This document shows, piece by piece, positions 1 to 37,403 of a DNA stretch of 37,403 nt. This stretch comes from Nodosilinea foveolarum (GTDB lineage: Bacteria; Cyanobacteriota; Cyanobacteriia; Phormidesmidales; Phormidesmidaceae), in NCBI GenBank assembly GCA_003242035.1, contig QBMC01000024.1, positions 1-37,403 of the forward strand. Reading direction: 5' to 3'. Below the pieces are notes generated by a model that did no database searches, was not told the origin of the DNA, and saw only the letters and a list, made by a program, of their open reading frames with translations. Position 1 is the stretch's first letter. Each line of letters starts with the position of its first letter. The position numbers were made by a program, and so were the translations under genes.

Positions 1-67
1 GGCTAATGCTCAAGCGGCTTGCAGCCTCTCTCTGAGATGTCAAACAGGCTCTATAGGCTAACCCAGC

Positions 68-80
68 ATAGAAATTCTAT
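68..80. repeat. 13-bp perfect palindrome upstream of the DUF4058 gene
   Basis: ATAGAA and TTCTAT flank a single A, giving a perfect 6+1+6 dyad about 48 bp upstream of a -10-like hexamer. The placement would suit an operator. AT-rich palindromes of this size also occur by chance, so a regulatory role is only inferred. Confidence 0.25.
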
Positions 81-127
81 AGAACCTTGTATTTAAGCAA
101 AGCGAAGCTCGATTGATCTCTGCGCGA

Positions 128-133
128 TATAAT
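128..133 (+). promoter_or_regulatory. Putative -10 box of the DUF4058 gene
   Basis: A consensus TATAAT lies 44 bp upstream of the ATG at 178. No good -35 hexamer sits 16-18 bp upstream, so this is a -10-only prediction. Confidence 0.4.
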
Positions 134-177
134 GAAAGCCTGAGATCTCTAACGAGCGAAGCCCCGCCAGTTGAGCT

Positions 178-936
178 ATGACTGCGATTCCTCTATTTCC
201 AGGCATGAATCCCTATCTTGAAAGCCCCTACCGCTGGCCAGAGGTTCATACTTGGCTGATAGTCGAGCTAGCTAGAACGCTGAATCCTCAGCTAAAGCCA
301 AAGTACCGCGCTGCTGTAGAAACGCGCATTTACACAGATTCGGTTCTGGTTGGAATTGCAGATGCTGCCGTTTTTGAGAAGCCTAATATCTCTCCTAAAG
401 GGAAAACATCTGTAGCGATCGCCACCAAACCAGAGCGGGTAACTATTCCTATGATGAGCGAGGTTACAGAAAGATATCTAGAAATTCGAGAACGTGAAAC
501 GCAAAGAGTACTAACGGTAATAGAAGTACTATCGCCCGCCAACAAGCGAGCCGGACAGGGACGCAAAAAGTACTTGGAAAAACGCCAAAATATCTTAGAT
601 AGCAACACTCATCTAGTAGAAATAGATCTGTTGCGAAAAGGCGAACCTATGCCGCTATGCGACGAACAAAAAGCAGCCTACCAAATCCTAGTCAGTCGAG
701 CCAGAGAGCGTCCGATTGCAGACCGATATGCCTTCGACCTACGAGAGTCAATTCCGCAGTTTTCGATACCCTTAGACAGCGGAGATATGGAACCCGTTAT
801 TGATCTAAAAGAATTATTAAATAGAATTAGTCGAGATTCTGGAATAGAAGAAAGCATAGACTATTCAGTTCAGTCGCAGCCAGAACTTTCAGCCACAGAT
901 CTCGATTGGGTACATTCCCTCCCAGCAAGTTCCTAG
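178..936 (+). CDS. DUF4058 family protein
   Basis: The 252-residue protein opens with FPGMNPYLESP and WPEVHTWLIVELA, the N-terminal signature of DUF4058, a family of about 250 residues that is very common and often multicopy in cyanobacteria. A second conserved block, VLTVIEVLSPANKRAG followed by YLEKRQ, lies near residues 111-135. No signal peptide or membrane segment is visible, so it is probably cytoplasmic. The biochemical function of the family is unknown; the central EVLSPxNK stretch recalls PD-(D/E)XK-like folds, but that is only an impression. The start is an ATG with a weak GAG upstream. The gene converges on its neighbour, and the two stop codons share the palindrome CTAG at 933-936. 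Full length for the family. Confidence 0.85.
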   Translation: MTAIPLFPGMNPYLESPYRWPEVHTWLIVELARTLNPQLKPKYRAAVETRIYTDSVLVGIADAAVFEKPNISPKGKTSVAIATKPERVTIPMMSEVTERYLEIRERETQRVLTVIEVLSPANKRAGQGRKKYLEKRQNILDSNTHLVEIDLLRKGEPMPLCDEQKAAYQILVSRARERPIADRYAFDLRESIPQFSIPLDSGDMEPVIDLKELLNRISRDSGIEESIDYSVQSQPELSATDLDWVHSLPASS

Positions 937-1577
937 CAATCGAGAGAACGTACTTTGGCATCCTCATAAATTTGATACCAAATGGCCTGAGCATTCGCCG
1001 TAATGTTGCCACGCGGCGGAAAAGCCGAGTATTTTAACCGACTGTCGAAGCGAACGTGCAGCCAGGGTACGCCATGCCCGTGCGTGTTGCACCACACCGT
1101 TTTCTCCTGCAAAATAGCCTCCAGACAAATCTCTCCTACCTGCTGCCAGAGTGATCGCCCCATCTCCCCCGACGCCGTTCGACAAAAAGCTCCAATATGA
1201 CCAAACTCTCCTACATTTTTGGGCACCAGCAACCGGGCATCTCCCGAAAAATTATCAAAAGTTGCCGTCAATTCCTCGGGGCCTAACGCGCTCAAGTGCT
1301 GATTAAAATCGTGCGGATTGGCTGGTCTAAACTGAGCCGGAAAAGCGATCGCAAAAAACGGATGCGTCTGCGCCGTATAAGGATGAATCGGGACAGGCTT
1401 CCATTCAAAATCAAACGGCAAATCTGCCCAAGTCTGATTCCAGCGATCGCAAAAATCACGATCTTCGACCAAAGCGCGAGCAATTTGCGCCCAGCTAAAC
1501 ACAGTTCCCTGTGAATCTACAAAGCGAACTAACCGAGCTTCTTTATGAGCGATCTCCACGGCTACTACTTCTCTCAC
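933..1577 (-). CDS. DUF6940-like conserved hypothetical protein
   Basis: This 214-residue soluble protein resembles, from memory, the DUF6940 family. Shared features are a central FDNFSGDARLLVPKN block, the segment SLWQQVGEICLEAI, and a C-terminal HGHGVPWLHVRFDSRLKY motif. Function is unknown. The start codon is GTG at 1577, inside a GTGA overlap with the stop of the upstream glycosyltransferase (1574), so translational coupling is likely and the gene appears to be the last cistron of the exopolysaccharide operon. The position suggests a role linked to polysaccharide production, but nothing in the sequence proves it. The 3' end meets the convergent DUF4058 gene. The coding region is well supported; the family name is less certain. 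Confidence 0.7.
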   Translation of the reverse strand: MREVVAVEIAHKEARLVRFVDSQGTVFSWAQIARALVEDRDFCDRWNQTWADLPFDFEWKPVPIHPYTAQTHPFFAIAFPAQFRPANPHDFNQHLSALGPEELTATFDNFSGDARLLVPKNVGEFGHIGAFCRTASGEMGRSLWQQVGEICLEAILQEKTVWCNTHGHGVPWLHVRFDSRLKYSAFPPRGNITANAQAIWYQIYEDAKVRSLDC

Positions 1578-2473
1578 ACCCGCTCAGAAACCCCACCCAT
1601 CCGCAGCCCAACCAAAGTCCTCACCGTCACCCACCGCACAAACACCAGCGTCATCACCACCTTCACCTTCTCTCGAACCCCTTTCAACTCAGGATGGCCT
1701 GCCATCTTAAACGCAAACCTGACCGGCGGCATTAAATGAAATCCTACCAGCTTGCAAAAGGCCAAGTTACCGGCCCAAACAGACTCTGCCTGCCGACAGC
1801 GCAAATCGTAAAACCCGCCCGCATGACGACTCGCCTGCCGCGCTAGCTGAGCAAACGAAGATCGCGCCGGATGTTGTACCCGCGCTTGCGCCGCATAAAC
1901 TTGCGCATAGCCTGCGGCAAACACCCGCTGCCCCCACTCCACGTCGCCGCTAGACTTCAGCGCCGGGTTAAATCGCCCCACCTGTTCGAACACCGCCGCC
2001 CAGGTAAACACGTTAGCCGTTGCCCCGTAGTGGTCTTGCGTCACAAACTTCTGCTGCGACAGCGCCATTACACTTTCAAACAATTCCACCGGATGCTGAG
2101 GATTATGCATCACAATTTCAACTGCTCCCACCACCAGCCCACAGTTTGGGTGCGATCGCAACGCCGCCACTCCCGCCTCAATCCAGCTAGCCGACGGCAC
2201 ACAGTCAGCATCGGTAAACGCCAACACCTTGCCCTTAGCCACCGAGATCCCTCGATTTCGCGCCGCATAAGAACCCGGCAGCGTCTCGCAAACCAGCCGC
2301 GCCGCCGGACAATCTGCCACGGCAGATACCATAGCCGCCAAATCTTCAGAGCCATTGTCCACCACAATCACCTCAAACGGCGAGTAGCGCTGAGCCTGCA
2401 GACAGTTCAGACAAACCCTTAGTCGTCTGGCATCGTTATAAACCGGAATAATGACAGAAACCAAAGGATTCAT
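1574..2473 (-). CDS. Family 2 glycosyltransferase (GT-A fold)
   Basis: The 299-residue protein begins with PLVSVIIPVYNDARRL and has EVIVVDNGSED and the metal-binding DxD motif in FTDADC, the classic GT2 order. GT2 enzymes move a sugar from a nucleotide-sugar donor to a growing acceptor, usually at the cytoplasmic face of the membrane. The C-terminal third (AGNLAFCKLVGFHLMPPVRFAFKMAG and after) is hydrophobic or amphipathic and may bind the membrane. It lies 9 bp downstream of the flippase gene and overlaps the DUF6940-like gene by 4 bp, so all three are probably co-transcribed. Donor and acceptor cannot be predicted. Length is normal for a single-domain GT2. Confidence 0.9.
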   Translation of the reverse strand: MNPLVSVIIPVYNDARRLRVCLNCLQAQRYSPFEVIVVDNGSEDLAAMVSAVADCPAARLVCETLPGSYAARNRGISVAKGKVLAFTDADCVPSASWIEAGVAALRSHPNCGLVVGAVEIVMHNPQHPVELFESVMALSQQKFVTQDHYGATANVFTWAAVFEQVGRFNPALKSSGDVEWGQRVFAAGYAQVYAAQARVQHPARSSFAQLARQASRHAGGFYDLRCRQAESVWAGNLAFCKLVGFHLMPPVRFAFKMAGHPELKGVREKVKVVMTLVFVRWVTVRTLVGLRMGGVSERV

Positions 2474-2482
2474 CGGTTCAGG

Positions 2483-3985
2483 CTACTTCTTTCGCAACAC
2501 TTCCGCCCATTGCTGGCTAAAAGCCCCCACAAACTGCCGCTCGCTGCGATTCAGCTCACCTAAAAACACTAGCAGTAAAGGAATCAGCCCACTTAGCGCC
2601 AACAGCTTCAGCACCAGCGACGGATCGGGCGTAATCCACTCCATGCCTAGAAAATATACCATCCCACTAGCGATCGCACTACGCACAAACGTCCCAACGG
2701 GTACAGATATTTGCCAAATTCGGTTAAGCGCCACTAAGCTAGCGATCGCCCCCAATCCAGACGTGCCCGCATTCACCCAGCAAGCGCCCATCTCTCCGTA
2801 GCTCGGCACAAACAGCGCATAGCCCACCGCTGAAATCGGCAGCATCGGAGCCACCAGCACCGCCGTCAAGTTTGGCCTTCCTGCCGCCGTCAACACCGCC
2901 GTCGCCACCGAAATCATCACCAGCCCCATCGCGCCAAAAATTAGCACCGCCAGCACCGGCCCCGCCACGCTAAACGCATCGCCATACACCACCCGCACAA
3001 TCGGCACCGCCGCCGCCGCCGCCAGCGCCGAAAACGGCAGCAGCGCCACCACCAGCCGCACCGAATTAAAGCTCATTTCCCTCGCGCTCGCCATCTCTTC
3101 CCGACGTAGGGCGCTATTCAACGTAGACAACAATAGCGGCGAAAAAGACAACGCAAAAACGCCAGGAACAAGGGCCAGATTCTGCGCTGCCCCATACACC
3201 CCCACCTGCTCCACCGTACCCCCCAAAGTCTTCAGCATGAATAGATCGAGCTTGTCGAATAGCCGCAGACTCGTCGCAAACAAGAACAGCGGCAGCGCGT
3301 AGCCAAACAGTCGCTGCGACGCGTAACCCGAGCGGCGGAACAAAGGCGGATGCACAAACCACCGGGCAACTATCAGCTCCGCTATTGAGGCTCCCAAACT
3401 GCCGAGAATCGCCCCCTCAATACTCCAGTTTGCGAACTCCACCAGCCCCGCAATTATCGCCAGCCGAACCAGCCAACGCACTGCGCTCGCCCCCGCCCGC
3501 GCCTGAAATAGCTCTCGCCCCATCAAAATTTGCCGATGCGCATCCGCCAGACAAAAAATCGGAATATCTAGCGCAAATAGTCGCAAATAGCCAACCGAAC
3601 TAGGAACATCCAGCAAAGCTGCAATCGGCCCAGCAAACACCCACAGCGCCAAGGCCGCCGCCGACCCAATCAAAAGATGGAGCTGAGCGATCGCACTCCC
3701 CACTGGCTGCCAATCGTCCTCATCGCTGACAAACTTCACTGCCGTCCGCGCAAAAATAGACGTAATCGTCAATTCCACCCAGCTCACCAGCACCGAGACC
3801 AGCGTCAGCACACCGTACCCATCCGGGCCTAAATTTCGCGTTAAAATTCCCGCCGTCACCAAACCCGTCGGAAACATCAACGCCTCCGCGATAAACACCC
3901 AGAAGGTGCCGCTCGCAAAATTCTGAGCCGCTGTTTTACGGGGCGGCTTATTAGGCGTTTTACGAACTGTCTTATCAGTCGGCAT
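2483..3985 (-). CDS. Wzx-like oligosaccharide flippase (MOP/MATE superfamily)
   Basis: This 500-residue integral membrane protein has about 12-14 hydrophobic segments. Near the N terminus is AAQNFASGTFWVFIAEALMF followed by GILTRNLGPDGYGVLTLV, the typical start of polysaccharide-biosynthesis flippases. Such proteins move undecaprenyl-diphosphate-linked oligosaccharides from the cytoplasmic to the periplasmic side of the inner membrane. The N terminus is short, basic and Lys/Pro-rich. Its place between glycosyltransferases and a UGM-like flavoprotein fits a Wzx/Wzy-type exopolysaccharide or O-antigen-like pathway. No Wzy polymerase or Wza/Wzc export gene is in the window. The ATG at 3985 has no strong Shine-Dalgarno, which is common in cyanobacteria. 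Confidence 0.87.
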   Translation of the reverse strand: MPTDKTVRKTPNKPPRKTAAQNFASGTFWVFIAEALMFPTGLVTAGILTRNLGPDGYGVLTLVSVLVSWVELTITSIFARTAVKFVSDEDDWQPVGSAIAQLHLLIGSAAALALWVFAGPIAALLDVPSSVGYLRLFALDIPIFCLADAHRQILMGRELFQARAGASAVRWLVRLAIIAGLVEFANWSIEGAILGSLGASIAELIVARWFVHPPLFRRSGYASQRLFGYALPLFLFATSLRLFDKLDLFMLKTLGGTVEQVGVYGAAQNLALVPGVFALSFSPLLLSTLNSALRREEMASAREMSFNSVRLVVALLPFSALAAAAAVPIVRVVYGDAFSVAGPVLAVLIFGAMGLVMISVATAVLTAAGRPNLTAVLVAPMLPISAVGYALFVPSYGEMGACWVNAGTSGLGAIASLVALNRIWQISVPVGTFVRSAIASGMVYFLGMEWITPDPSLVLKLLALSGLIPLLLVFLGELNRSERQFVGAFSQQWAEVLRKK

Positions 3986-4141
3986 ACTGGCAAATAGATC
4001 GGTAGTTGAACTAGCAAATGGATTGACAAGATCTTCGGACTCTCATCGACTCACGAATGTTCCAAGAGTGCTTCGAGGCGATCTGTCTAAAACGCATCCA
4101 ACTCAACCGATATATCGCATACCAGCAAGCGCCAAAAATCT

Positions 4142-5611
4142 CTATCCAACAGCCGACAACTCTTTCTCCTTCTGCGCCTTAATCTCCGCCCACTGCTCCT
4201 TTGTAAAGTCCTCATGATAAGAGCGCTCAACGTTGATATTCCAAAGATCGTGCTTCTCACCCAAGATATTCTTAGCCGCCAGCAGCCCGCTCAGCATCGA
4301 ATGATCCTGATTATTATACCGGTGCATCCCATTTCGCCCTACCGTCTGCAAATTCTCAAACGTCTGCATAAAGTCCTGCAACACCGCCAAATGCTGCCGA
4401 TAATCACCGTCATAAACCGGATAAGCCTTCTTCTGTCGAATTACCGTACCATCTTCTACAAACGACGCATCCGGCACTAGGTCTAGTCCAACAATCTCTT
4501 TAGTCGCCAAGCGAATCAGTTCCTCGTCGCTCCGCTCCCAAATATCGTCCCCCTCGCTACAAAAATACTCCATCCCCAGACAGGTCTTCTCCGGGTCAGG
4601 CACCATCGCCGCGCTCCAGTTCTTAAAATTCTGAATGCGGCCCACTCTAAACTCAGGGCTATGAATATAAATCCAGTTATCCGGGAAAAGAGACTTGATG
4701 TTGACCACAATCGGCACAATTAAAAAGTCTCGATACTTCAGTCCATTCGCCGCCTCTAATACAGCCTTAGGCGCAGGCGGATCTAAACGTTTTACCAGCG
4801 CGCTCACCGGCATACTAGAGACAAAATGATCGCCCGTTACCGCCGAAACCTGATCGCCCTGCTGCACAATTACCCGATCAATTCGCGTTCCCGTCCGCTC
4901 TATCCGCAGCGCCCGTGTATTCATCTCCACCGTAGACCCGCCTTCCTTAATCAGGTCACGACATTTCTCCCACATCATGCCAGGGCCTAAAATAGGATAG
5001 TCAAACTCCTTAATCAGCGTCTTGGTGTCATTACTGCCAAACATGGCGTTGATGACAGCCTTAGAGAGCGAGAGTCCTTTAATTCGCTGCGCCGCCCACT
5101 CCGCCTGAATTTTGTCGCAGGGAATGCCCCACACCTTTTCTGTATAAGACTTAAAAAAGGTGCGATACAGCCGCTGCCCAAACCGCTCCGTCACCCATTC
5201 TTCAAAGTTCTCAGCCTCACGCTCCGGCTTTAGCTTAGCCTTGGCTCTAGCCTTCAAATAGCTCAGCACAATCAACGTGCTATCAATCGGGCCAATGTTC
5301 TTCAGCGTACTCGAAATAGAAAGGGGATAGTCGAAAAAGCGATTGCGATAGTAAATTCGAGACAGCCGAGGAACCTGAATAAAATCGTCGCCTAAAATCT
5401 CTTTCCAAAGCGCCTGCACCTCTCCCACCTTAGTGAAAAAACGATGCCCCCCAATGTCAAAACGATAGCCTTTATAAGTCTCAGTGCGAGAGATTCCGCC
5501 GACTTTGTCTGCCTGCTCTAGCACAATGGCTTCCTGGCCATTTCTAACTAAATCATAAGCCGTGACCAAACCGGCTGGACCTGCACCAATTACTACAGTA
5601 CGAGAAGCCAT
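4142..5611 (-). CDS. FAD-dependent oxidoreductase, UDP-galactopyranose-mutase-like
   Basis: The 489-residue protein starts with the Rossmann dinucleotide-binding motif VVIGAGPAGLVTAYDLV (about residues 5-21), then KVGGISRTETYKGYRFDIGGHRFF, which binds FAD in the UGM/protoporphyrinogen-oxidase/amine-oxidase superfamily. YPVYDGDYRQHL and NLQTVGRNGMHRYNNQDHSMLSGL near the C terminus resemble the substrate and FAD regions of UDP-galactopyranose-mutase-like proteins. UGM converts UDP-galactopyranose to the furanose form for surface glycans. Position between two glycosyltransferase genes supports a sugar-nucleotide or glycolipid substrate. Length exceeds a minimal bacterial UGM (about 370-390), so it may be a related enzyme with another substrate. 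It follows the upstream glycosyltransferase by 46 bp, probably in the same transcript. Confidence 0.82.
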   Translation of the reverse strand: MASRTVVIGAGPAGLVTAYDLVRNGQEAIVLEQADKVGGISRTETYKGYRFDIGGHRFFTKVGEVQALWKEILGDDFIQVPRLSRIYYRNRFFDYPLSISSTLKNIGPIDSTLIVLSYLKARAKAKLKPEREAENFEEWVTERFGQRLYRTFFKSYTEKVWGIPCDKIQAEWAAQRIKGLSLSKAVINAMFGSNDTKTLIKEFDYPILGPGMMWEKCRDLIKEGGSTVEMNTRALRIERTGTRIDRVIVQQGDQVSAVTGDHFVSSMPVSALVKRLDPPAPKAVLEAANGLKYRDFLIVPIVVNIKSLFPDNWIYIHSPEFRVGRIQNFKNWSAAMVPDPEKTCLGMEYFCSEGDDIWERSDEELIRLATKEIVGLDLVPDASFVEDGTVIRQKKAYPVYDGDYRQHLAVLQDFMQTFENLQTVGRNGMHRYNNQDHSMLSGLLAAKNILGEKHDLWNINVERSYHEDFTKEQWAEIKAQKEKELSAVG

Positions 5612-5657
5612 ATATAAGAATCCCTGATTTTTTAATAAGTGATTGTCTCAGCACACC

Positions 5658-6830
5658 CTACCCAGGACGCAGCCGATAGCGAGCCGTTGTATAGGCATAC
5701 ACCAAACCGCTATAGAAGAAGTAAAGCCAATGCCAGGGAACCGTCTTTAGCGCAAATAGCCAGCCATGCCGCTGATAAAAAAAGCGATATACCGGCAGGT
5801 TAATGAGCAATAGACCCAGGCCACACAGCAGCGCAGTTGTCCACCAGAGCAAAGACCCGCTAGCCAAACCCCAAACGGAAACGGTCGGACTTGCATCAAA
5901 CGCGATCGCACCCACCCCTACACCCACCGCCGAAAGCAGCAGCCCAAACACCAAAATCACGCTAACCTTGCTGCTCCAATTCAAGTTCAGCTCTTGGGTA
6001 AACCGCTGATAAAACGCAGGCCGCGTCCGCTGCACCTGCATTAACAAGTTCATCCAAGGCAACGCCCGATAAAAAATATCGGCTCGCAGCAGCGTCATAG
6101 GCGTCCATCGCTTCAGGTGTTTCACTTGGATATCCGAGCGCAAATGAATCGGATATCCGGCATACTTCAGTCGGTAACCCAGCTCAATGTCCTCAATGCA
6201 AGGCCGCCGATAGCCTTCATCAAATCCCCCTACCGCTTCAAATACAGGGCGACGAATCGCGCCACAAGCGCCCCAAAAGGTAGAGGCTTCGAGGCCCGCC
6301 TGCTGATGGGTGTAATGATGAATCAGGTTTTTATACTGCGAAAGAAAATTAGGCGCACCCGGCGCATCGTCGTAAGAGCCAATGAGCGCCGCTAAGCTAG
6401 CATCTGCCTCAAAGCTCTGGGCGACCTGTGCCAGCGTATTGGGATGCACTTCCACGTCAGCATCTACAAAAAACAAAATATCGCCGTTAGCCAACTTCGC
6501 GCCAATATTACGCGCCTTGGCAGGCCCGCCAGACTCCGGCAACCGAATTAGCCGCACCCCAGATGCTTCGGCCAAACGCCAGCTACCGTCAGAGTCACCG
6601 TCTGAGACCACAATAATCTCAACAGAGCGAGCGGCCATAATCGCAGACCCCGACTGATGAGCCGATAAGCGATCGCCCACAGGCCCGCGTTGAGTGATGC
6701 TCTGAGGGAGAGGCTTGACCGTAAAGTCGCGATTGACGGAGGCCGTAAGCGCCTTCAAGCAGCGCCGAAAGTCATCTCCACCGTTATAAACTGGAATAAC
6801 GACGGAAATTAAAGGATTAGAGTCGTGCAT
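5658..6830 (-). CDS. Family 2 glycosyltransferase with C-terminal membrane domain and an internal insertion
   Basis: The 390-residue protein has PLISVVIPVYNGGDDF at residues 7-21, EIIVVSDGDSDGS at 71-83, GGPAKARNIGA at 101-111 and the DxD motif FFVDADVEVHP at 120-130, all GT2 hallmarks. The C-terminal third carries at least three hydrophobic helices, so it is membrane-anchored and likely extends a lipid-linked or exported glycan. Residues about 36-68 form a polar insertion, with the HIP1 site coding inside it, between the first helix and second strand, where GT2 enzymes normally pass directly. The start is well supported by GAGG seven bases before the ATG (plus-strand 6838-6841). It is the first gene of the leftward cluster and a candidate promoter lies at 6954-6981. 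Confidence 0.88.
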   Translation of the reverse strand: MHDSNPLISVVIPVYNGGDDFRRCLKALTASVNRDFTVKPLPQSITQRGPVGDRLSAHQSGSAIMAARSVEIIVVSDGDSDGSWRLAEASGVRLIRLPESGGPAKARNIGAKLANGDILFFVDADVEVHPNTLAQVAQSFEADASLAALIGSYDDAPGAPNFLSQYKNLIHHYTHQQAGLEASTFWGACGAIRRPVFEAVGGFDEGYRRPCIEDIELGYRLKYAGYPIHLRSDIQVKHLKRWTPMTLLRADIFYRALPWMNLLMQVQRTRPAFYQRFTQELNLNWSSKVSVILVFGLLLSAVGVGVGAIAFDASPTVSVWGLASGSLLWWTTALLCGLGLLLINLPVYRFFYQRHGWLFALKTVPWHWLYFFYSGLVYAYTTARYRLRPG

Positions 6831-6953
6831 TATTTGGCCTCGCTCCGTAGCTGTAAGAAAACTGAAACAGCAAAGCGCTGGAATACCTGTAGCATAGAGA
6901 CGTAGGAGTGCCTAATATCACTTAAAGAGCAAGCTAAGGTTTGCTTATTAGTA

Positions 6954-6981
6954 AGTATAATTACCAGCTTAAGCATAGCAA
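6954..6981 (-). promoter_or_regulatory. Candidate sigma-70-type promoter of the exopolysaccharide cluster
   Basis: On the minus strand TTGCTA (plus 6976-6981) and TATACT (plus 6954-6959) are separated by 16 bp. Transcription would run into the glycosyltransferase gene starting at 6830 with a leader of roughly 115 nt. Based on consensus match only. Confidence 0.4.
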
Positions 6982-7060
6982 AGTAACAAAAGGTAGGTAT
7001 TTTTTCTGTTTACTTTCACAGACAGCTTATGACTAGAGGTAGTTTTATCAAGCTGGGATA

Positions 7061-7146
7061 AAGCTAGGGAAACCGTATCAATACAAGCAGAGAATACGTC
7101 CTTGAGCACGCACAAATAATCTATCAAACAGCCTTTACCCTAGCTT
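7061..7146. repeat. 9-bp inverted repeat with 68-nt spacer downstream of ileS
   Basis: AAGCTAGGG at 7061-7069 is the exact reverse complement of CCCTAGCTT at 7138-7146, extendable by further bases with one mismatch. In RNA this could close a long stem-loop in the 3' region of the ileS transcript. It is not followed by a T-run on either strand, so it is not a standard terminator. Confidence 0.3.
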
Positions 7147-7233
7147 CTAAACACCGTTTTCTAGTTCTCAAGTAATCGCTAATCGGTTTATCTCTACATC
7201 ATTTGAACTCTTAGCCGCCGCGCGATTGCACCT

Positions 7234-10194
7234 CTAAAACTGACCAGCAAGCGCCGCCACACAGCGATCGCAAATCGTCGGATGCTCGCTCGACGCCCCC
7301 ACATGAGTAGAGTAATTCCAGCAGCGATCGCACTTCTTGCCCTCGGCCTTAGCCACCCCAATCGTCAGCCCGTCTACCTCAGCTTGGTACTTAGTCGCCG
7401 CCACTCGATCCAAACTATCTGATAGCTCCACCTGAGACACCAAAAATAAATAGCGCAGCTCATCTACGTTATTGCCCTCAGAAGCCACGCCGTTCGCCGG
7501 ATTCATCGCGTTCAAAGTCTTTTGCAAACTTTCATCGCCCGTATTCAGCAGTAGCTTCGCCTCCAAAGAAGACCCAATCGCCTTATCCGAGCGGCCTTGC
7601 TCTAGCACCGTGTTCGCCTCATCGCGAATCGTCCGCAGCCGCTGCCACTTCTTCACCAAATCGGGTCGTACCCAGGCTTCTGACGTCTGCACCCAGCCAG
7701 ACTCAAACACCGAGTCCGCGCCCGTGTCGTAGGGCAAAAACTGCCAAATATCCTCAGCCATGTGAGAAAGTACCGGCGCGATCGCCTTAGCCAAATTCTC
7801 AATCGCCGCCGCCAGCACCGTCTGACAGCTCCTGCGCCGATCCGAATCCGCCGCGCTAATGTACAGCCGATCTTTCGCAATATCCAGGTAAAAGTTAGAC
7901 AGATCTACCACGCAAAAATTCTGCACCGTTTGGAAAAACTGAAAGAACTGATAAGACTCAAACGCCTCCTTCACCTCAGCAAACACCTCGCTCATGCGGT
8001 GCAGCATGTATTGGTCTAGCTCGGGGAGGTTTTCGTAGGCGATCGCATCCTTCGCCGGATCAAAATCAGCTAAATTCCCTAGCAAAAACCGCGCCGTGTT
8101 GCGAATTTTCCGATACACGTCCGACATTTGCTTTACATTGCGCATCCCCAGCCGCATATCGCCCGAGTAATCCACCGAAGACACCCAAAGCCGCAGCACA
8201 TCCGCGCCGTAAGGTGGTTCCTGCTTCTGATTATTGCCGCCCTTGATAATCACGTTAGGGTCAACGCCGTTCCCCAGCGACTTACTCATCTTGCGCCCGT
8301 TCTCATCGAGCACATAGCCGTGCGTCACCACCTGCTTATAAGGCGCATGGCCATTACAAGCCACGCTAGTGAGCAAGCTTGACTGAAACCAGCCGCGATG
8401 CTGGTCAGATCCTTCTAGATAAATCTCTGCCGGATAGTCCAACCCCGTGCGCTGCTGCACCACCGACGCCCAAGAAGATCCCGAGTCAAACCACACGTCC
8501 ATCGTGTCCATGCCCTTTTGGTAGATCTTCCCATCATTCCTATAAGCTTCCGGCAGCAGATCCTCCACGCTCATCTCCCACCAAGCGTCCGCGCCCTTTT
8601 CGGCCACAATCGCCTGCACGTGCGCAATCGTCTCCTGCGTCATCAGCGCCTCGCCCGTTTCCTCCTCGTAAAACACCGGAATGGGCACTCCCCAGCTACG
8701 CTGCCGCGAAATGCACCAGTCCGAGCGCTCCGAAACCATCGACGTAATTCGGGTCTTGCCCTGCGCGGGAATCCACTTCACTGTGTCAATTGCCGCGATC
8801 GCCTCACCCACAAAGCCCTTCACCGACGCGAACCACTGCTCCGTCGCCCGATAAATCACCGGCTTCTTCGTCCGCCAGTCGTACGGATACTTGTGCGCGT
8901 AAGGTTCATGCTTTAGCAAAACCTTTTCTTCACTCAAAGCCTCAATAATGGCGTCGTTCGCCGTCTTCAGCACATTCAGCCCTTCAAAGCCACCTGCTTC
9001 AGCCGTAAAGTTGCCGCGCGCATCCACCGGACACAAAATCGGCAAACCCTCCCGCTGACCCACCAAAAAGTCTTCCTGACCGTGACCCGGCGCAGTATGC
9101 ACCAGTCCCGTACCCGACTCGGTCGTCACATAGTCACCGCCAATCACAATCGGACTCACCCGGTCGAAAGCACTGTCTTTTTTAGCCAAGGGATGTCGGT
9201 AAGTCGATCCAGCGATCGCGCTCCCCTTAATCTCCGCCACCACCTTCAGCCCATTGCCAAACGTCTCCGACAGCTTTTCCGCCAGCTCCTTAGCCACAAT
9301 CAAATACTGAAAAGGATCTCCCAACTCACTCTCCACCACCGCATAGGTCAGCTCCGGATTCACCGAAACCGCCACGTTCGCCGGAATCGTCCAGGGCGTC
9401 GTCGTCCAAATCGCTACCCCCAGGCTGTCCCCAGGAGAATTTAAGAAGGGAACAAGCGTCTCCTTTGCAGCCTCCGAAGCACTCTCCATCGGGAACGCAA
9501 TATAGATACTTGGCGAAACATGATCCTCCGGATACTCCAGCTCCGCCTCAGCCAGCGCCGTCTGCGAAGAAGGACTCCAGTGAACCGTCCTCAGCCCTCG
9601 GTAAATATGGCCATTCTCGACCATCTTGCTAAATACCCCTAGCTGCGCCGCCTCATACTCCGGCGTCAGCGTTAAATAAGGATCTTCCCAATCGCCCCAA
9701 ACGCCATAGCGCTGAAAGCCCTCGCTCTGCTTCTGAACCGTCTCCAGGGCAAACCCTTTCGCCCGCTGCCGCAGCTTCAAAGGCGTCAGTTCTCGCCGCT
9801 CCGAAGACTTCATCTTCTGCAATACCTTTAGCTCAATCGGCAGTCCGTGGCAGTCCCAACCCGGCACATAGCGAACTTTGCGCCCCTGCAATATTTGGTA
9901 CTTATTGATAATGTCCTTCAAAATCTTGTTCAGCGCATGGCCCATGTGCAAATCGCCATTCGCATAGGGCGGCCCGTCGTGCAGCGTAAACGGCTCGCCC
10001 GGATTATTCTGCGCCTGATTCTGATAAATCGCCTTCTCGTTCCAGTATTTTTGCAGCTCCGGCTCGCGCTTCACCGCATTCGCCCTCATGCTGAAGTCAG
10101 TTTGAGGCAGCAGCACCGTCTCCTTATAGCTCTTCACCGGTGCTGAAGAGGTCTCTGAGTTTTCTGAAGGGGAGGCATTTTTAGAATCGTTCAC
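7234..10194 (-). CDS. ileS: Isoleucyl-tRNA synthetase
   Basis: This 986-residue class I synthetase charges tRNA-Ile with isoleucine in the cytoplasm. The HIGH-type motif is HMGH (residues 83-86, after DGPPYANGDL), the KMSKS loop is at 635-639, the editing domain has TTTPWTIPAN (264-273) and GTGLVHTAPGHGQED (361-375), and a C-terminal zinc finger uses Cys955, Cys958, Cys975 and Cys978. All catalytic and editing signatures are present, so it should be fully functional. The start is GTG at 10194; about 20 N-terminal residues are Ser/Asn/Glu-rich and not conserved in the family, so an internal start is conceivable. It lies 91 bp downstream of ycf66 in the same orientation. Confidence 0.98.
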   Translation of the reverse strand: MNDSKNASPSENSETSSAPVKSYKETVLLPQTDFSMRANAVKREPELQKYWNEKAIYQNQAQNNPGEPFTLHDGPPYANGDLHMGHALNKILKDIINKYQILQGRKVRYVPGWDCHGLPIELKVLQKMKSSERRELTPLKLRQRAKGFALETVQKQSEGFQRYGVWGDWEDPYLTLTPEYEAAQLGVFSKMVENGHIYRGLRTVHWSPSSQTALAEAELEYPEDHVSPSIYIAFPMESASEAAKETLVPFLNSPGDSLGVAIWTTTPWTIPANVAVSVNPELTYAVVESELGDPFQYLIVAKELAEKLSETFGNGLKVVAEIKGSAIAGSTYRHPLAKKDSAFDRVSPIVIGGDYVTTESGTGLVHTAPGHGQEDFLVGQREGLPILCPVDARGNFTAEAGGFEGLNVLKTANDAIIEALSEEKVLLKHEPYAHKYPYDWRTKKPVIYRATEQWFASVKGFVGEAIAAIDTVKWIPAQGKTRITSMVSERSDWCISRQRSWGVPIPVFYEEETGEALMTQETIAHVQAIVAEKGADAWWEMSVEDLLPEAYRNDGKIYQKGMDTMDVWFDSGSSWASVVQQRTGLDYPAEIYLEGSDQHRGWFQSSLLTSVACNGHAPYKQVVTHGYVLDENGRKMSKSLGNGVDPNVIIKGGNNQKQEPPYGADVLRLWVSSVDYSGDMRLGMRNVKQMSDVYRKIRNTARFLLGNLADFDPAKDAIAYENLPELDQYMLHRMSEVFAEVKEAFESYQFFQFFQTVQNFCVVDLSNFYLDIAKDRLYISAADSDRRRSCQTVLAAAIENLAKAIAPVLSHMAEDIWQFLPYDTGADSVFESGWVQTSEAWVRPDLVKKWQRLRTIRDEANTVLEQGRSDKAIGSSLEAKLLLNTGDESLQKTLNAMNPANGVASEGNNVDELRYLFLVSQVELSDSLDRVAATKYQAEVDGLTIGVAKAEGKKCDRCWNYSTHVGASSEHPTICDRCVAALAGQF

Positions 10195-10285
10195 AGGGAT
10201 CGCAGGTTCTATATATAAGAGGTGTACGCAAAAAATCAGAAGCGCAGATTAGGTCATTCTGCCTTGAAGTCCAGCCCGATTCAAG

Positions 10286-11497
10286 CTAGTCAGCCCAATT
10301 GCTATCTTCCCAGTCGTCATCTTCAAGGTCATCATTGTATCGACTATCGCCCTCAGCAGACGGGTTAACGTCAGCGTCGCGAATGGGACGATTGCCGACA
10401 GAAGCATTGCTAACGCTAGCGTCTCGGCGCGGAATTTCAATCATGGGCTTGGCAGGCTTGGGCTTAGTCAAAGAAACTACAACGTCTTTCACCCATCCCA
10501 CCAAAATCATTGGCATTGCTAACAAGCTAGGTTTCTTTCCAGCCGTCACCGTGGACAGAGATTTTGGCTGACTCGCCGCTACGGGCACCTGATCGCTCCA
10601 TTGAGTTTCGTGGGTCTTGTGAGCGATCGCCCTATCATCCACCCTCGTCTGTAGCCCCTCAGAACCCAGCTCTACAAAGCTCGACTCAAATTCCGACTCA
10701 GGCTCAACAGATGTGGAATCGACCTCATCAGCGATCGCTTCCTCAGCAGTAAAATCCTCAGAAACAGCTTCTTCAAAGATCAACTCCTCAGCGATAAACT
10801 CCTCAGCGCTGCCTGCTTCAAGCACAAGTTCCTCAGACATCAGCGCTTCAGATAAGTCCTCCTGGGGTACATCTTTCTCAGTTGCAGATTCTACAGCCAC
10901 GACCTCAGCCTCAGCGGAAGGCGGCGCAGAATAAGCCCAGTCAGCCACCGCCTCGTCTATATCCGCAGAAAGTCCCGTCGCTTCTTCTACAAAAGCAGTA
11001 GAAAACAGCTCCCCTTGCTGAACCTCAGCCAACGCCACGCCATCTTCTACAAATTCGTAGTCGTACGCGGGTCGCCGACGCGGATCTAGCCGAGCGTTCA
11101 ACCCAGCAGATCCCTCTACTGCCCGTCGCTCTAGTCGCACAGGCCGCACATTTTCATCCGGCACAATCCGCAGCTCATTCAGCTTGCTTTTTGCCCAACC
11201 GCCTACCACCTCAGGCGTCAGCACAATCGGTGTCTGCTGATAAACCGGCGTTTTCTGTCGGCGCACCGTCAGCGTTTGCCAGCCCAAACCCAGCAACAAA
11301 GCCACCGCCACCATCTGACCCAACAGCACCAGCCCGGTCATCTGCCCAGCGCCAAACCACAGCACCGCCGAATACAGCAGCCCCAACCCACCCCACAAAA
11401 AATCAGAGCGCCGATGCACTTCCGGATAAAAGAAGGCCGCTAAATAAAACACTAGGCTGCCCAACCCCAGCAGCACAGCCAAAACATGCGCAAACAT
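10286..11497 (-). CDS. ycf66: Ycf66 family protein with long acidic region
   Basis: The first 100 residues match Ycf66: FAHVLAVLLGLGSLVFYLAAFFYPEVHRRSDFLWGG is followed by further hydrophobic segments (three or four membrane spans), then a basic stretch and PIVLTPEVVGGWAKSKLNELR. Ycf66 is found in cyanobacteria and some plastids; its function is not known. After the membrane domain the protein is very acidic, and about residues 195-270 are built from repeated Glu-Glu-(Leu/Ala/Phe) units such as SEELVLEA, AEEFIAEE and AEEAIADE. A short hydrophobic segment near residues 320-333 is followed by an acidic tail ending DDDWEDSNWAD. At 403 residues it is longer than the plastid form, mostly through this low-complexity region. 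Neighbours ileS and the STAS-PGT gene are co-directional. Confidence 0.88.
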   Translation of the reverse strand: MFAHVLAVLLGLGSLVFYLAAFFYPEVHRRSDFLWGGLGLLYSAVLWFGAGQMTGLVLLGQMVAVALLLGLGWQTLTVRRQKTPVYQQTPIVLTPEVVGGWAKSKLNELRIVPDENVRPVRLERRAVEGSAGLNARLDPRRRPAYDYEFVEDGVALAEVQQGELFSTAFVEEATGLSADIDEAVADWAYSAPPSAEAEVVAVESATEKDVPQEDLSEALMSEELVLEAGSAEEFIAEELIFEEAVSEDFTAEEAIADEVDSTSVEPESEFESSFVELGSEGLQTRVDDRAIAHKTHETQWSDQVPVAASQPKSLSTVTAGKKPSLLAMPMILVGWVKDVVVSLTKPKPAKPMIEIPRRDASVSNASVGNRPIRDADVNPSAEGDSRYNDDLEDDDWEDSNWAD

Positions 11498-11570
11498 TCA
11501 CCAACCGCTTACAATCATCCTCATTGTGTCGGATCGAGGTTCACTTGTGCCTGTGAATTTGAAGCAGACC

Positions 11571-12623
11571 TCACATCGCCCCAGAATTTTTGCTAAACAG
11601 CACCATCACCGTCTTAAAGATGAGCTGAATGTCATACATTAGGCTCCACTTTCGCTGATACTGCAAATCCAGCCGAATTACGTCCTCAAACGAAGTCACC
11701 TTAGAACGTCCGTTGACCTGCCACTCGCCGGTCATCCCTGGCTTTACATTCAGCCGCTGCCACTGAGAAACCTCGTATTTTTCAATCTCATCTGGCGTCG
11801 GCGGACGCGTTCCAACTAGGCTCATATCGCCCTTAAGCACATTCCAAAACTGCGGAAACTCGTCCAGGCTAGTGCGCCGCAAAAACTTCCCAATCTTAGT
11901 AATTCGATGATCGTTGTCGTTCTTAAACAGCGGCCCCTCTAGCTTATTGACCACCTCTTTTTTGCGCGCCTCTGCGTCCACCACCATCGAGCGGAACTTC
12001 CAAATCTTGAAGCGCTTACCTAAAAACGAGCAGCGCGTTTGGGCAAAGAAAATGGGGCCACCGTCATCTAGCTTGATAATAATGCCGACCACTACCCACA
12101 AAATAGCCGTGAGCGTCAGGCCCATGAGTGCGCCGATAATATCCAACGCTCGCTTTGCCTTAGAGCGAACCGAGGGATGAGTTTCGGGTAAATTTCCCAG
12201 CGCCCGCTGGTAGCGCCCCCGCTTCAGCCGACCGCGCTGGCGCTGCTCCCGCTCTGTGGGCAGCGTTGACAGCCGCTCAATGTGAAAAACTTTGTCTAGC
12301 TCTGTTAACGAAAGCGCCATCATCACCTGGTTTGGCACATTTATCAGCCTTAGCTTCGCCCCTTTAGCTTCGCAAAGCTTATGGCAAATGACCAGAGAGC
12401 CAATGCCGCTGCTGTCTATAAATCGGGTTTGGGTAAAGTCGAGCACCACCTCTTTGAGAACTGTAGGGTGCTCGAATGCCTGTTGACAGCTACGCCTGAA
12501 CGACTCAGCTTCAGCTACGGTAAAAGATTGTGTAAGATGAATCGTACCCATTGACTCCAAAACCGATGCCTCAAAGCTGGCGGGGCTGAGCGAACTGGGT
12601 AAGCGGTTGTTGTGGCTAGTCAT
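11571..12623 (-). CDS. STAS domain-phosphoglycosyl transferase fusion (WcaJ/WbaP-like)
   Basis: The 350-residue protein has two domains. Residues about 25-118 form a STAS/anti-anti-sigma domain with FIDSSGIGSLV (68-78); Ser71 aligns with the serine phosphorylated in SpoIIAA-type proteins. A basic linker (about 120-157) follows. Residues 157-350 are a monotopic phosphoglycosyl transferase with one hydrophobic segment (162-183), FKIWKFRSMVVDAE, the catalytic Asp-Glu dyad in TSLDEFPQFWNVLKGDMSLVGTRPP (Asp254, Glu255) and the C-terminal PGMTGEWQVNGRS. PGTs transfer a sugar phosphate from a nucleotide sugar to undecaprenyl phosphate and start polysaccharide synthesis. The fusion suggests control of this step by serine phosphorylation, which is inferred. 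It probably works with the glycosyltransferase cluster at 933-6830. Confidence 0.92.
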   Translation of the reverse strand: MTSHNNRLPSSLSPASFEASVLESMGTIHLTQSFTVAEAESFRRSCQQAFEHPTVLKEVVLDFTQTRFIDSSGIGSLVICHKLCEAKGAKLRLINVPNQVMMALSLTELDKVFHIERLSTLPTEREQRQRGRLKRGRYQRALGNLPETHPSVRSKAKRALDIIGALMGLTLTAILWVVVGIIIKLDDGGPIFFAQTRCSFLGKRFKIWKFRSMVVDAEARKKEVVNKLEGPLFKNDNDHRITKIGKFLRRTSLDEFPQFWNVLKGDMSLVGTRPPTPDEIEKYEVSQWQRLNVKPGMTGEWQVNGRSKVTSFEDVIRLDLQYQRKWSLMYDIQLIFKTVMVLFSKNSGAM

Positions 12624-12957
12624 ATCAAAAAATCAGTAACAGTTCACAGGCTCAGCCGATTAAGCATGCTCAAACCGCCGTATCTTTGCAGAGCCTTTAC
12701 AAAAGACACTCTGTAAAGCTACCTCAGCATGAACGGCCTCAGATGCCTTGGGCCTAGTCGGATCAGTTTAGTCAGGTTAGAAAGTTAGGCAGCTCGCCTT
12801 CCTTAGATGGGTTATAGCGCGATCGCCGAGCCAAACACCTCACCCCACAAACAACCTACCGCAAGAGTCCCAAACAAAATGATTTAACCACATCATTTTT
12901 TAGAACTTTGCAGTAAATGCATCAATATAAATCTTTGGGGCCAAATTGAGATAAATA
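12624..12957. other. Divergent intergenic region between STAS-PGT and GIY-YIG genes
   Basis: These 334 bp must carry leaders and promoters of two divergent genes. Visible elements are a small dyad CTTTACA/TGTAAAG (12695-12701 with 12712-12718), one HIP1 site, an AT-rich hairpin at 12876-12899 and a TATAAA at 12926-12931 that could serve as a -10 box for the rightward gene. No ORF of merit or RNA gene is seen. Confidence 0.55.
12876..12899 (+). other. AT-rich hairpin with following T-run
   Basis: AAAATGAT pairs perfectly with ATCATTTT across an 8-base loop, and the second arm runs into further Ts. It could be a weak intrinsic terminator or an operator for the GIY-YIG gene 58 bp downstream. 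The stem has one G-C pair, so stability is low. Confidence 0.25.
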
Positions 12958-13626
12958 ATGACGCCCATCCGTCCGCGTCGTTTGACCTTGCCACTAGAGC
13001 CTAGCGTCACTATGTCCAAAGACAGTAGTCAATCCTTCCTCCTTTCAGACTCTGCCATGCAAGCAGCTAGCTACTCTACCTATCAAAACTTTCAATCCTC
13101 GCCTACGCTTTGCGCATCAGAACTTCAGAACTGGAAGCAGCGGATTGGACTTTTTCAAACGCATCTCCAAACAACGGCTACCCCGACGCAAGGTAGTTTA
13201 TTTGATACTACCAGTACGCAGACCTCGCTTGACAGCATCAAACCCTTCGAGTTGCGTCGTCAAAACACTGAATTTTGGCGCTGGCAGTTCGATGATGTCG
13301 GCGTCCCGGCTATGTATTTTGTCATCGACTACATTGCAACGGCTCAAAAAGGCCCGATTCTTTTATATATAGGAGAAACCGTAAAGTCTAACCAGCGATG
13401 GAAAGGCGTTCACGATTGCAAGCGCTATCTCACCAACTATCAGCAGGCCCATCGCGATACTGGGCTAAAGAGCGAGTTGGCGATCGCCTTTTGGCCCCAA
13501 GCTCCCGCCGACCGACCGGCCAGACAAAAGCTAGAGTCTCAGCTCATTTATAAATGGCGATCGCCCTTCAACAAAGAAAACTGGCGCTACTGGAACACCC
13601 CATTCATCACCGGCAAAGAACCCTAG
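12958..13626 (+). CDS. GIY-YIG nuclease-fold protein
   Basis: The 222-residue protein has a degenerate first motif, MYFV (119-122), a clear YIG in LLYIGET (137-139), a conserved Arg in NQRW (147), a Glu in KLESQLIYKW (193) and Asn in PFNKENW (205 and 208). These are the key positions of GIY-YIG endonucleases, so the fold and possibly activity are retained. The first 95 residues are Ser/Thr/Gln-rich with no recognised domain. The start may be the ATG at 12958 or the one at 13012 (MSKDSS); neither has a good Shine-Dalgarno. A Uma2-like nuclease gene follows 77 bp downstream. Substrate and role are unknown; mobile-element, repair and defence roles are all possible. Confidence 0.75.
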   Translation: MTPIRPRRLTLPLEPSVTMSKDSSQSFLLSDSAMQAASYSTYQNFQSSPTLCASELQNWKQRIGLFQTHLQTTATPTQGSLFDTTSTQTSLDSIKPFELRRQNTEFWRWQFDDVGVPAMYFVIDYIATAQKGPILLYIGETVKSNQRWKGVHDCKRYLTNYQQAHRDTGLKSELAIAFWPQAPADRPARQKLESQLIYKWRSPFNKENWRYWNTPFITGKEP

Positions 13627-13651
13627 ACCGAAACGCGGCAAACAGCCACGA

Positions 13652-13697
13652 TATAATCTAGACGTACGCTGTCCTTATAGTCGCCACAAACAGGAGA
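13652..13697 (+). promoter_or_regulatory. -10-like box and Shine-Dalgarno of the Uma2 gene
   Basis: TATAAT at 13652-13657 is 46 bp upstream of the Uma2 ATG, and AGGAGA at 13692-13697 lies six bases before that ATG, one of the better ribosome binding sites in the window. A matching -35 element is not evident. Confidence 0.45.
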
Positions 13698-13703
13698 ACT
13701 GCT

Positions 13704-14345
13704 ATGAGAGCTGTAAAAACACAAGTCCTAACAGATTGCTGGGTTTCAATGGCTTGGGATGAGTATGTAACCTGCTCGGAAGAGCCATCTCTAAAATCGG
13801 CAAAATGCTACTACCACGAAGGACACGGAAGATTTGAGATGCTACCAGTAGGGCCTAATCACGCCAAAGATCACACTGTCGCCAACGACGCAATTAAGCT
13901 TTTTTGCATTCTAAAATTCATCCCTATTACAGTGTTGGACAATGCTTCTTATCGAAAGGCCGGATGCGACGAATGCCAGCCTGATTTATCAGCTTATGTA
14001 GGTGACAAGGCAAATAAAGTACCTTCGTCCGGTGGGTTTATCAATCTCGATCTACAGGCTGCTCCCGATCTAGCTATCGAAGTGGCAAACACGTCGTTTT
14101 TAGATGATATTGGTGCGAAGCGATCGCTCTACGAAACCCTCAACATCTCAGAATACTGGATCGTCAACGTCGCCAAAGCAGAAGTCACCGCCTTCGAGAT
14201 ACTGAACCAGGGCAGTCAGCGGATCGCGACTTCCAAACTATTGAAAGGCTTCGAGTTCTCTGTACTAGAAGAAGCCCTGCGCCGCAGCCGTAAAACCGAT
14301 CAGAGCAAAGTAGGCAACTGGCTAATGCAGCAGTTTCAGTCGTAG
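13704..14345 (+). CDS. Uma2 family (DUF820) PD-(D/E)XK-type putative endonuclease
   Basis: The 213-residue protein shows the Uma2 pattern: ECQPDLSAYV around residue 90, PDLAIEVANTSFLDD, GAKRSLYETLNISEYWIVN and a C-terminal LLKGFEFSVLEEALRRS. The DL-EV and K-LYE residues correspond to the PD-(D/E)XK catalytic positions. Uma2 genes are strongly expanded in cyanobacteria, and their natural substrate is unknown. Two Cys (CDEC) just before the PDLS motif are unusual and could be incidental. The start is supported by AGGAGA. The 3' end is 5 bp from the convergent chrA gene. Full length compared with the usual 190-210 residues. Confidence 0.88.
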   Translation: MRAVKTQVLTDCWVSMAWDEYVTCSEEPSLKSAKCYYHEGHGRFEMLPVGPNHAKDHTVANDAIKLFCILKFIPITVLDNASYRKAGCDECQPDLSAYVGDKANKVPSSGGFINLDLQAAPDLAIEVANTSFLDDIGAKRSLYETLNISEYWIVNVAKAEVTAFEILNQGSQRIATSKLLKGFEFSVLEEALRRSRKTDQSKVGNWLMQQFQS

Positions 14346-14350
14346 CTCCG

Positions 14351-15562
14351 TCAAACCAATCCCACCAGATGCAGAAGCAGGCCAATAACACCGCCACCAA
14401 TCACCAGCCAAGCCGAATTGATCTTGAAGCGAAAAACCGCGATCGCACTCAAAACTGCCAATACAACCGTCACCCAATCCACCAAAGCCGCCTGCGCTAA
14501 CGTAAAGGTTACTCCCGCCATCAGCCCCAAAGAGCCTGCATTCACGCCATCTAGAAAGCCGCTTGCCCAGGGCGATCGCCGAATCTTAGGCACCCAAGGA
14601 TTCACTATTCCCACCAACAAAAAAGCGGGCAAAAATATCCCAATTGTCCCAGCAAGTGCACCCGCATTTCCTGCCAGCAAGTAGCCCACAAACGTAGCGG
14701 TTGTGAACACTGGCCCTGGGGTAATTTGGCCGATGGCGATCGCATCCAAAAGCTGTTGCGACGTTAGCCACTGATGATTCTCCACTAAATCTCTTTGCAA
14801 AAAAGCCAGCAGCACGTAGCCACTGCCATAAAGCACGCAGCCAATCTTAAGAAAGAACAGAAAAACGCTCACCCAGCCCAAAGAAACTGCTGCCGAAGTT
14901 GTTGTGCCTACCTGCGCTAAAGCGCCCGAAGCCGGAAGTAAAAACACGCTGATTGTTGTATTTTGAGACTGCCAGTTTTTCACCAGCATCACCGCCAAAC
15001 CACAAATCAACAGCAACAAGACTTCGTTGATTCCGGTGAAATAGAGGGCGATCGCCACCATCCCCGACATTGTCGTCGGCCTATCCTTCGCCGCCTTCTT
15101 CCCCAGCTTCCACAGCGCCTGAAGCACCACCGCAATAATCACCGGCTTAATGCCATACAGCAACCACGCCATCTGCGGCACGGTTTGATATTGCACATAC
15201 AGCGCCGCCAACAGCCAAACCAGCACCATCGCTGGCAGCACAAAGCTAATTCCAGCTACAAACAACCCTCGCCACCGAGCGCGCTCATAGCCAATATGAA
15301 TCGCCAGCTCAGTAGAATTCGGCCCTGGCAGCAAATTAGTCACCCCGATTAAATCTAGCAGTGCCTCATGGCTCATCCACTGCCGCCGCTTGACCACCTC
15401 GTCATCCATCATGGCAATATGTGCCGCTGGCCCGCCAAAAGCCACTGTTCCCAGTCGAAAAAACACCGTCGCTAGCTCAACGAGCCGATGCCGCTGGCCT
15501 TCTGGAGATAGCATTGCGTAATCAGAAGATTCTACCGGGTGCTCTTCTAAGTTTGGGTTCAC
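14351..15562 (-). CDS. chrA: Chromate transporter ChrA
   Basis: The 403-residue membrane protein contains two homologous CHR domains. The first has FFRLGTVAFGGPAAHIAMM and LLDLIGVTNLLPGPNSTELA; the second has FLKIGCVLYGSGYVLLAFL and LLDAIAIGQITPGPVFTTATFVGYLLAG. This bidomain layout is that of long-chain CHR proteins, which export chromate from the cytoplasm; some homologues have other anion substrates. About ten or more hydrophobic segments are visible. The start is GTG at 15562, with an ATG at 15514 as alternative; the intervening residues (MNPNLEEHPVESSDYA) are polar and dispensable-looking. It is divergent from the peptide ABC transporter gene across 182 bp. No chrB-like regulator is adjacent. 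Confidence 0.92.
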   Translation of the reverse strand: MNPNLEEHPVESSDYAMLSPEGQRHRLVELATVFFRLGTVAFGGPAAHIAMMDDEVVKRRQWMSHEALLDLIGVTNLLPGPNSTELAIHIGYERARWRGLFVAGISFVLPAMVLVWLLAALYVQYQTVPQMAWLLYGIKPVIIAVVLQALWKLGKKAAKDRPTTMSGMVAIALYFTGINEVLLLLICGLAVMLVKNWQSQNTTISVFLLPASGALAQVGTTTSAAVSLGWVSVFLFFLKIGCVLYGSGYVLLAFLQRDLVENHQWLTSQQLLDAIAIGQITPGPVFTTATFVGYLLAGNAGALAGTIGIFLPAFLLVGIVNPWVPKIRRSPWASGFLDGVNAGSLGLMAGVTFTLAQAALVDWVTVVLAVLSAIAVFRFKINSAWLVIGGGVIGLLLHLVGLV

Positions 15563-15744
15563 GGCAATACGCTCGGTTAAATGACTCAGCTCACCATTCT
15601 AAAAGCGATAGCAAAAATGCGCAGTGCTGCTCCATACTTTCGCTTTTGTGCGCTCACGGTCTGATCGCTCACACAGATCGCGCTATAGTTTCCTAAACCT
15701 TTGTGTCCCATCAGACATGGATTAAGCCAGGGAAATTTTAGATA

Positions 15745-17490
15745 ATGCGATACTCTTTCAGAGTGGCCTTACCAACGCCCCAAAAAGCCATTTCTCTCCT
15801 CGCCACCGCTCTCCTCAGCGCAACTCTCTTCATCGCCTGCAATCCAGACACAGCAACAAACACAGAGAGTGCTAGTCCATCAGTTAGCAGCGATCTAAAA
15901 CTCCTCTACTGGCAATCGCCAACCACCCTAAACCCCCACCTTTCCAACGGCATAAAAGACTTAGAAGCCGCCAGCATCGTCTACGAACCCCTCGCCGCCT
16001 ATGACGCTGAAGAAAATCTCGTCCCCATTCTCGCTGCCGAAATCCCTACCCAAGCCAACGGCGGCATCAGCAAAGACAGCACCAGCGTTACCTGGAAACT
16101 AGAAGACGGCGTCGTCTGGTCAGACGGCAAACCTTTCACCGCCGAAGACGTGGTCTTCACCTACAACTTCATTACCAACCCAGCCACAGGCGCGACCTCT
16201 ACAGAATTCTATGGCGAAATTGCCAGCGTCGAAGCCATTGACAAACTCACCGTTAAAGTCACCTTCAAGCAACCCACCGGAGCTACACTCTCATCCTTTG
16301 TAGGGGGTAGCGGCATGATTCTTCCGGCCCATATTTTTGCAGACTACATTGGAGCCGACGCCCGATCCGCCCCCGGAAATACCAACCCCGTCGGCACCAA
16401 CGCCTTTCAAGTCAAAGAATTTCGCCCCGGCGATACCATCATCTACGAACCCAATCCCAACTTTCGCGGCGATCCTTCCGCCTTCACCACCGTAGAACTC
16501 AAAGGCGGGGGCGATGCCGTCTCAGCCGCTCGCGCCGTTTTGCAAACCCAAGAAGCCGACTACGCCTGGAACATACAGGCTGAACCCTCGGTAATAAAAG
16601 AACTAGAAGCTGGTAGCAGCGGCAGAATGGAATATGTCCCTAAGCCAATGATGGAAAGGATCTACATCAACTTCTCCGATCCAAATAAAGAAGTCGATGG
16701 ACAAACCTCTCAAAAAGACACGCCGCACCCTTTCCTCTCCGAAAAACCAGTAAGAGAAGCCATTAGTTTAGCCATAGACAGAAAAACCATCGTAGAGCTG
16801 CTGTACGGCGATGCTGGGACGGTCGCAACCAACTTCCTAGTGGCACCCGAAAAATACGCCTCTAAAAATACTCGCTACGAGTTTGAGCTGAAGAAAGCAG
16901 CCGCCTTATTAGACAAAGCGGGCTGGAAAGACACTAACAAGAGCGGCGTTAGAGACAAAAATGGGATAGAAATGAACATTCTCTTTTCTAGCTCAGTGAA
17001 TCCAGTTCGCCAAAAAACCCAAGAGATTATCAAACAGAACCTAGAAGCCATCGGTATGTCGGTTGAGCTACAAAGCGTAGAACCCGGTGTTTATTTCGGC
17101 GATCCAACTAATGCTGACTCAGTCTATCGGTTCAAATCAGACCTACAGCTATTCGCCTTCGATAGCGAAACGCCCGAACCCGACTCGTATATGGAACTCT
17201 ACGCCTGCAATCAAATCGCCCAAAAAGAAAACCAGTGGTCAAAAGAGAACTCTTCTCGCTACTGTAATCCTGAGTACGAAGCCCTGTTGACTCAGCTAAA
17301 ACAAGAGACCGATCTAGAAAAACGTAGAGATCTTTTCATTAAAATGAACGATTTGCTCGTTGAGGATGTCGCGCTCATTCCGCTAGTTCGTCGCAGCGAT
17401 GCTTATGCCATCTCTAGCTCGCTGACTGATCTAGAATTCACTCCTTGGGCACCTAGCACCTGGAAGTTGAATAGCTGGGGGCGTCAATAG
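15745..17490 (+). CDS. Peptide/oligopeptide ABC transporter substrate-binding lipoprotein (SBP family 5)
   Basis: The 581-residue protein begins with a basic n-region and hydrophobic core ending in LFIAC, a lipobox with Cys32 as the acylated residue, so it is exported and lipid-anchored. The mature part has SBP_bac_5 features: WKLEDGVVWSDGKPFTAEDVVFTYNF, VGTNAFQVKEFRPGDTIIYEPNPNF, and KPVREAISLAIDRKTIVELLYG. Proteins of this class bind peptides, nickel or related ligands and hand them to an ABC permease. The permease gene starts 6 bp after the stop, so the two form an operon. The actual ligand cannot be told from sequence. Length is normal. A TATAGT at 15684-15689 might be the -10 box. Confidence 0.93.
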   Translation: MRYSFRVALPTPQKAISLLATALLSATLFIACNPDTATNTESASPSVSSDLKLLYWQSPTTLNPHLSNGIKDLEAASIVYEPLAAYDAEENLVPILAAEIPTQANGGISKDSTSVTWKLEDGVVWSDGKPFTAEDVVFTYNFITNPATGATSTEFYGEIASVEAIDKLTVKVTFKQPTGATLSSFVGGSGMILPAHIFADYIGADARSAPGNTNPVGTNAFQVKEFRPGDTIIYEPNPNFRGDPSAFTTVELKGGGDAVSAARAVLQTQEADYAWNIQAEPSVIKELEAGSSGRMEYVPKPMMERIYINFSDPNKEVDGQTSQKDTPHPFLSEKPVREAISLAIDRKTIVELLYGDAGTVATNFLVAPEKYASKNTRYEFELKKAAALLDKAGWKDTNKSGVRDKNGIEMNILFSSSVNPVRQKTQEIIKQNLEAIGMSVELQSVEPGVYFGDPTNADSVYRFKSDLQLFAFDSETPEPDSYMELYACNQIAQKENQWSKENSSRYCNPEYEALLTQLKQETDLEKRRDLFIKMNDLLVEDVALIPLVRRSDAYAISSSLTDLEFTPWAPSTWKLNSWGRQ

Positions 17491-17496
17491 ATTCTT

Positions 17497-18456
17497 ATGG
17501 GCAAATATCTACTCAAAAGATTGCTAATCGCGATTCCGACTTTGATGGCGATTAGCATGGTGATTTATCTCGTGCTGGCATTGGCCCCCGGAGATCCGCT
17601 CAGCGGACTTGCTAACAACACTTCTATTCCGCCAGAAGTCAGAGAGAATATTCGGCGATCGCTAGGTCTCGATCAGTCTATTTCTACGCGATATGTGAAA
17701 TGGGCGATCGCCTTTTTCACCGGCAACATGGGCTACTCCTTCGCCAGCGCCATTCCCGTCAGCCAACTCATCTGGCAGCGCCTACCTACTACGCTTTGGG
17801 TCGTCGGCCTCGCCTACCTTTTCTCCATCCTTATCGCCTTCCCCCTCGGCATTCTCTCCGCCCTCAAGCGCTACACCCTCACCGACCAAATCGCCACCAC
17901 CTTCGCCTTCGCCGGATTTTCTATTCCACCCTTCTTTACCGGTTTGTTGTTCATCATTCTCTTCAGCGTCAAGCTCGGCTGGTTCCCCTCCATCTACAAC
18001 AGCACGCTCATCGTCAACAGCGTTCCGAGCCTCATCGCCCAGGTCAAACAGTCCATCATGCCCATCGCCGTTCTCACTCTTTTTCAAACGGCTGTGCTCA
18101 TGCGCTACATCCGCGCCGCCGTCATCGAACAGCTCAACGCCGACTACGTGCGAACCGCCTACGCGAAGGGTCTTAGCAGCTCGCAGGTGATTTTCCGGCA
18201 CGTTCTGCGCAATGCGCTCATTCCAGTCGTCACTCTCATTGCCCTGGATATCCCCGCCGTCTTCACTGGCGCACTTGTTACCGAACAGGTCTTCCGCATT
18301 CCTGGCATCGGCTCGCTGCTCATCGACGCGATCAACCGCAGCGACACCCCTGTTGTCATGTCGATTACCTTCATCTACGCGATTTTGATTGTGCTGTTTA
18401 ACCTCATCGCCGATTTGCTTTACGGCATCCTCGATCCGCGCATTCGATATCGGTAA
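17497..18456 (+). CDS. Peptide ABC transporter permease, DppB/OppB type
   Basis: The 319-residue membrane protein has six predicted spans, the N-terminal MGKYLLKRLLIAIPTLMAIS and APGDPLSGL typical of DppB/OppB, and the cytoplasmic EAA loop with DYVRTAYAKGLSSSQVIFRHVLRNALIP, which docks onto the ATPase subunit. It forms half of the membrane channel of a peptide importer, with the lipoprotein encoded 6 bp upstream as receptor. The partner DppC-type permease and the two ATPases are not in this window, as often in cyanobacteria where these genes are scattered. The stop codon TAA abuts the stop of the convergent pdeM gene with no spacer. Confidence 0.94.
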   Translation: MGKYLLKRLLIAIPTLMAISMVIYLVLALAPGDPLSGLANNTSIPPEVRENIRRSLGLDQSISTRYVKWAIAFFTGNMGYSFASAIPVSQLIWQRLPTTLWVVGLAYLFSILIAFPLGILSALKRYTLTDQIATTFAFAGFSIPPFFTGLLFIILFSVKLGWFPSIYNSTLIVNSVPSLIAQVKQSIMPIAVLTLFQTAVLMRYIRAAVIEQLNADYVRTAYAKGLSSSQVIFRHVLRNALIPVVTLIALDIPAVFTGALVTEQVFRIPGIGSLLIDAINRSDTPVVMSITFIYAILIVLFNLIADLLYGILDPRIRYR

Positions 18457-19128
18457 CTAGTGCACGTCGAATGCGATCGCCTCACCCTCACAAGCAACAT
18501 AAGCACAGGTATTCTCAATCAGCGTTACCTCATACCCGCCGGTAAACTCACCAAAAGAAGGCAGCGTTAATCGTCGCTGATCGTATTCTACAAAAAAGCA
18601 GGGTAGGCGCAGGCTGTCTGTGCGCGATCGCAACCTAACAACAGGATGAATATGCCCACAAATATTCATCCTCGATGCCTGCACCACCTCCGGCTCATGG
18701 CTCAGCAGAAACGGCCCTAGTTCCACCGCATCCACTGAGCAATTCATCGAAAAAGGTGGCAGTTCCGACATCAATTGCCGGTCATGATTCCCCACAATCA
18801 AGGTTGTCTCAGCCGCAATCTCTTTCAAAAAGATGTCCCAAGCGATCAACACTTCTGGAACGAGAGATTTTCTAGAATGAAATAAATCTCCTAGAATGAA
18901 CAGTTTTTGGGGTTTGGTTTGTTGATAGAGCGATCGCAGCCGATCCAAATTCTCCTCATTCATCTGACTCGAAATCGGAATGCCCAAAGACTGAAACGTC
19001 TCGGCCTTACCCAGGTGTACATCCGACACTAGCAACGCTTTCTCATCCGGCAAATACAGCGCCTTATCATCTAACAACCGCAGTCGGTGATCAAACAACA
19101 AAATCTCATTAGCAACAGAAGTAACCAT
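18457..19128 (-). CDS. pdeM: PdeM-type ligase-associated metallophosphoesterase
   Basis: The 223-residue protein has the binuclear metallophosphoesterase motifs in order: SDVHLGK (Asp36, His38), GDLFHS (Asp81), GNHD (Asn114, His115), SHEP (His144) and CGHIHP (His159, His161). These and the length match PdeM, the ligase-associated DNA damage response endonuclease/phosphodiesterase found with Lhr-type helicases, ATP-dependent DNA ligases and an MBL-fold exonuclease. The last partner is encoded at 27321-28328. It lies 12 bp after crtL with AGAAGG (plus 19136-19141) seven bases before the ATG, so it is likely co-expressed with crtL. Cytoplasmic. Confidence 0.88.
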   Translation of the reverse strand: MVTSVANEILLFDHRLRLLDDKALYLPDEKALLVSDVHLGKAETFQSLGIPISSQMNEENLDRLRSLYQQTKPQKLFILGDLFHSRKSLVPEVLIAWDIFLKEIAAETTLIVGNHDRQLMSELPPFSMNCSVDAVELGPFLLSHEPEVVQASRMNICGHIHPVVRLRSRTDSLRLPCFFVEYDQRRLTLPSFGEFTGGYEVTLIENTCAYVACEGEAIAFDVH

Positions 19129-19140
19129 ATCTACGCCTTC

Positions 19141-20373
19141 TTATGCCGTCAGCGTCCGCCGCAGCAAGTTCCCGTGCGCAAACACCGAACTCATCAACCC
19201 CCAGCGCACCGGATTAGAAGTACGTCCAAACAGCACCAGCATCGCCTGCACAATCTCCGGCAGCGACGAAGTATCCGCCAAAAAGCCCGCCCACTGACTC
19301 TGTTCTAACTCGAAAAAAGTTGTCAAAAACTGATGTAGCTCTTCTGTCTTAAACGCCATCAAATTCTCTAATCCAAATGTATAGAGATAGTGCTTGCGCA
19401 ACCTTTCGTCTGGCCACAGCGCTTGCCAGCCAGCCCTTGCCGCCTCAGCCGGTGACGTATTGGCTGATTGCAGCGACTGCGCGATCGCCTTCGCCAAATC
19501 CGGCCCGCGCCGCAGCAGTGCCCCTTGCATATACCCCGTCGCCGGGTGCACCATACTCGCCGCCCCGCCAAAGCCCACCACCGCCTGCGTCATATCTGGC
19601 AGAGGCATATTCATCGGAAACAAACAGCGCTCCACGTGCTGCGCCTCTAACAGCTTCACCCCGCGAGCCGCCAGCCGCCGCTCTAACCGCTGCTCTAGCG
19701 TATCAAACCGAATAGCTGGGGCATGGGCCAGCGAAGTCTCCTCCACAAAATAAACGCCATCGCCCAAATCCATCTCATACGAAAACGTCGGCGGCAGTCG
19801 CCTTTCCGCCGCTGGCAAATGATCGTCCCGGTAGTCCATCAGCACCATTCGCCCTGACTCAATCGGCGGCGCAGAAAATCGCCCCACAATCCCATAGGCC
19901 GCCTGGAACGCAATCGGCTTCTCCTGCGGCACTCGCTGAATCAGCGCCGGATTATGCCCACTCGTATCAACCACCAGTCTTGCGCTCAACTTCTCTCCGG
20001 CTTCTGTGGTTACCTCCGACCATTTAGAACCGTGCGTCACCTTAGCCGCCTTACCCAAATGCCATTTGATGCCATAGCGATCGCTCTGCCCCAGCCAATG
20101 CCCTTGCAGCCTCTCCTGATCAACTAGCCCATATTCCCGATTCAACCCAATCGGCCCATCGCCCATATAAGCCACCGTATCCTGCCAGCGCTGGGCCAAA
20201 AATTCGCTCATTCCCAACGCTTCTAGCTCGTCTACCCAGATGCCGTATGTGTTAGGCCAGGGGGTTTGAGGCGCGATCGCACTCAGCCCCTCCACCGTCA
20301 GCCCCCGCTGCGCTAACGCCGTCGCCAAAGACAGACCAGCAGGCCCCGACCCAATTACCAATACATCTGCCAT
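19141..20373 (-). CDS. crtL: Lycopene beta-cyclase, CrtL type
   Basis: This 410-residue flavoprotein cyclises the ends of lycopene to form gamma- and beta-carotene. It has a dinucleotide-binding site LVIGSGPAGLSLATAL (5-20), the cyclase motif PWPNTYGIWVDELEALG, LMDYRD, YFVEETSLA (the conserved FxEET active-site region), and GGAASMVHPATGYM, all diagnostic of the CrtL family of plants, Synechococcus and Prochlorococcus. Many other cyanobacteria use CruA/CruP instead, so this is a useful lineage marker. Length equals that of known CrtL (about 410). It is preceded by glmU (90 bp) and followed by pdeM (12 bp), all leftward. A second carotenoid-type flavoprotein lies at 28339-29871. Confidence 0.95.
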   Translation of the reverse strand: MADVLVIGSGPAGLSLATALAQRGLTVEGLSAIAPQTPWPNTYGIWVDELEALGMSEFLAQRWQDTVAYMGDGPIGLNREYGLVDQERLQGHWLGQSDRYGIKWHLGKAAKVTHGSKWSEVTTEAGEKLSARLVVDTSGHNPALIQRVPQEKPIAFQAAYGIVGRFSAPPIESGRMVLMDYRDDHLPAAERRLPPTFSYEMDLGDGVYFVEETSLAHAPAIRFDTLEQRLERRLAARGVKLLEAQHVERCLFPMNMPLPDMTQAVVGFGGAASMVHPATGYMQGALLRRGPDLAKAIAQSLQSANTSPAEAARAGWQALWPDERLRKHYLYTFGLENLMAFKTEELHQFLTTFFELEQSQWAGFLADTSSLPEIVQAMLVLFGRTSNPVRWGLMSSVFAHGNLLRRTLTA

Positions 20374-20463
20374 GAGTCACGATTCGCTAAGATATCTACT
20401 TATTTTACATGGGTGCAGTTGTCCATAGGTGGAATCCTTTAAACGAGCGAGGGCGATACCTCC

Positions 20464-21879
20464 CTAATTCTTTGGCTTATCTTCTTCGTTTTCCGCTCTC
20501 AAATACTTCGGTCGCCATCCTGGATATGTCTTTTGCGGCACGCGTGTCACCGCCAAACAATCTGGATCTACATCTCTAGTCAGCGTAGAGCCTGCGGCAA
20601 TCGTTACATCTGCGCCGATGGTAATAGGCGCTACCAAAGTTGTGTTTGCGCCGGTTTTAGCGCGATCGCCCAACACACTCTTATGCTTATTGTGCCCATC
20701 GTAATTCGCCGTAACTGTCCCTGCTCCCACGTTTACCTGTGCGCCTAGCTCCGCATCTCCCAAATAAGACAAGTGAGCCGCGTTCGACCCCGCCCCAATC
20801 TTCGACTTTTTCACTTCCACAAAATTGCCAATTCGACAATTTTCGCCAATTTCCGACTTGCCACGAATATGCGCAAATGGCCCAATTCGTCCCCCTGCCT
20901 CTATCTCACTGTCACTGACTACAGAATGAACAACCTTTGAATTCTCACCAATCAGGCTATTCTCCACCAAAGATCCTGGCCCAATCTGACAGCCTGCCTT
21001 AATCACAGAAGTCCCGCGTAAATTCGTCTGCGGCTCAATAATCACGTCCGGCTCCACCGTCACCATAGAATCAATCGTAATGCTAGCCGCGTTAATCAAA
21101 GTCACTCCAGAAAGCAACAGCTCATCCTTAATTCGAGCCTGCATCACGTCTTCAGCCTCCGAAAGCTGCTTGCGATTGTTAATGCCCGCAATCTCGGAAG
21201 GCGGTGCGTCCATCGCCATCACCGGAGAGAGATCCTTAATCACATCGGTTAAGTAATACTCGCTCTGATCGTTGTCTGCCTTTAGGTGCGGCAAAATTTC
21301 CATTAGCGCCGACCAGTTAAAGCAGTAGATGCCCGCGTTAATTCGCCGATTCTCTCTTTGCTCGGGCGTACAGTCACGATGCTCGATAATCTCTTGAACA
21401 GTTAGGTTCTCATCGCAAAACACTCGCCCGTATCCTGTTGGATCGTCCATCTGCGCGGTTAAAATCGTCGCCGCGTTGTTGTTTTTGCGATGCGTCTTTA
21501 GCATATTCTCAATTGTCTCAGGCCGCAGCAAAGGCACATCGCCATTTAGCACCAGCAAATTACCTTCAAAGCCCTCTAAAGCCGGAATCACCTGCTGCAC
21601 CGCATGGCCCGTACCTAACTGCTCAGTCTGTTCAACAAACTCCAGATCGGTCATTGCCGCCAGCGCCGTCTTTACCTGCTGCGCCTCGTAGCCCACAATC
21701 GCCAGCTTTCGCGTTGGGTTCACCAACTTTGTACTCGCAATTACATTTTCCACTAGCGTAAGTCCGCTCAGCTTGTGCAAAACCTTGGGCAGCTTCGAGC
21801 GCATCCGAGTACCTTTACCTGCTGCTAGAATTGCGATGGCAAGGCCACTCTTTTTGAGTATCGCCAGTGAATCAGCCAT
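20464..21879 (-). CDS. glmU: Bifunctional UDP-GlcNAc pyrophosphorylase / GlcN-1-P acetyltransferase GlmU
   Basis: GlmU makes UDP-N-acetylglucosamine for peptidoglycan and surface glycans. The N-terminal uridyltransferase domain has AILAAGKGTRMRSKLPKVLH, VLNGDVPLLRP and NAGIYCFN. The C-terminal left-handed beta-helix acetyltransferase domain has hexapeptide repeats, HLSYLGDAELG with the catalytic His, and GTVTANYDGHNKHKS. The start chosen is the ATG at 21879, with TAGGAAA three bases upstream of the ATAT before it; an in-frame TTG at 21921 would add 14 non-conserved residues (MTLTFIYGAFSRKY) and has no ribosome site. The resulting length of 471 fits the family. Neighbours are ridA upstream and crtL downstream, same strand. 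Confidence 0.96.
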   Translation of the reverse strand: MADSLAILKKSGLAIAILAAGKGTRMRSKLPKVLHKLSGLTLVENVIASTKLVNPTRKLAIVGYEAQQVKTALAAMTDLEFVEQTEQLGTGHAVQQVIPALEGFEGNLLVLNGDVPLLRPETIENMLKTHRKNNNAATILTAQMDDPTGYGRVFCDENLTVQEIIEHRDCTPEQRENRRINAGIYCFNWSALMEILPHLKADNDQSEYYLTDVIKDLSPVMAMDAPPSEIAGINNRKQLSEAEDVMQARIKDELLLSGVTLINAASITIDSMVTVEPDVIIEPQTNLRGTSVIKAGCQIGPGSLVENSLIGENSKVVHSVVSDSEIEAGGRIGPFAHIRGKSEIGENCRIGNFVEVKKSKIGAGSNAAHLSYLGDAELGAQVNVGAGTVTANYDGHNKHKSVLGDRAKTGANTTLVAPITIGADVTIAAGSTLTRDVDPDCLAVTRVPQKTYPGWRPKYLRAENEEDKPKN

Positions 21880-21881
21880 AT

Positions 21882-21888
21882 ATTTCCT
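21882..21888 (-). promoter_or_regulatory. Shine-Dalgarno that fixes the glmU start
   Basis: TAGGAAA on the minus strand immediately precedes the ATG at 21879 and argues against the upstream TTG at 21921. The AGGA core is about five bases before the ATG. Confidence 0.55.
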
Positions 21889-21944
21889 ACTGAAAGCCCC
21901 ATAAATAAAAGTCAGAGTCAAAAAGTTGTTGCTTAATCAGTCAA

Positions 21945-22334
21945 TTAATCCGGAACCATCGCAATACACTCAATCTCAACCAGCACATCTTTAGGCAGTC
22001 TGGCAACTTCAACGCACGCCCGAGCAGGCGCATCCTCATCCCCAAAGTACTGAGCATACACCTCATTCATCGCCCCAAAATCATTCATATCCTGCAAAAA
22101 AACCGATGTTTTCACCACATCCGATAGCTCCGCGCCTGCTGCCTTCACCACTGCCGTCAAATTCTGCAAAACCTTCTCCGTCTGCTCAGCTACCGTAGCG
22201 CCCACCAGCTCGCCCGTTTTCGCATCCAGGCAAATTTGCCCCGCCGCAAACAGCATTTTCCCAGAAGCTACAACACCCTGGTTATAGGGGCCAACCGGAG
22301 CCGGTGCTTGGTCAGTTTTGACAATTTTACGCAT
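21945..22334 (-). CDS. ridA: RidA family enamine/imine deaminase
   Basis: The 129-residue protein carries the Rid signature: VGPYNQGVVASGKMLFAAGQICLD near the N terminus, VVKTSVFLQDMNDF in the middle and PARACVEVARLPKDVLVEIECIA at the C terminus. Arg105 and Glu120 match the catalytic Arg and Glu of RidA, which hydrolyses reactive enamines such as 2-aminoacrylate made by PLP enzymes. The start is placed at the ATG at 22334; a GTG four codons upstream is possible but would give an atypical N terminus. Cytoplasmic, probably a homotrimer. It lies 65 bp upstream of glmU and 93 bp downstream of the Nudix gene, co-directional with both. Confidence 0.95.
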   Translation of the reverse strand: MRKIVKTDQAPAPVGPYNQGVVASGKMLFAAGQICLDAKTGELVGATVAEQTEKVLQNLTAVVKAAGAELSDVVKTSVFLQDMNDFGAMNEVYAQYFGDEDAPARACVEVARLPKDVLVEIECIAMVPD

Positions 22335-22427
22335 AGTCAATCTCACTCATCCATATAGACATCCTTAAACTACCAGTCCAACCGCCTCGGCTCAACATCA
22401 TTCGCGCTGATTTCGTCTAACAACTCC

Positions 22428-22859
22428 TTAGCCTAAACGAGGTCGATGACCATAATGCCGGTAGCGCCAGTAGTCTCGCAAAATCTGATCGTGGTCAAAG
22501 CACAAATTCTCGGGCACCTCCCACGAATTCACAACCGTCAAACTTTTAGCATCGTCTTGAGCCACCGGCTCCCCGCTCGCCGTCGCAATAAACACAATGC
22601 TCAACGTATGCTTGCGAGCATCCCGTGCCGGATCTGAATAGACAAAAAACTGCTCAATCAGCGTCACTTCCAGATTCGTTTCTTCTTGCGCCTCTCGCTT
22701 GGCCGCCGTCTCCACAGACTCGCCATAATCTACAAACCCGCCGGGTAGCGCCCATCCATACGGCTCATTTAGCCTTTCAATCAGCACAATCGGGCGATGC
22801 GGGCGATCGCTCATCTCAATAATCAAATCCACCGTCGGCGCAGGATTTCGATCAGCCAT
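22428..22859 (-). CDS. Nudix hydrolase
   Basis: The 143-residue protein has a Nudix box at residues 41-63, with Glu47, Arg55-Glu56 and Glu59-Glu60 in the required places. The usual Gly near the end of the box is Asn62, a tolerated but less common change. [12 protein letters not shown] and a Trp-rich C-terminal [11 protein letters not shown] are typical of ADP-ribose or sanitising Nudix enzymes that hydrolyse nucleoside diphosphates linked to another moiety. The substrate is not predictable. The ATG at 22859 is preferred because GGGGAG (plus 22867-22872) precedes it by seven bases; the GTG at 22877 is less likely. First gene of the leftward run ending with pdeM. Confidence 0.9.
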
Positions 22860-22866
22860 CACGTCA

Positions 22867-22872
22867 CTCCCC
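22867..22872 (-). promoter_or_regulatory. Shine-Dalgarno that fixes the Nudix start
   Basis: GGGGAG on the minus strand lies seven bases before the ATG at 22859, favouring this start over the GTG/ATG pair at 22877/22874. Confidence 0.55.
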
Positions 22873-23023
22873 ATCACGAATCGAATCGCCCCTAGTATTT
22901 CACATTCTCAAGCCGGTGATATTCTCTCACCTTTCCTCAAAATCCTCTCCCTAAAAGCAGATGTCCCGTCTAATCAGCGTGATAAAGTCTGTACACCTCT
23001 ATCACCCCTCTATCACCACAGAC

Positions 23024-24550
23024 ATGGCATTCCCTAGAACCAGCGGTATCTTGCTGCACCCCACTTCGCTTCCTGGCCGATACGGTATTGGCGATTTAGG
23101 CGCACAGGCTTACCGATTTGTCGATTTCCTGATCGAAACCCAGCAAACGCTGTGGCAAATTTTACCGCTTGGCCCCACCGGTCACGGCAATTCGCCCTAC
23201 ATGTGCTACTCAGCTATGGCCGGAAATCCGCTGCTGATCAATCTAGAAAATCTCCAGTCGCAAGGACTACTTACCGCCGAAGAGCTAGCCCTAACCGCCC
23301 CCTTCTCAGCCGTTGCAGTAGATTACGAAGCCGTCAGCGTTTTCAAACTAGACGCCCTACGAAAAGCCGCCACCCGCTTCAAAAAAACTGCTGATTCAAC
23401 CATAGAGGCTGAATACAAGCAGTTCACCCAAGAGAGCAGCGACTGGCTAGAAGACTACGCGCTGTTTATGGCCATCAAGTCTATTAACGACAACAAGCCC
23501 TGGTCTCAGTGGGATACAGCGCTAGCCCGCCGGGAGCCAGACGCCATCAATCGCGTCCGACTAGAGTTAAGCGACGAGATTTTATTCCACGAGTTCATGC
23601 AGTTTCAGTTTTGGCGGCAGTGGCTAGAACTCAAAAACTATGCCAACGACAACGGCATTCAAATCGTCGGCGATATGCCTATCTACGTCGCTCACGATAG
23701 CGCCGACGTTTGGGCAAGGCCCGAAAACTTTAGCCTCGACGAAGAGACCTTACAGCCCGCCCTCATGGCAGGCGTCCCGCCCGATTTCTTTAGCGAAACG
23801 GGTCAGCTTTGGGGCAATCCAACCTACAACTGGGAGGTCATTGAAGCTAACGGGTTTGACTGGTGGCTGCAAAGACTCCGCGCCTTGCTAAAGCAAGTCG
23901 ATCTCATTCGGATCGATCACTTCCGTGGATTTGAAGCTTTCTGGGCCGTCGAAGAAGGACAAGAAACCGCGATCAACGGCGAGTGGATAGAAGCTCCTGG
24001 CGTAGCGTTTTTTGAAAAGGTAAAGGCAGAGCTAGGCGAGCTGCCCTTTTTGGCCGAAGATTTGGGACTGATTGACGAGAAAGTAGAAGAACTGCGCGAT
24101 CGCTTCGACTTCCCCGGTATGAAAATCCTGCTCTTTGCTTTCGGCGGTGGCCCCGACAATCCTTACTTGCCCTTCAACGTCAGCAGCAACTTCGCCATCT
24201 ACACCGGCACCCACGACAACAACACCACCGTCGGCTGGTTCGATCAGGCCACCGAACCAGAAAAGGACACCCTAGCCACCTATGTCGGCCCCTTCTCTCC
24301 CGAAAACGTCCACTGGGCCATGATTCGCCTCGCGCTAGGCTCGGTTGCAAACCAGGCGGTTGTCCCCCTACAAGATTTGATGGGTTTAGGCAGCGAAGCC
24401 CGCATGAATACGCCCGGTGTCGGTGAAGGCAACTGGGAATGGCGCTATTCGGAAGCGATGATTACCTCTCAGATGAAGAGCGGCTTAACGCAGCTTACTG
24501 AGGTGTATGGTCGAGCGCGCGATCGCCCCGATGAAGAAACTGCTAGCTAA
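23024..24550 (+). CDS. malQ: 4-alpha-glucanotransferase (amylomaltase, GH77)
   Basis: MalQ transfers 4-alpha-glucan chains between maltooligosaccharides and acts in glycogen turnover. The N terminus FPRTSGILLHPTSLPGRYGIGDLG is a GH77 hallmark. Catalytic regions are IRIDHFRGFEAFWAVE (nucleophile Asp), LPFLAEDLGLI (acid/base Glu) and YTGTHDNNTTVGW (third carboxylate). With the ATG at 23024 it has 508 residues, normal for the family. An upstream in-frame ATG at 22961 would add 21 residues unlike the family, and neither start has a Shine-Dalgarno. Cytoplasmic. It is divergent from the Nudix gene and followed after 104 bp by a dnaJ-like gene on the same strand. Confidence 0.94.
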   Translation: MAFPRTSGILLHPTSLPGRYGIGDLGAQAYRFVDFLIETQQTLWQILPLGPTGHGNSPYMCYSAMAGNPLLINLENLQSQGLLTAEELALTAPFSAVAVDYEAVSVFKLDALRKAATRFKKTADSTIEAEYKQFTQESSDWLEDYALFMAIKSINDNKPWSQWDTALARREPDAINRVRLELSDEILFHEFMQFQFWRQWLELKNYANDNGIQIVGDMPIYVAHDSADVWARPENFSLDEETLQPALMAGVPPDFFSETGQLWGNPTYNWEVIEANGFDWWLQRLRALLKQVDLIRIDHFRGFEAFWAVEEGQETAINGEWIEAPGVAFFEKVKAELGELPFLAEDLGLIDEKVEELRDRFDFPGMKILLFAFGGGPDNPYLPFNVSSNFAIYTGTHDNNTTVGWFDQATEPEKDTLATYVGPFSPENVHWAMIRLALGSVANQAVVPLQDLMGLGSEARMNTPGVGEGNWEWRYSEAMITSQMKSGLTQLTEVYGRARDRPDEETAS

Positions 24551-24554
24551 CCAC

Positions 24555-24580
24555 TGAAAACCGAACCTGAAAACCGAACC
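24555..24580. repeat. Perfect 13-bp tandem duplication after malQ
   Basis: TGAAAACCGAACC occurs twice in direct tandem (24555-24567 and 24568-24580), just after the malQ stop. It looks like a recent slippage duplication in non-coding DNA. No function is apparent. Confidence 0.7.
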
Positions 24581-24654
24581 TCTTGGGTGAGCAAGCTTTG
24601 CTACGCTGAGATTTACACAAGATTAACCGGGTTTGACGGGGAGAAAAGCGAAGC

Positions 24655-25731
24655 ATGGCCGCAACTGACTTTAAAGACTACTACGCCATTTTAGGGGTCA
24701 GCAAAACGGCCAGTGCCGACGAAATCAAGCGGTCGTTTCGCAAGCTTGCTCGCAAATATCATCCAGACGTTAACCCCGATAACAAAAAAGCAGAAGCAAA
24801 GTTCAAAGAAGTCAGCGAAGCCTACGAAGTTCTCTCTGACCAAGACAAACGCACCAAATATGACCAGTTTGGCCAGTACTGGGAGCAAGCAGACAAAGCA
24901 GGCGCGAGTGGCTTCGGCGGACCCGGCGGCTTCGGCGGCCCGAGTGGTGGTGCATCCGGCGTAGACTTTGGGGCTTATGGCAGCTTCGAGGATTTCGTTA
25001 ACGAATTACTGGGCAGAATGGGCGGCGGCGGCGCAGGCCCCGGCAGATCTGCGAGATCTAGCTATGGCTATCAGCAGGCCGGAAACCCAAGTGGATTTGA
25101 TACCAGCGGTTTCGGCTCTAGCGGCTTCGGCTTTGACCCTAGAACCGCGACTCGAACCAGTCGCACCGCAGGCAAAACCGTCGGACGCAGCCCTTTCGAC
25201 CAAGAAGCCGCGCTCAAGCTCACCCTTTCAGAAGCCTTTCAGGGCACTCAAAAGCGCTTTAGCATTGGCGGCGAATCCGTCACGGTGCGCATTCCTGCGG
25301 GGGTTAAGGCTGGTAGCAAAATTCGACTGAAGGGCAAAGGTGCAGCTAATCCACAAACTCAGCAGCGCGGCGACGTTTACCTCACCGTAGAGCTGGCACC
25401 CCACCCGTTCTTCAAGCTAGACGGCAATAACTTGACCTGCGAAATTCCCATCGCGCCCGATGAAGCTGTGTTAGGCGCAAAAGTCTCTGTACCCACGCCA
25501 GACGGCAGCGTTACGGTCAGCGTACCGGCAGGCATCAAGTCTGGTCAGTCTTTGCGGTTAAAGGGCAAAGGGTGGCCGCAGAAAAAAGGCGACAAGAAAA
25601 CCGATTTACTGGTAAAAGTCGTGATTACGCCGCCGACCGATCTCAGCGAGCAGGAACGGTCTCTTTATGAGCAGATTAAAGCCAGTCGGAGTAGCGATCC
25701 GAGAAGTGCGATCGCCAACGTCAAGCTATAG
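24655..25731 (+). CDS. DnaJ-type cochaperone lacking the zinc finger (CbpA-like, class B)
   Basis: The 358-residue protein has a J domain at residues 7-73 with the HPD motif at 36-38, which stimulates DnaK ATPase. A Gly/Phe/Ser-rich linker (about 83-165; units such as GFGGP and GSSGFG) follows, then two C-terminal substrate-binding beta domains (about 190-335) with [19 protein letters not shown] and [19 protein letters not shown] as paired motifs. No CxxCxGxG repeats are present, so it is not canonical DnaJ. It delivers unfolded proteins to DnaK in the cytoplasm. GGGGAG lies about 11 bases before the ATG. Length and domain order are normal for CbpA/DnaJ-B proteins. Confidence 0.93.
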
Positions 25732-25786
25732 ATCACGAAAGACCGCAAAAAACAGCGATTCCATCTTGGGGAAGACATTAGCGTTC

Positions 25787-25822
25787 AAGCATTAGCCTAT
25801 GCTTCTGTTTTAACTTTCTTTT
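25787..25822 (+). terminator. Weak hairpin plus T-rich tail after the dnaJ-like gene
   Basis: AAGCAT pairs with ATGCTT around TAGCCT (25787-25804), followed by a T-rich stretch CTGTTTTAACTTTCTTTT. The stem is only six pairs, so termination may be partial. The next gene starts at 25837. Confidence 0.3.
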
Positions 25823-25836
25823 AGTAGGCAAACACC

Positions 25837-26205
25837 ATGAAGACTTCTGTGTTTCTTTCGCTGCAAAAAATTACCAAAAAGCTAGCTCTATTAGTTGCTG
25901 GCGCGGTCATGTTTTTAGGACTGATGCAGCCAGCCGTACAAGCCTCTCCTATTCCCACAGAGCAATCGACCACGCAAGCAATCTCACCTGAAGAGCTAGC
26001 TGAAAAGCGAGCAGAACGTCGTGCTAAGCAGAGCAGAGCCTCCCAGCTAGCCGATACGGAAGTCCAAGCTAACTCGCTTAGCGAAGTGCTAGAGAACAAG
26101 CTAAACCTAGAAGAAATTGCTGAAGAGAACGTGATCACCAACGATAGTAACGGCGTACCTGACGATTTAAAGCGCAATAAAGCGATGCAAGATCGATTGA
26201 ACTAA
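25837..26205 (+). CDS. Small exported protein of unknown function
   Basis: The 122-residue protein starts with a Lys-containing n-region and a hydrophobic core (about 16-31) ending in QPAVQA, a good signal-peptidase I site with cleavage near residue 36. The mature part of about 86 residues is very polar and charged: EELAEKRAERRAKQSRASQLA is probably helical, followed by NKLNLEEIAEENV and a Lys/Asn-rich end. No family is recognised; small periplasmic or thylakoid-lumen proteins of this kind are common in cyanobacteria. It has its own intergenic region and a convincing downstream terminator, so it is probably a separate transcription unit or read through from dnaJ. Confidence 0.75.
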   Translation: MKTSVFLSLQKITKKLALLVAGAVMFLGLMQPAVQASPIPTEQSTTQAISPEELAEKRAERRAKQSRASQLADTEVQANSLSEVLENKLNLEEIAEENVITNDSNGVPDDLKRNKAMQDRLN

Positions 26206-26234
26206 AATTGCTCAGCTTAAAAAGTAGCTCAGCC

Positions 26235-26275
26235 GAAGCGAGTCTTTCTCACTCAAAGAAGGCTCGCTTTCTGTC
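26235..26275 (+). terminator. Intrinsic terminator after the small exported protein
   Basis: AAGCGAG at 26236-26242 pairs with CTCGCTT at 26263-26269; G-T wobble and further inner pairs (TCTTT with GAAGG) lengthen the stem to about 12 pairs around a loop near 26248-26257. TTTCTGTCT follows. Because the LysR gene converges here, it may act in both directions. Confidence 0.65.
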
Positions 26276-26310
26276 TATAGAATCCAATCTATCGCATCAA
26301 AGTCACAGAC

Positions 26311-27228
26311 TCAAATAGTGCTAGAGTTTTGCTGCCAGGTTGCCTTCAGCGTATCTAGAAAGGCAAAAACCGGCGGCGTTTGCAGCGCATCAGCCAGCGT
26401 AATCACCCCAATGACTCTTTGCAGCGGTTCCGGTAGCTCGCGCACCGCCACATCATCTGGAATTGGCTCAGCCGCTAGCTTAGCGATAATAGTCGCGCCC
26501 AGTCCTCGGCGCACCATGCTCACCACCGTAGAATCTTCCTTCACCTCATAGGCCGGTCTCACCGCCTGCCCGTGACTGACCAAATACTGATCTACATTGT
26601 ACCGACAGCCGTCATCCGGCATAGGCAAAATCAGCGGCAGCGCCGTCAGTTCCTCCCAGCTAATCGGTCCTTCGTTTGCGGGCGCTTTATCCTTCGGCAG
26701 CAGCGCCACATAGTCATCGCGAAACAGCTCCCAAGCATCAAACGCATCGTTTACCGGCAAATAGGTAAACCCCACATCCGCCTCTCCTCGCCGCAAAATT
26801 TCTTCTGCGCCCCGCACGTCGCTTCCTTCCCCAATCGAGACGCTAATTCCCGGATACTGCCGCCGAAATTCCTCGATTACCATCGGCAAAATATGCGTCG
26901 TTGCGCTACGAAAGCCGACGACACGAACCAGTCCCGCCTGCAACCCCTTAGCATCCTGCGCCCGCCGCCCAATCTGCTTTAGGTGCGTCAGCATCGTTGT
27001 CGCTTCGTGAGTAATCTCCTGACCTACGGGCGTTAGCACCGCGCCCTGACGTCCTCGACTCAGCAAGCTTACGCCCAGCTCTTCTTCTAACGTGGCGATC
27101 GCATGACTCACCGCCGACTGCGACAAATCCAGTTGAGACGCCGCATCGCTAAATGTGCCTGTTTGTGCGATCGCAACTAGCGCCCGCAACTGAGACAGCT
27201 TAATTTTGTTGACATTAATCTCAGCCAT
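26311..27228 (-). CDS. LysR-type transcriptional regulator
   Basis: The 305-residue protein has a typical winged helix-turn-helix at residues about 9-68 (LSQLRALVAIAQTGTFSDAASQL, then QSAVSHAIATLEEELGVSLLSR) and a periplasmic-binding-like effector domain from about 92 to the end with GLVRVVGFRSATTHILPMVIEEF and RRGEADVGFTYLP. LysR regulators usually activate a divergent neighbour in response to a small molecule and repress themselves. The divergent gene here is the MBL-fold DNA exonuclease, which would be an unusual LysR target, so the real target may be elsewhere. The effector cannot be predicted. Full length. The terminator at 26235-26275 separates it from the convergent gene. Confidence 0.93.
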   Translation of the reverse strand: MAEINVNKIKLSQLRALVAIAQTGTFSDAASQLDLSQSAVSHAIATLEEELGVSLLSRGRQGAVLTPVGQEITHEATTMLTHLKQIGRRAQDAKGLQAGLVRVVGFRSATTHILPMVIEEFRRQYPGISVSIGEGSDVRGAEEILRRGEADVGFTYLPVNDAFDAWELFRDDYVALLPKDKAPANEGPISWEELTALPLILPMPDDGCRYNVDQYLVSHGQAVRPAYEVKEDSTVVSMVRRGLGATIIAKLAAEPIPDDVAVRELPEPLQRVIGVITLADALQTPPVFAFLDTLKATWQQNSSTI

Positions 27229-27269
27229 AATACTAATGATACCGAAGGAATCCTATTCGTCGATTGCCC

Positions 27270-27313
27270 AATTACGCATACTCACAATTCATCACTCATA
27301 ATTCATCACTCAT
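27270..27313. repeat. 14-bp tandem repeat between LysR and the exonuclease gene
   Basis: AATTCATCACTCAT is repeated perfectly in tandem at 27286-27299 and 27300-27313; the preceding AATTACGCATACTCAC (27270-27285) looks like a degenerate third copy. The array ends 7 bp before the likely ATG at 27321, so it occupies the leader of the exonuclease gene. It resembles short tandem repeats often seen between cyanobacterial genes. Confidence 0.7.
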
Positions 27314-27320
27314 CACTCCC

Positions 27321-28328
27321 ATGCCTCCCCTCATCACCGTCCGCCCCGAAGGACTTTACTGCACCGCTGGCAACTTCTACATTGACCCTTGGAAACCCGT
27401 AGAAACAGCCTTGATCACCCACGCCCACGCCGATCACGCGTACAGCGGTCATCAACATTACTATGCTACGGCCATTTCGGAGGGTATTCTTCGCCGACGG
27501 CTAGGTCAAGATATTAACTTGAGTGGGGTTAGGTATGGCGATCGCCTCAAAATCAACGACACCTGGATCTCCTTCCACTCCGCCGGACACGTCCTCGGCT
27601 CCGCCCAAGTTCGCGTAGAGCATAAAGATGAAGTCTGGTGCATCTCCGGCGACTACAAACGCAACGCCGATCCCTCCTGCGAACCTTTTGAAGTCGTAGA
27701 ATGCGACAGCTTCATCACCGAAGCCACCTTTGGCCTTCCTATCTACCACTGGGACAGCGGCGAACTCACCGCCGAAGAAGTCCACAAATGGTGGGAAGGC
27801 GACCAAACCCGCCCCTCACTCCTCTTCTGCTACTCCTTCGGCAAATCGCAGCGCGTCCTTGCCGAACTCAAAAAATTCACCAACCGCACCGTCTACCTGC
27901 ACGGCGCAGTCCACACCCTCACCGAAATCTACCGCGAAGTCGGGGTCGAAATGGTGCCCACTATCCCCGTCTCCGAAATGGAGAAGGACTACAAATTTGC
28001 TGGCGATCTGATCATTTCGCCTCCCTCTGGCCATCGCTCTAGCTGGATGAAACGCTTCAAACGACCTCAAACGGCCTTCGCCTCGGGCTGGATGGCCGTA
28101 CGCGGCAACCGCAGACGACGCGGCTACGAACGCGGCTTTGTCCTCTCCGACCACGCCGACTGGCCTGGACTAATCAAGACCGTCGAGCAAACAAAAGCCA
28201 AAAACATCTACGTCACCCACGGCCGAAACGACGTACTCTCTCGCTACCTCACCGAAGAAATGAACTTGAATGCAAAACCTTTAGACACCCTTTTTGAAGG
28301 AAAAATGGATGAAGGAATAGACATGTAG
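27321..28328 (+). CDS. Ligase-associated DNA exonuclease (MBL/beta-CASP fold)
   Basis: With the ATG at 27321 the protein has 335 residues. Motif 2 of the metallo-beta-lactamase fold is HAHADH (34-39); SFHSAGHVLGSAQV, CISGDYKRNADPSCEPFEVVECDSFITEATFG and the C-terminal FVLSDHADWPGL supply the remaining metal ligands. The pattern is that of the SNM1/CPSF-like exonucleases found with ATP-dependent DNA ligase, Lhr-type helicase and PdeM. It is probably a nuclease acting on DNA ends in repair. The TTG at 27264 lies in the tandem repeat and would add 19 unconserved residues, so it is rejected. Divergent from the LysR gene and convergent with the CRTISO-like gene, 10 bp apart. Confidence 0.9.
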   Translation: MPPLITVRPEGLYCTAGNFYIDPWKPVETALITHAHADHAYSGHQHYYATAISEGILRRRLGQDINLSGVRYGDRLKINDTWISFHSAGHVLGSAQVRVEHKDEVWCISGDYKRNADPSCEPFEVVECDSFITEATFGLPIYHWDSGELTAEEVHKWWEGDQTRPSLLFCYSFGKSQRVLAELKKFTNRTVYLHGAVHTLTEIYREVGVEMVPTIPVSEMEKDYKFAGDLIISPPSGHRSSWMKRFKRPQTAFASGWMAVRGNRRRRGYERGFVLSDHADWPGLIKTVEQTKAKNIYVTHGRNDVLSRYLTEEMNLNAKPLDTLFEGKMDEGIDM

Positions 28329-28338
28329 GTGAAAGATC

Positions 28339-29871
28339 TTACAGCGGTGCTAAACAGTCTAAGAGTCCTGCCGACTCCCTTAGACCCACCAGGCTATTTG
28401 CACATAAGATTCCGGAGGCGGCCACTGCGGGAACGCCAATACCCGGCAAAGTGCTATCGCCCACTCTGTACAACCCTTTAATCGGTGTCTTCCCCCCTGG
28501 AAATCGCCCCTCTTTCGCCTTAATAGCAGGCCCATAAGTTCCTTTGTACCGGCGGAGAAACCGACTGTGCGTCAAAGGCGTACCAATCATCTCCAGCACC
28601 CCGCGCTCGCGTACATCTGGAATGATTCTCTCTACAGCTCGATACAGCATCTCAGCTTTCTCTCGCTTTTTTTGCTCATAGTTCTCATCTTTTTTCCATC
28701 CCTCAAACGGCTCTAGCGTATAGGCATGAACCGTGTGATATCCTGCCGGGGCCTGCTGCGAATCGAGCACGGTAGGAATAGACACCATACAGGTATTTCC
28801 CGGCTCAGTGACATCGCTGTTACTGTCATGCACCACAACATGATGAATGGCGACATCGTCTAATCCCTCTGCTCGGATGCCCAAGTGCAGATGAATAAAG
28901 CTATCTACCGTAGGTGTATCTAGGGCTGCGGATCTATAAGCATTGGGTAAATCTGTTGGCACTAGCAAATGCTGGTAAGTATCCCAAACGGTTGCGTTCG
29001 ATATCACTGTCCTCGCTCGAATAGTCTCACCATTTTTAAGCACAACGCCACGCGCCGCACCGTTCTCTACGAGAATTTTGTCTACAGGCGTTCCTAGCCG
29101 TAGCTCGCCGCCCCATCGTTTTAGTCCGCGTACTAGCGCATCGACAATCGCACCGCTGCCACCGACCGGATAATCAATTACAGACTCGGCCCGCTCGCCG
29201 AACATAAAGGCCATTTCTGGCGCGACCGTTTCCTCGCACTTTAGGCCAGAGAGCAAAAAACATTCTAAATCGAGCAGGCGCTTTAGCCAGGGATTGAAGT
29301 CGCCGACGGCTGCCATCACTTCGCCCATGGAGCGGCCTAAGTCTGGGAGGGTGGGGAGCATTTGGGCGATCGCCCCAGGATACCGTCTGAGCAACAACGG
29401 CAACAGCTTCAGATCGGCCCGCAGCGCCAGCGGCGGAATTGACTTCAGCGGCGCATAAATCTTCAGCAGCCGCGCCTCTAGCGCCGCAAACTGAGCCGCC
29501 GACCCCGCGCTAAACTGCTCAATCGCCGCCTTGTACTTTTCCCCGTTGCCATAAACCGGCAGCGTCCCTTCTGGAAAATGGTAATAGCCAAATGGCTCGT
29601 AAGGCACCGCCTCAATCGGCTCACCTAGCACCGCCAGCACCTGACTCAGAGGATTCGCAGACCCCGCCTCGGCTAGGCCACAATAAAAAGAAGGCCCCGA
29701 GTCGAAAGTGAATGTCCCCGCATCCGAGCGCCGCTCGAACGCATGAGCCGCGCCGCCGGGTAGCGTATGGCTTTCGCACACCACCACTCGCCGACCGTAA
29801 CGCGCCAACAGCCCGCCTGCAACCAGTCCACCCAAGCCACTGCCAACCACCACTACATCTACTGTTTGCAT
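28339..29871 (-). CDS. CRTISO/CrtH-like FAD-dependent carotenoid oxidoreductase
   Basis: The 510-residue flavoprotein opens with VDVVVVGSGLGGLVAGGLLARYG, then LPGGAAHAFERR and TFDSGPSFYCGL, and ends with GLYRVGDSTLPGIGVPAVAASGILCANSLVG. This layout and the central VIDYPVGGSGAIVDALVRGL are those of the carotenoid isomerase/phytoene desaturase superfamily (CrtH, CrtD, CrtI, retinol saturase). It looks like a divergent CRTISO-like paralogue rather than classical CrtH, so I give no gene symbol. The substrate is probably a carotenoid or another isoprenoid, and it is likely membrane-associated. The ATG at 29871 is preferred over a GTG at 29898. Confidence 0.85.
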   Translation of the reverse strand: MQTVDVVVVGSGLGGLVAGGLLARYGRRVVVCESHTLPGGAAHAFERRSDAGTFTFDSGPSFYCGLAEAGSANPLSQVLAVLGEPIEAVPYEPFGYYHFPEGTLPVYGNGEKYKAAIEQFSAGSAAQFAALEARLLKIYAPLKSIPPLALRADLKLLPLLLRRYPGAIAQMLPTLPDLGRSMGEVMAAVGDFNPWLKRLLDLECFLLSGLKCEETVAPEMAFMFGERAESVIDYPVGGSGAIVDALVRGLKRWGGELRLGTPVDKILVENGAARGVVLKNGETIRARTVISNATVWDTYQHLLVPTDLPNAYRSAALDTPTVDSFIHLHLGIRAEGLDDVAIHHVVVHDSNSDVTEPGNTCMVSIPTVLDSQQAPAGYHTVHAYTLEPFEGWKKDENYEQKKREKAEMLYRAVERIIPDVRERGVLEMIGTPLTHSRFLRRYKGTYGPAIKAKEGRFPGGKTPIKGLYRVGDSTLPGIGVPAVAASGILCANSLVGLRESAGLLDCLAPL

Positions 29872-29981
29872 AAACCAGCTTCGCGCTACACTTTGCACCT
29901 ACACAGCGCTACTTTAACGCTTTTATCAGCAGGCTCTCTGGTCACGTCCTTAGATTAGACAGGTCGGTTCAGCCCACTCAG

Positions 29982-30440
29982 TTAAACGCACTGAACCTCC
30001 ATCAGCGTTCTTTCAATATCGCGAAGATGCTGCGCCACCACAGCTTCTTCAGCCGGTTCAATGGCGGTTAGCGTTTGCAATCTCCAGGCGTTTGCACAGT
30101 GCAGCTCGCTCAGTTCCTGCTCCACCTTTGCCCGCTCCTGGCGCTTCTCTTCCTCTGCGATTTCAGCCGCCGCCTCGATCTCGCTCAGCCGCTGATTGAG
30201 CAGCGTAGCTTCGCGCTCAGCAAACGCTTTAACCGCTTCGGTTTGGGCCTGTACGCCGCCAGACTTGACCACCGAGTACACTTCCATCAGCCGGTAGTAT
30301 GCCTGCAAGTAGGTATCGTCACCCTTGGGAAGCGTGGTCGATAGTTTGATGGGCGATCGCACCAATCGTTTGCGCTGCTGCCACCAGTCGAGCAGCACCG
30401 GAATAGAAACTTGAGAAATAGGCGAAGAATTTAAAGACAT
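29982..30440 (-). CDS. Conserved-looking coiled-coil protein of unknown function
   Basis: The 152-residue soluble protein is not recognised. Residues about 60-125 are rich in Ala, Glu, Gln and Lys (EAVKAFAEREATLLNQRLSEIEAAAEIAEEEKRQERAKVEQEL) and should form a long helix, probably a coiled coil. The N terminus has a Trp-Trp-Gln-Gln-Arg patch and a hydrophobic segment too short to be a membrane span. Base composition and codon use match the neighbours, which supports a real gene. It lies 110 bp downstream of the divergent-looking spacer at 30441-30746 and is co-directional with the CRTISO-like gene (110 bp apart), so the two may share a transcript. Confidence 0.65.
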   Translation of the reverse strand: MSLNSSPISQVSIPVLLDWWQQRKRLVRSPIKLSTTLPKGDDTYLQAYYRLMEVYSVVKSGGVQAQTEAVKAFAEREATLLNQRLSEIEAAAEIAEEEKRQERAKVEQELSELHCANAWRLQTLTAIEPAEEAVVAQHLRDIERTLMEVQCV

Positions 30441-30746
30441 TGATATCTTCTCAACGAAACGTAAAGGGCAGTTGAGGCGGTCATCAGAAACGTAGGTGAC
30501 AAAGTGTCGGTTCTTATCTTAGAACGCAAGCTGACCTTGTGAAACCCCTTCTGGATAAAGACCTTACAAAGCTCACGCCCTCTCAGGTATAAAGCCCCAC
30601 TCGTCCGACACAACTCACAGTGAAGATACTTACCCCCCCTTAAAACAGGACGATTTCCTTTTCTAGGAGCAGACACCATTTAGAACCTATGCATTTCGGC
30701 GCTAGAATTATTAAATTCTCCGTATTCGCCTTCTTTACCTATCTAT
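30441..30746. other. Divergent intergenic region upstream of the HAD-like gene
   Basis: These 306 bp separate two divergent genes. They hold a candidate promoter and palindrome (30680-30719) for the rightward operon. A leftward 82-codon ORF spans much of it but lacks family resemblance and overlaps the next gene, so I treat it as non-coding. No RNA gene is recognised. Confidence 0.5.
30680..30719 (+). promoter_or_regulatory. Candidate promoter with overlapping palindrome before the HAD-like gene
   Basis: TTAGAA (30680-30685) and TAGAAT (30703-30708) are 17 bp apart. A perfect dyad, AGAATT and AATTCT around ATTA (30704-30719), overlaps the -10 element, where a repressor could block RNA polymerase. 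The ATG follows at 30747. Consensus-based inference. Confidence 0.35.
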
Positions 30747-31538
30747 ATGGCTCTCAAGGCAGCACTGTTTAGCTTTAGCGGCATCATTATTAACGACGAA
30801 GACATTCGCAAAACGCTGAGCGAACAGGTTTTGCTGGCCGAAAATCTGCGCCCTAGTGAGGACGATTACTATGACGTTTGTCTGGGCAAAAGCGACAGGG
30901 CCTGCCTCAAGGCGTTGCTATACCAAAGGGGTCGCGACGTTGGGACAGAAACGCTCGACAAGCTGCTTCAAAAAGAATCTGCCGTTTATCAAACCTGGCT
31001 AGAAAGCATTGAAAAGCCGCCGATCTATCCAGGATTGGAAGATCTGATTTTTCGCTGCCGTGCTGCTAATGTCGAGATGGCGATTGTTACAGGCGTCGAG
31101 CGGCAGCAAGTCACAGAAGTTTTAGAGCGCGCCCAGCTTACGGAGCATTTTCCGCTGATCGTTGCTGGAGATGACATTTCTCTCAATGGCAGTAAGCCGT
31201 CTCCAGATGGATATATTAGAGCGATCGCCCGCCTCAACGAACTATACCCCGACCTTCAGCTTCAGCCGAACGAGTGCATTGCCTTAGAAGATACGTTTTC
31301 GGGCATTACCGCCGCGAAGAGCGCTCATATTCCGGTAGTTGGCGTCGCCCACACCTATCCAAACCATATGCTGCAAAGGCGAGCCACCTGGGTTGTAGAC
31401 TATCTGCGCGAAGTGAACTTTGACTGGATTGGAGAAAAGTTCGGCGGCGAAAGACTACGCAGCCCCATTACCGGCGAATTAGAAACAGACTCATCCGCAA
31501 CAGAAACGTCAGAGCCAACCACCCCTAGCGAGTCATGA
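30747..31538 (+). CDS. HAD-like (beta-phosphoglucomutase/CbbY-type) protein lacking the catalytic Asp
   Basis: The 263-residue protein follows the HAD subfamily I plan: a helical cap (about 18-90), PIYPGLEDLI, motif II Thr115 in AIVTGVE, motif III Lys150 in GSKPSPDGY and motif IV Glu181-Asp182 in ALEDTFSG. Motif I, however, reads LFSFSGIIINDE, so the nucleophile and acid/base positions (9 and 11) are both Ser (AGC codons), where homologues have Asp-x-Asp or Asp-x-Asn. Phosphatase or mutase activity by the usual mechanism is therefore unlikely; a binding or regulatory role is inferred. The acidic Ser/Thr/Pro tail (240-263) is disordered. Its stop overlaps the start of a small membrane protein by 4 bp (ATGA). 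Confidence 0.85.
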   Translation: MALKAALFSFSGIIINDEDIRKTLSEQVLLAENLRPSEDDYYDVCLGKSDRACLKALLYQRGRDVGTETLDKLLQKESAVYQTWLESIEKPPIYPGLEDLIFRCRAANVEMAIVTGVERQQVTEVLERAQLTEHFPLIVAGDDISLNGSKPSPDGYIRAIARLNELYPDLQLQPNECIALEDTFSGITAAKSAHIPVVGVAHTYPNHMLQRRATWVVDYLREVNFDWIGEKFGGERLRSPITGELETDSSATETSEPTTPSES

Positions 31539-31807
31539 GAAAAATTCTGTTGCTACTGGTTATCAGCCTTCCTGGAGCCGCTGGCATGGCCGTCTTTGGC
31601 TACTACGCGCTGTCAGACTGGGGACAGCTTCAGGACTATTTGGCCTACAAAACCGTAGCCGAAACATCTACGGACTTAGCCGTATTGTTCAAGGCCAACG
31701 CCGGACAAATGACGCAGCGGATAAATTTGTTTGCAGACGGCACCTGGTTTTTGCTCAGCAGCATTTTTACCTCGATTGGACTGCACGGGTTTTTAGTCTC
31801 CAAATAG
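31535..31807 (+). CDS. Small membrane protein of unknown function
   Basis: The 90-residue protein has two hydrophobic segments, at about residues 4-26 (ILLLLVISLPGAAGMAVFGYYAL) and 69-88 (GTWFLLSSIFTSIGLHGFLV), joined by a polar loop. This predicts a two-span helical hairpin in the cytoplasmic or thylakoid membrane. The first segment could instead be read as a signal peptide, but no clear cleavage site follows it. No family is recognised. Its ATGA overlap with the HAD-like gene implies translational coupling and possibly physical association of the two products. It ends 13 bp before the convergent GTPase gene. Confidence 0.7.
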   Translation: MRKILLLLVISLPGAAGMAVFGYYALSDWGQLQDYLAYKTVAETSTDLAVLFKANAGQMTQRINLFADGTWFLLSSIFTSIGLHGFLVSK

Positions 31808-31820
31808 GGCTAGTTCGAGA

Positions 31821-33302
31821 TCAAGTATCTGAACTGGCATCAGCGATCGCTTTCTCTCGAACAGTCTCCTTTTGTAGATTTACCCTAACCGCGTTCATCT
31901 CTTTAGGATCGCCAATGGTCTCTTTTATTTCGGCTTGCAATCGCTCCAGGGTAGAATCGGCCTTCGCCTTCGATAAAATATTTTGCATCACCGTATTTAC
32001 GCCAGTCTCGCCCCAGGTACAGCCTTGCTGCAAATACACCTTCGCCGTTTGCCCGACTGCATAAGTGCCATAGCCCGCTGCCCCTGCCTGCGCTGTCATC
32101 GCCCCGGCGTAAGCCGTCAGCCCAGAAAAACTTTCAAAAGCGCTCCAAATAGCCGCGCCACTCTTACCGAAGCCCAATAGCAAGCTGGTGCCAAACTCAC
32201 TCAGCAACAGCGTTCCAGAGCTGCGAATAATTGACTGCCAAAGCGTACTCGCCTCAAATCGCGTCATCGGAAAGCCGTACAGTTTAGACAACGAGCGAAT
32301 CATCACAATGTCGGAGCCAATGCCGCCTAGCATGTCGAGAATGGCCACGGGATTAAGGGCAACCGCGATCGCCTTATATTTCGCATACGTCCAAATCAGC
32401 TCATCCGCATTCCCCGCATTCAGCTCCGCCGTTTCCTCAGATAATCTCGCTTCAATTACCCCAGCCTGCCGCAGCGCATTCAGCGCAATCAGCGTCGAGC
32501 CTTCTTCTGCTACAATCTCCAACAGTTTTTCTCGCAGCGGCTCTATCTGCGCAGGCGATCGCTCCCACTCCTCACTCACCCGACCATCCGGCCACTCTGC
32601 CCGCACCTGAAGCGGCGTAGGCTCCGCCGAAACCATCACAATCTCGTCTACCAGTCGCGCCCCCTGTGGCAATTGCGAATTACCTTCGGCCTTTTGCCAC
32701 AGAGACTGCAAATTTTGGGCCACGCTCTCTCGATCCACATCAGGATAAAGATCGACCTTGTTGAATACCAGCAGCAGCGGTTTTTTGGTGGTGTAAAGCT
32801 GTTGCAACGCCTCGTATTCTGTTCGAGTCACATCGCCCGAAACCACAAACAGAATTAAATCAGCCTGCTGAGCCACTTCTTGAGCTACTTTGCCGCGAGA
32901 CTGTCCCTCAATCTCATCTAATCCTGGCGTGTCAATCAGCTCAATTCGAACGGGCGATTGCTCACCTTGCTCCACAGACCAATACACCGAACGCGGCCAC
33001 TGAGTAACCCCATTAATCGGCCCAGTTTCCAACACTTTCTCACCCAGCAGCGCATTAATCACCGCTGATTTTCCCCGGCTCACTAGGCCAAAAACCGCCA
33101 CCCGCAGCAAAGACCCGCCCAGCTTATTCATCAGCGTCGTTAGCTGATCGATTCCTTTTTTCACCGCCGCCTGCCGCGCTAGCTCAGCAGAATCGAGCTG
33201 CGTCATTTTGAGCTGCGGAATATAGCGATCTATCGCCTGACGTAAGCTAGTACGGGCTTGTTCTACAACAGGATTGAGTTTGAGATCATTAGAAGAGGAC
33301 AT
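31821..33302 (-). CDS. Era/dynamin-like GTPase with C-terminal DUF697-type membrane region
   Basis: The 493-residue protein has an N-terminal helix, then a complete G domain: G1 GLVSRGKS (72-79), G2 Thr near 100, G3 DTPG (124-127) and G4 NKVD (181-184). LRQAGVIEARLSEE and residues about 300-450 follow, an Ala/Gly-rich, weakly hydrophobic region with IAVALNPVAILDMLGG, as in DUF697-containing GTPases that associate with membranes. The likely role is GTP-dependent action at a membrane, details unknown. A related gene lies 28 bp upstream on the same strand, so the two form an operon and may heterodimerise. All catalytic motifs are present. Confidence 0.85.
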   Translation of the reverse strand: MSSSNDLKLNPVVEQARTSLRQAIDRYIPQLKMTQLDSAELARQAAVKKGIDQLTTLMNKLGGSLLRVAVFGLVSRGKSAVINALLGEKVLETGPINGVTQWPRSVYWSVEQGEQSPVRIELIDTPGLDEIEGQSRGKVAQEVAQQADLILFVVSGDVTRTEYEALQQLYTTKKPLLLVFNKVDLYPDVDRESVAQNLQSLWQKAEGNSQLPQGARLVDEIVMVSAEPTPLQVRAEWPDGRVSEEWERSPAQIEPLREKLLEIVAEEGSTLIALNALRQAGVIEARLSEETAELNAGNADELIWTYAKYKAIAVALNPVAILDMLGGIGSDIVMIRSLSKLYGFPMTRFEASTLWQSIIRSSGTLLLSEFGTSLLLGFGKSGAAIWSAFESFSGLTAYAGAMTAQAGAAGYGTYAVGQTAKVYLQQGCTWGETGVNTVMQNILSKAKADSTLERLQAEIKETIGDPKEMNAVRVNLQKETVREKAIADASSDT

Positions 33303-33330
33303 GAGTTGTTCTAAGCGCTGGATTTAAAGG

Positions 33331-34788
33331 CTATGCCGCAACCGTTTTTGACTGACCGATTGCAGGCAAGTGGGCCAACGCCTGACTTACAAAGCTCTGC
33401 AATCCAGCACCCTGCTTTGTTGCCTGGAAAATAGACTGCAAGCGATCGCCCATTTCACCAAACACAAACCGCTGTTTCTCGGGAGCCAGCAAGCTCTGCT
33501 CCTCAAAGAAATCAATCAGGCTAAGGCCCACCATGCGCGTTAGATAAGCCGCGCTCACGCCCTGAACCGCACCGCCCACTACATAAGTTGCCGCATGAGT
33601 TTTCAGCACGCTACCCAGCGCCTGAGTAGACAGCTCTACCAGTCCTAGCTTTACCAACAGCTCTGCTAGCGTACCGGCGGCCTTCTTAGCCTGCTCCAAA
33701 GAAAACTTCTGCCCGTACACCGCGCCCAAATCTACAACTAGCTGAGCGTTAATCGCCGTAGAAGCCAACAAATCTAAACTCGGCAAAGGACTGGCAAACG
33801 CACTGCCGCCCGCGATCCACTGCATCTGTTCGACCATCGGCATCGCTCGCTTACGGCGCTGAGCGTTCAACAACTCCTGCGTAGACTTTGCCAGCGCCTT
33901 GGCCTGACGTAAGCCAGTCGTGAGCACTAGCTGCTGAGATTCTTTCTCGACTAAATAATCTAATCGTTCAGTCAGATTGTTTAGCTGCGGTTCTGGCTGT
34001 TCTGCAAACTCTTCTACGGAACCATCGGCCTGATGGCGACGCACTTTAACTGGGTTGGGTTTGGTGGCGATCGCCCTCACATCAATCTCAAAATTCTCCA
34101 GCCGCGTCTGAATCTGCTGAACCACCGACTGCCGATCCAAAGGCGCCATCTGATCCTGCTTGTTAAATGCAAGCTGCACTCTATAACCGTCTCGTAGCAA
34201 TCCTTGAAGGCGCAGCAGCTCAGACTGAGTTAAATCAGCCGCCGTCACAAACAGCACCAGGTCGGTATCTACAGCCGGAACAGCCGATTCTCCGTCTAAC
34301 TCAACAATACTCAGCTCGCGATGCGCCTGCTGCCAATCTTCAGAAAGCAATTGAACGAGCGTTGTTTTACCGGTCGCTTTGTTTCCTACGACAGAAATCT
34401 TCAGCGCCGCTCTGTCTAAATTGGCCAGCACCTGCGCCATTTTTTGCCGCTGTCCTTCTACCTTCGTCCAAATCGCCGCCGTCTTGTCTGTTTTAAGCTG
34501 CGTGGGCAGCTCATCAATTAATTTACTCAGGCAAATCTCTACCTTATCCAAGGTTTTTTCTACCGCAGCGCGATCTACCGGGCCAATGGCTAGAGGTGCT
34601 TCGAGTACAACTTCAGAGTTACTGCGCTGTTTGAATAGCCAATAAAAGCCACCGAGGGCGATCGCCGCCATCAAACTCGTGCCGTCCATCAACCCAAGGC
34701 CGAGCGGCGAATGTCCCACTAGATTAAGGAGACACAAACTAGCCGAAAGACCCAGACCACCGACTAAAATAGGACGTTTTAGCTGCAT
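33331..34788 (-). CDS. Degenerate GTPase-like paralogue with N-terminal membrane hairpin
   Basis: The 485-residue protein begins with two hydrophobic segments (about 7-24 and 36-52), so it is membrane-anchored. It has G1 GNKATGKT (135-142) and G4 NKQD (209-212) but lacks a recognisable DTPG: the G1-to-G4 spacing is about 67 residues against about 102 in its neighbour, and the expected G3 position reads VELDGE. NTP binding may remain while normal GTP hydrolysis is doubtful. The C-terminal half (LRQAKALAKSTQEL, then an Ala/Gly-rich helical region) parallels the downstream GTPase, so the pair is probably an old tandem duplication. The ATG at 34788 is preferred to a TTG at 34848. Confidence 0.8.
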   Translation of the reverse strand: MQLKRPILVGGLGLSASLCLLNLVGHSPLGLGLMDGTSLMAAIALGGFYWLFKQRSNSEVVLEAPLAIGPVDRAAVEKTLDKVEICLSKLIDELPTQLKTDKTAAIWTKVEGQRQKMAQVLANLDRAALKISVVGNKATGKTTLVQLLSEDWQQAHRELSIVELDGESAVPAVDTDLVLFVTAADLTQSELLRLQGLLRDGYRVQLAFNKQDQMAPLDRQSVVQQIQTRLENFEIDVRAIATKPNPVKVRRHQADGSVEEFAEQPEPQLNNLTERLDYLVEKESQQLVLTTGLRQAKALAKSTQELLNAQRRKRAMPMVEQMQWIAGGSAFASPLPSLDLLASTAINAQLVVDLGAVYGQKFSLEQAKKAAGTLAELLVKLGLVELSTQALGSVLKTHAATYVVGGAVQGVSAAYLTRMVGLSLIDFFEEQSLLAPEKQRFVFGEMGDRLQSIFQATKQGAGLQSFVSQALAHLPAIGQSKTVAA

Positions 34789-34889
34789 GATATCTCTGCC
34801 AAAAGTTGCTGATGTTCTTATTGTATATAGACGGGCAAAAACAGCCAAGTCGTGAGAACCGTGGCGGTATTCATCCGGGAACGTGATGA

Positions 34890-35927
<1,038 letters not shown>

Positions 35928-35961
35928 CCCGCGATGGTATCTGACTCATGGTGCTTCGCCA

Positions 35962-36741
35962 ATGATGTTTGACCCTGGCCTGTGTCAGGAAATATCTTCA
36001 ACGAAAGCCTGGACGCTGGTTAGCCGTTCGCTGTTGTTCGTGCTCTCTCGTCCGCTAATAGCGATCGCTCTCCTCAGCGCGATCGCCCTCCTCCCCATCG
36101 CCGTTATCCAACCCAAGCAGCGGCCCAAATGGGGAAAACGCAGTCTGGCCCTTGGCATCGCCGCCCTGCTCTTCTACATTCTGATTACTACGTCGGCGCT
36201 TTCTAGCATTGGCAGCTATTTTCTCACGCGCTATCTTCCGGCCAACAGCACCGAATCTGCCGATGCCATTGTGGTTTTAGGCAGAGGCGACGAGCAAAAT
36301 CAACTTCGCGCCCAGCGAGCTACCGAGCTGTGGCGATCGCAAAGAGCACCCCTAATCTTTATCAGCGGACGCCGAGACACGCCGATTATTATTGACTTAC
36401 TGCGTCAGGCCAAGCCGCCGATTGATTCGGACGCGATCGCCGGAGAACCCTGCTCGCTCACCACCGAACAAAACGCCCAGTACACCGCTGCTATTCTTTG
36501 GCCCCAGGGCATTCGCAAAATTGTTTTGATGACCGATCAGCCGCATATGAGGCGATCGCAGATCACCTTCGAAAGCTTCGGCTTTACGGTCATCCCTCAC
36601 GTCATTCCTTTTGAAACTAGCAACCGAGCGGAGAAAAACTTTTTGGCCATCCGAGAAAGTCTGGGATTGGTCAGCTACGGATGGCAAGGTCGCTATAATC
36701 CCCAAGAAATTCCGCCTACCTCTATTATTGAAGGCGATTAG
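35962..36741 (+). CDS. YdcF family protein (DUF218, ElyC/SanA-like)
   Basis: The 259-residue protein has two N-terminal hydrophobic segments (about 31-50 and 60-80) followed by a DUF218 domain: DAIVVLGRGDEQNQLRAQRATELW (101-124), PLIFISGRRDT, EQNAQYTAAIL and IVLMTDQPHMRRSQITFESFG. Homologues ElyC and SanA act in envelope integrity and peptidoglycan or exopolysaccharide precursor metabolism, but no biochemical reaction is firmly assigned. The domain should face the periplasm. It starts 34 bp after por and may be read from the same promoter. The ATG at 35962 gives a somewhat polar N terminus before the first span. Convergent with the isomerase pseudogene, 28 bp apart. Confidence 0.88.
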   Translation: MMFDPGLCQEISSTKAWTLVSRSLLFVLSRPLIAIALLSAIALLPIAVIQPKQRPKWGKRSLALGIAALLFYILITTSALSSIGSYFLTRYLPANSTESADAIVVLGRGDEQNQLRAQRATELWRSQRAPLIFISGRRDTPIIIDLLRQAKPPIDSDAIAGEPCSLTTEQNAQYTAAILWPQGIRKIVLMTDQPHMRRSQITFESFGFTVIPHVIPFETSNRAEKNFLAIRESLGLVSYGWQGRYNPQEIPPTSIIEGD

Positions 36742-36769
36742 AACGCATCGCGGCTTCTAAGATTCTAAT

Positions 36770-37304
36770 CTAGGATTCTAAACGGGTGAGTTCTTTATCT
36801 AACCACTCATAGAATAGGCGATCGCAAATTGAGCGATGAATCTCCTCCGTCATCTGAGGCGCGATAAACTCATCGGCAAAAAATAATCCATGTTCTTCGC
36901 CGATGGCAATCGGGCCAATTACCGTCTGTGCAGGCGCACCAAACACACTTGCCGCCACGTCAGGATCTAGCAGCCAGCGAGAAATTTCGCCCTCGTACCC
37001 ACAGCAGCGGCGGCGCTCTACGTCACTATCGTAATAATGAGCCGCTTCAAAAAAGCTAATCTCTTCTTCTTCAATTTGATACACCAGCTCCTGAGCTAGG
37101 CTGACATTAGCCGTCGCAATTCTATATAAAGAGACTTTCGCATAGTCAAGCTTTCTCTCATTAAACTGACGAGTTGCGGCCTCGCCAAACATTGCGTTCG
37201 ATAGTTTTTTGGCCAGCAGGCGATCGCAAATACTCGCCTCCCACTCATCAGCCGTAAGCATCCGTTCTTGCAGCCACTCCAGCGTCTCTTGAGCGCTCTC
37301 TAAC
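36770..37304 (-). pseudogene. 5'-truncated parvulin-type peptidyl-prolyl isomerase gene
   Basis: The open frame from an ATG at 37261 encodes 163 residues, but the same frame stays open upstream and reads LESAQETLEWLQER before that Met, which matches the SurA/PpiC-like cyanobacterial proteins from memory (helical N-terminal arm, then FNERKLDYAKVSLYRIA, EISFFEAAHYY, GGY/CGYEGEISRWLL and FIAPQMTEEIHRSICDRLFYEWL). Homologues are about 230-250 residues, so roughly the first 60-70 are missing. The similarity stops near 37304, where a sequence resembling an insertion-sequence end begins. The gene is therefore probably broken by insertion. A truncated protein could still be made from 37261, keeping most of the isomerase domain. 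The parvulin domain itself looks intact. Confidence 0.65.
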
Positions 37305-37403
37305 GGCGTTGTTGCACAAATAGGGGTTACGGATGGGATAAGGCACGGTAAGTTTTAAGTAACCAAACAAAAAAGCTAAACCGATGAGCCAATATCGCGT
37401 CCG
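37305..37403 (+). mobile_element. Left end of a putative IS5-like insertion sequence (runs off the window)
   Basis: From about 37305 the sequence changes to GGCGTTGTTGCACAAATAGG, which resembles the terminal inverted repeats of IS5-family elements as I remember them (a GTTGCACAAA core). About 64 bp later an ATG (37384) opens a reading frame that begins MSQYRVR, like cyanobacterial IS5-type transposases. CTAA just before the junction would fit the YTAR target of one IS5 subgroup. Only one end is visible, so family and boundary are inferred; the boundary may be off by several bases. Confidence 0.55.
37384..37403 (+). CDS. Start of a putative transposase ORF, truncated by the window edge
   Basis: Seven codons (MSQYRVR) are visible after the IS-like end. 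The N terminus resembles IS5-family transposases of cyanobacteria, but the fragment is far too short for proof. No Shine-Dalgarno is evident. Confidence 0.35.

Follow-up and report, generated by a model that had tools for sequence, protein, structure and literature searches.

Control of the phosphoglycosyl transferases (PGTs) that initiate polysaccharide synthesis is poorly understood, and these enzymes draw on undecaprenyl phosphate, which is also needed for the cell wall (PMC12802240, PMC10942596). In Anabaena sp. PCC 7120, a 2021 review describes the product of all4160 as a glycosyltransferase that carries STAS at its N terminus (PMC8256260), and according to a second source the heterocyst envelope polysaccharide depends on this gene (PMC4390870); neither paper names a kinase partner of All4160. 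The STAS proteins SypA and HmpV govern polysaccharide and motility phenotypes through kinase/phosphatase pairs (PMC8256260, PMC6495340), their targets are unknown, and the unphosphorylated form is reported to be the active one for SypA and suggested to be so for HmpV (PMC8256260). A PGT is also the point of control in Myxococcus xanthus, where phosphorylated EpsW activates EpsZ (PMC12802240).

A first-pass annotation of the window (the whole stretch of DNA analysed here, 37,403 nucleotides from Nodosilinea foveolarum) had pointed to a gene that fuses a STAS domain to a PGT, and could not tell how well such fusions were described; through Anabaena all4160 they prove to be better described than it supposed (PMC8256260, PMC4390870). 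The gene, whose strand the first-pass annotation had not given, is a single open reading frame on the minus strand (11571..12623) with an ATG start and 350 encoded residues, and the plus strand over the same interval is full of stops. Residues 18-116 (12276..12572, minus strand) match the Pfam STAS family (PF01740, E=3e-15, 56.3 bits against a cut-off of 22.6) and have a SpoIIAA/RsbV-like fold. They contain the intact acceptor motif D70-S71-S72-G73-I74-G75, in which the triplet Asp70-Ser71-Ser72 (12408..12416, minus strand), as read from the sequence, carries the presumed phosphoacceptor Ser71. A variable linker (about residues 117-148) and an HPSxxS segment then precede the PGT (12156..12275, minus strand), the linker being 31 residues long in the window protein and 12-57 across fusions. 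Residues 157-343 (11595..12155, minus strand) form a complete monotopic PGT catalytic domain related to WbaP and PglC (PF02397, Bac_transf, E=5.1e-67, 225 bits against a cut-off of 27, profile positions 1-178 of 179), with a membrane helix in the AlphaFold model at residues 155-185 (12069..12161, minus strand) and the catalytic pair Asp254-Glu255 (11859..11864, minus strand), which is present in 149/149 fusions. Searching Pfam with the window protein gave no match to PF13727, the WbaP-type domain. Both the serine motif and the catalytic pair thus lie where the first-pass annotation had put them.

By sequence and by fold, the STAS half is closest among solved structures to SpoIIAA (including its SpoIIAB-bound form), TM1442 and RsbV, with SulP/prestin proteins behind them, and the PGT half to WbaP and PglC. 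The STAS domain is therefore of the SpoIIAA/RsbV type, in keeping with the earlier suggestion of a kinase-switched STAS, and a SulP-type assignment was rejected. The AlphaFold model places Ser71 at the opening of helix 71-86, the second helix, in a STAS domain with pLDDT mostly 80-94; the arrangement of the STAS half relative to the PGT half is unreliable in this model (pTM 0.55). In SpoIIAA the phosphorylated serine likewise sits at the start of a helix. The STAS half may act like an RsbV domain, but it is fused to a PGT and no sigma factor was noticed beside it, features by which it would not be a stand-alone antagonist that frees a sigma factor. The PGT half is best explained as a polyprenyl-phosphate hexose-1-phosphate transferase that would attach the first sugar of an exported polysaccharide to its lipid carrier.

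A scan of named genomes found 80 full-length fusions of 53-74% identity, all of them cyanobacterial; among 386 genomes sampled across Cyanobacteriota, 97 full-length fusion places fell in 87 genomes, every one belonging to the window's own class. Because full-length fusions recur in other genomes, close relatives included, far more often than chance would allow, we rejected an assembly or annotation error, the outcome that the first-pass annotation had feared, and its guess that other cyanobacteria carry the fusion held. The closest relative of the window fusion, from Leptolyngbya sp. BC1307 (74% identity), is itself full-length and shares the gene order chromate transporter, fusion, Ycf66 and a long ORF of IleRS size. 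In the neighbourhood of the sister protein L008, the chromate transporter adjoins the fusion; in the window, a GIY-YIG gene (with a borderline Pfam score) and a Uma2 gene lie between the two (12958-14345), possibly as a recent insertion.

Comparison of 149 distinct fusions revealed that Asp70 and Ser71 are identical in all of them; no other position of the STAS half is invariant, whereas the PGT half has 55 such positions. Residue 72 is Ser in 143 and Cys in 6. The switch residues Asp70-Ser71 are thus under strict constraint. His149 and Ser154 of the HPSxxS segment are likewise invariant; a stand-alone PGT (L002) also has KHPSVQ, and this segment was therefore rejected as a fusion-specific joint. 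A proline in the PGT membrane helix, as studied in PglC, breaks the re-entrant helix and is typical of these enzymes, not strictly defining. Residue 178 (12090-12092) is Pro in 143/149 fusions; the window protein and its sister L008 have Val there, and the helix might then span the membrane instead of re-entering. In three genomes of one genus (G014, G070 and G087, loci L175, L176 and L177) the Asp-Ser pair is kept and motif glycines are lost (DSSGVV, DSSAII), which looks like a switch in decay, and a profile search of these genomes detected no kinase of the family described below.

At 14-15 of the 80 named loci the fusion is followed, directly in several cases, by a small gene whose product is a HATPase_c_2 protein of the RsbW/SpoIIAB kind. 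With a kinase profile run across the 386 genomes, a same-strand kinase was found no more than 2.5 kb downstream at 34 of the 97 fusion places, where about 0.06 would be expected by a rough estimate from the density of such kinase genes. The gap between fusion and kinase is mostly 8-140 bp, and the kinase usually starts within about 150 bp downstream. Reading of loci added five more genomes, so that a kinase adjoins the fusion in 39/87 genomes; this count includes L183, where it lies on the opposite strand. The linked kinases keep the N-box Glu and Asn and the DxG motif without exception and form one clade (95% SH-aLRT, 49 rows). Four rows of this clade were not scored as same-strand fusion neighbours: one lies beside a fusion on the other strand, one is 851 bp from a fusion by coordinates, one stands at a contig start next to a truncated fusion of which the PGT end remains, and the last is located on a different contig. 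Linkage changes at least eight times, scattered over the fusion tree, and according to this tree and its loci a linked kinase is absent from the window's 14-row clade and from most Nostocales fusions, which form a separate 70-row clade. The search for RsbW and PP2C genes near homologues that the first-pass annotation had recommended was thus productive, with kinases as counted above and, at several loci, a SpoIIE phosphatase, in some with a STAS gene.

This linkage bears on the possibility that the STAS domain is a scaffold, dimerisation or small-ligand domain that replaces a WbaP-like N-terminal domain, with a purely structural Ser71. WbaP dimers are held together by their N-terminal domain, which has also been proposed to mediate UMP feedback (PMC10942596), and Ser71 is invariant also in fusions that lack a linked kinase, including those of G014, G070 and G087, whose genomes hold no detectable kinase of the family. 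A dedicated kinase adjoining the fusion in so many genomes is unexpected for such a domain, however, and the only residues that the STAS half keeps without exception are the acceptor pair itself; we regard a structural role as quite improbable.

Several loci contain more complete sets of partners. In L067 and L070 (Oscillatoria-type), the fusion is followed by the kinase and a PAS-SpoIIE phosphatase, then by a free STAS gene on the other strand, and in L081, L157 and L189 (Nostoc-type) by the kinase and a free STAS gene, with a SpoIIE phosphatase on the other strand that is a receiver-SpoIIE protein where read whole (L081, L189). L194 has the fusion, the kinase and a receiver-SpoIIE gene. The free STAS proteins of the fusion loci also carry DSSG. 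GT2 and Alg14-like genes stand just upstream in L081, and Alg14-like and GT28 C-terminal genes upstream of the fusion in L016, as expected for a polysaccharide pathway. A second, canonical STAS/SpoIIE/kinase module without a PGT (L200, L201, L202, L213, L214, L228-L230) occurs in several genomes that also hold the fusion, and the kinases of this module that the tree included do not group with the fusion-linked clade.

The free STAS proteins raise the question of which component is the output. The fusion STAS could be a decoy that holds the kinase at the membrane or titrates it, so that glycan synthesis would report to, or restrain, a different output, for instance a sigma factor or the free STAS protein; kinases of the RsbW-like type have several partners, and free DSSG proteins adjoin fusion and kinase in L067, L081, L157 and L189. 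Most linked loci, on the other hand, consist of the fusion and the kinase alone, without a free STAS and with no sigma factor noticed nearby, which leaves the PGT as the natural output, and we consider a decoy improbable. The same loci offer nothing for the earlier idea that an anti-sigma-like kinase couples glycan production to gene expression, as no link to a sigma factor was seen. With a linked kinase in 39/87 genomes, and SpoIIE and free STAS genes at several loci, the PGT probably fills, in a partner switch, the output position that a sigma factor would otherwise hold.

We therefore read the STAS-PGT fusion as a PGT with a STAS receiver of a serine-phosphorylation switch, controlled by kinase and phosphatase through Ser71, with a probability of roughly 70%. 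Weighing against it are the fusions of the window's clade and of most Nostocales, which lack a linked kinase, the failure to find the linked kinase clade in the window genome, and G014, G070 and G087, which retain Ser71 but hold no detectable kinase of the family. According to this scheme, a GHKL (RsbW-type) serine kinase would bind the fusion STAS and phosphorylate Ser71, a SpoIIE-type PP2C phosphatase would take the phosphate off again, and the state of Ser71, or kinase binding itself, would set PGT activity; we infer both the phosphorylation and its effect on the enzyme. Where a free STAS protein is co-encoded, it would compete for the kinase in the manner of partner switching, and the PGT would occupy the usual position of the sigma factor. 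By analogy with SypA and HmpV, our guess is that the unphosphorylated form would be active. The broader proposal, that cyanobacteria widely use partner switching with the first enzyme of a polysaccharide pathway as output, made up of the STAS-PGT and its own GHKL kinase, with a free STAS and a receiver- or PAS-SpoIIE phosphatase added in some lineages, we hold with somewhat less assurance, as the likelier account of these loci. The fusion is already known; as far as the open-licence literature was searched, no paper was found that links it to a kinase, and the dedicated kinase and the complete sets are not described.

The window organism presents a weaker case than the linked loci. Its fusion is flanked by the GIY-YIG gene, Ycf66 and ileS, and neither a kinase nor a SpoIIE phosphatase gene was found beside it in the window. 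Further along the same strand, about 5-10 kb off, lie a family-2 glycosyltransferase (5658..6830, minus strand, PF00535), an FAD enzyme, a flippase-like membrane protein (Polysacc_synt_3; 2483..3985, minus strand, PF13440) and a second family-2 glycosyltransferase (1574..2473, minus strand, PF00535), plausibly a polysaccharide group; from their proximity, the two glycosyltransferases and the flippase-like protein may belong to the same pathway as the fusion. The genome encodes three clear RsbW-like kinases (contigs 111, 37 and 29) together with several SpoIIE phosphatases and four candidate free STAS proteins, and neither searches nor the kinase tree found a member of the linked kinase clade among its genes. 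Phosphorylation control of the PGT, as the first-pass annotation proposed, is thus favoured by the linked kinases of other genomes, but neither the window nor the rest of its clade has a kinase next to the fusion.

Ser71 might be a kinase target in other lineages and the switch lost in the window's clade, leaving the enzyme constitutive; the 14-row clade without a linked kinase and the missing linked-type kinase in the window genome are what this would predict. The acceptor motif is nevertheless intact in the window protein, the genome retains its RsbW-like kinases and SpoIIE phosphatases, and one of these kinases adjoins NDP-sugar epimerase and GT4 glycosyltransferase genes. We give loss of the switch some weight and think it unlikely. 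For a receiver that is still switched, the partner kinase in the window organism would be of a type other than the linked one.

The kinase of this genome nearest to the linked clade lies on contig 111, after petB-petD and before the NDP-sugar epimerase and GT4 genes; the tree rejected it as an orthologue of the linked kinase. The order petB-petD (cytochrome b6f), RsbW-like kinase, GT4, seen at L160:5018-10632 on contig 111 of the window genome (G000), is conserved in several other cyanobacteria (L197, L203, L207, L209 and L212), and the epimerase joins the group in some genomes. A kinase of this petBD-linked orthogroup occurs in 43/55 genomes with an unlinked fusion and in 2/32 with only linked ones (Fisher P 3e-11); outside one dominant family the contrast is 3/13 against 2/32 (P 0.14), and nine genomes have such a kinase but no fusion. 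Because the contrast comes mostly from one family and nine genomes with such a kinase lack a fusion, we did not accept the petBD-linked kinase as a proven partner and kept it as a lead, in which role it is the best candidate partner in the window organism.

If the proposed switch exists, it would give direct and fast control of entry into the undecaprenyl-phosphate pool, and sugar-coat synthesis may be switched on and off directly by phosphorylation. A STAS-PGT with co-encoded kinase and phosphatase would put target and switch in one protein, and may explain post-translational control of heterocyst envelope polysaccharide synthesis via all4160.

Among described proteins, Anabaena All4160 is one of the closest by description, having the same order of an N-terminal STAS followed by a glycosyltransferase (PMC8256260). 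The window organism groups with Leptolyngbya-like cyanobacteria, and its polysaccharide is therefore probably other than that of All4160. WbaP and other large monotopic PGTs likewise join the PGT core to an N-terminal domain that is possibly regulatory (PMC10942596), but WbaP combines a four-helix bundle with a PF13727 domain, where the window protein has a STAS. With the RsbU/RsbV/RsbW and SpoIIE/SpoIIAA/SpoIIAB systems the fusion loci share the DSSG STAS acceptor, the GHKL kinase and the SpoIIE PP2C phosphatase, co-encoded at several of them; they differ in that the STAS forms one protein with a membrane enzyme, we noticed no sigma factor at these loci and the partners are unlinked in the window. 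HmpU/HmpV/HmpW of Nostoc punctiforme and SypA/SypE of Vibrio fischeri likewise place a STAS switch on polysaccharide or motility phenotypes, with the STAS as a separate protein, whereas that of the fusion is part of the enzyme. In the EpsW-EpsZ pair, an initiating PGT is likewise controlled post-translationally by a phosphorylated signalling protein (PMC12802240); EpsW, a receiver protein of the response-regulator type, works in trans on a large PGT, whereas the fusion carries a STAS with a serine acceptor in cis on a small PGT core.
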